The notes under the pieces were generated by a model, which was not told the origin of the DNA, did no database searches, and worked only from the letters and a program-made list of their open reading frames with translations. Shown piece by piece: positions 1-64,000 of a DNA stretch of 64,000 bases (its first letter is position 1; each line of letters opens with the position of its first letter). The position numbers and the translations under genes were made by a program. Source of the DNA: Desulfarculaceae bacterium. GTDB lineage: Bacteria; Desulfobacterota; Desulfarculia; Desulfarculales; Desulfarculaceae. The stretch is taken from positions 1-64,000 of the forward strand of contig JAHLKT010000004.1 of the NCBI GenBank assembly GCA_020444545.1, written 5' to 3'.

Positions 1-335
1 ACCGTGGCCCGGTTGCGCACCTGGGGCGAGCCCACCGCGCCCGCGCCCAGGGCCAACACCTTGGCCGCGCCGCTAAGCTCCGCGCTGGCGGCCAGGGCCG
101 AGGCGGTGAGGCGGGGCCCCACCACCAGGGCGTCGCCCTCCGCCCTCAGCTCCATCAGCTCGGGCAGCGCCTCCAGGCCCACCAGGTGCTTGGGGGAGAG
201 CTTCTTGTGTTTCATGTTGACCAAGAGGTCGGTGCCCCCGGCGATGACCGCGGCCTCGCCGCCGTACTGCGCCAGCACCTCCAGCGCCTCGGCCACGCTG
301 GCCGGCTGGTGATAGCTGAACCTGGGTAGAAGCAT
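1..335 (-). CDS. FAD-binding subunit of a molybdenum hydroxylase (partial)
   Basis: Only the first ~111 codons of this leftward gene are present; it runs off the left edge. The N-terminus has the FAD-binding loop AGGTDLLVNMK (about residues 32-42) and the conserved GSPQVRNRAT segment near the edge, both typical of the CoxM/XdhB/HcrB medium subunit. That subunit passes electrons from the Mo/Fe-S subunits to FAD in xanthine dehydrogenase, CO dehydrogenase and 4-hydroxybenzoyl-CoA reductase complexes. The substrate cannot be told from this fragment. ubiX and lpdD lie just upstream on the same strand, so an aromatic-acid substrate is plausible, but that is inference. Confidence 0.85.
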   Translation of the reverse strand, partial: MLLPRFSYHQPASVAEALEVLAQYGGEAAVIAGGTDLLVNMKHKKLSPKHLVGLEALPELMELRAEGDALVVGPRLTASALAASAELSGAAKVLALGAGAVGSPQVRNRAT

Positions 336-405
336 GTGTTTGGCCTCCGCTGTGTCCCGGCGGGTTCGCTTTGGGCGCCCGCCTGTTTGCGCTGCCCGCT
401 GGGGG

Positions 406-969
406 CTACTGGCTGCCCCAGCGCCGGAAGAGGTCGTGTTCCACGCCCATCAAGTCCAGCGCCTTGCCGATGCTCTGATGTATTAGGTCCAGGATGCTTC
501 GGGGCTGATGATAAAAGGCCGGGATGGGAGGCAGGATGGAAGCCCCCAGGCCGGCGGCCTTGCTCATCAGCTCCAGGTGGCCCTGGTGCAGCGGGGTCTC
601 GCGCACCATGAGCACCAGGGGGCGGCGTTCCTTGAGGCAAACGTCGGCCGCGCGGATGAGCAGGTTGTGATCAAAGGAATTGGCTATACCCGAGAGCGTC
701 TTGATGGTGCAGGGAGCCACCAACATGCCCCGGTGGCGGAAGGAGCCGCTGGCCGGGGGAGCGGCCATGTCGTCCACCTCGTAGACCTTGCTTGCCAGGG
801 CCTTGACCTGCTCCACGGTGTAATCCGTCTCGATGGCCAGGTTGCGGGCCCCGGCCTCGCTCAGGATCAGATGGCAGGGCACCTCCAGGGCGGAGAGCGC
901 CTTAAGCGCCTCCACGCCGTAGATGACCCCGCTGGCTCCGGATATGCCCAACAATATGGGTAACGACAC
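406..969 (-). CDS. ubiX: UbiX-family flavin prenyltransferase
   Basis: About 187 residues, normal for the family. It opens with the FMN-binding glycine loop GISGASG (residues 7-13) and ends with the conserved block around FYHQPRSILDLI and KALDLMGVEHDLFRRW. UbiX enzymes join dimethylallyl phosphate to FMN to make prenylated FMN, the cofactor of UbiD-type decarboxylases. The start is GTG at 969, preceded by GGAGGGCGAG. Longer upstream starts would run into lpdD, whose stop is only 11 bases away. The same-strand order lpdD-ubiX suggests cofactor supply for a UbiD aromatic acid (de)carboxylase encoded outside the window. Confidence 0.92.
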   Translation of the reverse strand: MSLPILLGISGASGVIYGVEALKALSALEVPCHLILSEAGARNLAIETDYTVEQVKALASKVYEVDDMAAPPASGSFRHRGMLVAPCTIKTLSGIANSFDHNLLIRAADVCLKERRPLVLMVRETPLHQGHLELMSKAAGLGASILPPIPAFYHQPRSILDLIHQSIGKALDLMGVEHDLFRRWGSQ

Positions 970-980
970 CTCGCCCTCCC

Positions 981-1355
981 TCAGAGCAGCTCGGCCAACA
1001 GGAGCTCGGTGAGCTTTTCGCTGTTGGCCTGCACCAACTCGATGGCTTCCCGGTCCAGGCCGTCCCAATGGATGCCCGCCGTGAGCACCACCTTGGTCTT
1101 CAGCCCGGCCGAAAGCCGCTCGGCCATGTTCTGGGCCAGCCGGTCTTCCTTGTGGCCCACGTAGGTGAACACCGAGGCGGTGGAGCTGGCGCGCGCGGGA
1201 TCGGCCAGGCTGGGCCGCGGAGTGGCCATGGCCACCGCCCCGATATGAGGGGCCTCGCCGCCCCACACGTAGACCAGAAGGTCCGGTCCGATCCTCACCG
1301 CTGCCGCCTCCAAGTTGTAGCGTTCGGCGTCGGTTTTTACTATGACCGTGGTCAT
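981..1355 (-). CDS. LpdD-like prenylated-flavin chaperone/accessory protein
   Basis: A 124-residue protein without membrane segments that resembles the small D subunit (LpdD family) linked to UbiD-type gallate and vanillate decarboxylases. The family is proposed to help deliver or mature prenyl-FMN. Visible features are a conserved N-terminal beta-rich segment ending in YVWGGEAPHIGAVAMATPRPS and the later segment SVFTYVGHKEDRLAQ. It is immediately followed by ubiX, the usual partner. An AAGGAGG lies about 13 bases before the ATG, slightly far. The family assignment rests on recalled similarity and context. Confidence 0.7.
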   Translation of the reverse strand: MTTVIVKTDAERYNLEAAAVRIGPDLLVYVWGGEAPHIGAVAMATPRPSLADPARASSTASVFTYVGHKEDRLAQNMAERLSAGLKTKVVLTAGIHWDGLDREAIELVQANSEKLTELLLAELL

Positions 1356-1438
1356 GCCTGAATAAATACCTCCTTAGTATTATATTGTTACCCAGAGGGG
1401 GCCTGGCGCCGGGTTTTCGGCGGGCGCCGTGGGGGCGC

Positions 1439-1468
1439 TTGGCCGCCCCGCCCCGGGCAAGGCATAAT
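1439..1468 (+). promoter_or_regulatory. Possible sigma70-type promoter for the ThiS-ThiF operon
   Basis: TTGGCC and CATAAT are separated by 18 bases, about 50 bases before the ThiS-like gene in a divergent intergenic region. On the other strand a TATAAT near 1380-1390 could serve lpdD. Motif match only. Confidence 0.4.
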
Positions 1469-1520
1469 CAATAGACGGCCTGGCAGGATTATAGCTCAGA
1501 AAGTCAGGAGAAGCAGGCAC

Positions 1521-1733
1521 ATGGGTGATGGGATGAAAATCGTGGTCAACGGAATGGCCGAAACGGTGCCCCCCGGCAGCACCGTGGCCTCGCTGGTGGA
1601 GCTGTTCGAGGAGGCGCACCCCGAGCTGATCACCGAGCTCAACGGCCGTTTCGTACACCCCAAGGACTACGCCTCCACCCAGGTGAGCCCCGGCGACAAG
1701 CTGGAGTTCATCAACGCGGCTTTCGGGGGCTAG
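1521..1733 (+). CDS. ThiS/MoaD-like sulfur carrier protein
   Basis: A 70-residue ubiquitin-fold protein ending in the diagnostic Gly-Gly (AAFGG). Its C-terminal glycine is expected to be adenylylated and thiocarboxylated by the E1-like protein encoded directly downstream, which begins one base after this stop. The carrier could feed thiazole, molybdopterin/tungstopterin or another sulfur-transfer pathway; the sequence does not decide which. A second in-frame ATG at 1533 is an alternative start, so the first four residues are uncertain. No thiG, moaE or moaA is visible nearby. Confidence 0.85.
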   Translation: MGDGMKIVVNGMAETVPPGSTVASLVELFEEAHPELITELNGRFVHPKDYASTQVSPGDKLEFINAAFGG

Positions 1734-1734
1734 G

Positions 1735-2481
1735 GTGGCCTCGCGCTACGAAGTGCAGGAGCGTTTCGCCTCCCTGGGGCCCGGCGGCCAGGCCCATCTG
1801 GCCGCAGCCACCGCAGTGGTGGTGGGAGCGGGCGCCCTGGGCGGCCACTCGGCCCAGCTTTTGGCCCGGGCCGGGGTGGGCCGCTTGCGTTTGATAGACC
1901 CTGACCGCCCCGCCTTGGACAACCTGCATCGCCAGGTGCTCTACGACGAGACCGACGTGGCCGCCGGGGAGCCCAAGGCCGTGGCCGCGGCCAAGCGTCT
2001 AGGCGCGGCCAACTCGGAGATAGTCATCGAGCCGGTGGTGGAGGCCCTGGACCAAGCCAACGCGGCGCGCCTGCTGGCCGGGGCCTCGCTGGTGCTGGAC
2101 GGCCTGGACAACCCCCAGGCCCGCTACGCCCTGAACCGGGCCTGTGTGTCCCTGGGCATTCCCTGGGTGCACGCCGGGGTGGCGGGCTCTCGCGGCCAGC
2201 TTCTGGTGATCCGCCCGGGCCAAGGGCCCTGCCTGCAATGCTGGGCCCCAACCGAGCCCCGGGAGCCCCTGAGGCACAGCGTGGCCAGCGAAGGCATCCT
2301 GGGGCCCCTGCCCGCCGTCATGGGCGCGCTCCAGGCCAACGAGGCCATCAAGCTCCTGGCCGGGGCCGAGGGAGCCTTACTGCAAGGCATGCTCCTGGTG
2401 GAGCTATGGCCGCCGCGCTTCCGGGAGCTGGCCTGGGCCGGCACCGCCGCACCCTGCCCCGCCTGCGGAGGCAGCTACTAA
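1735..2481 (+). CDS. ThiF/MoeB/HesA-family E1-like adenylyltransferase
   Basis: 248 residues with the E1-like layout: nucleotide loop VGAGALGGHSAQLL (about 31-44), arginine finger in NLHRQ, the DGLDN metal/ATP motif near residue 122, a cysteine segment CLQCW (about 165-169) and a closing CPACG. The two CxxC pairs probably bind zinc. It activates the C-terminus of the partner sulfur carrier. It starts at GTG 1735, one base after the ThiS-like stop, so the two are probably translationally coupled. There is no rhodanese domain, unlike long MoeB proteins. Confidence 0.88.
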   Translation: MASRYEVQERFASLGPGGQAHLAAATAVVVGAGALGGHSAQLLARAGVGRLRLIDPDRPALDNLHRQVLYDETDVAAGEPKAVAAAKRLGAANSEIVIEPVVEALDQANAARLLAGASLVLDGLDNPQARYALNRACVSLGIPWVHAGVAGSRGQLLVIRPGQGPCLQCWAPTEPREPLRHSVASEGILGPLPAVMGALQANEAIKLLAGAEGALLQGMLLVELWPPRFRELAWAGTAAPCPACGGSY

Positions 2482-2566
2482 CGCCTTCCGCCCCTTGGCT
2501 TATCCGCCGCCAGGCTCTACAATCTTTCCCACGACCTCCATCAATTCAGCAGGCGAGGCGAAGAGC

Positions 2567-4135
2567 ATGCAGCATAGCGACGTGGCGATCATCGGAGCCG
2601 GGCTGGCCGGCATTTTGGCCGCGGCCACGGCCGCCGAGGCCGGGGCCTCGGTGCTCCTCATCGACCGGGGCGGCGTGGGCCTGGGCACCAACTCGGCCAT
2701 GAGCAACGGCTTTTTCTGCGGCCCGGGCGATGACTATTCGGTGGAGCAGTACGTCGCGGACACCATCGACACCGGCCGGGGCCTGAACCGCCGCTCCTAC
2801 GTGGAGCGGGTGGGCCACGGCGCGCGCCCGGCCATGGAGCACCTGGCCAAGCTGGGGGTGGAGCTGGCCCCCATGCGCCGCATGTACAGCGCCCCCACCC
2901 CGCGCCAGGACGTGATCCGGGGCGTGGGGCTCATGGACGCGCTAGCCAAGTCCCTGCGCGGCCGCGCGGGCATAACCGCCCTGACCAACTTCCAGGTGCG
3001 CCGTTTGCTGAGGGACGGCAAGCGGGTTGCCGGCCTGGAGGGCCTGGACGCCAAGGGCCAGGTGCGGCGAATGGCGGCCAAGGCGGTGGTCCTGGCCTGC
3101 GGCGGGGCGGGCGCGGTCTACGCGGTAAACGACAACATGAAGGCCATCACCGGGCAGGGCTACAGCCTGGCCGCCTCGGCGGGCCTGCCGCTCATGGACC
3201 TGGAGTTCGTGCAGTTCTATCCCCTGGTGCTGGTGGAGCCCGGCCTGCCGCCGGTTATGCTCTACCCGCCCTACCCTCCCGGCTCGCGCCTGCTCAACCA
3301 CGCCGGGCAGGACATCCTGTCGCGCCACGGCCTGGACGACGTCAACCTGGCCATCCAGAGCCTTCGGGACAAGCTCTCCATCATCATCGCCCAGGAGGCC
3401 TCGGCCGGGCCGGTGCGCATGGACTTCACCCAGGTGGCCGCCGAGCACTGGGACCGCTATCCCCTGGGCCTGCTCAGCCACATGTCCTTTGACTTCAAGA
3501 AGCAGGGCGTGGCGGTGATGCCAGGAGCCCATTTCTGCATGGGCGGGGTGGAGGTGGATTCCCAGGGCGCCACGGCGCTGTCCGGCCTGTTCGCCTGCGG
3601 GGAGATGGTCTGGGGCCTTCACGGGGCCAACCGCCGGGGAGGCAACGCGCTCACCGAGTGCCTGGTCTCGGGCCGTTTGGCCGGACGGGGCGCGGCTCAG
3701 TATGCCCAGGGCGCGGACGCCCCCCAGCCCGTTGGGGACGAGGCCGCCCCGCCCCGGCTTACGCCCTCGGGCGAGGGCAACCCGTTGCGCCGCTTGCGCG
3801 ACCGCTTGCGCGAGATCACCTGGCAGCGGGCGGGCATCATGCGCACCGCCGAGGACCTGACCCGGGGCCAGGAGGAGCTGAGCGCCTGGGCCAACGAGCT
3901 GGCCCACGCCAAGCCGGCCACCCTGCGTCAGGAGTGGCTGCGCTGGGATCTGGAGTGCGGCGGCCGCTTCGTGGCCGGGGTGCTGGCCGGCAGCCTGGCC
4001 CGCCAGGAAAGCCGGGGGGCGCTCTTGCGCCAGGACCACCCCGAGCAGGACGATGAGTCCTGGAAGGTGAACAGCCGCCTGGAGCTGGGCCCGGAAGGCA
4101 TCTGGTCGGTGAGCCACCGCCCGGTGGAAGGTTAG
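2567..4135 (+). CDS. FAD-dependent oxidoreductase, fumarate reductase/aspartate oxidase flavoprotein type
   Basis: 522 residues. The N-terminus holds the dinucleotide-binding motif IIGAGLAG followed about 20 residues on by the acidic strand end LLIDRG. The C-terminal FAD contact LHGANRRGGNALTECLVSGRLAG is characteristic of the succinate dehydrogenase/fumarate reductase/L-aspartate oxidase superfamily. A shortened helical domain follows. ATG 2567 is chosen because the Rossmann motif begins within the next ten codons. No Fe-S or membrane anchor subunit is adjacent. It lies 85 bases after the ThiF-like gene and may share its transcript. The substrate is unknown. Confidence 0.78.
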   Translation: MQHSDVAIIGAGLAGILAAATAAEAGASVLLIDRGGVGLGTNSAMSNGFFCGPGDDYSVEQYVADTIDTGRGLNRRSYVERVGHGARPAMEHLAKLGVELAPMRRMYSAPTPRQDVIRGVGLMDALAKSLRGRAGITALTNFQVRRLLRDGKRVAGLEGLDAKGQVRRMAAKAVVLACGGAGAVYAVNDNMKAITGQGYSLAASAGLPLMDLEFVQFYPLVLVEPGLPPVMLYPPYPPGSRLLNHAGQDILSRHGLDDVNLAIQSLRDKLSIIIAQEASAGPVRMDFTQVAAEHWDRYPLGLLSHMSFDFKKQGVAVMPGAHFCMGGVEVDSQGATALSGLFACGEMVWGLHGANRRGGNALTECLVSGRLAGRGAAQYAQGADAPQPVGDEAAPPRLTPSGEGNPLRRLRDRLREITWQRAGIMRTAEDLTRGQEELSAWANELAHAKPATLRQEWLRWDLECGGRFVAGVLAGSLARQESRGALLRQDHPEQDDESWKVNSRLELGPEGIWSVSHRPVEG

Positions 4136-4153
4136 GTCCGCCGCAGCCCCGCG

Positions 4154-4182
4154 TTGACACCGGGGCCGGAGCGTGCCAGAAT
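4154..4182 (+). promoter_or_regulatory. Sigma70-type promoter of the B12-uptake operon
   Basis: Consensus TTGACA (4154-4159), a 17-base spacer and CAGAAT (4177-4182, 4 of 6 to TATAAT). Transcription would start near 4189, about ten bases before the P1 stem of the riboswitch. This placement supports both calls. Confidence 0.75.
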
Positions 4183-4199
4183 CCATCCAGAAATAGTTA

Positions 4200-4361
4200 G
4201 GAGTGGGCGGCCCATATAAGGGCCAAGAGGGAAGACGGTGTGAATCCGTCGCGGACCCGCCGCTGTAACCGGTACGAAAGCCGCGAAGCCACTGACCCAG
4301 CCCGGGTTGGGAAGGCGCGGCCGGTAGGCTCGATCCGGAAGCCAGAAGACCTGCCCACTCC
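4200..4361 (+). promoter_or_regulatory. Cobalamin riboswitch aptamer
   Basis: The closing P1 stem pairs GGAGTGGGC (4200-4208) with GCCCACTCC (4353-4361). Inside are the conserved landmarks of the class, including GGGAAGACGGTGTGAATCC, the CGCTGTAA core and the B12 box AGCCACTG. It precedes genes for corrinoid uptake and remodelling. Ligand binding is expected to lower expression through the terminator ~90 bases downstream. Confidence 0.95.
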
Positions 4362-4449
4362 CGGCGCCCCCCAAACGCTGCGAGGTACGGTGAGGCGCCG
4401 GCGACCGCCGACGCGGCCGTGCTTGGGGGTCAAGAAGAAAGGGTGCCAT

Positions 4450-4484
4450 CCCCGAGCCCATAGGGCTTGGGGTTTCTTTTTTTT
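4450..4484 (+). terminator. Intrinsic terminator of the cobalamin riboswitch
   Basis: CCCCGAGCCC (4450-4459), a 3-base loop and GGGCTTGGGG (4463-4472), followed by a T tract with one C (4473-4484). It lies between the aptamer and the first gene, as in riboswitches that act by transcription attenuation. Confidence 0.88.
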
Positions 4485-4522
4485 GGCCTGGTAAAAATCC
4501 TGGCAGAGAACGGCGCAAAGCA

Positions 4523-6565
4523 ATGCCCTTTCGGCGCACCATAATTAGTCTCATCAGCGCGGCCCTGATTCTGGCCGCCAGCTTGCCCGCCCTGGCCACG
4601 GTCACAATCAGCGACCTTACCGGGCGCAAGGCCACCTTTGCCGCTCCGCCGACCCGCATCGTCTCCCTGGTGCCTGCGGTCACCGAGAGCCTCTACGCCC
4701 TGGGCGCGGGGGACACGGTCAAAGGCACCTCAATCTTTTTCGACACCCCGTACGGCTACCAGCCCGCCCCGGTGGTGGGCGGTTTCTTCGCGCCCAGCCT
4801 GGCCGCGATCCTCGAACAAAAGCCCCAGGTGGTGATCACCGGGCGCATCCACGGCAAGCTGGAACAAAAGCTGCGGGCCAAGGGCATCACCCCCCTGCGC
4901 TTGCAGGCCGACCGCCTGGAGGACCTGTACCGGAGCCTGACCATCCTGGGCACACTGCTGGGCAAGGAGCAACAGGCCGCCGCCCTGAACGCCAAGCTGC
5001 GCGGCCAGATGAAGGAGATGGCGGCCAAAACCGCCAAGCTGCCCGCATCGGCCAGCCGCCGGGTGACCCGAGTGATGGGGGTGAACCCCAAGAAGAACCT
5101 GATCTCCATCCCGGGCGACGACTCTTTTCAGAACGACCTGATCGCCGCGGCCGGGGGCACCCCGCCCCAGGTGGGCAAAAAGGGCGGCTCCGTGCCCCTG
5201 ACCCTGGCCGAGTGGCAGAAGCTCGACCCCCAGGTGGTCTACTGGTGCGGCGACAAGAAAAAGGTTCGCGAGTTCTTGTCCCAGCCCGGATGGCGCGAGG
5301 TGGCCGCGGTCAAAAACCAGCGCCTCTATACCCTGCCCTGCCAGCTGACCTGCCGGGCCTGGGTGCACTCCGGCGAGTTCGTGGCCTGGCTCTCGGCCCT
5401 GGCCTACGGCGACTACTACGCCAAGCCCGAGTATCAGCTCTCCCCGCCCAAGGTGATAGGCCGCGAGCCGCTCAAAATCAAGCTGAGCTACGTTGCTCAG
5501 GCCGAGGTGGTCAGCGAGCGGCTCATGGACTTCGTGCAAAAGACCCTGGTCATCGAGCTCAAGCAGCTGGGCATGGTGCTGAGCACCCTGGAGGGCCAGC
5601 GCGAGGGCGTCTCCTGGGTGGGCAACCACTATCTGCCCCCACCCACTTGGAGGCTGGGCACCCATGGCGGCCTGGCCGACCTGCGGGCCCGGGTGCTGGG
5701 GGTGTTGGGCCTGGAGGCGGGCCGGACCAGCCTGCTCTATACCGGGGCCAACATGGACCACTTAGCCATCCAGCGGGCCAGCCAAGGCGAGCGGGTGGCC
5801 TATGCCCTGGTCACGGCCGGGGCCCGGGGCAATGCCCTGCGCCTGGCCGTGGAGAACCAGGGCCATCTGGACCCGGGCACCATCAACGTGATCATTATGA
5901 CCAACCGGAGCCTGAGCCCCCGGGCCATGGCCCGCGCCCTGATCAGCGCCACCGAAGGCAAGACCGCCGCCCTGGAGGATCTGGACCTGCGCTCCAGCTT
6001 CAAGCCGCTGAAATACGCGGCCACGGGCACCGGCACGGACAACATCGTGGTGGTGCAGGGGCAGGGCCCGGTTGAGGACCTGACCGGCGGGCACAGCCCC
6101 ATGGGCGGGCTCATCGCCCGCGCGGTGCACGCCGGGGTCCTGGAGGCCGTGGCCCGCCAGAACCGCCTGCGCCAGGGACGCAACGTATTTCAGCGCCTGC
6201 GGGAGCGCAAGGTGAGCCTCCACGCCCTGGCCGGCTACTCCGGCGGCAACTGCCCCCAGGGCGGTGTGTCCTTGGGGCGTTTGGAAGAAGCGTTGCTCAA
6301 CCCGCGCTACGCCGCCCTGGTGGAAGCGGGCCTGAGCCTGAGCGACGCGGCGGCGCGGGGGCAGGTGCATGATTTGGCCGCGTTCCAGGTATGGTGCGAC
6401 GCGGTGTCCCGGGAGCTCGCGGGCAAGCGGCCCCTGGCCCCGCCGGTCAAGCTGGGCGGCCCGGAACTGCCTCGGCCCCTGGCCATGGCCCTGGGGGCCA
6501 TCCTGCGCGGCCTGGCCTCGGAACCCCGGCCCCTGATCCCCATCTCCGGCGGGAGCTGCGGTTAG
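4523..6565 (+). CDS. Secreted BtuF-type corrinoid-binding protein fused to CbiZ adenosylcobinamide amidohydrolase
   Basis: 680 residues. Residues 1-26 are a Sec signal peptide ending near SLPALA. Residues ~28-300 are a class III periplasmic-binding (BtuF/FecB) domain with the opening pattern RIVSLVPAVTESLYALG. Residues ~315-560 match CbiZ, including LVTAGARGN, TNRSLSPRAMARAL, EGKTAALEDL and ATGTGTDNIVVV. CbiZ cleaves the aminopropanol side chain of adenosylcobinamide to give adenosylcobyric acid. A ~120-residue Cys-containing tail ending in ISGGSCG is unassigned. It is the first gene after the B12 riboswitch and ends 3 bases before a second BtuF. The signal peptide puts the CbiZ domain outside the cytoplasm, which is unusual. 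The ribosome-binding site is weak. Confidence 0.85.
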   Translation: MPFRRTIISLISAALILAASLPALATVTISDLTGRKATFAAPPTRIVSLVPAVTESLYALGAGDTVKGTSIFFDTPYGYQPAPVVGGFFAPSLAAILEQKPQVVITGRIHGKLEQKLRAKGITPLRLQADRLEDLYRSLTILGTLLGKEQQAAALNAKLRGQMKEMAAKTAKLPASASRRVTRVMGVNPKKNLISIPGDDSFQNDLIAAAGGTPPQVGKKGGSVPLTLAEWQKLDPQVVYWCGDKKKVREFLSQPGWREVAAVKNQRLYTLPCQLTCRAWVHSGEFVAWLSALAYGDYYAKPEYQLSPPKVIGREPLKIKLSYVAQAEVVSERLMDFVQKTLVIELKQLGMVLSTLEGQREGVSWVGNHYLPPPTWRLGTHGGLADLRARVLGVLGLEAGRTSLLYTGANMDHLAIQRASQGERVAYALVTAGARGNALRLAVENQGHLDPGTINVIIMTNRSLSPRAMARALISATEGKTAALEDLDLRSSFKPLKYAATGTGTDNIVVVQGQGPVEDLTGGHSPMGGLIARAVHAGVLEAVARQNRLRQGRNVFQRLRERKVSLHALAGYSGGNCPQGGVSLGRLEEALLNPRYAALVEAGLSLSDAAARGQVHDLAAFQVWCDAVSRELAGKRPLAPPVKLGGPELPRPLAMALGAILRGLASEPRPLIPISGGSCG

Positions 6566-6568
6566 GCC

Positions 6569-7489
6569 ATGCGGGCGCGAAAATCCATAGCCCTGGTCTT
6601 GGCTTTGACGGCCGCGTTGGCCCTGCTGGCGGCGCGCCCCGTGCTGGCCAAGGGCAGCCTGGAGACCGACGAGATGGGCCGTCAGGTGGTGGTGCCTTCG
6701 CATCCCCAACGGCTCATCGGCTTGATCCCCTCGCTCACCGAGGTGTTTTTCGCCCTGGGCCTGGGCGACAAGGTGGTGGGCGCCACCACCTGGGCCGACT
6801 ATCCCCCGGCCGCGCGCCGGCTGCCCAGGGTGGGAGCCTACGTGTCTCCCAACTTGGAGCAGATCGTGGCCCTGAAGCCGGACCTGGTGGTGGCCAACAA
6901 GGAGGGCAACCCGCCTTGGGTGGTGCACCGTTTGTCCGGCATGGGCGTGCCGGTGTACGTCACCGTGCCCGTGGCCCCGGAGGAGCTGCCCGCCTCCCTG
7001 GCCAAGCTGGGCGCGGTGCTGGGCGCGCCGGAGGCGGGCAACAAGCTGGCCGCCGAGCTGAAAGCCCAGTTCGCCGAGGTGGCCCGCCGCCTGAAGGGGG
7101 TCAAGCCCCGCCCCACCCTCTTGGTCATCGGCAGCCGTCCCCTGGTCAGCGCGGGCCGTGACACCATGAACCACCGCCTGCTGGAGCTGGCCGGGGGCAT
7201 TAATGTGGCCTCGGCCTCGTCCCAGCGCTGGCCGCGCCTCAACCTGGAGTTCGTGGTGGACGCCAAGCCCGAGGTGATCATCGTGAGCACCATGGAGCGG
7301 GGGCAGAACCTGGGCCGCGAGCTGGAATATTGGCGGAAGCTCCCCGGCGTAGGCGACCGCCCCGGGGTGCGGGTTGGTTCCATCCAGAGCGACATCATCG
7401 ACCGCCCCGGCCCCCGCCTGGGCCTGGGGCTCATGAAGCTGGCCGCCCTGATCCATCCCGAGCGCTTCGCCCCGGAGAAGGCCCAATGA
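6569..7489 (+). CDS. btuF: Cobalamin/corrinoid ABC transporter substrate-binding protein (BtuF type)
   Basis: 306 residues with a signal peptide (hydrophobic core LVLALTAALALLAA, cleavage near VLA-KG) and a class III periplasmic-binding fold. Landmarks are RLIGLIPSLTEVFFALGLGDKVVG, NLEQIVALKPDLVVA and the late SIQSDIIDRPGPRLGLGL. It should capture vitamin B12 or related corrinoids in the periplasm and deliver them to the permease, whose ATG overlaps this stop by 4 bases. The riboswitch upstream supports a corrinoid rather than a siderophore or haem substrate. Confidence 0.88.
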   Translation: MRARKSIALVLALTAALALLAARPVLAKGSLETDEMGRQVVVPSHPQRLIGLIPSLTEVFFALGLGDKVVGATTWADYPPAARRLPRVGAYVSPNLEQIVALKPDLVVANKEGNPPWVVHRLSGMGVPVYVTVPVAPEELPASLAKLGAVLGAPEAGNKLAAELKAQFAEVARRLKGVKPRPTLLVIGSRPLVSAGRDTMNHRLLELAGGINVASASSQRWPRLNLEFVVDAKPEVIIVSTMERGQNLGRELEYWRKLPGVGDRPGVRVGSIQSDIIDRPGPRLGLGLMKLAALIHPERFAPEKAQ

Positions 7490-8480
7490 GGGCCACGCCC
7501 AAAAACCTGCTCTGGGTGTGCCTGGGCCTGTGCGCCCTCATGGTGGCCGCCTTGTTCATCGGCCTTTGGCTGGGCACGGTGAGCATCACGCCGGGCCAGT
7601 TCCTGGCCTGGCTGGGCGGCAAGCTGGAGGGCGCCCCGGCCATCATCCTGGGCCAGCTGCGTCTGCCCCGCCTGCTCCTGGCCGGGCTGGTGGGAGCCTG
7701 CCTGGGCCTGGCGGGCGCGGTGTTCCAGGCCATGCTCCGCAACCCCCTGGCCGAGCCCTTCATCCTGGGGGTGTCCGGCGGAGCGGCTTGCGGCGCGGTG
7801 TTCGCGGTGCTGGTGGGCATCGCCGGGCTCTGGCTCCAGTCGCTTTTGGCCTTTGCCGGGGCCCTGGGCACCGTGGCCCTGGTGCTGGCCATCGCCCGCC
7901 GTAGGGGCAGCCTGGAGACCAGCACCCTGATCCTTTCCGGGGTGATGATAAACGCCTTTTTCACCGCCCTGATCATGTTCGTCATCTCCACCACCAGCAA
8001 CCAGAAGCTGCACGCCATCCTCTTCTGGCTCTACGGCGACCTGGCCGCGGCCAGCCTTCCCAAGGTGTACCTGCTCCTGCCGGTGACTATCCTGGGCGGG
8101 GCGGTGGTCATGCTCTACGCCAAGCACCTGAACCTGCTCACCGCTGGAGGCATGGCCGCCGCCGCCCTGGGCGTGGCGGTGGAGCGGGTCAAGCTGACCA
8201 TGTTCCTGGTGGTCAGCCTGCTGGTGGGGGTCACGGTGAGCCTGTCCGGGCTCATCGGCTTCGTGGGGCTCATGGTGCCGCACCTGGTGCGCATGACCTT
8301 GGGGCACGACCACCGCTTGCTCCTGCCCGCCTCCGCCCTGTTCGGGGCCTCCTTCCTCATGCTGGCCGACACGGCGGCGCGCACGGTGATCAGCCCCTCC
8401 TCCCTGCCGGTGGGCGTGGTCACGGCTTTCCTGGGCGCGCCCTTCTTCGTGTTGCTCATGGCCAGGCGCGGGAGCCGCTG

Positions 8481-8487
<7 letters not shown>
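7486..8487 (+). CDS. btuC: Corrinoid ABC transporter permease (BtuC/FecCD family)
   Basis: 333 residues, about ten hydrophobic helices, with FecCD landmarks: RLPRLLLAGLVGACLGLAG, AMLRNPLAEPFILGVSGG, and the cytoplasmic coupling region GLIGFVGLMVPHLVRMTLGHDHR. A homodimer forms the inner-membrane channel. The ATG overlaps the btuF stop (ATGA). The C-terminal end overlaps the start of the ATPase gene. It belongs to the riboswitch-controlled operon. Confidence 0.92.
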
Positions 8488-9284
<797 letters not shown>

Positions 9285-9290
9285 GAGCCC

Positions 9291-9326
9291 TTGACAAGCG
9301 GCGTTTGAGACCCAATAATTTTGGGT
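9291..9326 (+). promoter_or_regulatory. Strong sigma70 promoter with an overlapping inverted repeat
   Basis: TTGACA (9291-9296), exactly 17 bases, then AATAAT (9314-9319, 5 of 6 to consensus). A perfect inverted repeat, ACCCAA and TTGGGT around a 5-base loop (9310-9326), covers the -10 box and could be an operator. It drives the small peptide gene downstream. It is the best promoter match noticed in the window. Confidence 0.72.
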
Positions 9327-9368
9327 AACAATAACCGCCCCAAGAAGGGGCCACCAAGGAGGCAGATC

Positions 9369-9431
9369 ATGAAGATCAAGAAAGTCGTGCGGACTCAACG
9401 CGGGCTCTGCAAGTGCAAGAGCTCCTGCTAG
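9369..9431 (+). CDS. 20-residue basic, cysteine-tailed peptide in its own transcription unit
   Basis: A short reading frame with a textbook AAGGAGG seven bases before ATG. The peptide has seven Lys/Arg and no acidic residues, and its last seven residues contain three cysteines (tail CKCKSSC). It has its own strong promoter (9291-9319), a small GCCCC/GGGGC hairpin in the leader (9337-9351) and a rho-independent terminator 19 bases after the stop. The next operon encodes a PqqD-fused radical SAM/SPASM protein, so it may be a ribosomally made, modified peptide (RiPP) precursor. Alternatives are a cysteine-sensing leader peptide or a small metal-binding peptide. No family was recognised, and it is very short for a RiPP precursor. 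Confidence 0.6.
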   Translation: MKIKKVVRTQRGLCKCKSSC

Positions 9432-9449
9432 CTTAAACCTAGCCAAGTC

Positions 9450-9482
9450 AAGGGAGGCTCCGTAAGGGGCCTCCCTTTTGTT
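9450..9482 (+). terminator. Rho-independent terminator after the Cys-tailed peptide gene
   Basis: AAGGGAGGC (9450-9458) pairs with GCCTCCCTT (9469-9477) around a 10-base loop, followed by a T-rich tail. It closes a transcript of about 155 bases and separates it from the DUF192 gene. Confidence 0.88.
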
Positions 9483-9505
9483 TGCCCAAGGGTGTAGCCT
9501 AGGCC

Positions 9506-10027
9506 ATGCTCATCTCCCGCCGCATATCTTGCTTCGCTCTCGCCCTGGCTCTATTGTCGGGCCTGGCGCTGGGGGCCAGCTCGGGCGCTTGGGCCAAGCC
9601 CCTGCCCCTGGCCAAGGTGGAGCTGGGCAACCAGGTGGTGCTGGCCGAGGTTCCGGCCACGGCCCTCCAGCGCTACCACGGCCTGGGCGGACGCCGGGCC
9701 CTGGCTCCGGGCATGGGCATGCTCTTCTTTTTCTATAAGGGCGGACCGCGCACCATGTGCATGAGGGCCATGAACTTCGGCCTGGACTTCATCTGGCTGG
9801 CGGGCGGCAAGGTGAGCGAGATATCCCACAGGGTTCCCCCGGCCGGAGAGGGACTGAGCATCGACCCCGTGGGCCACGCGGACCTGGTGCTGGAGGTGCC
9901 CGCCGGCTGGGCCAAGGAAAACAAGGTGCGCCCCGGCGACGCAGTAACCATCACCCCCCTGGGCCGCGATTTCCCGGCGCAGCTTAAGAAGCGCCTGATT
10001 ATGGAGAGCGATGCACCCCGGCGATGA
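9506..10027 (+). CDS. Exported DUF192 family protein
   Basis: 173 residues with a signal peptide (hydrophobic run FALALALLSGLALGA, cleavage near AWA-KP). The DUF192 core follows, with the pattern QRYHGLGGRRALAPGMGMLFFF, then MCMRAMNFGLDFIWL and the closing GDAVTITPLG. The family is widespread in bacteria and archaea and has no established biochemical role. It is the first gene of a five-gene run leading to the radical SAM protein; its end overlaps the next gene by 17 bases. Export suggests an envelope function. Confidence 0.85.
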   Translation: MLISRRISCFALALALLSGLALGASSGAWAKPLPLAKVELGNQVVLAEVPATALQRYHGLGGRRALAPGMGMLFFFYKGGPRTMCMRAMNFGLDFIWLAGGKVSEISHRVPPAGEGLSIDPVGHADLVLEVPAGWAKENKVRPGDAVTITPLGRDFPAQLKKRLIMESDAPRR

Positions 10028-10364
10028 CAACCTGGAACCCCTGCGCCGCATAACCTGCGCCGCGCTCTGCCGCTACTACAAGCCGGGCAAACGCGAGGAC
10101 CCGGGCTGCGGCGGCATGGAGTGGCTCTCGGCGCGCCCCGGCCTGGCCGCCCGCTTGGGCGAGCTGCCGCCCGCCGAGGGCGACGGCCTCTTCGGCCTGC
10201 CCGAAGACGAACCGCGCTTGATCGCGGTGTGCCAGACCTGTGAGTTCCGCGTCGATGGGTGCGACTTCCGCGACCCCGAGGTGGCGCGCTCCGAGTGCTC
10301 GCCCTGCGGCGGGCTGCGCGCCCTGGCCGGGCTGCTGGCCCTGGGCCTGGGGCTGGAGGAGTAG
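10011..10364 (+). CDS. Small cysteine-rich protein of unknown function
   Basis: 117 residues, no signal peptide or membrane segment. Cysteines fall in two groups: an N-terminal CAALC plus GCGG about 14 residues on, and a central CQTC, GCDF, ECSPCGG set. The spacing suggests an Fe-S or zinc site. It overlaps the DUF192 gene and ends 2 bases before the radical SAM start, so the three are almost certainly cotranslated. I do not recognise a family. Its position makes it a candidate partner of the radical SAM enzyme, for example in electron transfer or substrate binding; this is inference. Confidence 0.72.
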   Translation: MHPGDDNLEPLRRITCAALCRYYKPGKREDPGCGGMEWLSARPGLAARLGELPPAEGDGLFGLPEDEPRLIAVCQTCEFRVDGCDFRDPEVARSECSPCGGLRALAGLLALGLGLEE

Positions 10365-10366
10365 CC

Positions 10367-11533
10367 GTGTCCGACGGGCAGCAATACGTGCGCCTGGCGA
10401 ACCACGTGTGCCTGCGCCTGCTGGAGGAGCCCTATCTCTACGACCGCCGGGCCGACGAATTATATGAGCTGAACGAGGACGCCTTGGAGGGGCTCAAGCG
10501 CTGCCGGGGACATCTCACCCTGGAGCAGGCCAGCCTGGAACCGGAGTTCGCGACCTATTGCCTGGAGGAAGGCCTGCTGGAACTGGCGCCCGACCCCTGG
10601 CCCATGCCCCTGGCCCTGGGGCCCGCGCCCTCGCCTTCCCTGCGCTATCTGGAGCTGCAACTCACCTGGCGCTGCAACCTGGCCTGCGCCCACTGTTACC
10701 TGGGCCCGGCCGCCAAGATCGACCTGCCCGTGGAGCAGGTGGCCGCCATCCTTAGGGAGTTCGAGGCCATGGGGGGCTTAAGGGTGATGCTCTCGGGCGG
10801 CGAGCCTCTGATGCACCCCTGGTGGGACGAGATCAACGCCCTGTTGGCCGCACTGCCGGTGCGCCGGGTGCTCTTAAGCAACGGCCAATTGCTGGGCGTC
10901 AAGATTTTGGAGCGCCTCAACTGCGACGAGGTGCAGATCAGCCTGGACGGCCTGGAACCGGGCCACGAGCGCCTGCGGGGCAAGGGCAGCTTTGCCAAGG
11001 CCGTGGCCGCCGCCCGGGCGGTGAAGGCCTCGGGCCGCGACCTGTCCATCGCCACCATGGTGCACGCCAACAACCTGGATCAGTTCGAGGAGCTGGGCCG
11101 GCTGGTGCGCAGCCTGGGGGCCATCGAGTGGGGCATCGACGCGCCCAGCCTCACCGGCCGCTTGGCGAGCAACCCCGAGCTGGCCGTCAGCCCGGAGCAG
11201 GCCGTGGAGGCCATGAGCCATGCCTATGGCGGGGCCTACCACGGCGGGGGCGGGGGCATGGCCTGCGGCCTGCACCTGGCCACCGTGGCCGCGGACGGCA
11301 AGGTGGCCCAGTGCGGCTTTTACTTGGACGACCCCCTGGGCTGGGCCGAGGAAGGGCTGTGGACCTGCTGGTCCCGGCGGAGTCCCGTGGCCCTGAGCTC
11401 GCTAAAGGGATGCCGCGACTGCGAAGCGGCGGATGACTGCGGCGGCGGATGCCGCTTCCGGGCCGGGGACCCGTTGGGACCGGACCCGGTGATGTGCGCC
11501 GCCTACGGCATAACACCCAAGGAGACGACATGA
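10367..11533 (+). CDS. Radical SAM/SPASM protein with N-terminal PqqD-like domain
   Basis: 388 residues. Residues ~1-75 resemble a PqqD/RRE peptide-binding domain (VRLANHVCLRLLEEPYLYD, LYELNEDALEGLK). The radical SAM core carries the [4Fe-4S]-SAM motif CNLACAHC (CX3CX2C) in LTWRCNLACAHCYL, then SGGEPLMHP. The C-terminus has a SPASM-like cysteine array: CGLHL...CGFY, CRDC, DDCGGGCR and a late VMC. PqqD fusions of this kind usually modify ribosomal peptides. The start is GTG 10367, 2 bases after the previous stop; its stop overlaps the cupin ATG. The substrate is unknown, and the Cys-tailed peptide ~1 kb upstream is a candidate. Confidence 0.88.
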   Translation: MSDGQQYVRLANHVCLRLLEEPYLYDRRADELYELNEDALEGLKRCRGHLTLEQASLEPEFATYCLEEGLLELAPDPWPMPLALGPAPSPSLRYLELQLTWRCNLACAHCYLGPAAKIDLPVEQVAAILREFEAMGGLRVMLSGGEPLMHPWWDEINALLAALPVRRVLLSNGQLLGVKILERLNCDEVQISLDGLEPGHERLRGKGSFAKAVAAARAVKASGRDLSIATMVHANNLDQFEELGRLVRSLGAIEWGIDAPSLTGRLASNPELAVSPEQAVEAMSHAYGGAYHGGGGGMACGLHLATVAADGKVAQCGFYLDDPLGWAEEGLWTCWSRRSPVALSSLKGCRDCEAADDCGGGCRFRAGDPLGPDPVMCAAYGITPKETT

Positions 11534-11874
11534 TCAAGATATGGGACTTGGAGGGGCGGGTGCTCCGCGAAGGCGGCGAGACGGTGCTGGGGCTCAAGGA
11601 CCTGCAGACCCACGCCTGCTACATGCTCTACGGCGTGCTGGAGCCCGGCGGCGAGCCCCGGGTGCTCAAGCCCGGCGAAGGCCACGAGGAGATCATCCTG
11701 GCCATCAGCGGCGCCATCAACATCAACGGCCCGGACGGCGAACTGACCCTGCGGCCCGGCCAGGCGGTGTACCTGAAAGGCGCGGAGACCTGGCAGGCCA
11801 CCTGCGCGGGTGAGGCCGAGGCGCGCTACGTGGCCGCCGGCGGCCACACCCCGGGCGAGGAGCACCACCACTAG
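11530..11874 (+). CDS. Small cupin-domain protein
   Basis: 114 residues forming a single cupin barrel. Motif 1 appears as PGEGHEEIILAISGAINING and motif 2 as LRPGQAVYLKGAETWQA. The usual two-His/one-Glu metal set looks incomplete, with His and Glu only in the first motif. The C-terminus is EEHHH. The ATG overlaps the radical SAM stop (ATGA), so the two are coupled. It may bind metal or a small ligand and serve the same pathway; its exact role is not visible. Confidence 0.82.
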   Translation: MIKIWDLEGRVLREGGETVLGLKDLQTHACYMLYGVLEPGGEPRVLKPGEGHEEIILAISGAININGPDGELTLRPGQAVYLKGAETWQATCAGEAEARYVAAGGHTPGEEHHH

Positions 11875-11876
11875 TC

Positions 11877-12353
11877 ATGGGCGAGCCACGCGAAACACCC
11901 CTGGCCAACCCCTACTCGCGCAATGACTGCTTTTTCTGCGGCGTGGAAAACCCAGGCGGTTGCCAGCTGAAGTTCAGCCGGGTGGAGAGCGACCCGCCCG
12001 AGCTGGTGTGCCGCTGGAGTCCGCCCCAGCGCTTCAACGGCCTGGGGGAAATCCTGCACGGCGGCATCCAGAGCGGCATCTTCGACGAAATCATGGGCTG
12101 GACCGCCCACCAGATGACCGGGCAGCCCTCGGTGACCGGCGAGTTGCACATAGAGTTTATGGGCCCGCTTTACGTGAACCAGCCCCTGGAGGCGCGCTGC
12201 CGGATAGAGGGCATCGAGGGCCGCAAGGTGAAGCTCGCCGCCGAGATAACAGGACCGGACGGCAAGGTGGCCAGCCGGGCCAAGGGCTATTACGTGATGG
12301 TGAGCCCCGAGCGTTTTGCCCAAGTGACGCGCTCCGAGGAGCCCGCGGAATAG
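11877..12353 (+). CDS. PaaI-like hotdog thioesterase
   Basis: 158 residues. A CFFCGVENPGG start leads to the hotdog core with the catalytic-loop pattern GEILHGGIQSGIFDEIMGW, characteristic of PaaI/YbgC-like acyl-CoA thioesterases. It begins 2 bases after the cupin stop and is the last gene of the run from 9506. A terminator-like hairpin follows at 12404. The acyl substrate is unknown; a role in the radical SAM pathway or general acyl-CoA hydrolysis are both possible. Confidence 0.85.
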   Translation: MGEPRETPLANPYSRNDCFFCGVENPGGCQLKFSRVESDPPELVCRWSPPQRFNGLGEILHGGIQSGIFDEIMGWTAHQMTGQPSVTGELHIEFMGPLYVNQPLEARCRIEGIEGRKVKLAAEITGPDGKVASRAKGYYVMVSPERFAQVTRSEEPAE

Positions 12354-12403
12354 CGGCCAAGGAAATCCGGCTGCAGGTCAGCAAGAGGTTTGAAAGTAAA
12401 GAA

Positions 12404-12450
12404 AAGGCGGCATGGGTTGGGCCTCGCATGGGCCTGACCCGCGCCGCCTT
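12404..12450 (+). terminator. Terminator-like hairpin closing the radical SAM operon
   Basis: AAGGCGGC (12404-12411) pairs with GCCGCCTT (12443-12450), with further pairing inside (GGGT/ACCC and GGCC/GGCC). The downstream ATTTCT is only moderately T-rich. Confidence 0.55.
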
Positions 12451-12723
12451 ATTTCTGCGAATGACTGGAAAGAGGTTGGGAAGTAAAAAGAGCCGGGGCC
12501 GGGCGAGACCGTTTCCGGCCGCGCGCGCCTTGCTAACGCCCGAACCTAACCAGGATCGGCTGCCGTCGCCTCATTTTACCTACCGGACGGCCCTCCGCCG
12601 TCATAGCGGCGGGAAAGGAAGGCACGGCCCGCGCTCAAAAATCTTCTACCTTTCCCAACCTCTTTATTATTGTTTCTCCCTGACCTTCTCGCCCCTCTAA
12701 TCAGCGCCATTCTTAAACCACGC
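12451..12723. other. Intergenic segment between convergent transcription units
   Basis: About 270 bases between the hairpin and the stop of the leftward permease gene. It holds a short CCGCCG/CGGCGG inverted repeat near 12595-12615 and a pyrimidine-rich stretch near 12650-12690. I see no gene, RNA or clear terminator for the permease side. Confidence 0.5.
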
Positions 12724-13887
12724 CTAGTGCTTGCCGCAGCCGCACCCCGAGGACCCGCAGCCGCCCGGGGCCAGGGAATCCAGGCTCTGCACCGCCGGAG
12801 GCGCGGGCTCGGGCTTGGGGGCCAGCTTGGCCCGGGCCAGCTTGTACAGCGGCCGGATGCTCATGGCCATGAGCACCATTGCCCCGGCCCAACGCAGCCA
12901 CTCGGGCACCAGCTCCTTGGCTGAGCCCACCACGGCCACGGGGTTGACCTTCAGGAGAGCGTAGACCTGATCCACGGCCAGGCCGCAGAGCACCGCGCCC
13001 ACCGCGATGCCCGCCAGGTAGAGCGCCGTGCCGCGCTTGCCCAACACGCCCACCAGCACGGTGAGGCTGGTCACGTTGGTGGCCGGTCCGGCCAACAGGA
13101 AAACCAGGGCCGCGCCCGGGCTGACCCCCTTGAGGATCAGGGCGGCGGCGATGGGGGTGGAGGCGCTGGCGCAGATGTAGAGCGGGATGCCCACGCACAG
13201 CATGATCAGCATGGAGCCGATGCCTCCGCCCAGATAGCGGGTCATTAGCTCGGCAGGCACCAGCGCACCGATGAGCGCGGCCAGGAGCACGCCTAAAAGA
13301 AACCAGCCCGCCAGATCGTCCCACAACTCGCCCAGGGCGTAGACCAGGCCGGAGCGCAGCTTTTGCCAGCGGGAGTGGTGCTGCTTGTGCTCCTCGGGCG
13401 GGCAGTCCACCCCGTCGCAACAGGCGTCCACCGGGCAGGAGAGGTCCGGGGCCGTGGGCAGGGCCGCGCTCTTTTCGCGGGGCAAGAGGTTCATGCCCAG
13501 CCCGGTGGCTATGGCCGTAACCAGGGCGGCCAGGGGCCGGGCGATGGTCATGATGGGGTCCAACAGGGCGTAGGTCACCGCCAGGGAGTCCACCCCGGTT
13601 TCGGGGGTGGAGACCAGGAAGGAGGCCGTGGCTCCGCGCCCCGCGCCCTGTCGCCGAAGGGATGCTGCCGCCGGCAGCACACCGCAACTTCAGAGCGGCA
13701 GGGGCAGCCCCAGCAGGGCGGCCTTGAACACCGGGGCCACCCGGCCCCGCCCCAGGTTGCGGGCCACGAAATTGGGGTCCATGAAGGCCTTCAAAAGCCC
13801 GGCCACCACCAGGCCCAGGAGCATGTACAGCGAGGCCTCGAAGATGATGTGCCAGGCCTCGGTAAGGACGCTTACGACGAAGTGCAT
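12724..13887 (-). CDS. Metal efflux permease (SO_0444/ArsP-like), candidate selenoprotein
   Basis: A single leftward frame of 388 codons interrupted only by TGA at 13692-13690 (codon 66). Family members have a Cys-Ser-Cys-Gly-Val motif after a GxPLPL stretch. Here the reading is GLPLPL-[TGA]-SCGVLP, so the UGA sits on the first Cys of CSC. The rest is intact: RRQGAGRGATASFLVSTPETGVDS, about eight hydrophobic helices, an internal loop with CPVDACCDGVDCP and a GGCGSSGCGCGKH tail, likely metal-binding. A bSECIS-like hairpin follows the UGA. Decoding as selenocysteine gives 387 residues. The ArsR gene lies 19 bases upstream. Substrate (Cu, Zn, Hg, As) unknown. A nonsense mutation is the main alternative. 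Confidence 0.78.
13663..13679 (-). promoter_or_regulatory. Candidate bacterial SECIS hairpin in the permease gene
   Basis: On the minus strand TGCTGCC and GGCAGCA form a perfect 7-bp stem with loop GGC. The apical loop begins 17 bases after the UGA at 13692-13690. This agrees with the published bSECIS model: a short stem, a G among the first two loop bases, and a UGA-to-loop distance of about 16-37 bases. Confidence 0.72.
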
Positions 13888-13906
13888 GATGTGATCCTCG
13901 CGCCGC

Positions 13907-14281
13907 TTAGTGGTTCAGGTGGTCCAGGCTGCTGGCCAGCAGCTCAGCCACGTGGTGATCGTCCAGGGAATAGTAGAGGATCTGGCCGTCGCGCCGGTTC
14001 TTGACCAGGGCCAGGTCCTTGAGCCGCCTAAGGGCGTGGCTCACCGCCGAGTCGCTGATGCCGGTGAGGGCGGCCAGATCGCAGACGCACATCTCGCCGT
14101 CACGCAGGGCCAGGAGCATGCGCAGCCGGTTGGGGTCGCCCATGGCCTTGTACAGCGAGGCCAGGCGCTCCATCTGGGGCGGGGCGGGCTCGGCCGCGCG
14201 GGCGCGGCGCACCCGGTCCAAATGCACCACCTTTATCTCGCAGCCCTGTTGCTCGATCATCTTGCTCTTGCGCGCTACCAT
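13907..14281 (-). CDS. ArsR/SmtB-family metal-sensing repressor
   Basis: 124 residues with the winged-helix core ASLYKAMGDPNRLRMLLALRDGEMCVCDLA, recognition helix SDSAVSHALRRLKDLALV and a wing. The CVC pair in helix 3 is the classic ArsR-type thiol metal site. A second His/Asp-rich segment (SLDDHHVAELLASSLDHLNH) could form an alpha5 site like that of SmtB/CzrA. It is the first gene of the permease operon and lies next to a TTTGATCAAA palindrome in its promoter. It probably represses the operon until metal or metalloid binds. Confidence 0.92.
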   Translation of the reverse strand: MVARKSKMIEQQGCEIKVVHLDRVRRARAAEPAPPQMERLASLYKAMGDPNRLRMLLALRDGEMCVCDLAALTGISDSAVSHALRRLKDLALVKNRRDGQILYYSLDDHHVAELLASSLDHLNH

Positions 14282-14303
14282 GCGTCATTCCTTTATCTGA
14301 ACA

Positions 14304-14338
14304 TTTGATCAAATATACCAAGACAGCCAGAGCGCGCA
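14304..14338 (-). promoter_or_regulatory. arsR-permease promoter with operator palindrome
   Basis: The perfect 10-base palindrome TTTGATCAAA lies at 14304-14313, just downstream of a minus-strand TATATT box (about 14312-14317). A TTGCGC about 16 bases further upstream may be the -35. The position fits ArsR steric repression. Confidence 0.6.
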
Positions 14339-14430
14339 AGTCTGGATTGCGAAAAATTCGGCCCAAGGGGGATTTCGAATGGACAGAGGTGAGGCTTGTT
14401 TAGAGCTGCTAATAAATTCATGGACTTTGT

Positions 14431-14447
14431 CATATTAAATTAATATG
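14431..14447 (+). promoter_or_regulatory. 17-base palindrome upstream of the diheme cytochrome gene
   Basis: CATATTAA and TTAATATG are perfect mirror arms around one A. It sits in an AT-rich stretch about 32 bases before the cytochrome ATG, near possible promoter boxes. It probably binds a dimeric regulator that is not identified here. Confidence 0.5.
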
Positions 14448-14478
14448 ATTTGATCGCCAACCCGCCGGGAGAATTATT

Positions 14479-15030
14479 ATGAAAATGCGTCTAGCCATGC
14501 TGGCCTGCCTGGCCTTGTTGCTGGCCCCCTTGGCGGCAACGGGCGATGACGACGATCACGGCCGTAAAAAGGAGCGCCACCGTGAGCGCAACCGCTACAG
14601 CGAGCACCAGGTCCCCCCGGTGAGCAACCCCCTTTACCGCGAGCAGTGCGGGGCCTGCCATTTCGCCTTCCAGCCCGCCCTGCTCCCGGCCGCCTCTTGG
14701 CAAAAGATCGTGGCCGGGCTGGACGACCACTTCGGCGAGCAGCCCGACCTGAGTCCGGGGGAACGCGCGGAAATCCTGGCCTACCTGGAGGCCAACGCGG
14801 CCGACCGGCAAGGCAACAAGATCTCGCGCAAGATCATGAAGAGCCTGGGCGGCCAGGCTCCGCTGCGGGTCAGCCGGACTCCCTACATGCTGCACAAGCA
14901 CGAGGACGACGACATCCCGGCCGGGGCCTTCCAGCGCAAGGCGGTGGGCTCGCGGGCCAACTGCCTGGCCTGCCACCCCACCGCCGAACAGGGCGTGTAC
15001 GACGAGCACCTGGTGCGCATCCCCCGCTGA
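14479..15030 (+). CDS. Exported diheme cytochrome c (DHC-like)
   Basis: 183 residues with a signal peptide (LAMLACLALLLAPLAA) and two CxxCH haem c sites: CGACH near residue 58 and CLACH near residue 165. A charged DDDDHGRKKERHRERNR stretch follows the signal, and the intervening region resembles the diheme cytochrome c family (DHC). It would act in periplasmic electron transfer. It has its own AT-rich promoter with a palindrome, and a GGGAG precedes the ATG. No partner is next to it; the divergent ArsR-permease operon is probably unrelated. Confidence 0.85.
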   Translation: MKMRLAMLACLALLLAPLAATGDDDDHGRKKERHRERNRYSEHQVPPVSNPLYREQCGACHFAFQPALLPAASWQKIVAGLDDHFGEQPDLSPGERAEILAYLEANAADRQGNKISRKIMKSLGGQAPLRVSRTPYMLHKHEDDDIPAGAFQRKAVGSRANCLACHPTAEQGVYDEHLVRIPR

Positions 15031-15041
15031 CCTTCCCGGGT

Positions 15042-15070
15042 TTGACACCCCCGCCCCTCTGGCTTAAGCT
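15042..15070 (+). promoter_or_regulatory. Sigma70-type promoter of the thrC operon
   Basis: TTGACA (15042-15047) and the weaker TAAGCT (15065-15070) are separated by 17 bases, about 30 bases before the thrC ATG. Confidence 0.5.
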
Positions 15071-15101
15071 TGCCGCATAAAAACGCCAGGGAGGCTTTAA
15101 C

Positions 15102-16607
15102 ATGCGGCCCGAAGAATTTTCGCCATCTGATCAGGAACATCTGCTGCCTTCGCCCGGGGGGGACATGGCCTACCGCTGCCTGGACTGCGGGGCCGAGCAT
15201 CCAATAAATGAGCTGCTCTACACCTGCCCGGAGTGCGGCGAGGTGCTGCTCCTGGTGGACCGCGCTTTTGACCGGCTCAAGGAGATTTCGGGCCCCCAGT
15301 GGCGGCGCATCCTGGACCTCAGGCGTATGCTCAACCTGCCCGCCATTAAGGGCATCTTCCGCTACGCCGAGTTCATGGCCCCAGTGATCCCCCTGGACAG
15401 CGTGCTCTACCTGGGCGAGGGGCACACCCCCCTGGTGGAGGCCAGCGGCCTGCTCAAAGACGCGGTCAAGGCCGACTTCTGCTTCAAGAACGACGGCCAG
15501 AATCCCTCGGCCTCTTTCAAGGACCGGGGCATGGCCGTGGCGCTGAGCTACATCAACTACCTGGTCAAGCACCAAGACGCGGGGCAAATCCTGAGCGTGT
15601 GCGCCTCCACCGGCGACACCTCGGCCGCCGCCGCCCTGTACGCCGCCTACCTGGCCCCGGAGGTGAAAAGCGCGGTGCTCCTGCCCCGGGGCAAGGTGAC
15701 CCCGCAGCAGCTGAGCCAGCCTTTGGGCGCGGGGGCACGGGTCTTCGAGATCCCCGGCGTGTTCGACGACTGCATGAAGGTGGTGGAGCACCTGGCCGAC
15801 AACTTCCAGGTGGCGCTTCTGAACTCCAAGAACGCTTGGCGCATCCTGGGCCAGGAGTCCTACTCCTACGAGGTGGCTCAGGACCTGGACTGGGATTTGG
15901 AAGGCCGGGTGGTGATGGTGCCCATCGGCAACGCGGGCAACATCAGCGCCATCATGAGCGGCTTCATGAAGCTCAAGGAGCTGGGCCTGGTGAGCAGCCT
16001 GCCCAAGGTGGTGGGCGTGCAGAGCCACCACGCGGACCCGGTGTTCCGCTACTACTCCGAGAAGGACCCTGGCAAGCGGGTATGGCGGCCGGTGACCGTG
16101 CGGGCCTCGGTGGCCCAGGCGGCCATGATCGGCAACCCGGTGTCCATGCCCCGAGTGGTGGAGCTGGCCCGGCGCTACGAGGCCATGGCCGGCGGCGAGC
16201 GGGTATATGTGGTGCAGGTGAGCGAGCAAGAGATCATGGACCACATGATCCTGGCCAACCGCCACGGCCACGTGGTCTGCACCCAGGGCGGTGAGTCTTT
16301 GGCCGGGCTGCTCAAGGCCATCGACAGTGGCGTGGTGAGCCGGAACGAGCAGGCCATCTGCGACGCCACGGCGCATCATCTGAAGTTCGCCGGGTTCCAG
16401 CAGATGTACTTCGAGGACAGCTTCCCGCCGGACTACGGCGTCAAGCCCCGGCCCGAGCTGGTCAACCTGCCCCAGGAGGTGGCGGTGCTCAGCGAGGACA
16501 AGCTGCCCGCGCCGGGCAAGCCCCTGGAGCCCGAGGCCTTCGGCGAGTTCGTCGAGGCCACGGGGAACGAGATCGCCGAGCGCCTGGGCCTGGCGCGGCG
16601 CTCGTGA
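15102..16607 (+). CDS. thrC: Threonine synthase
   Basis: 501 residues. An N-terminal zinc-ribbon-like segment (CLDCG, CPECG) precedes the PLP-dependent fold. The PLP lysine is K140 in NPSASFKDRG, and the phosphate-binding loop follows in the SVCASTGDTSAAAALYAAY region. The enzyme converts O-phosphohomoserine to threonine and phosphate. Conserved GQESYSYEVAQDL and PIGNAGNISAIMSGF support it. A GGGAGGC lies before ATG 15102. Its stop overlaps the next gene's GTG by 4 bases. Confidence 0.92.
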   Translation: MRPEEFSPSDQEHLLPSPGGDMAYRCLDCGAEHPINELLYTCPECGEVLLLVDRAFDRLKEISGPQWRRILDLRRMLNLPAIKGIFRYAEFMAPVIPLDSVLYLGEGHTPLVEASGLLKDAVKADFCFKNDGQNPSASFKDRGMAVALSYINYLVKHQDAGQILSVCASTGDTSAAAALYAAYLAPEVKSAVLLPRGKVTPQQLSQPLGAGARVFEIPGVFDDCMKVVEHLADNFQVALLNSKNAWRILGQESYSYEVAQDLDWDLEGRVVMVPIGNAGNISAIMSGFMKLKELGLVSSLPKVVGVQSHHADPVFRYYSEKDPGKRVWRPVTVRASVAQAAMIGNPVSMPRVVELARRYEAMAGGERVYVVQVSEQEIMDHMILANRHGHVVCTQGGESLAGLLKAIDSGVVSRNEQAICDATAHHLKFAGFQQMYFEDSFPPDYGVKPRPELVNLPQEVAVLSEDKLPAPGKPLEPEAFGEFVEATGNEIAERLGLARRS

Positions 16608-17068
16608 ACTCTCTGCAAAAACGCCCCCTCACCGGCAGCGGGCACTGCTTTGCCTGTGGGCCCAAGAACGTCTACGGCCTGCGCATGAAGGTGCGCTTCG
16701 AGGACGGCCAGGCCCTGTGCAGCCTGGTCTTGGGCCACCAGTACCAGGGCTGGGAGGACATCGCCCACGGCGGCATCGTTTCCACCGTGTTGGACGAGAT
16801 CACCGCATACGCGGTCATCGGCATGGTGGGCCAGGGCATGACCACCCACATGGAGACCACCTTTCGCAAGCCGGTGCCCCTGGGCCAAGAGATTCTGGCC
16901 AGCGCCCGGGTGATCGAACACAAGCGGCGCATGGCCGTTGCCGAGGGGCGCATCGTTCTGGCCGGGGACAACAGCCTGTTGGCCGAGGCCACCTCGCGCT
17001 GGCTGCTCAAACTGGGGCCGGACGGCAAGCCCCTGGACGGCAGCGCCTGGTTGCCCGGGACGCTATGA
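16604..17068 (+). CDS. PaaI-like hotdog thioesterase
   Basis: 154 residues with HCFACGPKNVYGLRMKV near the N-terminus and the hotdog active-loop pattern DIAHGGIVSTVLDEITAYA. Later segments (TTHMETTFRKPVPLGQEI) fit the acyl-CoA thioesterase core. The GTG start overlaps the thrC stop (GTGA) and its own stop overlaps the rlmH ATG, so the three are translationally coupled. The substrate is unknown. The family resemblance to the protein at 11877 is clear, but the sequences are not close. Confidence 0.85.
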   Translation: MNSLQKRPLTGSGHCFACGPKNVYGLRMKVRFEDGQALCSLVLGHQYQGWEDIAHGGIVSTVLDEITAYAVIGMVGQGMTTHMETTFRKPVPLGQEILASARVIEHKRRMAVAEGRIVLAGDNSLLAEATSRWLLKLGPDGKPLDGSAWLPGTL

Positions 17069-17538
17069 GGCATTTGCTGCTCACCGTGGGCAAGCCCAAG
17101 GCCGGTTATCTGGCCGAGGGCATCGACGATTACATGCAGCGCTTGAAGCCCTACGGCGGCGGGGCCCTGGCCACGGTGCGCGCGGCCAAGGCGGGCAAGA
17201 ACCGCTCCGACGCCGAGGTGATGGCCGAGGAGGGGCAGCGCCTTTTGGGGCGCATGGAGCCCCGTGATTTGGTCTGGGCCCTGGACCGGCGGGGGAAGGC
17301 CTGGAGCTCCGAGCAATGGGCCAAGAACCTGAACCAGGCCCGCCTGAGCGGCAAGGGCCGCCTGGTCCTGGTCATCGGCGGAGCCCTGGGCCTGGACCCG
17401 GCGGTGCTGGCCCGGGCCGAGGCCAAGGTCTCCTTCGGGCCCCCTACCCTGGCCCACGAGCTGGCCGCCCTGGTGGCCGCCGAGCAGCTTTACCGCGCCT
17501 CAACCATATTGGCCGGCCTACCCTATCACCGCGCCTGA
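17065..17538 (+). CDS. rlmH: 23S rRNA (pseudouridine1915-N3)-methyltransferase
   Basis: 157 residues of the SPOUT class. The C-terminal knot shows the SAM-binding pattern LVLVIGGALGLDP and the closing TLAHELAALVAAEQLYRA, which is highly conserved in RlmH. The N-terminus HLLLTVGKPKAGYLAEGIDDYMQRL is also typical. It methylates pseudouridine 1915 in helix 69 of 23S rRNA. ATG overlaps the upstream stop. Confidence 0.93.
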   Translation: MRHLLLTVGKPKAGYLAEGIDDYMQRLKPYGGGALATVRAAKAGKNRSDAEVMAEEGQRLLGRMEPRDLVWALDRRGKAWSSEQWAKNLNQARLSGKGRLVLVIGGALGLDPAVLARAEAKVSFGPPTLAHELAALVAAEQLYRASTILAGLPYHRA

Positions 17539-17601
17539 GCATGGCTCGCTCAGCCCTTGATCTTTCATTTGCAGCTCGCCTAGCAGGCCAACCCCGACGT
17601 C

Positions 17602-18669
17602 TTACACTTCGTAGCGCGCGTACTCATGGGTGCAGGGGTTGCCTCCGGCCACCAGCATTGCTCCCTCCGAGGGCAGCATGATGAACGAGCCCAGGGATTC
17701 GGCCCGCAGGCCCGGCGGCACGGCGGGGTCGGGATGGCGGCAGATGGAGTTGGGGCTCCCTTGGTGATCGGCCAAAGCCGCGCCCAGGGCACCGGGGGTA
17801 AGGCGGCCGCGCAGGCCGGCGGCCAGCTCTTCCATGCGGGCGGTGCGGGCCGGGCTGTCCGGGAAGATTAGCTGGTAGCCGTCCACCGCCTGGAAGCGTG
17901 GGGTGCGGTAGTTGTTGGCGTGCGCCAGGAAGCCGTCTTGGGGCTCCAGCACTTGGCAATCGTCCAGGGTGCCTTCCACGCAGATCAAGCCGCCGTCCGC
18001 GTCGGCCAGGGTGACCGCCACCACCCCCCGGCATGACTCCTCCAGGATGCGGCGCGCCCGGTCCGGGTCGCGCTGGCGCATGGCCTTGGGCAGGTAGGCG
18101 GCCAGGGGCAGCTTGGGCCGCAGAGCGGGCTGCATGGCCGCCACGCCGTTGAGGCAGCAACCCAGCCCGGCGGAGTTGAGGGTGTACTCGCCTAGGCCCA
18201 GTATGGGCAGCACCAGCTGGCACAGGCCGTCGCTGCGCTGGATATGCACCAGTGCCAGTGGGGTACCGCTGAACCAGTCGATGTTCTGCCCCAGGACCGC
18301 CTTGCCGTCGGGCGTGGCCGGGCCGGTGCCAGCCAGGGTGGTGCATCCGGCGCTGAGGTTGCTGTTGAAAAACAATATCTCCAAGCCGCAACGCGCGGCC
18401 CAGGTCTCTTCCAGGCTCAGGTCCGCCCCCCGGGCCTGGCCACGCACAAAAGGTTCCAACTCGGGATCGTACTCAATGGCGGCGGGCCACAGCTTCATGG
18501 CCAGGGCCAGGCACTCGGCGCGCGAGGTCTGGTGCACCAGGTTCACCACGGACAGGATGCGCTCCAGACCTTGGCGCATGGGATCGGCCAGGCCCCGGCC
18601 CCAGCCTTGCCCCACCTCCTCCGGCGTTCCGGACAGCTGCAACAGCGGCAGCCTCTTGTCTTGCTTCAT
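17602..18669 (-). CDS. C45-type Ntn-hydrolase / acyltransferase-like protein
   Basis: About 355 residues from ATG 18669, which has GGGAGATG upstream; a longer frame reaches 18735 but lacks a better site. It matches the C45 peptidase/acyl-CoA:6-aminopenicillanate acyltransferase-like family. The likely nucleophile is the Cys in SAGCTTLAG, exposed after autocleavage, followed by GQNIDWF and LGLGEYTLNSAGLGCCLNG. FLAHANNYRTP and the late GNPCTHEYARYEV also fit. Substrates in the family are mostly unknown. It is convergent with rlmH and divergent from the TetR gene. Confidence 0.78.
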   Translation of the reverse strand: MKQDKRLPLLQLSGTPEEVGQGWGRGLADPMRQGLERILSVVNLVHQTSRAECLALAMKLWPAAIEYDPELEPFVRGQARGADLSLEETWAARCGLEILFFNSNLSAGCTTLAGTGPATPDGKAVLGQNIDWFSGTPLALVHIQRSDGLCQLVLPILGLGEYTLNSAGLGCCLNGVAAMQPALRPKLPLAAYLPKAMRQRDPDRARRILEESCRGVVAVTLADADGGLICVEGTLDDCQVLEPQDGFLAHANNYRTPRFQAVDGYQLIFPDSPARTARMEELAAGLRGRLTPGALGAALADHQGSPNSICRHPDPAVPPGLRAESLGSFIMLPSEGAMLVAGGNPCTHEYARYEV

Positions 18670-18784
18670 GACCACATCTCCCCGCGCCGGGCGCGCCCCT
18701 GGGAACATTCCGACCAGGCCCGCGAGCCGCCGCATGTCGCCTTTTCCCAGGATTTGAGTTTATACTTTCGAGACCAGCCAGGCC

Positions 18785-18834
18785 TTGCCTTGGCGTCTCT
18801 GAGGAGATATATTACATACATACTGTATGTATGT
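18785..18834 (+). promoter_or_regulatory. TetR-gene promoter with a 21-base palindromic operator
   Basis: TTGCCT (18785-18790), 17 bases, TATATT (18808-18813). A perfect inverted repeat with 10-base arms (ACATACATAC at 18814-18823 and GTATGTATGT at 18825-18834) around a single T covers the expected transcription start. It ends 13 bases before the chosen start codon, which fits autorepression. Confidence 0.75.
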
Positions 18835-18847
18835 CAAAGAGGTGTCC

Positions 18848-19474
18848 ATGCCCCCACGCAAAAAAGCCGCCCCGCCGGCCCCGGAGGCGGGCAACAAGCA
18901 GGAGGCGCGCAGCCGCCGCACCACCGGCCGCCTGCTGGCCGAGGCCCGGCGCCTGTTCAGCGCGCAAGGCTACGCCGCCACCTCGGCCGAGGAGATCGTG
19001 GCCGCCGCCGGGGTGACCCGGGGAGCGCTGTATCATCACTACGAAGGGAAAAAGGGGCTGTTCCGGGCGGTGGTGGAGCAGGTGCAGGGCGAGGTGGCCC
19101 AGCGGGTGCGGCGGGCGGTGGAGCGCGCCCCTCTTCCCCTGGACAAGCTCATCGCGGGCAACAGCGAGTTTCTGACCGCCTGCCTGTCCCCGGATGTGCG
19201 GCGCATATTGTTGATCGACGGCCCGGCGGTGCTGGGCTGGGAACAGTGGCGGGCCATCGACGAGGCCAACGTGTTGGGCCATTACCAGGACTTTTTACGC
19301 CTGCTCATGGACCAGGGGGCGCTGCGGCCCCAGCCGGTGGAGGCCCTGGCTCACATTATCTCGGGGGCGGCCAACGAGGCGGCGCTGTGGGCGGCCCAGG
19401 CCGAAAACCCCGAGCAGGCCCTGGCCCAGGCTCAGGCGGCCATGGGGGAGTTGATTCGGTCGTTGGGGGTTTGA
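18848..19474 (+). CDS. TetR/AcrR-family transcriptional regulator
   Basis: 208 residues. The HTH is RLLAEARRLFSAQGYAATSAEEIVAAAGVTRGALYHHYEGKKGLFRAVVE (given in parts: LFSAQGYAATSAEEIV, then AGVTRGALYHHYEGK), the standard TetR pattern. The C-terminal ligand domain is diverse and does not reveal the effector. ATG 18848 is preferred over ATG 18827 because an AGAGGTG site precedes it and the upstream ATG lies inside the operator palindrome. It is monocistronic; the formate dehydrogenase operon begins 137 bases later, and the C45 gene is divergent. Confidence 0.9.
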   Translation: MPPRKKAAPPAPEAGNKQEARSRRTTGRLLAEARRLFSAQGYAATSAEEIVAAAGVTRGALYHHYEGKKGLFRAVVEQVQGEVAQRVRRAVERAPLPLDKLIAGNSEFLTACLSPDVRRILLIDGPAVLGWEQWRAIDEANVLGHYQDFLRLLMDQGALRPQPVEALAHIISGAANEAALWAAQAENPEQALAQAQAAMGELIRSLGV

Positions 19475-19611
19475 GGGGACGGCGAATACCCATCGTGACC
19501 CGGCCCCGCTTGACAGGAGTCTCCCGCCGGTCTTAGGCTACGGCCAGCCAGCTGAATAACGTCCAAGATTTAGCAGCACAATCCAGATTACCCATACCTA
19601 GGGAGGCGGTT

Positions 19612-22600
19612 TTGTCCGAGATAACTCGACGCCGTTTTCTCGGAGGCGCCGGCGTATTGGCCGGCGGCCTGGCCCTGTCATCCCTGGGGGTGCCCCTGGG
19701 CGCGCTGAAGGCCCACGCCGAAGAGCTGAGCAAGGCGGGGCGCATCGAGCGCGCCAAGACCACCATCTCCACCTGCTACTACTGTTCGGTGTCCTGCGGC
19801 CTGCTCTGCTCCACGGACCAGAAAACCGGCCGCATCATCAACATCGAGGGCGACCCGGACCACCCCATCAGCGAGGGAGCGCTCTGCGCCAAGGGCGCGG
19901 CCATGTTCCAGATGACCGACGCCAATGAGCACCGTTTGGACAAGGTGCTCTACCGCGCGCCCTACGGGGACAAGTGGCAGGTCAAGGACTGGGACTGGGC
20001 GGTGAACAAGATCGCGCGCAACATCAAGACGGTGCGCGACAAGGACTTCATGCACAAGAATGCCCGGGGCCAGGTGGTCAACCGCCTGGAAACCATCGGG
20101 CACATGGGCTCGTCCAAGGTGGACAACGAGGAATGCTGGTTGATAACTACCATGGCCCGCGCCCTGGGCCTGGTGCACATCGACCATCAAGCCCGGGTCT
20201 GACACAGCCCCACGGTAGCGGCTCTGGGAGAGTCGTTCGGACGAGGGGCCATGACCAACCATTGGATCGACCTGGCCAACAGCGACTGCATCCTGATCAT
20301 GGGCAGCAACGCGGCCGAGAACCACCCCATCAGCTTCCGCTGGGTGCTCCGGGCCCAAAAGAAAAACCGGGCCAAGATCATCCACGTTGACCCGCGCTTC
20401 ACCCGCACCTCGGCGCGGGCGGATTTTCACGCCGCCCTGCGCTCGGGCACGGACATCGCATTCCTGGGCGGCATGATCAACTACATCCTGGCGCACGACA
20501 AGTTTTTCCGCGACTACGTGGCCAACTACACCAACGGCGCGTTCTTGGTGGACCAGGGCTTCGGCTTCGAGGACGGCCTGTTCACCGGCTACGACCCCAA
20601 GGCCCGCAAGTACGACAAGGCCACCTGGGCCTTCCAGAAGGACGCCAAGGGCGTGATCCGCAAGGACCCCACCCTCCAGGACCCGCGTTGCGTGCTGCGC
20701 CTTATGCAAAAGCACTACGCCCGCTACAACCTGGACAAGGTCGCGGGCATCACCGGCACTCCGGTGGAGGACCTGAAGACGGTGTACGAGGCCTTTGCGG
20801 CCACGGGCCGGTCGGACAAGGCGGGCACCATCATGTACGCCCTGGGCTGGACCCAGCACACGGTGGGCACCCAGAACATCCGCACCATGGCCATCATCCA
20901 GCTTCTCTTGGGCAACATCGGGGTGTGCGGCGGCGGGGTCAACGCCTTGCGGGGCGAGCCCAACGTGCAGGGCTCCACGGACCACTGCATCCTGTACCAC
21001 ATCCTGCCTGGCTATCTGAAAGCGCCCACCACGGCCATGCCCGACCTGGCGGCCTACTTGAAAACCTGCACCCCGGTGAGCCAGGAACCCCAGTCGGCCA
21101 ACTGGTGGGGCAATTATCCCAAGTACATGGTGAGCCTGCTCAAGAGCTGGTATGGCGAGGCGGCCAGTAAGGACAACGACTTCTGTTACGGCCATGTGCC
21201 CAAGCTGGACGTGGGGCAGAACACCTCCATCATGAACACCTTTGACCTCATGTATGAAGGCAAGATGAAGGGCTACATCTGTCTGGCCCAAAACCCGGCT
21301 TGCAGCATGCCCCACGCGGGCAAGGTGCGCACCGCGTTGGGCAAGCTGGACTGGTTGGTGCACGCCAACATCTTTGACAACGAGACGCCTTCCTTCTGGC
21401 ACGCGCCGGGCATGGACCCGGCCAAGATAAAGACCGAGGTGTTCCTTTTGCCCGCCGCGGCTTCCATAGAAAAGTCGGGCTCCTTGACCAACAGCGGCCG
21501 CTGGGTGCAGTGGAAGTACGTGGCCGCCCAGCCGCCTGGCGACGCCATCGCGGTGGGGGACATGGTTTACCGCATCGTGGCCAAACTCAAGGAGCTTTAC
21601 GCCAAGGAAGGCGGCGCCGCGCCCGAGCCCATCCGCGATTTGTATTGGGACTACGGCGACGGCAAGGGCGGCTTCGATCCCCTGCGCACGGCCAAGGCCA
21701 TCAACGGCTACTTCCTGGAAGACGTGACCATCAAGGGCAAGGCCTATAAAAAGGGCCAGACCGTGCCCTCCTTCGGCCTGCTGAGCGACGAGGGCAAGAC
21801 CTCCTCGGGCAACTGGCTCTATAGCGGCATGTTCGACCAGCAGGGCCGCAACCTCTCGGCCCGGCGGGGCAAGCAGGACCCCACCGGCCTGGGGCTGTTC
21901 TCGCAATGGGCCTGGTGCTGGCCGGTGAACCGCCGAGTGCTCTACAACCGGGCCTCGGTGGACCCCCAGGGCAAGCCCTACAACCCGGCCCGGCCGGTGA
22001 TCGCCTGGAAGAACGGCAAGTGGGTGGGCGACGTGCCCGACGGGCCCTGGCCGCCTATGGCCGATGCCCAGGGCAAGCTGCCCTACATCATGAAGCCCCA
22101 CGGGGTGTCTTCCATCTTCGGGCCCGGCCTGGCCGAGGGGCCCTTCCCCGAGCACTACGAGCCGGTGGAAAGCCCCCTGGCCGTGAACCCCATGTCCAGC
22201 CAGCGCATCAACCCGGCGGTGAAGCTCTTCACGGGCGCGGCCGACCGCTACGCCTCGGCGGGCGGCGACTTCCCCATCGTGTGCACCACCTACACCGCCA
22301 CGGAGCACTGGTGCACCGGGGCCATAACCCGCTGGATGTCCTGGCTCACCGAGGCCATGCCCCAGGCCTACGTGGAGATGAGCCCCGAACTGGCCGAGGC
22401 CCGGGGCATCGCCAACGGCGACAAGGTCAAGGTGTGGAGCGAGCGGGGCGCGGTGGAGGCGGTGGCCTTGGTCACGGTGCGCCTACGGCCCTTCACGGTT
22501 GAGGGACGCGAGGTGCACCAGGTGGGCATGACCTTCAACTATGGCTGGCGCTACCCGGCCGACGCGGGCGATAGCGCCAACTTGCTCACCCCCACGGTGG

Positions 22601-22662
22601 GCGACGCCAACACCATGGCGCCGGAGTACAAGGCGTTCCTGGTCCAGGTGGCCAAGCTCTAG
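19612..22662 (+). CDS. fdhA: Selenocysteine formate dehydrogenase, catalytic subunit
   Basis: 1016 residues when TGA at 20200-20202 is read as Sec197; two frames otherwise. The context DHQARV-U-HSPTV matches the FdnG/FdhA active site. The N-terminus has a twin-arginine signal (TRRRFLGG), so the protein is periplasmic. A [4Fe-4S] site lies in CYYCSVSCGLLC plus CAKG. The rest is the molybdo/tungstopterin bis-MGD fold ending with the dinucleotide-binding cap. It oxidises formate to CO2. Start is TTG 19612 after GGGAGG. fdhB and fdhE follow in the operon. There is no cytochrome b subunit, so electrons probably go to periplasmic cytochromes c. Confidence 0.95.
20220..20234 (+). promoter_or_regulatory. 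bSECIS hairpin of fdhA
   Basis: GGCTCT (20220-20225) pairs with AGAGTC (20229-20234), one G-U, with loop GGG starting 23 bases after the UGA. Position and G-rich loop match the fdhF/fdnG-type SelB-binding element. Confidence 0.8.
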
Positions 22663-22672
22663 GAGGGGCGTC

Positions 22673-23314
22673 ATGCAAGGCAAATCGATAATCGTGGACA
22701 CCTCGCTGTGCACCGCCTGCCGGGGATGCCAGGTGGCCTGCAAGCAATGGCACGGGCTGCCAGGCACCAAGACCACTCAGCGCGGCACCTACCAGAACCC
22801 GCCCGATTTCTCGGGCGCGACCTACAAGGTGGTGCGCTTTGCCGAGGGCCGGGGCCACGACGGCAAGCCCTACTGGCATTTCTTTTCCGACGGCTGCCGC
22901 CACTGTATGGACCCAGGCTGCATGACCGCCGACCCGGGCAAGGCCATCGTGCAGGACCCGGCCACCGGGGCGGTGATCTACACCCCGGCCACCAAGAAGC
23001 TCAACTACCGCCAGGTGCGCAGCAACTGCCCCTATGACATCCCCCGCCGCAACGCGCAGACCAAGGAGCTGGTCAAGTGCGACCTGTGCCTGGACCGGCT
23101 GCGCGGCAACCTAGTGCCCGCCTGCGTGAAGTCCTGCCCCACCGGAGCCATGCACTTCGGCAACCGCAATGAGATGCTGCACAAGGCGGCTATCCGGGTG
23201 GCCGAGCTCAAGAAGACCCACCCCAAAGCCAAGGCGCTCAATCCCCAGGACGTGCGGGTGATCTACATCGTGACCGACGATCCGGACAAGTACTTCGAGT
23301 TCGCCGAGGCCTGA
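22673..23314 (+). CDS. fdhB: Formate dehydrogenase iron-sulfur subunit
   Basis: 213 residues with four ferredoxin-type [4Fe-4S] motifs: CTACRGCQVACKQWHG near the N-terminus, CRHCMDPGC, SNCPYDIPRRN, and CDLCLDRL followed by ACVKSCPTGAM. It carries electrons from FdhA to the acceptor. There is no C-terminal membrane helix, unlike FdnH, which fits a soluble periplasmic FdhAB dimer exported with the Tat-bearing FdhA. ATG 22673 follows GGAGG and lies 10 bases after the fdhA stop. Confidence 0.93.
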   Translation: MQGKSIIVDTSLCTACRGCQVACKQWHGLPGTKTTQRGTYQNPPDFSGATYKVVRFAEGRGHDGKPYWHFFSDGCRHCMDPGCMTADPGKAIVQDPATGAVIYTPATKKLNYRQVRSNCPYDIPRRNAQTKELVKCDLCLDRLRGNLVPACVKSCPTGAMHFGNRNEMLHKAAIRVAELKKTHPKAKALNPQDVRVIYIVTDDPDKYFEFAEA

Positions 23315-23322
23315 GAGAGGCA

Positions 23323-24213
23323 ATGCCCGACAAGCCCGATGACGCCGCGCCCGCGCGCGAGCTGCAAAATTATCTGGACGGCCTGGCCCGAGAGACGCCG
23401 GGCCTGGCCCCGGTGGTCGCGGCCTTTGGGCCGCTCTTGATCGCCCAGGCCATGGTCAAGGCCGCGCTGCCGCCGCTGAACGCGCCAGAGGCGAAGCCAA
23501 AGGACGACGAGCCCCTGGCCACGCCCTGGGAGCTCTTGGCCCTGGGGCCGGAGCTGGGGGCCTATCTGCGCCAGGCGGCCGAGGCCATCCTGCCCGCCAT
23601 ACAAGAGGGCTTCCCTGCCTTGGGGGGCGAGGCCGAAGCCATCGGCGAGGCGCTTAAGCACGGCGCCCTGGACGGAGCGGCCTGCTGCCAGGTCCTGTTC
23701 GAGGGGGACGCAGAAGGCCTGGAGCGCTTGGCCCAGGAGGCGGGGCTGGACCCGGCAGCCTTGGGCTTTGCCCTGCTGGCCCTGGCCAAGCCTCGGCTGG
23801 AGCAGGCAGCCGAAGCCCTGGCCCCGGCCCTGGAGGGGCGCGAATGGCCGCATGGCTACTGCCCCATCTGCGGGGAGCCGCCGGAGCTGGCCTTTTTGCA
23901 AGGCGAGAGCGGGCAGCGCTGGCTGCGCTGCTCCTTGTGCGGCCATCACTGGCGCTTCGCGCGCCTGGCCTGCCCGGCCTGCGGCTGCGAGGACTCGGAC
24001 CAGCTCGATTACTTCTATGCCGAAGGAGCCGAGCAGGAGCGGGTGGACGCCTGCCGAGCCTGCGGCAAGTACCTGGTCACCCTGGACCTGCGCGAGCGGG
24101 ACCAGCCGCCCGCCTGGGCCGGGGCGGGCCTGGGCCTGATACACCTGGACCTGCTGGCCCAGGAGCAGGGACTGATCCCCAACGCGTGGTGCGCCTGGAA
24201 CCGCCTGAGCTGA
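23323..24213 (+). CDS. fdhE: Formate dehydrogenase accessory protein FdhE
   Basis: 296 residues. The C-terminal half carries the CxxC series typical of FdhE: CPICG, CSLCGHHW, CPACGCED and CRACGKY, forming rubredoxin-like metal sites. FdhE binds formate dehydrogenase before Tat export and is needed for an active enzyme. The N-terminal half is helical and variable. It starts 8 bases after fdhB and closes the fdh operon. Confidence 0.92.
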   Translation: MPDKPDDAAPARELQNYLDGLARETPGLAPVVAAFGPLLIAQAMVKAALPPLNAPEAKPKDDEPLATPWELLALGPELGAYLRQAAEAILPAIQEGFPALGGEAEAIGEALKHGALDGAACCQVLFEGDAEGLERLAQEAGLDPAALGFALLALAKPRLEQAAEALAPALEGREWPHGYCPICGEPPELAFLQGESGQRWLRCSLCGHHWRFARLACPACGCEDSDQLDYFYAEGAEQERVDACRACGKYLVTLDLRERDQPPAWAGAGLGLIHLDLLAQEQGLIPNAWCAWNRLS

Positions 24214-24265
24214 GGGGGCGGCAATTGGCTACGGCCCCAAGCTAATCTAGCGGACAAAAAGAAAA

Positions 24266-24287
24266 GGCCGTCCCATGAGGGACGGCC
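24266..24287 (-). terminator. Rho-independent terminator of the ANTAR gene
   Basis: GGCCGTCCC and GGGACGGCC are perfect 9-base arms around ATGA. On the minus strand the stem is followed by TTTTCTTTTT, so it ends leftward transcription from the ANTAR gene. It may also stop fdh transcripts from the other side. Confidence 0.9.
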
Positions 24288-24312
24288 CTGAATATTTAGC
24301 TAGGCCTTCGCT

Positions 24313-24891
24313 TCACCCGCTCAGCAGGTCCGCCGAGCTGATGACCCCCTGCGCCACCTCGCCCAGGGAGAGTCCTTGGCGGCGGGCCTGCTCTTCCAGC
24401 ACCGCGCGGGCGTCGCTTTCGTCCAGGCCCAGGCGCTGCATGACCAGGCCCTTGGCCCGCTCCACGGCCTTGCGCTCGGCCAGGGCGCGCCTGAGATCGG
24501 CCACCTGGCGGCGCAAACGGGCCAGGCGGGCCGAGCTGCTCAGCGCCAAGGCCAAGGCCGGGCCCAGGTTGGCGGGCTCCAGGGGCGGGATAACCAAACC
24601 GGCGGCCTCGGGCAGCTGGGCCAGGCGCTCCAGGGCCTGGTCCGCGTCCTCGGCCACCAGCACCACCGGCCAGGGGGCCAGGCCGCGCAGACCCTCCACC
24701 GGCAGCCCGGCGGCCAGGAGCACCGCGTCCGGGGCCAGCTCCTGGGCCAGGCGGCAGGCCAAATGACCTTCAGGCGTGCTGGCCACCACCTGGTGGCCCA
24801 TGGCTTCCAGACAGGCACGCATGGCCGCGGCCTCGTCCGGAGGTGCAGCCAGGAGAACCCTGAGTTGACGGGTAAATTCGCTTTGGGTCAT
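24313..24891 (-). CDS. ANTAR-domain protein with degenerate receiver domain
   Basis: 192 residues. Residues ~10-120 look like a response-regulator receiver, but the phosphoacceptor position reads PDAVLLAAGLP instead of the usual LLDxxLP, so the Asp is missing. A short coiled coil (ARLARLRRQVADLRRALAERKAVERAKGLV region) leads to the ANTAR domain with the conserved AKGLVMQRLGLDESDARAVL. ANTAR proteins bind paired RNA hairpins and prevent termination. ATG 24891 is chosen because the receiver starts there. Its leader contains a strong hairpin. The target RNAs are not known. Confidence 0.82.
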   Translation of the reverse strand: MTQSEFTRQLRVLLAAPPDEAAAMRACLEAMGHQVVASTPEGHLACRLAQELAPDAVLLAAGLPVEGLRGLAPWPVVLVAEDADQALERLAQLPEAAGLVIPPLEPANLGPALALALSSSARLARLRRQVADLRRALAERKAVERAKGLVMQRLGLDESDARAVLEEQARRQGLSLGEVAQGVISSADLLSG

Positions 24892-24915
24892 GCCGCGCTC
24901 CCCCCACAAAAGCGC

Positions 24916-24940
24916 CCCCACCGGCGCAAGGCCGGTGGGG
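24916..24940 (-). terminator. 10-bp hairpin between the NifU-like and ANTAR genes
   Basis: CCCCACCGGC (24916-24925) pairs perfectly with GCCGGTGGGG (24931-24940) around GCAAG. On the minus strand a short TTTT follows a few bases later. It may be a weak terminator after the NifU-like gene or a leader element of the ANTAR gene. Confidence 0.55.
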
Positions 24941-24988
24941 ACCGGCAATCCTATTAGGTTTCGGGCCCCGGGGCCCGGCGCGAGGGGC

Positions 24989-25213
24989 CTAGTTGACCGC
25001 CTCCACGCTCTTAATCTCGGGCACCGCCTGCTTGACCACCTTTTCGATGCCCATCTTGAGGGTCATCTGGCTCATGGGACAGCCGCCGCAGGCGCCGGTG
25101 AGCTTCACCTTTACCACACCGTCGTCGGTGACATCCACCAGTTCCACGTTGCCCCCGTCGCGCATCAGGGCGGGCCGGATCTTATCCAGGGCTTGTTCCA
25201 CCTGTTCCTTCAA
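24989..25213 (-). CDS. NifU C-terminal-domain (Nfu-type) Fe-S carrier
   Basis: 74 residues, a stand-alone NifU C-terminal domain. The cluster-binding CxxC is in [18 protein letters not shown], preceded by the typical [16 protein letters not shown]. Such proteins carry a [4Fe-4S] cluster between two subunits and hand it to apoproteins. It lies 10 bases downstream of purC on the same strand and is probably cotranscribed. Confidence 0.9.
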
Positions 25214-25223
25214 GGCGTCCCTC

Positions 25224-26120
25224 CTAGGCCAGGCCCTTGCCGGTAAGCTGGGTCAAGGCCTCCAGGTAACGTTCCCGGGTGCCCGCGATGACCTCGGCGG
25301 GCAACGCGGGAGCCGGCGGCTTCTTGTCAAAGCCAATGCTCTCCAGATAATCGCGCACGAACTGCTTGTCAAAGCTCTCCTGGCCCCGGCCGGGCGCGTA
25401 CTTGTCCGCCGGCCAGAAACGGCTGGAGTCCGGGGTGAGCACCTCGTCGATGAGGATCAGTTCGTCGCCCATGGTGCCGAACTCGAACTTGGTGTCCGCG
25501 ATGATGATGCCCTTGGTGGCGGCGTAGTCCCGCGCCCGGCCGTAGATGGCCAGGGCCCGCTGAGCCACCGCCTGGGCCAGCTCCGCGCCCACGATCTTTT
25601 CGGCCTCCTTAAGGTCGATGTTCAAATCGTGCTCGCCCAGCTCGGCCTTGGTGCTGGGGGTGAACAGGGGCTCGGGCAGCTTGTCGCTCTCGGTGAGCCC
25701 GGCGGGCAGCTTGTAGCCGCACACCTCGCCGGTGGCCTGGTAGTCCTTCCAGCCGGTGCCCGAGAGATAGCCGCGCACGATGGCCTCGATGGCCAGAGGC
25801 TTGGCCTTTTTCACCAGCATGGAGCGGCCCTCCAGCACCTCGGCGTAGGGCTTGAGCTTGGCCGGGAAGTCGCTCACCTCCCAAGCCACCAGGTGGTTGG
25901 GGGTGATGTCGGCCATCATCTCGAACCAGAAAAGCGATATCTGAGTGAGCACCTTGCCTTTGTCGGGGATGGGGTCGGGCAAGATCACGTCAAAGGCGCT
26001 GAGGCGGTCGGTCGCCACGATCAGCAGGTGCTCGTCCAAGTCGTAGATGTCGCGGACCTTGCCCCTGGCCAGCAGGGGGGCCGCATCAATATTGGTTTGG
26101 TGTACGGGGGCGGGGCTCAT
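25224..26120 (-). CDS. purC: Phosphoribosylaminoimidazole-succinocarboxamide synthase
   Basis: 298 residues, the longer SAICAR synthetase type. Landmarks are [11 protein letters not shown] near the N-terminus, [26 protein letters not shown] and ADTKFEFG. It joins aspartate to CAIR with ATP in purine synthesis. ATG 26120 is preferred over the ATG ten codons upstream because GAGGAG lies 4 bases before it. The NifU-like gene follows closely. Confidence 0.95.
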
Positions 26121-26166
26121 GGTTCTCCTCGGTTGCTGAGCCGGTTTCATTTCTGGCCACCCGGCG

Positions 26167-26196
26167 TTGACGGGGGGCTTATGACAGTAGTATGTT
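26167..26196 (+). promoter_or_regulatory. Probable promoter of mdh
   Basis: TTGACG and TATGTT are separated by 18 bases, about 50 bases before the mdh ATG in the gap divergent from purC. Confidence 0.5.
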
Positions 26197-26232
26197 TTTG
26201 CCGTTCCTTAAAACTAGCACAAAGCTCTATAA

Positions 26233-27180
<948 letters not shown>

Positions 27181-27225
27181 GCCCCCGAAGGCCCCCCCGC
27201 AAGGGCGGCCGCTGCTGTAACCCCC

Positions 27226-27266
27226 CGGCCCGGAGCAAGAAAATTTCCTGCTCCGGGCCGTTTTTT
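27226..27266 (+). terminator. Rho-independent terminator of mdh
   Basis: CGGCCCGGAGCA (27226-27237) and TGCTCCGGGCCG (27249-27260) form a perfect 12-bp stem followed by six T. Confidence 0.95.
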
Positions 27267-27326
27267 GGCTCTACGCGCACTTAATGTTATTTATTAAGTA
27301 TCTCGCTATTTATTTGTTTTTACGTT

Positions 27327-28544
27327 TTATTTAATTGGCTTCATGCCCATAAGCCAACGCAGCACATTGTAGCGCCGAATGAGCAGGTCGTAGATGGCCA
27401 TGATGCCCGCGAAGGAGAGCACCGCGATGAGCCCGGCCTCCAGCAGGGGGCCCAGCTTCCACTGAATCAGGTAATAGCCCACCGCGTAGATCACCGAGAA
27501 GTGGATTATGTAAAAGGGCAGCACCGCCGGGTTGGCGTAGTCCAACACCCGGTTGTCCCGGTTGAGCAGGCGCTCCCCCACCCCCAGCAAGGCCAGCACC
27601 CAGCACCAGGCCAGCAGGCCCCGGAAGGCCTGAACCAGTATCCACGCCTGGTGGTCAAAGGGCAGCAGGTTCCCGTCCGCGCGGTGCCGGGTGATCCCGG
27701 CGAGCTTCAGGTTGATCCCGAAGTGGGAGTCCAGGTGCAGCCAGCTGAGCACCAGGGCGATGCCCAACAAGACCCAGGCATAACCCCGGATGGCCTCCCG
27801 GGTGGCCTCTTGGCAATAGAGCAAGTAGCCGCAGAGAAAGAACACCAGGAAGGTCAGCGGGTCCCAGCCCCCGGCCAGGCGCAGAAAGCCCAGGCCGATC
27901 GCCTCCATGAAGGCCGAAGCGGCCGAGATGGGCACGAACAGCAGGAGCATGGCCCAGGGGCGCCGGAACACCCGGCCGGCGCGGGTGAGCAGGCTGGTTT
28001 TGCTCGGGCCGAAGTTGATAAACAAGGGCAAGGCGATCAGGGAAAAGGCAAACAGGTAGAGCAGGTACCAGAGATGAGTGCCCACCCCCGGCGGCGCGAA
28101 GTTGCCCCCGGCCATGTACAGGCCATGGAAAAAGTTGGGGTACCAGGCCAGGAAGTTTTCCGTGGTCTTGCCCTGGAACAGCCTCTCGAAGTAGACCTGC
28201 AAGGGGCCGATGACCAGGGTGCCCACCAGGAGCAGGGGCACCAGGATGCGCAGCACCCGCTCCTTGAGGAAGCCGCCCACTGAGCGCGAGCGCAAGGAAT
28301 AGAACACCGACGCCCCGGAGATTACGAAGAACAGGGGCATCATCCACAGGAAGTTGAACTCGCGGAAGGCGGACAAGGCCAGGTCGCGCGGTTCATCGTA
28401 GATGGTGAAGGTGTGATAGTCGTAGAACTTGGCGCAGTGGTGCAGGAACACCAACAGGATGGCGACGATGCGCAGCCAGTCCAGGTAATAGAGCCGGACG
28501 CCAGGCGATGCCGTAGACGCCTTATTGAATGAAGCGTCAGTCAT
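27327..28544 (-). CDS. Acyltransferase-3 family membrane protein
   Basis: 405 residues with about ten hydrophobic helices. The N-terminus YYLDWLRIVAILLVFLHHCAKFYD contains the LDxLR...H pattern of the acyltransferase-3/OpgC family, and LWMMPLFFVISG and THLWYLLYLFAF also fit. Such proteins transfer acyl groups to envelope glycans or small molecules using a cytoplasmic acyl donor. The substrate is unknown. It is leftward and monocistronic, convergent with mdh. The preceding 140 bases hold no gene. Confidence 0.85.
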   Translation of the reverse strand: MTDASFNKASTASPGVRLYYLDWLRIVAILLVFLHHCAKFYDYHTFTIYDEPRDLALSAFREFNFLWMMPLFFVISGASVFYSLRSRSVGGFLKERVLRILVPLLLVGTLVIGPLQVYFERLFQGKTTENFLAWYPNFFHGLYMAGGNFAPPGVGTHLWYLLYLFAFSLIALPLFINFGPSKTSLLTRAGRVFRRPWAMLLLFVPISAASAFMEAIGLGFLRLAGGWDPLTFLVFFLCGYLLYCQEATREAIRGYAWVLLGIALVLSWLHLDSHFGINLKLAGITRHRADGNLLPFDHQAWILVQAFRGLLAWCWVLALLGVGERLLNRDNRVLDYANPAVLPFYIIHFSVIYAVGYYLIQWKLGPLLEAGLIAVLSFAGIMAIYDLLIRRYNVLRWLMGMKPIK

Positions 28545-28681
28545 TTCCCCCTCTCAAAAAACCCGCCAACCAGGCCGCCCCGGCCCGCATCGGCGCCTGA
28601 ATGTTCATCGGCAATCTTTAAGAATAATCAGAGAGGTGGTTTCATGCCGGGCGGCCTTTCCCAGTGGGGCCGCTTGCGAGC

Positions 28682-29236
28682 CTAGAGGCCCAGGTCGTCG
28701 CTGATCTCGCGCATGGCCTCCACGGCCAGGACGGCGAACTCGGGCAGGGGTATGCCCAGCTCTTCGCAGAGCCGGATGTGGTCGCGGTTGACGCTGGCGG
28801 CGAAGGCCTTTTCCTTCATGCGCTTGGTCACGCTCTTGGGCTTCACGCTGGCCAGCTTCTTGTCCGGGTAGACCATGGTGGTGGCGGTCACCAGGCCGGT
28901 GATGGTCTCGCCGGCGGTGAGGGCCAAGTCCAGGGGCGTGGTGCGCGTCAGCCCCAGGTTCTCGGCATTGTGCGCCTTGATGGAGCTGACCACCTTCGCA
29001 GGCAGGTCATAGCCTGCCAACAGCTCGGCGGTGACCAGCCCATGGCGGCCCATGTCGTCCACGGTTTCGGGATAATCAAGGTCGTGCAGCAGCCCGGCCA
29101 GGGCCCAGGTCTCCTCGTCGTGGCCCAGGCGTCGGGCCATGGCGCGGAGCACAGCGGCCGAGGCCAGGCTGTGCGCCAGGATCCGCTGGTCAGTGAGGCG
29201 GCTCTTGGCCAGCTCCATTCCAGCGGCGAAGTCCAT
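28682..29236 (-). CDS. HD-domain metal-dependent hydrolase
   Basis: 184 residues of the HDIG type. The metal ligands are His22 in AHSLASAAVLRAMA, the HD pair in LAGLLHDLDYPET, His in MGRHGLVTAELL and a later Asp in TPLDLALTAGE. Proteins of this size act on nucleotides or as small phosphohydrolases; the substrate is unknown. It lies 8 bases after the Rho-N-like gene and is probably cotranscribed with it. Confidence 0.85.
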   Translation of the reverse strand: MDFAAGMELAKSRLTDQRILAHSLASAAVLRAMARRLGHDEETWALAGLLHDLDYPETVDDMGRHGLVTAELLAGYDLPAKVVSSIKAHNAENLGLTRTTPLDLALTAGETITGLVTATTMVYPDKKLASVKPKSVTKRMKEKAFAASVNRDHIRLCEELGIPLPEFAVLAVEAMREISDDLGL

Positions 29237-29244
29237 GATGGGCC

Positions 29245-29646
29245 TTAGCCGGCCGCGGCCAGCTTGCGGGTCTGCTTCTTCAGGCGGCCGATGCGGCGGC
29301 GGTACATTTCCACCTGCTTCTTGTCGCCGGCCTCGCGGGCCTTGTCGCGCTCGCCCTTGAACACCTTGATCTGAGCCTTGACCTTGGCGATTTCCTTGGC
29401 GAAGAGCTTGCTGCCCGACTCATCGTCGATGCCCAGGGCCTCTTTGATGGCCTTAAGAAGCTCCTCTTTGTTCATGCTGTGCACGCCCATGATGTTGCCC
29501 AGCTCCAGGCCGTATTCACGGAGCTCTTTGGCGGTCATCTTTTCCAGAGGCTTTTTGGGCTCCGGAATTTTGGTGGCGGCTTCCGCTTTGGGCGCCTCGG
29601 CGGCGGTTTCTTCTTCGGCGGTCTGCAGGGTTTCCTCGTCAGCCAT
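29245..29646 (-). CDS. Small basic/acidic protein with Rho-N/SAP-like motif
   Basis: 133 residues. Residues 1-35 are Glu/Ala-rich and probably disordered. KMTAKELREYGLELG...NKEELLKAIKEALG (about 36-70) resembles the Rho N-terminal/SAP nucleic-acid-binding helix pair. The C-terminal half is a Lys/Arg-rich coiled helix (AKVKAQIKVFKGERDKA, RRRIGRLKKQTRKL) that recalls ribosomal protein L29-type helices. It may bind RNA or DNA. The family is not named here. Confidence 0.7.
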   Translation of the reverse strand: MADEETLQTAEEETAAEAPKAEAATKIPEPKKPLEKMTAKELREYGLELGNIMGVHSMNKEELLKAIKEALGIDDESGSKLFAKEIAKVKAQIKVFKGERDKAREAGDKKQVEMYRRRIGRLKKQTRKLAAAG

Positions 29647-29718
29647 TTTTCTCTCTCAAGTTTCCCGTTTTAGCTAGCTGGGGCGCGATCTTGCATCCGC
29701 GCCGCTGAATGGGGGAGT

Positions 29719-30510
29719 CTACCCGTTGGAGTCGTTATTTTCAACCATTTTCAGAAACGGTTTGAACAGATCGATGGGCAGGGGGAACAAAGTGGTGGAG
29801 TTGTTTTCGCTGGCCACCTCCCGGAGAGTCTGCAAATATCGCAGTTGCAGGGCCTGGGGATGGGCCGCGATTATCTCCGCGGCCATGGCCAGCTTTTCGG
29901 CCGCCTGGAACTCGCCCTCCGCGTTGATCACCTTGGCCCGCCGCTCGCGCTCGGCCTCGGCCTGCTTGGCCATGGCCCGCTGCATCTCCTGGGGCAGGTC
30001 GATGTGCTTTACCTCCACGGTGGACACCTTGATGCCCCAGGCGTCGGTGTGCTGGTCCAGGATCTGCTGCAACTCGCTGTTGATCTTCTCGCGCTCGCTC
30101 AAGAGCTCATCCATCTCAATCTGGCCGCACACGCTCCGGAGGGTGGTCTGGGCCAGCTGGCTGGTGGCGAAAAGATAGTCCTCCACCTGCACCACCGCGT
30201 TGGTGGGGTCCATGACCCGGAAGTAGACCACCGCGTTCACCTTTACCGACACGTTGTCCCGGGTGATCACGTCCTGGGAGGGCACGTCCATGGCCACGGT
30301 GCGCAGGCTGATTTTGGTCATGCGGTCGATGATGGGTATGAGAATGATCAGCCCCGGCCCCTTGGCCGCGACGACCCGGCCCAGGCGGAAGATGACCCCG
30401 CGCTCGTACTCCTTGAGCACCCTCAGGGAGACCGCCAGGAACAGGATTAACAGGATCACCACGGGCAGCAGGCCGCCCAGCAAGGCAATCAAGCCGGATA
30501 CGAATCCCAT
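29719..30510 (-). CDS. Slipin (stomatin/SPFH-domain membrane protein)
   Basis: 263 residues. One N-terminal membrane helix ([16 protein letters not shown]) is followed by an SPFH/band-7 domain with [30 protein letters not shown] and [18 protein letters not shown] coiled coil rich in Ala/Glu follows ([20 protein letters not shown]). Slipins form membrane oligomers and are usually paired with an NfeD protease that cleaves them. The NfeD gene lies 275 bases upstream on the same strand. TTAGGAG precedes the ATG. Confidence 0.93.
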
Positions 30511-30555
30511 GTCGCTCTCCTAATTTAGCCCGCAAATTTCATGGATGCCGTGCGC

Positions 30556-30680
30556 CCGGCCGCGCCAGCCACCGACATACCGTGTTCCTGGCTGCGCTCG
30601 GTCCTCGACGTAGCACTACAGGCTACGCCTGCGTCCCTCGCTTGCCAGACGCCTTGTCTGTCGGCGGCTGGCTGTGCCGG
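30556..30680. repeat. 125-base palindromic (REP/MITE-like) element
   Basis: The ends are long imperfect inverted repeats: GCCAGCCACCGACA at 30564-30577 mirrors TGTCGGCGGCTGGC at 30659-30672, extending outward to CCGGC/GCCGG at 30556 and 30680. Inside are further hairpins, CGTAGC/GCTACG near 30608-30626 and CAGAC/GTCTG near 30646-30660. It has no credible gene and lies between nfeD and slipin genes. Confidence 0.75.
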
Positions 30681-30785
30681 AGTTAGAAACGAGCCACCCC
30701 CTATCGAAGTGAGCTTTTCTTTCATTTCTAACCCGCAAGAGACAATTCGTTGCCATTTATCGCCCGGCCTCATGAAACATGCGGG

Positions 30786-32093
30786 CTAGGCATTCTGGCT
30801 CTTTCCGCGAAAATCACCAAGGGGAGCCACCTCCACCTCCAGGCCGTGGGCCGCGGTGATCGTGACCTCCTGGCCCGGGGCCAGGCCCGAGGGGCCGCGA
30901 TAGCGCCACAGCTCGCCCAGCACCCGCACCCGGGTATCGTCCACCACCTCCGCCCGCGCGCCCACCAGGCCCTCCAGGCCGGTGACGCCCTTGGCCAGCT
31001 GGGCCTTGCCCGCCAGATAGGCCACCCCGCCGAAGAACAGGATCACGCACAGGGCGGTGGGCACCAGCACGGCCAGGGACACCGCCACCACCGCCTCACC
31101 GGTGCGAAAGAGCATGACCGAGCCCAAAACCAGGGACGCCGCCCCGGCCAGGGACAATAGGCCATAGGAGGTGATCTTTATCTCCGCGAAGAACAGGACC
31201 ACCGCCAGGCCGATGAGGGCCAGGCCCGCGTAGCTCACCGGCAGGGCGCTCATGGCGAAAAAGGCCAGAATCAGGGCCAGGCCGCCCACCACCCCCGGGA
31301 AGATGGTGCCCGGATGGCTCAGCTCGAAGTAGATGCCCGCCAGGCCGATCATCAACAGGATGTAGGCCAGGTTGGGGCTGCCCAGCAGGCTCAGCAGCTT
31401 TTCGCGCCAGCCGGGCTGCACAAAATGGATGGTCTTGCCCTTGGTGTCGACCACCTTCTCGCCCCCGGCCACGGCCACCTTCCTGCCTTGCAGCATGGCC
31501 AGGAGCTCGCCCAGGTCATTGGCGATCACATCAACCAGGCCCAGTTCCTTGGCCTTGGTGGCGTCGAAGCTCACCGACTTAGTGACCATCTCCCCGGCCA
31601 GCTTGGGGTCGCGGCCGCGCTGCTTGGCCAGGCTGACGGCCAGGGCCTTGAGGTCGCTCACCGCCTTGTCGCCCATGGCGCCCTTGATCTCCTTGCCGCC
31701 CGCGCCCACCGGATGGGCCGCGCCCAGATGAGTGGCCGGGGCCATGGCCGCGATGGGGGCGGAGAGCATGAGGAAGGCGCCCGCGCTGGTGGCCCGCGCC
31801 CCGGCCGGGGCGGTGTAGACCACCACCGGCACCGGGCTGGACATGATGGCCTTGACCATCTCGCGCATGGAGGAGACCAGGCCGCCGGGGGTGTCCAGGC
31901 GGATCACCACCAGGGCGGCTGAGGCGCCTGCCGCCTCCTTGAGCCCCTCCAGCAGATAATCCGCGCTGCCCGGGTTGATGGTGTCGCTCAGCTCCAGCAC
32001 CCACACCTGCCCCTGCCCTTCGGGCGCGGCCAGGGCAACCGGGGCGGCCAGGATGAGCGCCGCCAGGATTATGCTCATGATCAAGCGGGGCAT
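30786..32093 (-). CDS. NfeD-family membrane serine protease (STOPP/1510-type)
   Basis: 435 residues. A signal/anchor (LIMSIILAALILAAPVALA) precedes a ClpP-like serine protease domain with RLDTPGGLVSSMREM, the probable nucleophile Ser in RATSAGAFL and a Lys in SLAKQRGRD. Four or five membrane helices follow (about 240-365), then a soluble NfeD OB-fold (VGARAEVVDDTRVRVLGELWR). It cleaves the C-terminal region of the partner slipin/stomatin. GGAGGGG precedes ATG 32093. A palindromic element separates it from the slipin gene. Confidence 0.93.
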   Translation of the reverse strand: MPRLIMSIILAALILAAPVALAAPEGQGQVWVLELSDTINPGSADYLLEGLKEAAGASAALVVIRLDTPGGLVSSMREMVKAIMSSPVPVVVYTAPAGARATSAGAFLMLSAPIAAMAPATHLGAAHPVGAGGKEIKGAMGDKAVSDLKALAVSLAKQRGRDPKLAGEMVTKSVSFDATKAKELGLVDVIANDLGELLAMLQGRKVAVAGGEKVVDTKGKTIHFVQPGWREKLLSLLGSPNLAYILLMIGLAGIYFELSHPGTIFPGVVGGLALILAFFAMSALPVSYAGLALIGLAVVLFFAEIKITSYGLLSLAGAASLVLGSVMLFRTGEAVVAVSLAVLVPTALCVILFFGGVAYLAGKAQLAKGVTGLEGLVGARAEVVDDTRVRVLGELWRYRGPSGLAPGQEVTITAAHGLEVEVAPLGDFRGKSQNA

Positions 32094-32111
32094 GGCCCCT
32101 CCGAATGATTG

Positions 32112-32801
32112 CTAGTGCTCGGGCCCGCGAACCAGGGCCTTTAGATCATTATAGGCCAATCCCTTGGCCTCCGGGGTGCGCAGCAGATAGGCCGGGTGAT
32201 AGGTGGGCAGCACCGGCACCCCCAGGGCACTGGCCCAGCGGCCCCGCAAACGGCCGATGGGCGCGTCCGTGGCCAGAAGCGCCTGGGCGGCGGGCCGCCC
32301 CAGGGCGCAGATGGCCGCTGGCGCGATCTGCTTCACCTGGGCCTCCAGGAAGGGGCGGCAGGCCGCGACCTCGCCCGGCTGGGGGTCGCGGTTGCCCGGG
32401 GGGCGGCACTTGACGATGTTGGTGATGTAGACCTGGCTTCTCTGCAAGCCTACCGCCGCCAGCATGGCGTCCAACAGCTTGCCGGCCGGCCCCACGAAGG
32501 GCAGGCCTTGCTGGTCTTCCCGCTGGCCCGGCCCCTCGCCGATGAACATGATGCGCGCGTTTTCGGGGCCGGCCCCGAACACGATCTTGTGGCGCGTTTC
32601 GCTCAGGGAGCAGCGGGCGCACTCGCCCAGCCAGGCCTGCACGTCCTGCAATGAGCCCAGGCGCGGGGCGGGGCTGGAGGGCATGACCGCGGCCATGAGC
32701 TGGTCCATCTCGCCCCGGCTGCCTTCGACCTGGCTGAGGCCCAGGCGGGAGCGGCAGGCCAGGTTGCCGGCCAGGGCCGCGAGCTGGCGGGGATCGGCCA
32801 C
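32112..32801 (-). CDS. Type 4 (Fe-S) uracil-DNA glycosylase
   Basis: 229 residues. The family-4 motifs are GEGPGQREDQQGLPFVGPAGKLLD (in two parts GEGPGQRED and GLPFVGPAGKLLD), YITNIVKCRPPGNRDP and the late TYHPAYLLR. Four cysteines (CARC near 76-79, CRPP, and AACRPF) bind the [4Fe-4S] cluster. It removes uracil from DNA. The GTG start at 32801 lies 4 bases downstream of the coaBC stop, so the two are coupled. Confidence 0.93.
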   Translation of the reverse strand: MADPRQLAALAGNLACRSRLGLSQVEGSRGEMDQLMAAVMPSSPAPRLGSLQDVQAWLGECARCSLSETRHKIVFGAGPENARIMFIGEGPGQREDQQGLPFVGPAGKLLDAMLAAVGLQRSQVYITNIVKCRPPGNRDPQPGEVAACRPFLEAQVKQIAPAAICALGRPAAQALLATDAPIGRLRGRWASALGVPVLPTYHPAYLLRTPEAKGLAYNDLKALVRGPEH

Positions 32802-32805
32802 GGGA

Positions 32806-34014
32806 CTAGTCGCGTCCCTTGAGCAGGCGGGCCACCCGGTCCAGCAAACGGTGGGCCACCTCCTGCTTGGTCATCAGCGGCAGGCTTTCCACCTCGCCGT
32901 CCGGGGTGAGCAGATGCACCCGGTTGGTTTCCACCGCGAAGCCGGAGTCGCTGGCGGCCACGTCGTTGGCCACCATGAGGTCCAGGTTCTTGGCCCTAAG
33001 CTTGGCCCCGGCATGGGCCAGCACTTCTTCGGTCTCGGCCGCGAAGCCCACCAGGACGGCCTCGCCCTTGTCGGCCCCCAGTCCGGCCAGGATGTCCGGG
33101 GTGTTCACCAGGGTGCAGACCTCGCCGCCCTGGCCCTTCTTGACCTTCTGGGGGGCGCAGTCCTGGGGCCGGAAGTCGCTCACCGCCGCGGCCTTGATGA
33201 TCACGCTCTGGGCCTTGGCCCGCGAGTTCACCGCCTCGGCCATCTCCAAGGCGCTGATCACCCGCACCGTGTCCACCCCTTCGGGCGGCTCCAGGTGGGT
33301 GGGGCCCAGGACCAGGGTGACCGCCGCGCCCCGGCGGCGGGCCATGCGGGCCACCTCGATGCCCATGCGGCCCGAGGAGGGGTTGGAAAGGTAGCGCACC
33401 GGGTCCAGGTGCTCGCGGGTGGGCCCGGCGGTGACCAGGATGGGCACGCCCGCCAGGTCTTGCTCGGAGAGCAGGTCCATGGTCCGGTCCACGATGGCCG
33501 CCGGCTCCACCATGCGGCCCGGGCCTTCCTCGCCGCAGGCGGTGCGCCCGGCCTCCGGGCCCACGATGTGCGCCCCCCGCTCGATGAGCGCGGCCAAATT
33601 TGCCTGCACCGTGGGGTGGCCATACATGTGGGGGTTCATGGCCGGAGCGATCAACAGCGGCGCGCCCGTGGCCAGCATGAGGGTGGAGAGCAGGTCATCG
33701 GCCAGGCCGTGGGCCGCCTTGGCCAGGAAGTTGGCCGTGGCCGGAGCCACCACCACCACCGAGGCCCAGCGGGCCAGGTCGATGTGGCTGATGGCCGACT
33801 CCTCGTTGGCCTCGAACCAGTCGCCCGGCACCGGGTTGCTCGTGAGGGCCGCGAAAGTAAGCGGCCCCACGAAGCGCTTGGCCGTGTCGGTCATCACCAC
33901 CCGCACCGCGCAGCCCTCCTTGACCAGGCGGCTGGCCAGGTCGGCGGCCTTGTAGGCGGCGATGCCCCCGCAGACCCCCAGGAGGACGCGGGGCTTGTCG
34001 CTGGCCGCGTCCAT
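32806..34014 (-). CDS. coaBC: Bifunctional phosphopantothenoylcysteine decarboxylase/phosphopantothenate-cysteine ligase
   Basis: 402 residues. The N-terminal CoaC flavoprotein half shows LLGVCGGIAAYKAADL, the active-site His in SAISHIDLARWA, APATANFLAK and PAMNPHMYGHP. The C-terminal CoaB half has VTAGPTREHLDPVRYLSNPSSGRMG and IKAAAVSDFRP. It performs two consecutive steps of coenzyme A synthesis. ATG overlaps the lipoprotein stop (TGATG). Confidence 0.96.
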   Translation of the reverse strand: MDAASDKPRVLLGVCGGIAAYKAADLASRLVKEGCAVRVVMTDTAKRFVGPLTFAALTSNPVPGDWFEANEESAISHIDLARWASVVVVAPATANFLAKAAHGLADDLLSTLMLATGAPLLIAPAMNPHMYGHPTVQANLAALIERGAHIVGPEAGRTACGEEGPGRMVEPAAIVDRTMDLLSEQDLAGVPILVTAGPTREHLDPVRYLSNPSSGRMGIEVARMARRRGAAVTLVLGPTHLEPPEGVDTVRVISALEMAEAVNSRAKAQSVIIKAAAVSDFRPQDCAPQKVKKGQGGEVCTLVNTPDILAGLGADKGEAVLVGFAAETEEVLAHAGAKLRAKNLDLMVANDVAASDSGFAVETNRVHLLTPDGEVESLPLMTKQEVAHRLLDRVARLLKGRD

Positions 34015-34511
34015 CAGTCCACAGCCGGCGCCACCCAGATGGTGACCTCGGTGCTGAAGGTGGACTCCTCGATGTGGATCACCGCGGTCTTGCCCTTCTT
34101 GGCGAAGAACAGCACCACCCGGGGGTACTTGTAGGACCCTTGCAGCACCCAGTTGTCGCGCTGCATGGAATCGATGAAGAAGTTGATCAGGCTCTGCACT
34201 TCCAGGTTGTCGGTGAACACCAGCACCCCGGCCTTGAACTTGCCGGCCCGGAAGATGAGCGAGCGCTTCTTGTCCAGCTTGAGGGCGTTGGGAACCTGGA
34301 TATCGTCAAAGTCGTAGTAGCGCCCCACCGCGGCCGGGGCCATGCGCGTCTTGGTAGCGGCGGCAGCCGCGTCGCCGGTCTTGGCCGGAGCGCCCTGGGC
34401 GGCGGGAGCTTTCTCCGCGCCTACCGGCTGCGCCGAAAAGATGGAGCAACCGGCCGCCAGCCCCAGGCTGAGGGTCAAGACGGAAGCCAGGGTTAACTTT
34501 AAGAACTTCAT
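34014..34511 (-). CDS. Predicted lipoprotein of unknown function
   Basis: 165 residues. The lipobox is LAAG-C with the acylated Cys at position 22. A Pro/Ala-rich linker (25-60) follows, then a globular domain with YYDFDDIQVPNALKLDKKRS, VLVFTDNLEVQSLINFFIDSM and VVLFFAKKGKTAVIHIEES. I recall the pattern from conserved sulfate-reducer lipoproteins but give no family name. The upstream frame has no Shine-Dalgarno, whereas ATG 34511 begins the signal peptide. It ends inside the coaBC start. Confidence 0.85.
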   Translation of the reverse strand: MKFLKLTLASVLTLSLGLAAGCSIFSAQPVGAEKAPAAQGAPAKTGDAAAAATKTRMAPAAVGRYYDFDDIQVPNALKLDKKRSLIFRAGKFKAGVLVFTDNLEVQSLINFFIDSMQRDNWVLQGSYKYPRVVLFFAKKGKTAVIHIEESTFSTEVTIWVAPAVD

Positions 34512-34528
34512 AAAAGGCAACTCCCCGC

Positions 34529-35068
34529 TTAGAGGGTGGGTTCCGGCTCGGACAACCGGGCGGGCAGGACCAGCTCGTCCATGGTCAGGCGGTAGGGCTT
34601 GCCATGGCTGTCGCCGGCCGGATGGCCCAGGGCCAAAATGGCCATGAGCTCGTATTCTTCGCCCAGGCCCAGCGTCTGGCGCACCTGGGTGGCGTTCTTG
34701 AGGATCTCGCCCAGCCACACCGCGCCCAGGCCCAGACCGTGGATCATCAGGAGCATGTTCTGCAAACAGGCGCCGATGCCCTGATAGTCCTTCATTTCAT
34801 TGTACACGGAAGGCAGGTGCAGGAAGGTACAGATCAGGACGGCGGACTCGCGCACGATGCCGCTGCACTTGGTCATGGGGGCCAGGGCCTCCTTGATCGC
34901 CTCTTCCTGAATAACCACGAAGCGCCAGGGCTGGTTGTTCAGGCCGCTGGGAGCCCAGCGCCCCGCCTCCAGGATGGCGTCGAGCATGGCCTGGTCCACG
35001 GGCTGGCCGGTGTATTCGCGCACACTGCGCCTGCTGGTGATGAGTTCAAGCAGCTCTGTGGGGTTCAT
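34529..35068 (-). CDS. Nitroreductase-family flavoprotein
   Basis: 179 residues. SRRSVREYTGQPV (12-24) and GRWAPSGLNNQPWRFVVI (36-53) are the FMN-binding signatures; GACLQNMLLMIHGLGLGAVW and ALGHPAGDSHGKPYR complete the fold. It would reduce nitro compounds, quinones or similar with NAD(P)H. The natural substrate is unknown. It is 17 bases upstream of the lipoprotein gene on the same strand, forming a run with coaBC and the UDG. Confidence 0.92.
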   Translation of the reverse strand: MNPTELLELITSRRSVREYTGQPVDQAMLDAILEAGRWAPSGLNNQPWRFVVIQEEAIKEALAPMTKCSGIVRESAVLICTFLHLPSVYNEMKDYQGIGACLQNMLLMIHGLGLGAVWLGEILKNATQVRQTLGLGEEYELMAILALGHPAGDSHGKPYRLTMDELVLPARLSEPEPTL

Positions 35069-35149
35069 GCGGTCTTCTCCTTATCTCTGCGGCATGTTAA
35101 CAACGCACCCCGAAGGCGTCAAGCGCCCGGCCTGCCAGGCGAAACACCC

Positions 35150-35178
35150 TTGCGCCCCTTGGCGGGCGCGGCTAGACT
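35150..35178 (+). promoter_or_regulatory. Probable promoter of the peptide ABC transporter operon
   Basis: TTGCGC (35150-35155), 17 bases, TAGACT (35173-35178), about 50 bases before ATG 35227. Confidence 0.5.
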
Positions 35179-35226
35179 GGCTTGCAGGGGCTGGCGCGTG
35201 GGCCCCGCTTTTTGCCTGGAGGTGAC

Positions 35227-36822
35227 ATGAGAAGGTTCTGGGGAATATTGCTGCTTTGCCTGGCCTGGGGCGCCCTGCCCTGGCCCGCCCTGGCGGCGGA
35301 CAACGGCGGCGCGCTGGTCATCGGCACCATCGGCGACGCCACCAGCATGATTCCCATGATCACCAGCGATTCGGCTTCCCACGAGATGAGCGGCCTGGTC
35401 TACAACGGCCTGTTGAAATACGACAAGGACCTGAACCTGGTGGGCGACCTGGCCGAGTCCTGGAAGGTCAGCGACGATGGCCTGACCATCACCTTCAGGC
35501 TGCGCCACGGGGTGCGCTGGCAAGACGGCAAGCCCTACACCGCTCAGGACGCCCTGTTCAACTGGCGCTTCATGGTGGACCCCAAGACCCCCACCGCCTA
35601 CTCCGGCGACTACATGAAGGTCAAGGACGCCTCCGCGCCGGATGACCACACCTTCGTGGTGCACTACAAGGAGCCCTTCGCGCCGGGCCTGGCCTCCTGG
35701 ACCCTGTCCCAGATGCCCCGCCACTTGCTGGAGGGCAAGGACGTGCGCGCCTCGAAGCTCAACCGCCACCCCATCGGCACCGGGCCCTATCGCTTCGTGC
35801 GCTGGGACCCGGGCGCGCGGGTGGTGCTGAACTATTACGAAAATTATTTCGAGGGGCGGCCCCACATCAGCCAGGTGACCTATCGGGTCATCCCGGACAT
35901 GGCCACCATGTTCCTGGAGCTCAAGGCCGGGGGCCTGGACTGGATGAGCCTGAGCGCCTTGCAGTACCGCCGTCAGACCAGCACGGCCTTCTTCAAAAAA
36001 AACTTCGTCAAGTACAAGTACCTGGCCTCGGGCTACACCTATCTGGGATACAACCTCAAGGACCCCCGCTTTGCCGACAAGCGGGTGCGCCAGGGCCTTA
36101 GCTACGCCATCAACAAAGAGGAGCTGATCAAGGGGGTGCTCCTGGGCCTGGGCCAGGTGTGCACCGGCCCGGTCAAGCCGGGCACCTATTGGTACAACCC
36201 CAAGGTCAAGCAGTATCCCTATGACCCGGCCAAGGCCAAGGCCCTGTTGAAGGCCGCCGGCTGGGAGGACCGCGACGGCGACGGAATCCTGGACAAGGAC
36301 GGACGGCCCTTCGAGTTCACCATCCTGACCAACCAGGGCAACGCCTACCGGGCCAACACCGGGGTGATCATCCAGCAGCGTTTGTCCCAGATCGGGGTGC
36401 GGGTGAAGCTCCGCACCGTGGAGTGGGCCGCGTTCATCAAGGAGTTCGTTAACAAGGGCCGCTTCGAGGCGGTGCTCCTGGGCTGGACCATCACCCCGGA
36501 CCCGGACCAGTTCGACATCTGGCACTCCTCCCGGGCCCAGCCGGGACAGCTCAACTTCACCTATTACAAGAACCCCGAGCTGGACAAGATCCTCGTGGCA
36601 CAGCGCCGCACCTTTGATCGGGAAGAGCGCCGGGCCCTGTTGTTCAAGATGCAGGAGATCCTGGCCGAGGATGTGCCCTACACCTTCCTCTACGTGCCCG
36701 AGGCCCTGCCCATCCTGGCCGCGCGCATCCGGGGCGTGAAGCCAGCGCCCGCGGGCATCTCCTACAACTTCACCGACTGGTGGGTGCCCAAGGCCTTGCA
36801 GAAGCCGGCCCTGACGAGGTAA
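35227..36822 (+). CDS. Peptide/nickel-type ABC transporter substrate-binding protein
   Basis: 531 residues of the cluster C (DppA/OppA/NikA, SBP_bac_5) family. Signal peptide to about ALA-AD, then [19 protein letters not shown], the family motif [27 protein letters not shown], and [13 protein letters not shown]. It should bind oligopeptides or another solute in the periplasm. GGAGGTG precedes ATG 35227. The permease genes follow immediately. Ligand specificity cannot be read from the sequence. Confidence 0.92.
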
Positions 36823-36826
36823 TGCC

Positions 36827-37801
36827 TTGCTAACCTACCTCGCCAAACGCCTGGCCATGATGGTGCCCCTGCTCATAGGCATCACCTTCATCAGCTTCCT
36901 CATCATGCACCTGGCGCCGGGCAGCCCCACCGACCTGGCGGCCGACCTGAACCCCAAGATGAGCGAGATCGCCAAGGAGCGCCTGACCAAACTCTACGGT
37001 TTGGACAAGCCCCTGCCCGTGCAGTATTGGAACTGGCTCAAGCGCCTGGCCGTGCTGGACTTCGGGCGCTCCTTCGCCCCGGACGGCCAGCCGGTATTGA
37101 ACAAGATCGCCGACCGCCTGCCCATCACCGTGACCATCAACCTCTTGTCGCTGGCCCTTGTTTTGGTCATAGCCGTGCCCATAGGCATTTACAGCGCCAC
37201 CCATAGGGGGTCGCTGTTCGACCAGGGCACCACGGTGTTCGTGTTCCTGGGTTTCGCCACGCCCACCTTCTGGCTGGCCCTGTTGTGCATGATCCTGTTC
37301 GGGGTGATCCTGGGCTGGCTGCCCATCAGCGGCATCAAAAGTCTGAACCACGACCAGCTCTCGGCCTGGGGCCAGCTCATGGACTACGCGCGCCACCTGG
37401 CCCTGCCGGTGATCCTGAGCGCCTTCACCTCCCTGGCGGGCATGAGCCGCTACATGCGGGGCAACATGCTGGAGGTGATCCGCCAGGACTACATAACCAC
37501 CGCGCGGGCCAAGGGCCTGCCCGAGCGCCTGGTGATCTACAGCCACGCCTTGCGCAACGCGCTCATGCCGGTGATCACCATCCTGGGCCTGTCGGTGCCC
37601 GCGCTCATCGGCGGCTCGGTGATCTTCGAGTCCATCTTCGCCATCCCGGGCATGGGCAAGCTGTTCTACGACTCGGTCATGGCCCGGGACTATCCGGTGG
37701 TCATGGGCGGCCTGGTCATCGGCGCGGTGCTCACCCTGGTGGGCAACCTGCTGGCCGACCTGGGCTACGCCCTGGCCGACCCCAGGGTGCGCTCCTCATG
37801 A
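36827..37801 (+). CDS. Peptide/nickel-type ABC transporter permease (DppB-like)
   Basis: 324 residues with about six helices. The start [29 protein letters not shown] is typical of DppB/OppB, and the cytoplasmic EAA loop reads [31 protein letters not shown] 36827 is used as start, with GACGAGG upstream and no in-frame ATG before the first helix. It follows the binding-protein stop by 4 bases and overlaps the next permease. Confidence 0.93.
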
Positions 37802-38655
37802 GCAAAGGCGGCGAATACCGGGGCCTGTGGGGCCAGTTCACCCACAACCTGAAGGCCAACCGCCTGGCCATGGCCGGGCTGGCCGTGGTGCTGCTATTGC
37901 TCTTCACCGCCCTGCTCGCGCCCTGGCTGACCCCCCACGACCCCAACGGGATCGACGTGAGCGCCATCCTGCTGCCCCCCAGCCTTAGCCACCCCTTCGG
38001 CACCGACGAGCTGGGGCGCGACGTGTTCTCGCGCATGATCATGGGCTCGCGGGTGAGCCTGGAGGTGGGCCTGGTCTCGGCCGGGGTGGCCACCATCCTG
38101 GGGGTGATCCTGGGCGCGCTGGCCGGCTACTACGGCGGCTGGGTGGAGTCGACCATCATGCGCTTCACGGACATGATGCTCTGCTTCCCCACCTTCTTCC
38201 TCATCCTGGCGGTGATCGCCCTGCTGGAGCCATCGATCATCAACATCATGGCGGTGATCGGGCTGACATCCTGGATGGGGGTGGCGCGATTGGTGCGCGC
38301 CGAGTTTCTCTCGCTCAAGGAGCGGGAGTACGTGGTGGCCGCCAAAAGCCTGGGCGCGGGCGACCTGCGCATCATATTCCGGCACATCCTGCCCAACGCC
38401 ATGGCCCCGGTGCTGGTGGCCGCCACCCTGGGGGTGGCCGGGGCCATCTTGGTGGAGAGCGGGCTGAGCTTCCTGGGCCTGGGGGTGCAGCCGCCGGCCG
38501 CGAGCTGGGGCAACATCCTCAACCAGGGCAAGGCCAACATCGAGATCGCCTGGTGGCTGAGCCTGTTCCCGGGCCTGGCCATCCTGGTCACCGTGTTGGG
38601 CTACAACCTCTTGGGCGAGGGCATCCGCGACGCCCTGGACCCGAGGCTGCATTAA
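37798..38655 (+). CDS. Peptide/nickel-type ABC transporter permease (DppC-like)
   Basis: 285 residues. The N-terminal [27 protein letters not shown] and [22 protein letters not shown] are DppC/OppC hallmarks; the EAA loop is [28 protein letters not shown]. The ATG overlaps the DppB-like stop (ATGA). The expected DppD and DppF ATPase genes do not follow; an AT-rich foreign-looking gene comes next. Confidence 0.93.
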
Positions 38656-38687
38656 CGAAACAAATCAATCTTAAAAAGGGGGGAACA

Positions 38688-39341
38688 ATGAAGGCAATCG
38701 AGTTGAAGAGTGGCCTAATCATATCAGCTCCAGTTACCAGCCTGCGACAATTCGTTAACGAATGGTACGAAATGTATGACGGAATAAATGTTGAGGACGA
38801 CAACAATTTGACTGTTCCTGATATAGCACTTTCGATAATGCTAAACTCAAGGATTTCTGGCATTACGGGAGGAAATATCTACTATAAAAAGGCCTCCATA
38901 GACAAATATTTAGCCATGATACCCAATGACGTTGATCTATTCTCCCTGAGTCCGACAGAAACAATACCTGGCGAAGACGGCATAAGAGACCTCGTAGGTT
39001 GCATGTGCAAAATTTCGAGAGTTGCATTGTCTGTCACCACTAAGGTCATTCACAAAAAGCGACCACTTTTAATACCAATCTTCGACTCATTTGTTGAAGA
39101 ACAATACTGCAAAAGAATCAAAGGCAGCACCCGAATGCCATGGGGCGATTATTGTGTCAATATGATGAGATTGGTCATAGAAGACATGCAAAACAATAAA
39201 AACCAGTTACAAGAACTAGTAGAAATAATGAAAGAAGACGGGACTCCCATGTCTGCCTGTCGCATTCTAAACGCCTTAACTTGGAAGAAAGTCCGCAAGC
39301 AAAAGGACCTTTTAGCAGCACAGAAAAATGGGAAAACGTAA
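38688..39341 (+). CDS. AT-rich, probably horizontally acquired protein of unknown function
   Basis: 217 residues. Base composition falls sharply to AT-rich between about 38655 and 39390, with A/T-ending codons, unlike every neighbour. The start is ATG 38688 after AAAAAGGGGGG. The segment HKKRPLLIPIFDSFVEEQYC recalls the DUF6308 family, so that is a tentative label. No signal peptide or membrane helices. It lies between the transporter genes and a tautomerase gene with no transposase or visible terminal repeats. A defence-related or accessory role is possible but unsupported. Confidence 0.75.
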   Translation: MKAIELKSGLIISAPVTSLRQFVNEWYEMYDGINVEDDNNLTVPDIALSIMLNSRISGITGGNIYYKKASIDKYLAMIPNDVDLFSLSPTETIPGEDGIRDLVGCMCKISRVALSVTTKVIHKKRPLLIPIFDSFVEEQYCKRIKGSTRMPWGDYCVNMMRLVIEDMQNNKNQLQELVEIMKEDGTPMSACRILNALTWKKVRKQKDLLAAQKNGKT

Positions 39342-39390
39342 TTAATTTTTCCCTATCAACGCCATCATCTACTTATATCAGGAGCTAATC

Positions 39391-39594
39391 ATGCCTCACG
39401 TCAACGTGCGCGTCACCAAGGGCCCCCTCACCACCGAAGAAAAGCAGCAGATCATCGCTGGCATGACCGAGGTCTTGGTCGATGTCCTGGGCAAGCCCCG
39501 CGACAGCGTGTCCGTGGTCATCGAGGAGATCGACACCGACAACTGGGGCAAGGGCGGCGAGAGCTTCACCGTGATCCGCGCCCGCAACAAGTAA
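39391..39594 (+). CDS. 4-oxalocrotonate tautomerase family protein
   Basis: 67 residues. After removal of Met the catalytic Pro1 is exposed (PHVNVRVTKG), and the family pattern TTEEKQQIIAGMTEVLVDVLGKPRDSVSVVIEEI follows with the usual spacing (parts: EEKQQIIAGMTEVL, then SVSVVIEEI). Such small enzymes tautomerise 2-hydroxymuconate or related enols. GGAG precedes the ATG. The native substrate is unknown. The GNAT gene begins 5 bases downstream. Confidence 0.92.
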   Translation: MPHVNVRVTKGPLTTEEKQQIIAGMTEVLVDVLGKPRDSVSVVIEEIDTDNWGKGGESFTVIRARNK

Positions 39595-39599
39595 GCCCC

Positions 39600-40457
39600 A
39601 TGGAGCCCATCGCCACGCCTCCGGGCCTGAGGGTGCGCAACATGAGCCGGGACGAGCTGGCGAACCTGGCCGTGCCCTGGGCCGCATCCGAGGGCTGGAA
39701 CCCCGGCCCGGGCGACGCGGCGGTGTTCTTCGCCGCCGACCCGGAAGGCTTTTTCGTGGCCGAGCGAGGAGGCGAGGCCGTGGGCTGTATCTCGGCGGTG
39801 AACTACGGCGATGCTTACAGCTTTTTGGGCTTTTTCCTGGTGCGTTCCGAGCTGCGCGGCCAGGGCATCGGCTACGCCCTGAGCCAGGCGGCCCTGGCCC
39901 ACGCCGGGGAGCGCATCATGGGCCTGGACGGGGTGGTGGCCCAGCAAAGCAACTACCGCGCCTCGGGCTTCGAGATGGCCTTCAAGAGCGTGCGCCAAGC
40001 CCGCCCCGGCGGCGGCGAGGCCCCCGGCGGCCTGAGCGAGCTGGCCGCCCTGCCCTGGGACACGGTGCTGGCCTACGACACGGCCCACTTCCCTGCCCCG
40101 CGGCCGGAGTTTCTGCGCGGCTGGCTGAACATGCCCGGGGCCACCGCCCTGGGCATCATGGCCTGCGGCGGGCTGCAAGGCTACGGGGTCATGCGCCCCT
40201 GCCAAGAGGGCTACAAGATCGGGCCCCTGTTCGCGGCCGGGCCGGAGGAGGCCCGGGCGCTTTACCGAGGCCTGGCCGCCCGCGCACCGGGGGCCACGGT
40301 ATACCTGGACACGCCCCAGAACAACCCGCACGCTGTGGCCCTGGCCCAGGAGCTGGGCATGGAGCCGGTATTCGAAACGGCGCGCATGTACAAGAACGGA
40401 ACCCCCGCCTGGCCGGACGGGGAGATTTACGGCATCACCAGCTTCGAGCTGGGCTAA
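39600..40457 (+). CDS. Two-domain GNAT acetyltransferase
   Basis: 285 residues. The N-terminal GNAT domain (about 10-135) shows EGFFVAERGGEAVGCIS, FFLVRSELRGQGIGYALSQ (the acetyl-CoA loop RGQGIG) and a C-terminal acetyl-CoA site. The second half (about 140-285), with YGVMRPCQEGYKIGPLFAA, resembles the extra domain found in YitH-like GNAT proteins. It would acetylate a small molecule or protein. Tightly packed between the tautomerase and cupin genes. Confidence 0.9.
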   Translation: MEPIATPPGLRVRNMSRDELANLAVPWAASEGWNPGPGDAAVFFAADPEGFFVAERGGEAVGCISAVNYGDAYSFLGFFLVRSELRGQGIGYALSQAALAHAGERIMGLDGVVAQQSNYRASGFEMAFKSVRQARPGGGEAPGGLSELAALPWDTVLAYDTAHFPAPRPEFLRGWLNMPGATALGIMACGGLQGYGVMRPCQEGYKIGPLFAAGPEEARALYRGLAARAPGATVYLDTPQNNPHAVALAQELGMEPVFETARMYKNGTPAWPDGEIYGITSFELG

Positions 40458-40468
40458 GGAGCGAGGAC

Positions 40469-40816
40469 ATGCTGGTTCGCGACCTGGAACATCCCGACAC
40501 CCAAGCAACCAAGTACCGCGCCCACGGCGGCGGGGTGGCCCACATGATTTTGGACGCCAGGCGCCATTTGCAGACCATAATGTTCCTGGCCCACGCCTCG
40601 GTTCCTCCGGGCAACAAACTGGAAGGTCATGTTGACCCCATGGAGGAGATATATATAATTCAAAGTGGAACGGGGGAAATGCAGGTGGATGACCAGACTC
40701 GCCACGTTACGCCCGGCGATTGCATCCACATTCCCATCGGCAGCTTCCATGAGCTGACCAATACCGGAGCAGAAGAACTGACCATCCTGGTGGTGGCGGG
40801 GCTGATCCCCGGCTAA
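40469..40816 (+). CDS. Small cupin-domain protein
   Basis: 115 residues. Cupin motif 1 reads GHVDPMEEIYIIQSGTGEMQV with His and Glu ligands; motif 2 reads VTPGDCIHIPIGSFHELTN with the second His. A single metal-binding barrel is predicted. GGAGCGAGG precedes ATG. The role is unknown; it is probably cotranscribed with the GNAT gene 11 bases upstream. Confidence 0.88.
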   Translation: MLVRDLEHPDTQATKYRAHGGGVAHMILDARRHLQTIMFLAHASVPPGNKLEGHVDPMEEIYIIQSGTGEMQVDDQTRHVTPGDCIHIPIGSFHELTNTGAEELTILVVAGLIPG

Positions 40817-40873
40817 CCACACCGCTCGCGACATCCTGCTCGCTAACTTTGCAACACACTTGGGGGGGTGTGC

Positions 40874-41209
40874 ATGCAGAATCATGAGCGCGGTTATCTG
40901 AACAGCGGCCTGCCCCAAGGGGTGGCGAGGGCCCTCAAACGAATGCCCGGCAGCCTGCGGCGGGAATTCTTCGTGGAGTTCCGGCAACGGCGGCGGGGTG
41001 TGCTGCCCACCCTGATTCTGGCGGTAATTTTTCCGGTACAGCTTTTTCTGCTGGGGCGCTGGCTCTTGGGCGCGGCCTTTTGGGCCACCCTGGGCGGCCT
41101 GGGCGTGTGGTGGGTGGTGGAGATATTCCTCACCCCCGGCCGGGTGCGCGACTACAACATGTACCTGGCCCGCTCCATCCTGGACAACATCATCGGGGTG
41201 GTCATCTGA
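40874..41209 (+). CDS. Small membrane protein of unknown function
   Basis: 111 residues from ATG 40874 (a GTG two codons earlier is possible). A basic N-terminal third (ALKRMPGSLRREFFVEFRQRRRG) is followed by two hydrophobic helices (PTLILAVIFPVQLFLLGRWL and the following WATLGGLGVWWVVEIFLT) and a short tail. The layout resembles TM2-domain proteins. A run of seven G lies before the start. No family assigned. Confidence 0.7.
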   Translation: MQNHERGYLNSGLPQGVARALKRMPGSLRREFFVEFRQRRRGVLPTLILAVIFPVQLFLLGRWLLGAAFWATLGGLGVWWVVEIFLTPGRVRDYNMYLARSILDNIIGVVI

Positions 41210-41442
41210 GCAGTTCCCGCCAGGGACACCCGCCTGGCTGCGAAGTCTCGGCTCTATTTTGTTTTAAGAAAAAAGTAGTGAATGAAGGAATGCCGCCGCT
41301 GGAGTGGGCTGGCGGCTTGCGCCGCTCCCCGCGTGCCCCGGACAAGGACAATGGACGAGGAAAGCGGCCTGCGCCAGATTAAAGCCTGATCTCCGGCAGT
41401 CCCGCGTCAGCCAGGCCTCGGACGCTCGAGGCCAGAAGGAAG

Positions 41443-41462
41443 GGCCGCCCCAGAGGGCGGCC
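41443..41462. terminator. Hairpin between convergent genes
   Basis: GGCCGCCC and GGGCGGCC around CAGA. Flanks are pyrimidine-rich on the plus side and CCTTCCTT on the minus side. It may end the LexA-like gene (stop at 41501) or the genes from the left. Confidence 0.55.
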
Positions 41463-41500
41463 TCTTCACCTTCCAAACTCTTTTATGCTTATTCGCTGAC

Positions 41501-41938
41501 CTAGTGCCGGGTGTAGTGGCGGATCAGCCCCGCCACCACGCCCAACACCCGCACCTGGTCGTGGCGCAGGGTGATCGGCTCCATGGTGGGGTTGGCCGGC
41601 TCCAGGCGGATGTGGTCGCGCTCCAAATAGAACTTCTTCAGGGTCACGTCGCTCTCGTTGATCAGCGCCACCACGGTCTGGCCGTTCTCGGCGGTGTGGC
41701 GCTCCTCCACCACGATCACGTCGCCCGGGCGGATGTGCTCGTCGATCATGGACTCGCCGCGCACCTCCAGGGCAAAGGTGCGGTAGCGCCCCAGCATGTC
41801 GCCGGGGATGGACACGGTGCGGTCCTGGGCTACCGCCTCGATGGGTTGTCCCGCCTGCACCACCCCCAACAGAGGCACCTCCACCTGCTCCAGGTCGATC
41901 TCGCAAAAGCCCAAGTCTTTAAGGGTGACGCTGCCCAT
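41501..41938 (-). CDS. LexA/UmuD-like S24 peptidase without DNA-binding domain
   Basis: 145 residues from ATG 41938, with CAGGAGGCGACC upstream. The protein is almost only the LexA C-terminal domain: autocleavage site VVQAGQPIEA (Ala-Gly), nucleophile Ser in EVRGESMIDEHIRPGD and general-base Lys in DVTLKKFYLERD. Only ~28 residues precede the cleavage site, with no helix-turn-helix, so it is UmuD-like in layout. No umuC is adjacent. The promoter carries GTAT/ATAC repeats. It may respond to RecA-mediated cleavage, but the downstream role is unknown. Confidence 0.85.
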   Translation of the reverse strand: MGSVTLKDLGFCEIDLEQVEVPLLGVVQAGQPIEAVAQDRTVSIPGDMLGRYRTFALEVRGESMIDEHIRPGDVIVVEERHTAENGQTVVALINESDVTLKKFYLERDHIRLEPANPTMEPITLRHDQVRVLGVVAGLIRHYTRH

Positions 41939-41955
41939 GGTCGCCTCCTGTTGAT

Positions 41956-41999
41956 ATACTTTTGTATTGTATGCTATACAGGTGTGAGGCACGTGTCAA
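41956..41999 (-). promoter_or_regulatory. Promoter of the LexA/UmuD-like gene with paired GTAT/ATAC palindromes
   Basis: On the minus strand TTGACA (41999-41994), 17 bases, TAGCAT (41976-41971). Two small dyads sit at and just after the -10 box: GTAT/ATAC at 41969-41979 and ATAC/GTAT at 41956-41967. They could be repressor sites. Confidence 0.6.
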
Positions 42000-42049
42000 G
42001 CCCTTAGCGCGGGCTTTACCCGGTAAAAACCGGTTGCTATAGTGCGGTC

Positions 42050-42883
42050 ATGATCATCGACGTACACACCCACATATTCCCCCCAGAGGTCATGGCGGAC
42101 CGTGAGCGGTTTTGCCTGGGAGAACCGGCGTTTGCGGCCATTTACCAGAACCCGGACGCGCCCATGGTGGACGCCGGAGGATTGGTGGAGGCCATGGACG
42201 GCGAGGGGGTCGACGTGTCCTGGGCGGTGGGCTTTCCCTGGATAAAGGAAGAAAACGCCCGCCTGCATAACGACTACCTAAGCAGCGCGGTGGGCGAGTA
42301 TCCCGACCGGCTGCGCGGCCTGGCCTGCGTGCACCCGCCGGCCGATTGGGCCGCGCGCGAGGCCGAGCGCTCCCTGGGCCTGGGCCTGCACGGCCTGGGC
42401 GAGCTGGCCTTCTACGACACGGACCTGGACACCGACAGCCTGGGGGCCATGTGCGACCTGGCCGCCGAGGCGGACGCGCCGCTTCTGCTGCACACCAACG
42501 AGCCGGTGGGGCACCAGTACCCCGGCAAGGCGCCCATGACCCTGGCCGCGCTCTACAAGCTCATCAAGGAGCACCCGCAGACCAAGCTGGTGCTGGCCCA
42601 CATGGGCGGGGGCATCTTTTTCTACGCCGCCATGAAGCGCGAGGTGCTGGCCGTTTTGGAGAACGTGTGGCTGGACACCGCCGCCGCGCCGTTCCTGTAC
42701 AAGCCCCGCGCCTACGGCCTGGCCGTGGAGCTGCTGGGCGATGACAAGCTCTTGATGGGCAGCGACTATCCCCTGCTGCCGGTGAGCCGCTACCGCCGCG
42801 AGCTGGCCTCTCCCGAGGCGGGTCTGAGCCCCGAGGAACTGGCCCGCGCTCTGGGGAGCAACGCGGCCCGCCTGCTGGCCTAG
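42050..42883 (+). CDS. Amidohydrolase-2 family TIM-barrel hydrolase/decarboxylase
   Basis: 277 residues. Metal ligands appear as DVHTHIFPP near the N-terminus, LLLHTNEP in the middle, LVLAHMGGG and the Asp of LMGSDYPLLP. This is the ACMSD/2-pyrone-4,6-dicarboxylate hydrolase-like family (PF04909), which hydrolyses or decarboxylates small carboxylic acids. The substrate is unknown. It ends 3 bases before the nuclease gene, but the functional link is probably incidental. Confidence 0.88.
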   Translation: MIIDVHTHIFPPEVMADRERFCLGEPAFAAIYQNPDAPMVDAGGLVEAMDGEGVDVSWAVGFPWIKEENARLHNDYLSSAVGEYPDRLRGLACVHPPADWAAREAERSLGLGLHGLGELAFYDTDLDTDSLGAMCDLAAEADAPLLLHTNEPVGHQYPGKAPMTLAALYKLIKEHPQTKLVLAHMGGGIFFYAAMKREVLAVLENVWLDTAAAPFLYKPRAYGLAVELLGDDKLLMGSDYPLLPVSRYRRELASPEAGLSPEELARALGSNAARLLA

Positions 42884-42886
42884 CCC

Positions 42887-44125
42887 ATGCCCCTGAACAT
42901 CCTGCACGCGGCTGATTTGCACCTGGGCGGTCCGGTGGCCGCGCCCGACCCGGCCCTGGAGGGTCTGGCGGGCCAGGCCAGGGCCACTTGCCTGGAGCGC
43001 CTGGTGGAGCTGGCCAGGCAGCGGGATGTGGGCCTGGTGCTCCTGGCCGGGGACGTGTTCCACGCCGCGGAGCCGCCCCTGGCCGCGGTCTATGCCCTGG
43101 AGAAGGCCATCGCCGCCTGGGGTGAGATGGGCGCGCGGGTGGCCATCGCGCCGGGCAACCACGACCCCTGGCTGCCCGGCGGAGTGTGGGAGAGCTGGCA
43201 GCCGAGCGAGCATCTGACCATCTTCCCGCCCGCGCCGGGAGGCGTGGCCCTGGGCGAGGGCGGCCCCTGGCTGGCGGGCGCGGCCCATGCCTCCCCGGCC
43301 GAGAGCCGCGACCTGGCCTCCACCCTGCCCGCCCCGCCGGGCAGCCGCCCCGGCCTGGCCGTGCTGCACGCCAATGTGGCCTCGGCCAACCCCGAGGGCG
43401 CTCACGAGCCCTACGCCCCGGCCAGCCTCTCGCAGATGATAAGCGCGCCTTTTGCCCTGTGGGCCCTGGGGCACATCCACATCGGCCAGGAGCTGAGCGC
43501 CCATCCCCGGGTGCTCTACGCGGGCACCCCGCAAGGGGCGCACCTGGGTGAGACCGGACCCAAGGGGGCCTGGCTGCATCGCCTGGAGGGCGCGTCGCTC
43601 GCCAGCGAGTTCGTGCCCCTGGCCCCGCTGGAGTTCTTTGACCTCAAGCTGGACAACCTGGCCCGCGCGGCCACCCCAGCCGCCCTGGTGGAGCGGGTGC
43701 GGGCCGAGCTGCCCGCGCCGAGCGGGGCCTGGCCCGCGCAGCGCTGCGCCCGCCTGCGCCTGGCCGGGCCTTCGCCCCTGTGGCAGGCGTTCCGGGCCCA
43801 GGGCCACGACGCGCTAAGCGGCCTGCTGCGCCGGGAGCTGGACCTGGCCGGCCTGGTGCTGGACGCCCGCGCCCTGGGGCCGATGGTGGACCCGGCCGAG
43901 CTGGCCGCGCGAGACGACGTGCTGGGCCGCGCCTTGAGCCTGCTGGCCCAAGCCGAAGGAGACGACGAGTTCCTGGCCTCCCTGGCCGAGGAGCTGGGCA
44001 AGGAGCTGCACCCGGAGCAGGCCCGCCTTAGCCGCGAGGAACGCTTGGCTCGCCTGCGCGGCTTGCTGCCCGAGGCGCGCTGGCTCCTGGTGGGCGGCCT
44101 GCATGGCGGCGAGGGCAACCAATGA
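42887..44125 (+). CDS. SbcD/YhaO-like DNA repair metallophosphoesterase
   Basis: 412 residues. Calcineurin-like motifs in order: HAADLHLGG (D, H), LAGDVFHAAEP, PGNHDPW, LHANVAS and LGHIHIGQE. The C-terminal 180 residues form a capping/ATPase-binding region rich in Leu and Ala. It pairs with the SMC-like ATPase whose ATG overlaps this stop, as in YhaO-YhaN and SbcD-SbcC, likely acting on DNA ends. Confidence 0.9.
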   Translation: MPLNILHAADLHLGGPVAAPDPALEGLAGQARATCLERLVELARQRDVGLVLLAGDVFHAAEPPLAAVYALEKAIAAWGEMGARVAIAPGNHDPWLPGGVWESWQPSEHLTIFPPAPGGVALGEGGPWLAGAAHASPAESRDLASTLPAPPGSRPGLAVLHANVASANPEGAHEPYAPASLSQMISAPFALWALGHIHIGQELSAHPRVLYAGTPQGAHLGETGPKGAWLHRLEGASLASEFVPLAPLEFFDLKLDNLARAATPAALVERVRAELPAPSGAWPAQRCARLRLAGPSPLWQAFRAQGHDALSGLLRRELDLAGLVLDARALGPMVDPAELAARDDVLGRALSLLAQAEGDDEFLASLAEELGKELHPEQARLSREERLARLRGLLPEARWLLVGGLHGGEGNQ

Positions 44126-46767
44126 AGCTGGAACGCCTGCACATCGGCGGCTTCGGGCCCTTGCCCCAGAACCGCACCCTGGATTTCGCGCCTGGCCTGA
44201 ATCTGGTGCTGGCCCCCAACGAGCGCGGCAAGACCACCCTGGGTGAGCTGATCGCCGGGCTGTTCTACGGCTTCGGCAACCGGGTAGGCGGGGTGCATCC
44301 CTATGAGCCCTGGTCCGGCGGGGACACCGGCGGCGAGCTGCTCTACCGCCTGGAGGATGGCCAGGCCTTCAGCCTGGCGCGGCACCTGGACAAGCGCGAG
44401 ACGGTTGGCCTGCGCGACGCGGCCGGGCGGGCCCTGGAGCTTAAGGGCCGCTCGCCGGGCGAGCTGCACCTGGGCCTGGGGCAAGGCGCTTTCCTCACGG
44501 TGAGCCGCATCCGCCTGGAAGATTTGCAGCAAGCGCTCTACGCCAGCCCCGGCGAGACCAAGGAGCTGAGGGCCACCCGGCAGTGGCTGGCGGGATATTT
44601 CTTTTCCGAGGCGGCCACCCGGGGCGAGGTGTCCAACCCGGTGAGCGTGCTGCAAAGCCTGCGCGAGCAACGCGAGCGGCTGTTCTCCCGCGACCGGCGC
44701 AAGGGAGCGGAGAGCAAGCGCCTCTTGGAGGCCGAGAAAACCGCCAGCCAGGGCGAGGCCCTGGCCAAGGAGCGCGAGGCCACGGCCCGCGCCACCCAGG
44801 AGCGCCTGCATGAGGCCGAGGCCCAAGCCGCCGCGCTGGACCAGCGCCGCCAGGCTGCCTCCCAGGAGGTGGAGCGGGCGGCCAAGCAGGTGGAGCTGGC
44901 CAAGGCCCTGCTGCGGCGAGCGGAGCTGCATAAACAGATTAACGATTTGAGCGAGCAAGGGCTGGCCCCGGCCGAGGCCGAGACCCGCGCCCGCGAGCTG
45001 GTGAGCCAGGCCAAGGCCGCCCGCCAGCGCGCCGCCCAAGCCGAGGCCGCCGCCCAGGCCGCACGAGAGAGGGCCAAGAAGCTTTCGCCCTCGGGCGAGC
45101 CTGCCGCGCTGGAAGAAAAGCTGCGCGGCCTCAGCGCCCGGCGGGCCGAGTTCAACGCAGCCCACCGCCACCAGGAGAGCGAGGAGCACCGCCTGGCCGC
45201 CCGGGCCAAGCCCCTGCGCGAGCAGTGGGGCCTGGAGCCCAGCGGCCTGGCCAACATCGACCCGCAACTGCCCTATCGTTTGGATCGCCTGCGCGCCGAG
45301 GCCCGCGAGAGCGAGGCAGCCGAGGCCCAGGCCCGCCAGGCGGTTGAGGCCCTGCCCCCAACGCCAGCCGCGCCGGTGCTCTGGCTGGTGCTGGGCATCA
45401 TCGGAATCATCGGCGGGGCCAAGCTGGCCTTCTGGACCTACTTGGGCGCCTTGCCCGTGTGGAGCTGGGCCCTGGCCGGGGCCTTGGCGCTGGGAGGCAC
45501 GGGCTTAGGCGGGCTGTGGATCGCGCGTAAAGGCCGCGCCAAGGAGGCGCTGCAAAAGGCCGAGGCCGCCGAGGCCGCTAACCAGCAGGCCGCAGCCAAG
45601 GCGGCTCAATCCCGCGCCGAGTTGGAGGCCGCCCTGGAGGCCCTGCCCACGGATCTGCGCCAGGCCGAGGCCATGGCCCTTAGCGCGGCCATTTCTGACG
45701 CCGCGCGCCTGGAGCAAGACCGCCAGGCCCAGGACGCGGAGCGGGCCCGCCTGGAAGAGCAGCGCGCCGCCCTGCTGGCCGAGGCCCAAGAACTGGCCCC
45801 AGCTGCCGAGGGTGGCATGGAGGCGGCCCTGGAGGAACTGGCCGCCCGGGTGGAGCAGGCCAAGCAGGCCCTGGCCGAGGCGCGGGGCCAGGCCGAGAGC
45901 GCGGCGCGGGAAAAAGCTTACGCCGAGCAGCTGGAGCGCGACCTGGCCGGCCATCTGGCCGCCTTGGGCCTGGCCGATCTAGAGGCCCTGGCCGCCGCCC
46001 GCCAGCGCGAGCAGCAGGCCCGCGACCTCAAGGCCAAGCTGGCCGAGCTGGACGCCTCCTTGGGCGAGGCTGCCTCAGGCCTGGCCATTGCCCCCGAAGC
46101 GGCCTCGGCCGCCCTGGCCACCGCGCGGGAGCAGGCCATGGCCCTGGAGCGCGAGGCCCGTGAGCTGGCCGCTACGCGGGGGTCGCTGGAGCAAGAGCTG
46201 ACTCACCTGGGTCAGGCCGAGTCCCTGGCCCAGGCCGAGACGCGCCTAGAGCGCCTGGCCGAGGACAAGGCCCGCCTGGCCGCGGAGCACGACACCCTGC
46301 TGGTCGCCGAGGCCCTGCTGGGCCGGGCCATGGAGCAGTTCCGCTTGGAGGCGCAGCCGGGGCTGCTGCAAAAGGCGGGCGAGTATCTGCGTCTGGCCAC
46401 GGACGGGGCCTACGAGTGGCTGGGCACTGACCTCTTCGCGGGCCAGGGCAAGGCCGAGCCCGAGATCAGCGCCCGGGCCGGGGCCGGAGCGCCGGAGCGC
46501 GACAGCGGGGCACTTAGCCGGGGGGCGCGGGACCAGCTCTATCTCTGCCTGCGCCTAGCCCTGGCCGACGAGATCACCGCCCAGGGCGAGCCCCTTCCCC
46601 TGATCCTGGACGATCCCCTGGTCAACTTCGACGACCGCCGCATGGCCGCCACCCTGGGGATGCTCTGCAAGGTGGCCGCCTCGCGCCAGGTGCTCCTGCT
46701 CACCTGCCACCAGCGCCAGGCCGACCTGCTGGGCGGAATGTGCGAAGTCAACCGCCTGGAGATCTAG
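44122..46767 (+). CDS. SbcC/YhaN-like SMC-family ATPase with internal hydrophobic segment
   Basis: 881 residues. Walker A is in LAPNERGKTTLGELIAGL (about 31-48); the ABC signature LSRGARDQLYLCLRLAL and Walker B LPLILDDPLVNFDD lie near the C-terminus, separated by long Ala/Glu-rich coiled coils. At about residues 413-465, in the hinge region, are two hydrophobic stretches (LWLVLGIIGIIGGAKLAF and WSWALAGALALGGTGLGGLW) that look like a membrane hairpin. Homologues of the YhaN type share this feature. It forms a complex with the nuclease encoded upstream. Confidence 0.88.
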   Translation: MKLERLHIGGFGPLPQNRTLDFAPGLNLVLAPNERGKTTLGELIAGLFYGFGNRVGGVHPYEPWSGGDTGGELLYRLEDGQAFSLARHLDKRETVGLRDAAGRALELKGRSPGELHLGLGQGAFLTVSRIRLEDLQQALYASPGETKELRATRQWLAGYFFSEAATRGEVSNPVSVLQSLREQRERLFSRDRRKGAESKRLLEAEKTASQGEALAKEREATARATQERLHEAEAQAAALDQRRQAASQEVERAAKQVELAKALLRRAELHKQINDLSEQGLAPAEAETRARELVSQAKAARQRAAQAEAAAQAARERAKKLSPSGEPAALEEKLRGLSARRAEFNAAHRHQESEEHRLAARAKPLREQWGLEPSGLANIDPQLPYRLDRLRAEARESEAAEAQARQAVEALPPTPAAPVLWLVLGIIGIIGGAKLAFWTYLGALPVWSWALAGALALGGTGLGGLWIARKGRAKEALQKAEAAEAANQQAAAKAAQSRAELEAALEALPTDLRQAEAMALSAAISDAARLEQDRQAQDAERARLEEQRAALLAEAQELAPAAEGGMEAALEELAARVEQAKQALAEARGQAESAAREKAYAEQLERDLAGHLAALGLADLEALAAARQREQQARDLKAKLAELDASLGEAASGLAIAPEAASAALATAREQAMALEREARELAATRGSLEQELTHLGQAESLAQAETRLERLAEDKARLAAEHDTLLVAEALLGRAMEQFRLEAQPGLLQKAGEYLRLATDGAYEWLGTDLFAGQGKAEPEISARAGAGAPERDSGALSRGARDQLYLCLRLALADEITAQGEPLPLILDDPLVNFDDRRMAATLGMLCKVAASRQVLLLTCHQRQADLLGGMCEVNRLEI

Positions 46768-47085
46768 GCTCCGCGAAGTTTCAAGATACCCATTTCAGAA
46801 TGGCCGTCATTGCGAAGCCCACCGCCCAAGAAGGTGGTGGGAATGAAAGCGCCCTCGCAGCGGGCCGCAGCAATCTTCCGTTGTCCCCAGCACCTCGCCC
46901 CAAGCGCAGCCGCCCGCCGAATTTCTTGCCGCTCGGCCAAGGCGTCGCGGCCTTGACAACAAGTTGTCGGGGCCAACAAGAAGGCTCTTTATCTATTCAA
47001 AAACTATTCTGCTGCCCCCGATAGCTCCGCTATCGGGGTCGCCGAGGCTTGGCGAGGCGACAAGAAACATGCAGGCAGCAAGGCC
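46768..47085. repeat. Intergenic cluster of stem-loops (REP-like)
   Basis: No gene is visible in this 318-base gap between convergent genes. It contains a GTCATTGCGAAG-type repeat start (about 46807) with a CCCACC/GGTGGG hairpin, a perfect 10-bp hairpin CCCCGATAGC/GCTATCGGGG at 47016-47038, and GTCGCC/GGCGAC at 47038-47061. The middle is unassigned. Confidence 0.6.
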
Positions 47086-48018
47086 CTAAGCCGTAAGGGT
47101 ACAGATCAAGCGTCCTTCCTCGTCTTCTTTAATCAGCCCCTGCCCAGTCAAATACTCCAGGTTCTCCTCAAAGGTGTGCTCCATCTTGCCATCGAAGTAG
47201 AGATCCACCGTCTCGGGGAACCAGGGCGAGGTCTTGAGGCGCTCCCACAGCTCGTGGCGATACTCGGGCCCGCGCATCATCAGGGTGTAGAGCATGATCT
47301 TGCGCACCTGGTCGCGGCCCATGCGCTTCGGCTCGGCCAAAAAGGCCCCCACCCGAGCCAGGCAGGCCTCGATGGCCGCGGGGCCGTCCTCCAGGATGGG
47401 GCCGTGGCCCGGGAAGATGCGCTTCACCTTCAGCCGGGCCAGGCGCTCCAAGGAATCGCGCAGCCTAAAAGGCGCGTCCAGGCCCTCGATGCGGGTGGTG
47501 AGCACCCCGAAGTCTCCGCCCCACACGTTGTCCGCGCTGACCAGCCAGCCGGTGTCCAGGCCGTAGAGCACGATCTGGCCCATGCCGTGGCCCGGGGTGT
47601 GCATCACCAGAAAGTTCATCTCGCCCAGGGTGATCACCGCGCCGTCGGTGAGGGTGCCGTGGGTGGGGAAGAACTCGGCCTCCTGCTGGTAATAGGCCCA
47701 CCAGGTGGCCATGGCGTTCTTGTAGTCCACGTTGTAGCGGTCCACCTCGTGCAGGGCCACCTGGCAGCCCGAGCGGCGCTGAAACTCCGCGTTGCCCCCG
47801 ATGTGGTCGCAGTGGGCATGGGTGGTTACGATCAGCTCCACCTGCTCGATGCCCAGGCCGCATTGGGCGATGAGCGACTCGGTCTCGCTGCGATCGCGGA
47901 TGTAGGCCGTGTCGATGAGTGTCTTGGGCGCGCCGGTGAACACCAGGTGGTTGGCGTTTAGCCAGCCGCGCTCAATGAAAAACAGCTCGTCGGTGATGGG
48001 CGTGATGCGGGGGTCCAT
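47086..48018 (-). CDS. MBL-fold metallo-hydrolase
   Basis: 310 residues. The binuclear zinc motif THAHCDHIGG, the later HTPGHGMGQ, DNVWGGD and FPGHGPILED define the metallo-beta-lactamase fold. The C-terminal ~100 residues resemble the winged-helix extension of LACTB2-like proteins. The substrate may be a thioester, lactone or RNA; not determinable. ATG 48018 is used because GGGAG precedes it. It stands between a terminator and the stem-loop cluster, so it is monocistronic. Confidence 0.88.
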   Translation of the reverse strand: MDPRITPITDELFFIERGWLNANHLVFTGAPKTLIDTAYIRDRSETESLIAQCGLGIEQVELIVTTHAHCDHIGGNAEFQRRSGCQVALHEVDRYNVDYKNAMATWWAYYQQEAEFFPTHGTLTDGAVITLGEMNFLVMHTPGHGMGQIVLYGLDTGWLVSADNVWGGDFGVLTTRIEGLDAPFRLRDSLERLARLKVKRIFPGHGPILEDGPAAIEACLARVGAFLAEPKRMGRDQVRKIMLYTLMMRGPEYRHELWERLKTSPWFPETVDLYFDGKMEHTFEENLEYLTGQGLIKEDEEGRLICTLTA

Positions 48019-48038
48019 GCCTGCCGCTCCCAAAAAGA

Positions 48039-48064
48039 GGGCCGGCCCCGCGTAGGGCCGGCCC
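48039..48064 (-). terminator. Rho-independent terminator after the HndC-like gene
   Basis: GGGCCGGCCC (48039-48048) and its copy at 48055-48064, itself self-complementary, form a 10-bp stem around 6 bases. On the minus strand a TCTTTTT tail follows. Confidence 0.9.
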
Positions 48065-48088
48065 GGGGATTTTATTGAGGCGCTTGGC

Positions 48089-49963
48089 CTAGAAGATCGC
48101 GTCGAACTTGCAGTTCTCGATGCAGGTCTTGCACTTGATGCACTTGTCCAGGTTGATCTTGGCCACTTCCTTCTTCTTCCAGTCGATGGCGTCCACCGGA
48201 CAGTTCTTAAAGCACATGCCGCACTTCTTGCACTTGTCCTCGTCCACCTGGAACTTGAGCAAGGCTACGCAGGAACGGGCGGGGCAGGTCTTGTCGTGGA
48301 CGTGGGCCTCGTACTCGTCGCGGAAGTAGCGCAGGGTGCTCAACACCGGGTTGGGGCCGGTCTGGCCCAGGCCGCAGAGGCTGGCCTCCTGGATGGTGGC
48401 CGAGAGCTCTTCCAGGGTCTCGATGTCACCCGGCTCGCCCTCGCCCGCGCAAATCTTCTCGAGGATTTGCAACATGCGGCGGGTGCCCTCGCGGCAGGGG
48501 GTGCACTTGCCGCAGGATTCCTCCTGCACGAAGTCCATGAAGAAGCGGGCCATGTCCACCATGCAGGTGCTGTCGTCCATGACGATCATGCCGCCCGAAC
48601 CCATGATGGCCCCGGCCTCCATGATGGCCGCGTACTCGCAGGGGGTGTCGATCTTGTCCTCGGGGATGCAGCCGCCCGAGGGGCCGCCCAGCTGCACCGC
48701 CTTGAACTTGCGGTGCTTCTTGGGGATGCCCCCGCCGATGTCGTAGACGATGGTCCTGAGCGGAGTGCCCATGGGCACCTCAACCAGGCCGATGTTGTTC
48801 ACGTGGCCGGTGAGCGCGAAGACCTTGGTGCCCTTGGAGTCCTCGGTGCCGATGCCGGCGTACCAGTCGCCGCCCTTTTCGATGATCTGGGGGATGTTGG
48901 CCCAGGTCTCCACGTTATTGAGGATGGTGGGGCGGTTCCACAGGCCGGCCACCGCCGGGAAGGGCGGACGCGGCCGGGGCATGCCCCGCTTGCCCTCGAT
49001 GGAGCGCATGAGCGCGGTTTCCTCGCCGCAGACAAAGGCGCCGGCGCCCTGGTAGATGTTCAGCTCGAAGTCGAAGCCGGTGCCCATGATGTTCTCGCCC
49101 AGCAGGCCATACTCCTTGGCATGGTCGATGGCCAGCTGGAGACGGTTGACCGCCAGGGGATACTCGGCCCGGCAGTAGACGTAGCCATGATGGGAGCCAA
49201 TGGCCTTGGCCGCGATGACCATGCCCTCCACCACCGCGTGGGGGTCGGCCTCCAGGATGGAGCGGTCCATGAACGCGCCGGGGTCGCCCTCGTCCGCGTT
49301 GCAGAGCACGTACTTGATCTCGCCGGGGCTCTTCTGGCAGAACTCCCACTTCAGGCCGGTGGGGAAGCCCGCCCCGCCGCGGCCGCGCAGGCCCGACTTC
49401 TTCACCTCGGCCACGATGTCCTCGGGGCTCATCTCCTTGAGCGCCTTGGCCATGGCCTGGTAGCCGCCCCGCCCGATGTACTCGTCGATGCTCTCGGCGT
49501 CCAAGAGGCTGCGGTTCTTGAGCGCGATGAGCTCCTGCAGGGCGAAGAAGGGGATCTCCTTCATGTGGGGGATGAACTTCTTGGAGGAGGGGTCCTTGTA
49601 GAACAGGCGCTCCACCGGCTCCCCGTTCTTGCAGTGGCTCTCCACCACCTCGGGGATGTCCTTTTCCTCCAGGTTCACGTAGAAGATGCCCTCGGGATAG
49701 GTGACCATCACCGGGCCCAGGGCGCAGAAGCCGTTGCAGCCGGTCTCGATGACCGCCACCTCGCCGGAGAGCCCCTGCTTGTCGATCTCGGCCTTCAGGG
49801 CCTCGTAGACCGCGATGCTGCCCGCGGCCTGACAGCCGGTGCCGCCGCAGATCAAAAGATGCATCCGGTGGGCGCCCGTGCCGGTCTGGCCCTGGCGCAG
49901 AGCCTGCTCTTTTTCCACCTTCTGCTGAATCTGGCTGAGTTGATCGATCGAAATCTTGGACAT
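48089..49963 (-). CDS. NuoF/HndC-type NADH-binding flavoprotein subunit
   Basis: 624 residues. In order: a thioredoxin-like [2Fe-2S] domain (about 30-110, CGGTGCQAAG and CNGFCALGP), the NADH/FMN domain with GLRGRGGAGFPTGLKW and GAGAFVCGEETALMRS, an SLBB segment, the [4Fe-4S] site ESCGKCTPCREGTRRML, and two C-terminal ferredoxin motifs (CKKCGMCFKNCP, CIKCKTCIENCK). This is the HndC/HydB/FDH-beta arrangement used in bifurcating hydrogenases and NAD(P)-linked formate dehydrogenases. The NuoE-like partner precedes it; no catalytic subunit lies nearby. Confidence 0.93.
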   Translation of the reverse strand: MSKISIDQLSQIQQKVEKEQALRQGQTGTGAHRMHLLICGGTGCQAAGSIAVYEALKAEIDKQGLSGEVAVIETGCNGFCALGPVMVTYPEGIFYVNLEEKDIPEVVESHCKNGEPVERLFYKDPSSKKFIPHMKEIPFFALQELIALKNRSLLDAESIDEYIGRGGYQAMAKALKEMSPEDIVAEVKKSGLRGRGGAGFPTGLKWEFCQKSPGEIKYVLCNADEGDPGAFMDRSILEADPHAVVEGMVIAAKAIGSHHGYVYCRAEYPLAVNRLQLAIDHAKEYGLLGENIMGTGFDFELNIYQGAGAFVCGEETALMRSIEGKRGMPRPRPPFPAVAGLWNRPTILNNVETWANIPQIIEKGGDWYAGIGTEDSKGTKVFALTGHVNNIGLVEVPMGTPLRTIVYDIGGGIPKKHRKFKAVQLGGPSGGCIPEDKIDTPCEYAAIMEAGAIMGSGGMIVMDDSTCMVDMARFFMDFVQEESCGKCTPCREGTRRMLQILEKICAGEGEPGDIETLEELSATIQEASLCGLGQTGPNPVLSTLRYFRDEYEAHVHDKTCPARSCVALLKFQVDEDKCKKCGMCFKNCPVDAIDWKKKEVAKINLDKCIKCKTCIENCKFDAIF

Positions 49964-50000
49964 CTAAAGCCTCCCAGGCTCGGGGCGCTCGGCAATCGCG

Positions 50001-50507
50001 CTAGTCGTACTGCTCCACCAGATCCACCACCGCGTCGGCCATGACCTTGCGGTGCGTATCCTGATTCACCACCACCACCGGGGCCACTCCACAGGCCCCC
50101 AGGCAGCGCACCTGCTCCAGGGTGAAGCGCCGGTCCTCGGTGGTAGTGTCCACTGGGGTGTTCAGATGGCGCTCCAGCCGATCCAGGGCCTCCTTGCCGC
50201 CGCGCACGTAGCAGGCGGTGCCCATGCACACGCGGACCACGTGGCGCCCGCGGGGCTCCATGGAGAAGAAGGAGTAGAAGGTGGTGACTCCGTAGACCTC
50301 GTGCCCGGGCACGCCTAGGGCCTTGGCGATGTGTTCCTGCACCGGAACCGGCAGATAGCCCACCACTTCTTGGCATTTCTGCAGAACCGGGATCAATGCT
50401 CCCGGCTTGCCCCGATAGGCGGCGCAAATCTCGTCGATGCGCTCCACCATTTCGGGGGTAACGTCTTCGGGCATCTCCTGTGGAGTAAGATCGTAGGCCA
50501 GGCTCAT
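50001..50507 (-). CDS. NuoE/HndA-type [2Fe-2S] subunit
   Basis: 168 residues. The N-terminal helical bundle (IDEICAAYRGKPGALIPVLQKCQEVVG region) leads to a thioredoxin-like [2Fe-2S] domain with cysteines in VCMGTACYVRGG and CLGACGVAPVVVV. It partners with the flavoprotein encoded 37 bases downstream. Together they form the NADH-oxidising/reducing module of complex I-like or bifurcating enzymes. A GGAG lies before ATG 50507. Confidence 0.93.
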   Translation of the reverse strand: MSLAYDLTPQEMPEDVTPEMVERIDEICAAYRGKPGALIPVLQKCQEVVGYLPVPVQEHIAKALGVPGHEVYGVTTFYSFFSMEPRGRHVVRVCMGTACYVRGGKEALDRLERHLNTPVDTTTEDRRFTLEQVRCLGACGVAPVVVVNQDTHRKVMADAVVDLVEQYD

Positions 50508-50615
50508 GGGCCGCTCCTTGCTTGGCTGCGCGGATAGGTGGGGATATCAGGGGCTTCCGCTCCCCCTATTTCCAGCAGTTTGAATAGCACAGGCCCGCCC
50601 CGAGGGCAAGATTTT

Positions 50616-51353
50616 TCACCCCAAGGAACTCAGGGCAATCAATGCGACCAACTCGGCGGTTTCTATGGACGCGCCCAGGGTGTCGCCGGTAACCCCGCCG
50701 ATTCTCCGGCGAAACCATAGGCCCAGCACCAGCCCCAGGACCGCCACGGCCAGGGCGGCCACCGCCCCGGCGCGCCCGGCGGCCAGGATGGCGATGAGCA
50801 GCGCGCTGGCCCCGGCGGCCAGGCCGGGCCAGAGCTCCCCGCCCTGGGTGATGGCCGCTCCCAGGCCCACCCCCGGCCGGGCGGCGGGCAACAGGCAGGA
50901 CAACACCGCCTCCAGGCCCCGGGCCAGGGCGGGCGCGGCCATGAGCGATGCGATGAGCACCGGGCCGCTCATGGAGGCCAGGGCCGCGAACTTCAGGATC
51001 ATCACCGCCGCGATCGCCGCCACGCCAAAGGAGCCCAAGCGGGTGTCCTTCATTATCTCCAGGGCGCGCTCCCGGCTGGTGGTGTGCACCAGGGCGTCGG
51101 CCGTGTCGGCCACCCCGTCCAGGTGCAAAAAGCGGGTGAGCCAGCCCCACAGGAGCACCAGCACCCCGGCCAGCACCAGGGGCGGCAGCCACAGGCCCAG
51201 CAGCCAAGCCATCAGGGCCAGGGCCAGGCCCAAGAGGCCGCCCACCACCCCGTGCCAGGCCCGGGAGCGCGAAAGCTCGCCCGGCCCCGCCGCCAGGCGG
51301 GAGTTCACCGTGGCCACGGTGAGGAATTGCAGGGCCAGGATGAAGCTGGTCAC
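50616..51353 (-). CDS. cobS: Adenosylcobinamide-GDP ribazoletransferase
   Basis: 245 residues with five or six hydrophobic helices. The conserved family patterns are LQFLTVATV near the start, LTRFLHLDGVADTADAL, KDTRLGSFGVAAI and RRRIGGVTGDTLGASIE. It joins the lower ligand alpha-ribazole(-phosphate) to AdoCbi-GDP at the membrane, the last step of nucleotide loop assembly. GTG start 2 bases after the cobT stop. It is the final gene of lolA-cobU-cobT-cobS. Confidence 0.94.
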   Translation of the reverse strand: MTSFILALQFLTVATVNSRLAAGPGELSRSRAWHGVVGGLLGLALALMAWLLGLWLPPLVLAGVLVLLWGWLTRFLHLDGVADTADALVHTTSRERALEIMKDTRLGSFGVAAIAAVMILKFAALASMSGPVLIASLMAAPALARGLEAVLSCLLPAARPGVGLGAAITQGGELWPGLAAGASALLIAILAAGRAGAVAALAVAVLGLVLGLWFRRRIGGVTGDTLGASIETAELVALIALSSLG

Positions 51354-51355
51354 AT

Positions 51356-52414
51356 CTATGCCTCTTTGTCACTCACGCCGGCCGAGGCGAAGGTGGCCAT
51401 CTCGTTGTAGACGTGCACCGCCGCCCTGACGACGTTCAGGGCCAGGGCCGCGCCGCTGCCCTCGCCCAGGCGAAGCTCCAGGTCCAGGATGGGCTTGAGA
51501 CCCAGGGCCTCCAGCTGGGCCCGGTGGCCGATCTCCACCGAGCAGTGCCCGGCCAGAAGGTAGTCCTTGGCCTCGGGGCACATCTTGGCCGCCACCAGGG
51601 CCCCGCAGGTGGAGATGAAGCCGTCCAGCAACACCGGCACGCCCTGGGCCGCCGCCTCCAAGACAAAGCCGCAGATGGCCGCGATCTCCAGACCGCCCAA
51701 GGCGGCCAGGGCCCGCAGGGGGTCGCCGGGGTCCGGGCGGTGCAGGGCGATGGCCCGCTCGATGATGGCCACCTTCTGGGACAGGCCATCGTCGTCCAGG
51801 CCCGCGCCCCGCCCGGTCACCTCGCGCACCGGCCGCGCGCAGAGCACGGCGGTGAGCGCCGCGCAGGAAGTGGTGTTGCCGATGCCCATGTCACCGGGGA
51901 TGAGCAGCTCGGCCCCCTGGTCGATGAGCTCGGCCGCCACCCCCGCGCCCACGGAGATGGCCTGCTCGGCCTGCTCCAGGTTCATGGCCGGTGCCTGGGC
52001 CAGGTTGGCCGTACCCTTGGCCACCTTGGCCGCGATGAGCCCTTCCATGGGCTCGAAGTCGTAGTTGACCCCCACGTCCACCACCCGCACCTCGGCCCCG
52101 GCCTGACGGGCGAGCACGTTGATCCCCGCTCCGCCGTTCAGAAAGTTCAGCACCATCTGGGGCGTCACCTCGGGCGGATAGGGGCTCACCCCGGATTGGG
52201 TCACCCCGTGGTCCGCCGCGAACACGGCCACCGCCGCCGAGGGCTGGTGCAGCTCGGCGCTGCGGTATATCTCGGCCAGGGTGCGGGCCAGCTCTTCCAA
52301 ACGGCCCAGGGAGCCGCGCGGCTTGGTCAGGTCGTCCAGGTGCTCTTGGGCCTCCGGTCCCGCGCTTCGGTCCAGGGGCTTTATGCGGTCGATGATTTCT
52401 TGCAAGGATGGCAA
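51356..52414 (-). CDS. cobT: Nicotinate-nucleotide-dimethylbenzimidazole phosphoribosyltransferase
   Basis: 352 residues. Diagnostic segments are FAADHGVTQSGVSPYPPEVT, FLNGGAGINVLARQAGA, GDMGIGNTTSCAALTAVL and the C-terminal catalytic-Glu region EIGHRAQLEALGLKPILDLELRLGEGSGAALAL (parts). It makes alpha-ribazole phosphate from dimethylbenzimidazole and NaMN. TTG start follows GGAGAAG and lies 18 bases after cobU. Confidence 0.95.
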   Translation of the reverse strand: MPSLQEIIDRIKPLDRSAGPEAQEHLDDLTKPRGSLGRLEELARTLAEIYRSAELHQPSAAVAVFAADHGVTQSGVSPYPPEVTPQMVLNFLNGGAGINVLARQAGAEVRVVDVGVNYDFEPMEGLIAAKVAKGTANLAQAPAMNLEQAEQAISVGAGVAAELIDQGAELLIPGDMGIGNTTSCAALTAVLCARPVREVTGRGAGLDDDGLSQKVAIIERAIALHRPDPGDPLRALAALGGLEIAAICGFVLEAAAQGVPVLLDGFISTCGALVAAKMCPEAKDYLLAGHCSVEIGHRAQLEALGLKPILDLELRLGEGSGAALALNVVRAAVHVYNEMATFASAGVSDKEA

Positions 52415-52432
52415 GGCGCTTCTCCGGATCGT

Positions 52433-52975
52433 TTAAAGGTTGGGCAAGCTGCCCTTGAGGGCCAGGGGCAGCCCGGCGGCCACCAGGACCACCGTGTCGC
52501 AGGCCGAGGCCATGCGTTGGTTCAGGCCGCCGGCCAGGTCGCGCCAGCGGCGGGCCAGGGCGTTCTCGGGCACGATGCCCAGGCCCACCTCGTTGGCCAC
52601 CAAAATTACGCGGGCTTTGAGCTCGGGCAGCATCCCGGCCAGGGCCTCGCCCCGCTCGGCCACCGCCGTGTCGCTGAGGTTGGCCCCCAACACCAAATTG
52701 CTCAGCCACAGGGTCAGGCAGTCCACCAGGAGCACCGCGTCCGGCCCGTCGGCCCGGCGCAGGGCCTCCTCCAGGGCCAGGGGCTCCTCCAGGGTAGACC
52801 AGGCTTCCCCGCGCTCGGCCTGGTGCCGCGCGATGCGCGCGGTCATCTCGGCGTCGCCGGCTTGGGCCGTGGCCACATACACCAGCCGCCCGCCCCAAGA
52901 CTCGGCCAGGCGCTGGGCCGTGGAGCTCTTGCCGCTCTTGGCCCCGCCCAGGATGAGCACCTTGGCCGCGCTCAT
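52433..52975 (-). CDS. cobU: Adenosylcobinamide kinase/adenosylcobinamide-phosphate guanylyltransferase
   Basis: 180 residues. P-loop LGGAKSGKSSTAQRLA near the N-terminus, VYVATAQAGDAEMTARIARHQ with the guanylylated His in ARHQAER, VLLVDCLTLWLSNL and VANEVGLGIVPEN. It phosphorylates and GMP-activates adenosylcobinamide, or with CbiZ remodelling the rebuilt adenosylcobinamide phosphate. The ATG overlaps the lolA stop (ATGA). Confidence 0.95.
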   Translation of the reverse strand: MSAAKVLILGGAKSGKSSTAQRLAESWGGRLVYVATAQAGDAEMTARIARHQAERGEAWSTLEEPLALEEALRRADGPDAVLLVDCLTLWLSNLVLGANLSDTAVAERGEALAGMLPELKARVILVANEVGLGIVPENALARRWRDLAGGLNQRMASACDTVVLVAAGLPLALKGSLPNL

Positions 52976-53691
52976 CGGACCTGCTTCCCCTGGCTCAGGG
53001 GCAGATGATTGGCCACCCGGTAGTCCACCGGCGGCTCAAAGGCAAAGTCGCTGGCCGGCGGATTCACGTTGATCTCCACCTTGTCCAACTGGTACAGCGT
53101 CACGTCGCCCACCAGGTTGTAGATGGCGAAGCCCCGGAGCAGCAGGTCCTCGGGCTGGAACCACAGCACCAGCTCCTTGAGGTCGGCCCGGGCCACCTTG
53201 GGAGTCAGCGACACCACCAGGCTGCCCGCCGGGATGCTCGAGGCGCGGGCTGGGGAGGCCACGGCCACCTTGAAGTCCTGGTCCAAACGGGCCAGCCCGC
53301 CCAGGGCGTCCAGCAGGGAGGTGAGGCCCCCGGTGAAGCGGTTCAGGGGATACAGGTCGGCCCGCTTGCGCTCGGGGCGCACCCACCAGGCCATGCCTTT
53401 GCCGGTGATGATCAACTCGTGACGCGGGGTGGCCTGCTCCAGGCGCAGCTTGAGCGGCCGCGCCCACACCAGGCTCCCCGTGCCCTGCACGTCGCGGCCG
53501 CTCTGGGCCCCCAGGGACACGAAGCGGCTGGTGCGGGTGTAGGTGGCGGCCAGGCTGTCGATGGCCTGATAGCGCTTTTGAATGCGCGCGGCCAGGTCGC
53601 TGGTCTCGTCGGCCATGGCCGGGGCGGCGGCCAAGGCAAAGAGGAAGACAAGAAAGACAAGAAAAGAGGTTTTGAAGAAAGGAGTGCTCAC
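52972..53691 (-). CDS. lolA: LolA-like outer-membrane lipoprotein carrier
   Basis: 239 residues from GTG 53691, preceded by AGGAG. Signal peptide (FLVFLVFLFALAAAPAMA) and a LolA beta-sandwich: LAARIQKRYQAIDSLAATYTR, VQGTGSLVWARPLKLRLEQ and GLTSLLDALGG. LolA carries lipoproteins across the periplasm to LolB or the outer membrane. The stop overlaps cobU, so the cobalamin genes are probably transcribed with it. A downstream ftsK-lolA order is common in Desulfobacterota, and ftsK lies 240 bases upstream here. Confidence 0.9.
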   Translation of the reverse strand: MSTPFFKTSFLVFLVFLFALAAAPAMADETSDLAARIQKRYQAIDSLAATYTRTSRFVSLGAQSGRDVQGTGSLVWARPLKLRLEQATPRHELIITGKGMAWWVRPERKRADLYPLNRFTGGLTSLLDALGGLARLDQDFKVAVASPARASSIPAGSLVVSLTPKVARADLKELVLWFQPEDLLLRGFAIYNLVGDVTLYQLDKVEINVNPPASDFAFEPPVDYRVANHLPLSQGKQVR

Positions 53692-53931
53692 GAAAGCTCC
53701 TAATAAATCCTGCTGTGTGCTGGGGCGCTGTATGTCGGCCCCTAAGTTCTGCCGCCCGTCTAAGTCAAAACCGCGGCGGGCGGTGCCAGGCGGCCTGAGA
53801 ACGAGGAGGCCCGCCGTCCTTATTCCGTGAGAGCGTCGCCCGGTGGTGTACGGCCGCCCATGGCCCAAGGGACCGGGCCACCAACGCGCCGCTTCCTTAC
53901 TTACCCGCCCTCTTCTTACCCGCCCTCTTCC

Positions 53932-56304
53932 CTAATCCCGCATCAATACCTGTCGCGGCTTGGAGCCCTCGCTGGGCCCCACGATTCCGTCGCGCTCCAT
54001 CTGCTCGATGAGGTTGGCCGCCCGGTTGTAGCCCACCTTGAGGCGGCGCTGCACGTAGCTGATAGAGGCCTGGCCGCTCTCGCGCACCAGGGCCACCGCC
54101 TCGGGGTATAGCTCGTCGTCGGCCGAGCCGCCCTCGCCGCCTCCCTCGTCCTCGGTGGCGGCCACCACGCTCTCGTCGTATTCGGGCTTGGCCTGGCTCT
54201 TCCAGAAGCCGGTCACCCGGTCTATCTCCTCCTCGCTCACGAACGCGCCGTGCAGGCGGCTCAGGCCGGTGCTGTCCGGCGGCACATAGAGCATGTCGCC
54301 GTTGCCCAGCAGATGCTCGGCCCCCTGCTGGTCCAGGATGGTCCGGCTGTCCACCCGGCTGGCCACCTTGAAGGAGATGCGCGAAGGGAAGTTGGCCTTG
54401 ATCAGGCCGGTGATCACGTCCACGCTGGGCCGCTGGGTGGCCAGCACCAGGTGTATCCCGGCGGCCCGCGCCATCTGGGCCAGGCGGGTGATCAGCGCCT
54501 CCACCTCCTTGGAGCTCACCATCATCAGATCGGCCAGCTCGTCGATGAACAGGAGGATGTAGGGCAGCGGCTCCAGGAACTGGTCCTCGCCGTTGGCCAA
54601 ATGCTCGGGCACCCGGAGCGGCCCCTTGTCGGCCAGGCGGCGGTTGAAGGACTCGATGTTCTTCACCCCCACCTCGGCCAAGAGCTCGTAGCGCCGCTCC
54701 ATCTCGCGCACCGCCCAGCGCAGCCCGGCAGTGGCCTCCTTGGGGCTGGTGATGATGGGATAGAGCAGGTGCGGGATGTCGCTGTAGGCCGAGAGCTCGA
54801 TGCGCTTGGGGTCCACCATGAGGATGCGCACCTGCTCCGGGGTTGCCCGGTAGAGGATGGAGAGCACCAGGCAGTTGATGAACACGCTCTTGCCCGCGCC
54901 GGTGGCTCCGGCGATGAGCAGGTGGGGCATGCGGGCCAGATCGGCCACCATGGGCTGGCCCAGGATGTCCTTGCCCAGGGCCACGCTCAACTTGCCCTGG
55001 GAGCGCTGGTACACCGGCGCGCTCAAGAGCTCGCGCAGGGCCACCATCTCCCGGGTGGGGTTGGGTATCTCGATGCCGATGACCGCCTTGCCCGGGATGG
55101 GGGCCACGATGCGGATGCTCTTGGCCCGCATGACCATGGCCAGGTCGTCGGCCAGGCCGGCCACCTTGGATATCTTCACGCCGGGCGCGGGCTTGAACTC
55201 GTAGCGCGTGACCACCGGGCCGGGGGCCACCTCGCGCACCGCGCCCTTGACCCCGAAGTCCGAAAGCTTTTCTTCCAGCAAGCGGCTGGTGGCCCGGATG
55301 GCCTCCACCTGCTCCGGCGGGGCCGGGCCGGGTCCGGGATCCAGGATGTCCAGGGGCGGCAGCTTGAAGCGGCCCTTTTTGGGCCCGTTGGTCACGGTGC
55401 CGGTGCCCGCCTCGCCCGAGGCCAGGCGCGGCTTGATCACGATGCCGTCTTCCCCCGCGCGGCCGGGTCGCGGGGCGGGCTCCGGCTTGGGCGTTGGCGC
55501 GGGCGGCGGCGAAGGCGCTGGGGACAGCTCGTCCACCCCCGGTTCGGGGCGGGAGATGATGATGTCCACCTCGGGCTCGCGCTCCGGCTCCGGCTCGTAG
55601 GCTTCGAATGGCGCGGGCGCGGCGTTCTCGGCCAAGGGGCCCTCGGCCAGCGGGGCCTTGAGCTTGGGCCCCAGCAGGGGCCACAGGGCCCAGGCCAGCA
55701 GGCCCAGCGCCCCGGCCATGGCGGCCAAGGGCAGCACCCAGGCCAGCAGGGGCCACAGGGCGGCCAGGCCCGAGGCCATGGCCCGGCCCGCGTGCCCGCC
55801 GATGGGCAGCGCCGCTCCGCCCAGGCGCAGCGAAGCCCCGAAAGCGCCCAGCAGGGCGGCCAGGGACACGATGAGCCCCAGCCCTGCGGCCCACAGGGGC
55901 AACATGCGCCCCTTGGACCCGCCGGTCCAGAGCAGCCAGGCGGCCAAGAGAGGCACGATCACCAGGAGCCAGGCCCCCAGGCCGAAGAGGTCGTAGGCCA
56001 CCGCGCTGAACGCCGCGCCGGGTAGGCCCATAAGGTTGTGCGCCGCCCCGGGGATCTCGTGCAAAGGCGAGGGGTCTGCCGCGCGGTAAAAAGCCAGGGA
56101 CAGGGCCACGCCCAAGGCGGCAAGCCCCAGGAGCACGGCTCCGGCCTTGCGGCCTATTGTGTTGAGCAGGGCCATCACGCGGCCGTTGTCCTTCTTGGCG
56201 CGGCTCTTGGCTTTCTTCTTGGGGGCCCTGGCTTTCTTCTTGGGGGCCTTGGCTTTTTTGGCGGCCTTGGGAGGCAAAGGGGTCATCCTTTCCGGTCCGG
56301 GCAC
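53932..56304 (-). CDS. ftsK: FtsK/SpoIIIE DNA translocase
   Basis: 790 residues. A Lys/Ala-rich N-terminus (KAAKKAKAPKKKARAPKKK) precedes four membrane helices (about 50-215), a Pro/Glu linker to ~310, and the motor with Walker A IAGATGAGKSVFINCLV, Walker B YILLFIDELADLMM and LATQRPSVDVITG. The C-terminal gamma winged helix (SISYVQRRLKVGYNRAANLIEQMERDGIVG, in parts) reads KOPS sites. It moves chromosome dimers at division. The first codon is uncertain: GTG 56304 or ATG 56286. Confidence 0.95.
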   Translation of the reverse strand: MPGPERMTPLPPKAAKKAKAPKKKARAPKKKAKSRAKKDNGRVMALLNTIGRKAGAVLLGLAALGVALSLAFYRAADPSPLHEIPGAAHNLMGLPGAAFSAVAYDLFGLGAWLLVIVPLLAAWLLWTGGSKGRMLPLWAAGLGLIVSLAALLGAFGASLRLGGAALPIGGHAGRAMASGLAALWPLLAWVLPLAAMAGALGLLAWALWPLLGPKLKAPLAEGPLAENAAPAPFEAYEPEPEREPEVDIIISRPEPGVDELSPAPSPPPAPTPKPEPAPRPGRAGEDGIVIKPRLASGEAGTGTVTNGPKKGRFKLPPLDILDPGPGPAPPEQVEAIRATSRLLEEKLSDFGVKGAVREVAPGPVVTRYEFKPAPGVKISKVAGLADDLAMVMRAKSIRIVAPIPGKAVIGIEIPNPTREMVALRELLSAPVYQRSQGKLSVALGKDILGQPMVADLARMPHLLIAGATGAGKSVFINCLVLSILYRATPEQVRILMVDPKRIELSAYSDIPHLLYPIITSPKEATAGLRWAVREMERRYELLAEVGVKNIESFNRRLADKGPLRVPEHLANGEDQFLEPLPYILLFIDELADLMMVSSKEVEALITRLAQMARAAGIHLVLATQRPSVDVITGLIKANFPSRISFKVASRVDSRTILDQQGAEHLLGNGDMLYVPPDSTGLSRLHGAFVSEEEIDRVTGFWKSQAKPEYDESVVAATEDEGGGEGGSADDELYPEAVALVRESGQASISYVQRRLKVGYNRAANLIEQMERDGIVGPSEGSKPRQVLMRD

Positions 56305-56328
56305 AGCGCCCGGCTTCGGCTTCTCAAT

Positions 56329-57153
56329 CTAGGCGGCGCTTCCGGGGCTGTCAACCGGAGCCGCTTCCTCGCCGCGTTTCAAGGCCAGGATTCGCTCCCG
56401 CACCAGGGCGGCCATCTCCTCACGCGCCTCGGCCCGCATCCCCTCGGCCGGAATGGGCGTGCCCAGGATCACCTCTATGGGGCCGGGGTCCAACAACAGG
56501 CTGTCGTCCACCAGGGCCTCGTGGGTGCCCTTGAGAAAAAAGGGCACCACCGGGCGGCCCGACTTGATGGCCAGGAGGAACCCGCCGCTCTTGAAGGGCA
56601 AGAGCTCGCCGTCGCGGGAGCGGGTGCCCTCCGGGAAGATGACCACGCTGGTGTCCCGGCTAACCCGCCGGGCCGCCTCGATGAGGCTCTGCAAGGCCTG
56701 GCGTCCGGCCGAGCGGTCCAGGGGTATGTCGCCCACCGCCTTGAGCGCCGCGCCGAAAAGGGGTATATCGAAAAGCTCCTTTTTGGCCACCCAGCGGAAG
56801 TTTTTGGGCAAGACCGCCTGCAAGCCGGGGATGTCCAGGGACGAGGCGTGGTTGCCCGCGAAGACGTAGGTGGCCCCCGCCTCCAGGTTTTCCAGGCCCC
56901 GGATGCGCACCCTACAGCCGATGCCTCCCATGAGCAGGCGGGCCCACCAGCGGGCGGCCCATTGCAGCTTGTGCTCGTTCACCCCCAGGCCATAGCCGAT
57001 GAGCACCAGCGAGCACAGGGGTATGGTAAGAATAAGCAGCCAGAGGATTGCCCAAGCGGACCAGACATAGCGCAAGGGCAGCCACCAACGGCTCTTTTTA
57101 CCGCCCGCCGACGCCCCGGCTTGCGGCCCCTTTTGTCCTTGTGCTACATTCAA
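56329..57153 (-). CDS. plsC: 1-acyl-sn-glycerol-3-phosphate acyltransferase
   Basis: 274 residues. A hydrophobic anchor ([25 protein letters not shown]) precedes the catalytic NHASSLD (NHX4D) and the substrate motif [20 protein letters not shown]. It makes phosphatidic acid at the inner membrane. A TTG start at 57153 is inferred because no in-frame ATG precedes the anchor; CGAGGG lies just upstream. It is divergent from ssb by 28 bases. Confidence 0.92.
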
Positions 57154-57181
57154 CCCTCGAATCCCTTTCAGGAGTCAACCA

Positions 57182-57649
<468 letters not shown>

Positions 57650-57677
57650 GCCGGCCCTGCCCGGCGTCATGGTTTCA

Positions 57678-57706
57678 GTTCAGGCGGCCCTCTGGGCCGC
57701 TTGAAC
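57678..57706 (+). terminator. Hairpin after ssb
   Basis: A 13-bp stem with one G-U (GTTCAGGCGGCCC with GGGCCGCTTGAAC) around TCT. No T run follows, so it may be a weak or rho-assisted terminator. Confidence 0.5.
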
Positions 57707-57868
57707 TTGCGGTGGCCGCCCCTGCCTTCATGCGGCCCCCAAACCGCGCAAGCGCCCAACCGCCTCTAAAAGCCCGGCCTCGAGAGCTTCGGGCAAGGAC
57801 CTTTGGGAAGCACCCATGTCGCGCCCCCCGGCCGCCCGCCGGAGGGCGCGCCCAACCAGGAGCCCGCC

Positions 57869-58903
57869 TTGCCCTCCCCGCTCGTCAGCGTGATCATGCC
57901 GGTGTACAACCAGGAGCCCTATTTGCGCGAGGCCGTGGACAGCGTCCTGGCCCAGACCTGGCGCGACTTCGAACTCCTGGTGGTCAATGACGGCTCCAGC
58001 GACCGCAGCCGGGAGATAGTCCTATCCTACCGCGACCCACGGGTGCGGCTCATCGACAACCCCCGCAACCTGGGCCTGGCCTCGGCCCGCAACGCCGGGC
58101 TACGTCAGGCGCGCGGCTCCTACATCGCCATGGCCGACGGGGACGACATCAGCCTGCCCCAGAGGCTGGCCAAACAGGTCGCTTTTCTGGAGCAACACCC
58201 GGACCTGGACGCTTGCAGCGTGGGCATGGCCTTTTTCGGAGAGCCGACCCCGTCCACCGGCTGGGTTGTGGCCAACGACCCGGAGCAGGCCAAGGTGAAC
58301 CTGCTCTTCTTCTGCCCCCTGCCCCACACCCCCATCATGTACAGCCGCTCCCTGCAACGCGAAGCGGGGCTCTACTACGACCCCACGTATGACTTTGCCG
58401 AGGACTATGAGTTCCTCTATCGTTTTTGCCAAGTGGGCCGGGTCGGCTCCCTGACCGAGGTGCTCTACCTCTACCGGCAGCATCCCCGGCAGATCAGCGT
58501 GGCCAACCGCGATGCCCAGGGCCGGGACTCGGACCGCATCCGCGCCATGATCCTGCGCGATTTGGGCCTGAGCCCCACCCCGGCGGAGCTGAAGCTGCAC
58601 TCGCTGGTCTCCACCAACCGCTTCCAGGGGCCTGCCGCCGAGCCCGCTGCCGTGACCGCCTGGCTGGGCAAGCTCTATGCGGCCGTGTCGCCCAACCCGC
58701 AATACCAGCAGGCCAAGTTGCGTCAGAGCCTATGGAATATCTGGCTGTCCTTTTGCCTTTCCCGGCCCGTGCCGCAGGGCCTGGCCTGCCTGGGGCGCGT
58801 GTTTCAAAGCCCTCTGTCCTCCGCGCTGGGCGGGCGGGGGCCGGCAGGGGCCAAAATGCTGTTATACTACCCCTACCTGAAACTTCGTTGCGGTCCGCCG
58901 TAG
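57869..58903 (+). CDS. Family 2 glycosyltransferase
   Basis: 344 residues from TTG 57869, chosen because CAGGAG lies 7 bases upstream and the fold begins at once (VSVIMPVYNQEPYLREAVDSVL). GT-A landmarks are LLVVNDGSSDRS, NLGLASARNAGLRQARG, the DxD-like MADGDDISLP and FAEDYEFLYR. An earlier TTG at 57803 is possible. The C-terminal ~130 residues are helical. It adds a sugar to an envelope glycan; acceptor and donor are unknown. No other polysaccharide genes are adjacent. Confidence 0.88.
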   Translation: MPSPLVSVIMPVYNQEPYLREAVDSVLAQTWRDFELLVVNDGSSDRSREIVLSYRDPRVRLIDNPRNLGLASARNAGLRQARGSYIAMADGDDISLPQRLAKQVAFLEQHPDLDACSVGMAFFGEPTPSTGWVVANDPEQAKVNLLFFCPLPHTPIMYSRSLQREAGLYYDPTYDFAEDYEFLYRFCQVGRVGSLTEVLYLYRQHPRQISVANRDAQGRDSDRIRAMILRDLGLSPTPAELKLHSLVSTNRFQGPAAEPAAVTAWLGKLYAAVSPNPQYQQAKLRQSLWNIWLSFCLSRPVPQGLACLGRVFQSPLSSALGGRGPAGAKMLLYYPYLKLRCGPP

Positions 58904-58937
58904 GTTCCACACCGCGTCCACCAGGGAGAACAACGCC

Positions 58938-59549
58938 GTGATCCTGGAGATAAATCCAGAGCATCCCCAGCCCCGCCGCATCGCCCAGGTGGTGGATGCC
59001 CTTGAGGCCGGCGGGGTGGTGGCCTATCCCACGGACACCATCTACGGCCTGGGCTGCGACATTCACAACAAGAAGGCCCTGAAGCGCCTGCACCAGATCA
59101 AGCGCCAGGCCGAATCCAAGCCCTTTTCCTTCATCTGTCCGGACCTCAGCTATATCAGCCGCTACGCCCTGGTGACCAACTACGCCTACAAGACCTTAAA
59201 GCGCCTCTTGCCCGGACCCTACACCTTCATCCTCACCGGCAGCCGCGAGGTGCCGGGCATGATGCTCACTAGGCGCAAGACGGCGGGCATCCGCGTGCCG
59301 GACCATCCCATCTGCCTGGCCATCGTGGAGGCCCTGGGCCATCCCCTGGCCAGCGCCAGCGCCACCGACCCCGAGGGCAACGAGCTGATGACCCCCTGGG
59401 AGATCGACGACGCCCTGGGCCACGCCCTGGACCTGATCGTGGACGGCGGCCCGGTGCCCGGGGTGGCCTCCAGCGTCATCAGCCTGGTGGACGACGAGCC
59501 CGAGGTGATCCGCGCCGGAGCCGGCCCGGTGGACGAGTTCCTGGTCTAG
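58938..59549 (+). CDS. Sua5/YciO/YrdC-family threonylcarbamoyladenylate synthase
   Basis: 203 residues. The YrdC fold appears as GGVVAYPTDTIYGLGCDI, KRQAESKPFSFICPDL, LKRLLPGPYTFIL, GIRVPDHPICLAI and HPLASASATDPEG. It makes threonylcarbamoyl-AMP for t6A37 of tRNA, or belongs to the closely related YciO group, whose role is less clear. The KRQAESKPF variant is YciO-like. GTG start with GGGAG upstream. Confidence 0.88.
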   Translation: MILEINPEHPQPRRIAQVVDALEAGGVVAYPTDTIYGLGCDIHNKKALKRLHQIKRQAESKPFSFICPDLSYISRYALVTNYAYKTLKRLLPGPYTFILTGSREVPGMMLTRRKTAGIRVPDHPICLAIVEALGHPLASASATDPEGNELMTPWEIDDALGHALDLIVDGGPVPGVASSVISLVDDEPEVIRAGAGPVDEFLV

Positions 59550-59829
59550 GCTGGCGGCAAAAAGACAAGAATAAAGAAGTTGGGAATAAGGGAAGCGGGT
59601 TAAGCGCTCTAGTGTCCGTACGCCACTCTGCCGTGCGGCCTGCCGACATGAGCCCGCCGGGGACAGGGGCAGAACGATGCGTATCAGTTAGGCGGCTCCT
59701 GGCTTCGTTCCCGCGCCCCCACCGGCACGCCATGCCCGAGCGCATGGGACCGCCCCAACCGCCCGGCTCACCGGCAAGCCGCCGATTCTTCCCTTACCAA
59801 CTCTCAATCTTTTTCCTGAATGACCGAAC
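59550..59829. other. Intergenic segment without identified features
   Basis: 280 bases between the converging sua5-like and DHA2 transporter genes. Short AT-rich edges flank a GC-rich middle. I see no RNA gene, no convincing terminator and no credible frame. Confidence 0.5.
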
Positions 59830-61293
59830 TTATTCGGCGGCGGCGGCGCGCTTTTCCCGGCGGCTCTCCAGCCACCAGGCAATGACTCCCACCAGGATGC
59901 TGCTGGTGCCCAGCCAGGCGGCCACGTGATAGCCCCCGGCCACGCCGGCCACCAGGGCCTCGGGCGGCGCGGCCATGAGGTTGCCCTGGTCGGCCGCGGG
60001 CGCGGCGGCCAGGAAGTACAGGCTGAACACCGCGCCCATCAGGGGCACGCCCGAGGTGTTGCCCAGGGTGCGCGAGAGCGACACCAGGCCCGAGGCCATG
60101 CCCAGGCGCTCCAGGGGGGCGTGGCCCATGATGGCGCTGTTGTTGGGCGCCTGGAACAGGCCCAGGCCCAGGCCGATGGGCAGCACCCGCAGGATGTACT
60201 CCCAGGGCGAGATGTTCAGATGCAGGCCGCTGAGGGCCACGCAGCCGCCCACCAGGAGCACCAGGCCCAAAAGGCTAACCGGGCGGTGGCCGAAACGGTC
60301 GGCGAACCATCCGGCCAGGGGAGAGCTGATGCCCATGCTCACCGGCACCACCAGCATGAAGAAGCCCACCTGCAAGGGCGAGTAGCCCTCGGCCACCTCC
60401 AGATACACCGGAAGGATGAACACCCCGCCCAGGATGAGAAAGGCGACCCAGCCCATGACCAGGCCCAGGCCGAACTCCGGGGCCTTGAAGAGCACCAGGG
60501 GCATCATGGGCTGCTGGCTGCGGTGCTCCACCCACACGAACAAGAGCAGGCCCAGCAGGCTGGCCCCCAATAGCACCGGGGCCGCGCCGATCCCGAAGCC
60601 GTGGTGCTGCCCCACAGTCATGCCCAGGGCGTAGCACACCAGCGAGGCGAACAACAAAACCGCGCCTGGCACGTCGAAGCGCTCCCCGCCCGAGCCGCGC
60701 CAGCCTTGGGGCACGTAGCGGGCCACCATGAACCAGGAGAGGACGCACACCGGCAGGTTCACCAGGAAGATGGCCCGCCAGCCCACCGTGGCGATGAGCA
60801 GCCCGCCCAGGGGCGGCCCCACCGCCAGGCCCAGGGACACCGCGGTGCCCATGATGCCCAATACCCTGCCCCGCTGGGAGGCTGGGAACATCTCGGTGAG
60901 GATGCCCATGCCCAAGGCCTGCATCATCACCGCGCCCAGGGCTTGCAGGCCCCGAAAGGCAATGAGGCTGTAGGCCCCCGGGGCCAGGCCGCACAGGCCC
61001 GAGCCCACCCCGAAGACCACGATGCCCCATAGGTAGATGCGCTTTTTGCCGAACATGTCGCCCAGTCGGGCGGCGCCCAGCATCAGCGAGGTGATGACCA
61101 GGGCGTAGGAGACCACCACCCACTCGATCACCGCCAGGCCCACGCCGAGCTGCTGCATCAAGGTGGGCAGAGTGATGTTCACGATGCTGATGTCCATGGT
61201 GCCCATGAACGCGCTCACCCCGATGCCGGCCAGGGCCATGCCCCGGTTGTATTCCGGTTGCGCAGCTGGGTTGTGAGCTGATGTCTCGGGCAT
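59830..61293 (-). CDS. DHA2-family (EmrB/QacA) MFS drug efflux transporter
   Basis: About 487 residues with 14 predicted helices. DHA2 landmarks are MDISIVNITLPTL, WVVVSYALVITSLMLGAARLGDMFGKKR (parts), motif C GTAVSLGLAVGPPLGGLL and RVLGIMG. It exports lipophilic compounds by proton antiport. The start is uncertain: ATG 61293 (GGAAAG nearby), ATG 61305 or TTG 61323. No EmrA-type adaptor or regulator is adjacent. Confidence 0.88.
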   Translation of the reverse strand: MPETSAHNPAAQPEYNRGMALAGIGVSAFMGTMDISIVNITLPTLMQQLGVGLAVIEWVVVSYALVITSLMLGAARLGDMFGKKRIYLWGIVVFGVGSGLCGLAPGAYSLIAFRGLQALGAVMMQALGMGILTEMFPASQRGRVLGIMGTAVSLGLAVGPPLGGLLIATVGWRAIFLVNLPVCVLSWFMVARYVPQGWRGSGGERFDVPGAVLLFASLVCYALGMTVGQHHGFGIGAAPVLLGASLLGLLLFVWVEHRSQQPMMPLVLFKAPEFGLGLVMGWVAFLILGGVFILPVYLEVAEGYSPLQVGFFMLVVPVSMGISSPLAGWFADRFGHRPVSLLGLVLLVGGCVALSGLHLNISPWEYILRVLPIGLGLGLFQAPNNSAIMGHAPLERLGMASGLVSLSRTLGNTSGVPLMGAVFSLYFLAAAPAADQGNLMAAPPEALVAGVAGGYHVAAWLGTSSILVGVIAWWLESRREKRAAAAE

Positions 61294-61369
61294 GGCGCTT
61301 TCCATGGGCAGGCGGTTGGTCAAGCTGAGTAGTGTACCACCATCCGGCCCATGAACCAGGCGGGGAAAA

Positions 61370-62131
61370 TCAGGCGTGCGGCTGGGGCCGCTCCAGATAC
61401 AAAAGAGTGCCGCCCACCGCGGCCAGGGGCAGCAGGGCGAAGTTTACTACCGGGATGAGCCCCAGGGCCAGGATGGCGCTGCCGTAGCCCAGCCAGCCCA
61501 GGCCCAGGCCGCGCACGTAGCGCCCCTTTTGCTTGAGGCTCAGGCCCCGCCGGTCCAGGGGGTAGTCCATGAACTCCAGGGCCAGGAAGTAGGCGGTGAT
61601 TAGCCAGGCCAGGACGGCGTAGATGGCCCCGCCCAGGCCGGGGATCAGGTTGATGAGCAGCAGGGGCAGCATCACCGCCAGGTAGATGATCAGGCGCATG
61701 AGGCTCTGGCGGATCACCCGCAAGAGGTCGCGGGCCAGGCCGTTGTCCGCCCAGTCCTCGCCAGCGGCCCCGCCCTGGGCCAGGGCCTCGGTGCGGCGGG
61801 TGAGTAGCTCCAGGAAGGGCTCGGACACGATGCGCCCCACCACGGTGAACAGATACAGCTCCAGGGCCAAGAGGGCCAGCACCATGAGCACCAGGAGCAC
61901 GTAGAGCAGCGCGGCCCACCACCAGCCCTCGCCGGTGGGCAGAAGGCCGCGCACCCAGCCGCCCAGGTAGGTATAGCTGAGCCAAAAGGCCAGTGCGAAG
62001 ACCGCGAGGTTGAGGAAAAACGGCGCCGCGGCCAGAGGCCACAGGCGCTTGTGTCGCCAGATGAAGCCCCAGGCGCGCGGCACGGAGGCGGCGGCGTGGA
62101 AAAAGCTCAGAGGGTTGGCCGGGCTGGGCAT
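61370..62131 (-). CDS. EI24/CysZ-family membrane protein
   Basis: 253 residues with about five helices. The conserved patterns of the EI24 domain are seen as HKRLWPLAAAPFFLNLAVF, VSEPFLELL, YLAVMLPLLLINLIPGLG and FLALEFMDYPLDRRGLSL. CysZ members import sulfate, but many EI24 proteins are uncharacterised. It starts 3 bases after the sppA stop, with TTAGGAT before ATG. Confidence 0.85.
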   Translation of the reverse strand: MPSPANPLSFFHAAASVPRAWGFIWRHKRLWPLAAAPFFLNLAVFALAFWLSYTYLGGWVRGLLPTGEGWWWAALLYVLLVLMVLALLALELYLFTVVGRIVSEPFLELLTRRTEALAQGGAAGEDWADNGLARDLLRVIRQSLMRLIIYLAVMLPLLLINLIPGLGGAIYAVLAWLITAYFLALEFMDYPLDRRGLSLKQKGRYVRGLGLGWLGYGSAILALGLIPVVNFALLPLAAVGGTLLYLERPQPHA

Positions 62132-62134
62132 ATC

Positions 62135-63022
62135 CTAACGGGCGGGCTGCCAGAGGAACTGGAGCCCCGGAGCGGCCCCGCCTTGGGCCATCATATCCTT
62201 GACGAACAGGCTCACCTGCTCGCGCACCAGGCTGGCCAGCCAGGAGCGCTTCTCCTCGGGCCAGACCAACGTGGGCTCTCCCTTGATGCCGCCCAGGCGC
62301 GCGGCCAGGAGCACCGCGTCCTCGAAGTTGCCCATCACGTCCACCAGGCCCAGCTGCTTGGCCCGGGCCCCGGTGTAGATGCCGCCGTTGGCCAGCTTGG
62401 CCACGTCGTCGTATTTCATGTGGCGGCCCCGGGCCACGTCGGCGATGAACTGGCGGTGGGTCTGGTCGATCATCTCTTGCAGGTTGGCCCGCTCGGCCTC
62501 GCTCAGCGGCCGCGAGATCATGCCCGCGCCCTTCAGGTTGCCCGCGCGCACCGTCTGCATGTTCACCCCGATCTTCTCCATGAGCTTGTGGGCGTCGGGG
62601 ATATTGATGATCACCCCGATGGAGCCGGTGAGGGTGGCGGGCGAGGCCACGATCTTGGTGCAAGGGGCCAGCAGATAATAGGCGCCGCTGGCGGCCACCC
62701 CGCCCATGGAGCCGATCACCGGCTTGTACTTGGCGGTGCGGGCCACCTCGCGGTAGATCTCCTGGCTGGCCGCGGCGCTGCCGCCGCCGGACTCGGCCCG
62801 TATGATGATGGCCTTGATGGAGCTGTCGCGCCTCAGGCGCATCAGAAGCTCGTTGGTGGGGCGCGACTGGGTGATGATGCCGCTGATGGGCACCACGGCC
62901 ACCTTGCCGCCAAAAATGGCCGTGGGGCGGAGCCCCGGTTTGATCACAAACAGGGCTCCGCCGAACACGGCCACGATCAGGGCGCATACCCCGATGGCCA
63001 GGGCCAGGGGGTGCTTTTTCAT
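62135..63022 (-). CDS. sppA: Signal peptide peptidase SppA (short form)
   Basis: 295 residues with one N-terminal membrane anchor (LALAIGVCALIVAVFGGALFV). The S49 domain has VAVVPISGIIT, ESGGGSAAASQEIYREV, the nucleophile Ser in GGVAASGAYYLLAP, and AGNLKGAGMISRPLSEAE containing the probable catalytic Lys. It degrades cleaved signal peptides in the membrane. About 25 bases downstream of rpsA on the same strand. Confidence 0.93.
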   Translation of the reverse strand: MKKHPLALAIGVCALIVAVFGGALFVIKPGLRPTAIFGGKVAVVPISGIITQSRPTNELLMRLRRDSSIKAIIIRAESGGGSAAASQEIYREVARTAKYKPVIGSMGGVAASGAYYLLAPCTKIVASPATLTGSIGVIINIPDAHKLMEKIGVNMQTVRAGNLKGAGMISRPLSEAERANLQEMIDQTHRQFIADVARGRHMKYDDVAKLANGGIYTGARAKQLGLVDVMGNFEDAVLLAARLGGIKGEPTLVWPEEKRSWLASLVREQVSLFVKDMMAQGGAAPGLQFLWQPAR

Positions 63023-63046
63023 TGGCTCAACCGTTTAGGGTTGTTC

Positions 63047-64000
63047 TTACTTATCCTCTTGGTCCTCGGCCGAGGTGGCTTCGGAGTCCACCTCCACTTG
63101 GTCCTCGCCGGTTTCCTTCTGGGCCAGGCCCTCCTTGAGCAGGGCGCCCAGGTTGCTGGTGGCGGCCTGGGTGGAGTTCACGTACTCGCTGTACACCTGA
63201 CGGTCGGCTTCCTCGTCCAGGCGGCGCATGCTCAGGCCGATCTTGCGCTCGCGGCGGTTGACGCTGACCACCTTGGCGTCGATGGTGTCGCCAACGTTGT
63301 ACATGCCCACCGGAGTCTTGATCTTCTCTTCGCTGATCTCGCTGACGTGCACCAGCCCCTCGACGCCCTCCTCCAGCTCCACGAACAGGCCGAAGTCGGT
63401 GACGTTGGTGATGACGCCCTGCACCCGGGTGCCCACCTGATACTTGGTGGGGATCTCCTCCCAGGGGTCGCCCTCGAGCTGCTTGATGCCCAGGGAGAAG
63501 CGCTCGTTCTCGCGGTCGATGTTGAGGACGATGGCCTGCACCTCGTCGCCCTTCTTATAGAGCTCGCCGGGGTGCTTGATGCGCTTGGTCCAGGAGATGT
63601 CGGAGATGTGCACCAGACCGTCGATGCCCTCGTCGATGCCGATGAACAGGCCGAAGTCGGTGATGTTCTTGATGCGGCCCTCGATGGTGGTGCCCACGGG
63701 GTACTTCTCGGCGATGACGTCCCAGGGGTTGGGCTCGACTTGCTTCATGCCCAGGCTGATGCGCTTCTGGTCCGGGCTGATGGAGAGCACCACCGCCTCC
63801 ACGTTGTCGCCCACGTTGACGATCTTGGAGGGATGGCGAACCTTGCGGGTCCAGCTCATCTCGGATACGTGGATCAGGCCCTCGATGCCCTCCTCCACCT
63901 CCACGAATGCGCCGTAGTCGGCTAGGCTCACCACCTTGCCCACGATGCGGGTGCCCACGGGGTAGCGGTCGGCCGCGTCGGTCCAGGGGTCGGACTTGAG
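63047..64000 (-). CDS. rpsA: 30S ribosomal protein S1 (C-terminal part, 5' end outside the window)
   Basis: The visible 317 codons run off the right edge. They contain three full S1 OB-fold repeats plus part of another, each with the pattern GxVxxxxDFGLFVxxxxGxxGLVHxSxxSW: VVSLADYGAFVEVEEGIEGL, IKNITDFGLFIGIDEGIDGL, and ITNVTDFGLFVELEEGVEGL. A short acidic tail ends the protein (about the last 30 residues). S1 brings mRNA to the 30S subunit. The frame is open to the window edge. Confidence 0.95.
   Translation of the reverse strand, partial: LKSDPWTDAADRYPVGTRIVGKVVSLADYGAFVEVEEGIEGLIHVSEMSWTRKVRHPSKIVNVGDNVEAVVLSISPDQKRISLGMKQVEPNPWDVIAEKYPVGTTIEGRIKNITDFGLFIGIDEGIDGLVHISDISWTKRIKHPGELYKKGDEVQAIVLNIDRENERFSLGIKQLEGDPWEEIPTKYQVGTRVQGVITNVTDFGLFVELEEGVEGLVHVSEISEEKIKTPVGMYNVGDTIDAKVVSVNRRERKIGLSMRRLDEEADRQVYSEYVNSTQAATSNLGALLKEGLAQKETGEDQVEVDSEATSAEDQEDK

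Follow-up and report, generated by a model that had tools for sequence, protein, structure and literature searches.

A predicted selenocysteine codon in an SO_0444-family efflux transporter gene of a Desulfarculaceae bacterium, and Sec/Cys exchange among its relatives

The window, by which we mean the whole 64,000-nucleotide stretch of DNA that was analysed, carries a gene whose frame is interrupted by one TGA, which raises the question of whether the gene is broken at this point or whether the UGA is read as selenocysteine (Sec). A preliminary description had noticed two same-frame pieces split by the TGA at 13692-13690 only, and had proposed a new selenoprotein with Sec on a Cys position. 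Following the frame on the (-) strand from 13887 to 12724, we found it to be a single frame in which this TGA, lying between GLPLPL and SCGVLP, is the only in-frame stop; 321 sense codons follow it, then TAG, and the tail of the gene is GGCGSSGCGCGKH. The features of the locus are as follows.

12724..13887, (-) strand: SO_0444-family Cu/Zn efflux transporter gene, 387 codons including a single internal UGA predicted to be read as Sec; the read-through product scores 416.8 bits with NF033936 and 154.7 bits with Pfam ArsP_1 (PF03773)
13690..13692, (-) strand: the UGA, codon 66, in the motif PLPL-U-SCG; TGA or a Cys codon in 81/81 aligned sequences
13662..13680, (-) strand: putative bacterial SECIS hairpin; its stem is GUGCUGCC/GGCAGCAU and its loop, GGC, lies 17 nt past the UGA (from folding and codon constraint)
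13896..13899, (-) strand: GAGG, likely ribosome-binding site, 8 nt ahead of the ATG (from the sequence)
13402..13437, (-) strand: Cys-rich loop CPVDACCDGVDC, residues 151-162, then PPEEHKQHH; the region of a second Sec site in another class (from the alignment)
13171..13173, (-) strand: Cys239, invariant, within GIPLYICASAS, the second-half motif that corresponds to the Sec66 motif (from alignment and model)
12736..12759, (-) strand: C-terminal Cys-rich tail CGSSGCGC, poorly conserved (from the translation)
13907..14281, (-) strand: metalloregulator of the ArsR/SmtB type immediately upstream across a 19 nt gap, probably co-transcribed (SmtB 86 bits, CadC 56 bits)

The NF033936 match covers residues 12-345, spans the UGA and lies above the curated cut-off of 300, which places the product in the SO_0444 Cu/Zn efflux family; by analogy with the fitness data for SO_0444, Cu/Zn efflux would be its function. 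The window protein is also homologous over its whole length to the SaoE efflux transporter (NF040736), but at 172 bits it falls below the curated cut-off of 325, and identity with SaoE was rejected.

Sec/Cys exchange at codon 66

The 80 closest relatives, taken from 84,980 species genomes, were aligned to the window gene, and the codon facing the UGA was TGA in 32, TGT in 30 and TGC in 18, with no other codon found. Counting the window gene, the tally is TGA 33, TGT 30 and TGC 18 (n=81), that is, UGA at a conserved Cys position as in selenoproteins, and the Cys that the preliminary description had expected there was thus borne out. The nearest relative (L022, genome G008), which belongs to the same genus and has an 80% identical protein, has both the TGA and the hairpin in common with the window gene, and other genomes of the genus carry TGC at codon 66. 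In a phylum-wide sample of 394 genomes the family was present in 88, and the internal stops in family genes above the cut-off were always TGA, never TAA or TAG. A quick tree of 116 proteins, unrooted and with SH-aLRT support only, required at least eight Sec/Cys changes at site 66, its starred branches alone forcing at least four, and it placed the window gene and L022 within a supported group (99) alongside four Cys proteins of the same genus. Because of these changes, together with the differing hairpin registers described below, we read the distribution as repeated exchange of Sec and Cys, the direction of which is not readable since the tree is unrooted.

These results bear directly on the possibility that translation stops at the UGA in a broken gene, be it a pseudogene, an assembly error or a recent nonsense mutation. 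TGA is one point change from TGC or TGT, and of the 85 one-step nonsense changes possible in the gene exactly one falls at codon 66, so that such an accident is easily pictured; it would, however, have to account for a TGA that recurs in 32 of 80 relatives while the remainder have Cys codons only, for a change placed at least eight times on the tree, for internal stops that are never TAA or TAG in the 394-genome sample, and for hairpin codons that are frozen (see below). Moreover, the downstream frame, described earlier as intact, showed no other decay and is constrained as much as the upstream part, with pN/pS of 0.54 after and 0.63 before the UGA. For the group of relatives the comparison already refutes a broken gene, and we regard this explanation as highly improbable.

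The hairpin, codon choice and the Sec machinery

In the window hairpin, positions 13680-13673 pair with 13669-13662 around the loop GGC at 13672-13670, giving 8 bp of which seven are Watson-Crick and one is G-U. Alone it folds with -11.9 kcal/mol, and a 61-nt fold containing it has -31.7 kcal/mol with a z of -1.99, a value for a single sequence. Published bSECIS rules ask for a loop of 3-9 nt with G in the first two loop positions, a stem of 4-16 bp, a spacing of 16-37 nt and an energy <= -7.5 kcal/mol (as quoted in PMC13188914), all of which the window hairpin satisfies (loop GGC, 8 bp, 17 nt), in line with the GGC hairpin at the right distance in the preliminary description. Rule-conforming hairpins of <= -7.5 kcal/mol were present in 27/33 TGA genes versus 10/48 Cys genes, a contrast whose Mann-Whitney p of 2.8e-9 is indicative only, as related sequences are not independent.

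Covariation at this first site is weak because stems of the window type (type A) hardly vary. Fourteen Cys genes also had at least seven of the type-A pairs, with G at the first loop position in 3/14; because this pairing in Cys genes is driven by G+C, pairing alone was dropped as proof of a SECIS and the constraint on codons was taken instead. As the measure we used synonymous-codon identity, the share of identical codons where two sequences share the amino acid. Type-A Sec genes reached 0.84 over codons +4..+10 versus 0.35 in Cys genes, and type-B Sec genes, whose hairpin (CGCAGC-CGUGUC-GCUGCG) has its loop 23 nt from the UGA, reached 0.81 over +6..+12 versus 0.34; downstream of the hairpins, over codons +15..+44, the value was ~0.40-0.44 in all groups. 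We regard this codon choice as the strongest evidence for Sec over a broken gene, and it bears out, at the codon level, the hairpin proposed earlier. A possible third geometry following this UGA site, CCCGC-AGUU-GCGGG at 20 nt in family f55 (L147, L150, L152), was drawn by eye, and in L147 RNAfold preferred an alternative fold.

In L036 (L036:2696-2740) a paired change preserves the type-A stem but alters the protein from Ala to Thr (PAATSL), so that here the demands of the RNA stem appear to limit the protein sequence. Among Sec genes of Desulfobacterales (e.g. L042, L044, L070), nearly all those with the type-B hairpin have Val in 'AAVSL', a position at which Ala is found in many Cys forms; the G-U of the SECIS loop comes from the GUG codon of this Val.

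The source genome encodes SelA (610 bits), SelB (398 bits, C1:718227-720107), a tRNA-Sec (C8:13367-13460, 73 bits; called SeC with anticodon tca by ARAGORN) and SelD (L185, G000 C1:335187-336113), the last with an internal TGA and thus probably a Sec-SelD. This agrees with the earlier claim, made from fdhA, that the genome decodes Sec; fdhA itself, with its in-frame UGA at 20200(+) in QARV-U-HSPTV, is an ordinary selenoprotein gene of this genome. Elsewhere in the window, 10259-11533(+) encodes a Radical SAM/SPASM-like protein that is below the cut-off of every NCBIfam model among the matches listed. SelB was found in 26/26 tested genomes with a Sec form and in 34/38 Cys-form genomes, the other four being 70-84% complete; because of the latter count, the presence of SelB does not discriminate within the phylum, nor are the Cys forms explained by loss of the machinery.

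The same data allow two further readings of the UGA to be weighed. If it were decoded as Cys, Trp or another residue through suppression or an altered code, the frame would likewise be open on read-through; yet the tRNA-Sec with its UCA anticodon, SelA, SelB and SelD are all present, the SECIS constraint tracks the UGA allele, and UGA terminates other genes of the source genome, for example an ArsP-like paralogue on contig C11. We give such recoding very little credence. Termination at the UGA followed by an internal restart, with two polypeptides assembling, could use an in-frame GTG 9 nt past the UGA for a potential 318-aa product, but no Shine-Dalgarno sequence is evident ahead of that GTG, the break would fall within PLPLxSCG, a conserved motif that lies between paired helices, and a restart would explain neither the UGA/Cys exclusivity nor the G-bearing loops of the hairpins, which makes it just as improbable. 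Of the readings of the window UGA, Sec insertion is the best by a wide margin, and from the sequence we infer actual incorporation at residue 66. The TGA of the C11 paralogue had itself been a candidate and was rejected, as it proved to be a normal stop.

A probable second Sec site in the Cys-rich loop and what is known of the family

In another class of the phylum (that of genome G136) we found 15 genes in which the CSC motif has Cys and an in-frame TGA lies in the Cys-rich loop, 86-92 codons beyond the motif, as 'GCG-U-P' or 'GCG-U-G'.

L122, L123, L132, L133, L170, L172, L173, L182, L189-L195: loop-site Sec genes, in-frame TGA in 'GCG-TGA' plus hairpin

The hairpin follows the TGA in the same register in 15/15 genes, and among the 14 distinct sequences the G-U in its loop is invariant, 92.9% of cells pair and 5/7 pairs show two-sided changes. 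Its covariation score was 0.582 versus 0.315 for shuffles, none of 500 reaching the observed value, and slid partners gave at most 0.305; RNAalifold, unaided, found the same stem. Most Cys relatives of that class are likewise Cys-rich in this region, often with CGC, and since the loop aligns poorly, the residue-to-residue Sec/Cys match cannot be drawn as exactly as at site 66. In L136 (genome G085) an in-frame TGA stands at both sites (L136:1666-1960). Its second hairpin fits the bSECIS model but, with a z of -0.15, is no more stable than shuffled sequences, so the double form is less certain, and we consider L136 a possible double selenoprotein. We think it very likely that one family has recruited Sec repeatedly at two Cys positions along the presumed metal route. 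One is the CSC motif at a membrane helix break, as in the window, with several SECIS geometries; the other, in a different class of the phylum, is a CxU site ('GCG-U') in the loop, which has a covarying SECIS of its own. Both sites seem to be in use in at least one gene, L136.

The observation from which the analysis started was confirmed, and its interpretation was supported in part, failing on the word 'new', since a Sec form of SO_0444/NF033936 with UxC had already been catalogued (PMC13188914). That review, of May 2026, lists the SO_0444 family Cu/Zn efflux transporter under NF033936 as UxC with 1 Sec, WP_014809615.1, 'GenBank annotated', and says that the roles of such transporters need study (PMC13188914). 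WP_014809615.1 shares with the window gene the family, the UxC position and the single Sec, but it is another gene and record, and its entry is one table line; for this family the review offers neither a SECIS analysis nor a distribution, and neither a second site nor an experiment. In the literature searched NF033936 occurred only in PMC13188914, and none of the words permease, efflux and zinc appears in a 2022 review (PMC9312934). This makes the window gene a member of a catalogued Sec-form family and not a new selenoprotein family. The loop site 'GCG-U', the repeated exchange at site 66 with several SECIS geometries and the one gene with apparently both sites were not found in the literature searched, two family papers by Haft and colleagues aside, and appear to be new as far as that literature goes.

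With dozens of Sec and Cys forms, swapped even within one genus, the family would offer a clean test of what Sec contributes to soft-metal transport or loading, and automatic annotation is likely to cut many of these pumps short at the UGA. The selenoproteins characterised so far are mostly redox enzymes, and to our knowledge selenoprotein transporters are few and mostly without experimental tests.

Predicted fold, metal route and regulation

An AlphaFold model of the window protein, built from 34 sequences with a moderate pLDDT of 73.9, puts residue 66 between helices 51-60 and 67-79, in a gap whose second-half equivalent, between helices 223-233 and 240-252, holds Cys239. By VIA-align the model was closest to the arsenite exporter ArsB (PDB 10tp) of the IT elevator fold, with Z 12.5 over 287 residues, although a Z of about 12 in a helical protein may reflect a shared arrangement only; NaS1/INDY, TRAP, AbgT and CNT came next, and nearly all of the next 47 matches listed (Z 7.7-12.0) were elevator-type. 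These transporters, ArsB included, are elevator-type proteins that bind their substrate by paired broken helices. ArsB has 12% sequence identity with the window protein, ArsP_1/SO_0444 is a separate sequence family, and the substrate may differ. Foldseek gave no match to the model at E 0.001, and no solved structure related by sequence to the window protein was found. Sec66 lies at a helix break that looks like the substrate site, and the selenolate in the metal path suggested earlier would be consistent with an ArsB-like elevator fold; from the model we infer elevator motion and where Sec lies along the transport path.

Taken together, the explanation that we favour, at a probability of a little over nine in ten, is that of a full-length SO_0444-family selenoprotein. 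The GGC-loop hairpin 17 nt downstream would recruit SelB and its Sec-tRNA(Sec) for Sec insertion at codon 66, and the product would be an elevator-type, ArsB/IT-like exporter of the inner membrane in which the broken first-half helix holds Sec66 and Cys68 and the corresponding second-half break holds Cys239. Because of their placement in the model and the elevator-type structural matches, these three residues may make up, or border, an intramembrane soft-metal site, to which the Cys/His-rich loop 151-171 (Cys151/156/157/162 plus histidines) probably hands over the metal. The upstream ArsR/SmtB repressor, having both CadC-like and SmtB-like ligand residues, would probably derepress the operon under metal excess. 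What the sequence itself shows is the UGA/Cys exchange, the hairpin with its codon constraint, the Sec machinery, the family and the arrangement of the operon.

The founding member of the family by name, SO_0444 of Shewanella oneidensis, is needed under ZnSO4 and CuCl2 stress as judged from mutants (PMC3219624). It is linked to a ZntR-like regulator (SO_0443), whereas the window gene is linked to the ArsR/SmtB protein, whose closest match is SmtB, followed by CadC. This regulator keeps the D-x-H...H of the known alpha-5 zinc site and has MCVC at the alpha-3 position, both being ligand positions in the SmtB and CadC families. Among the relatives, ArsR lies just upstream in 25/42 Sec66 genes, 68/98 Cys genes and 8/15 loop-site genes, counts in which some flanks are too short to tell.
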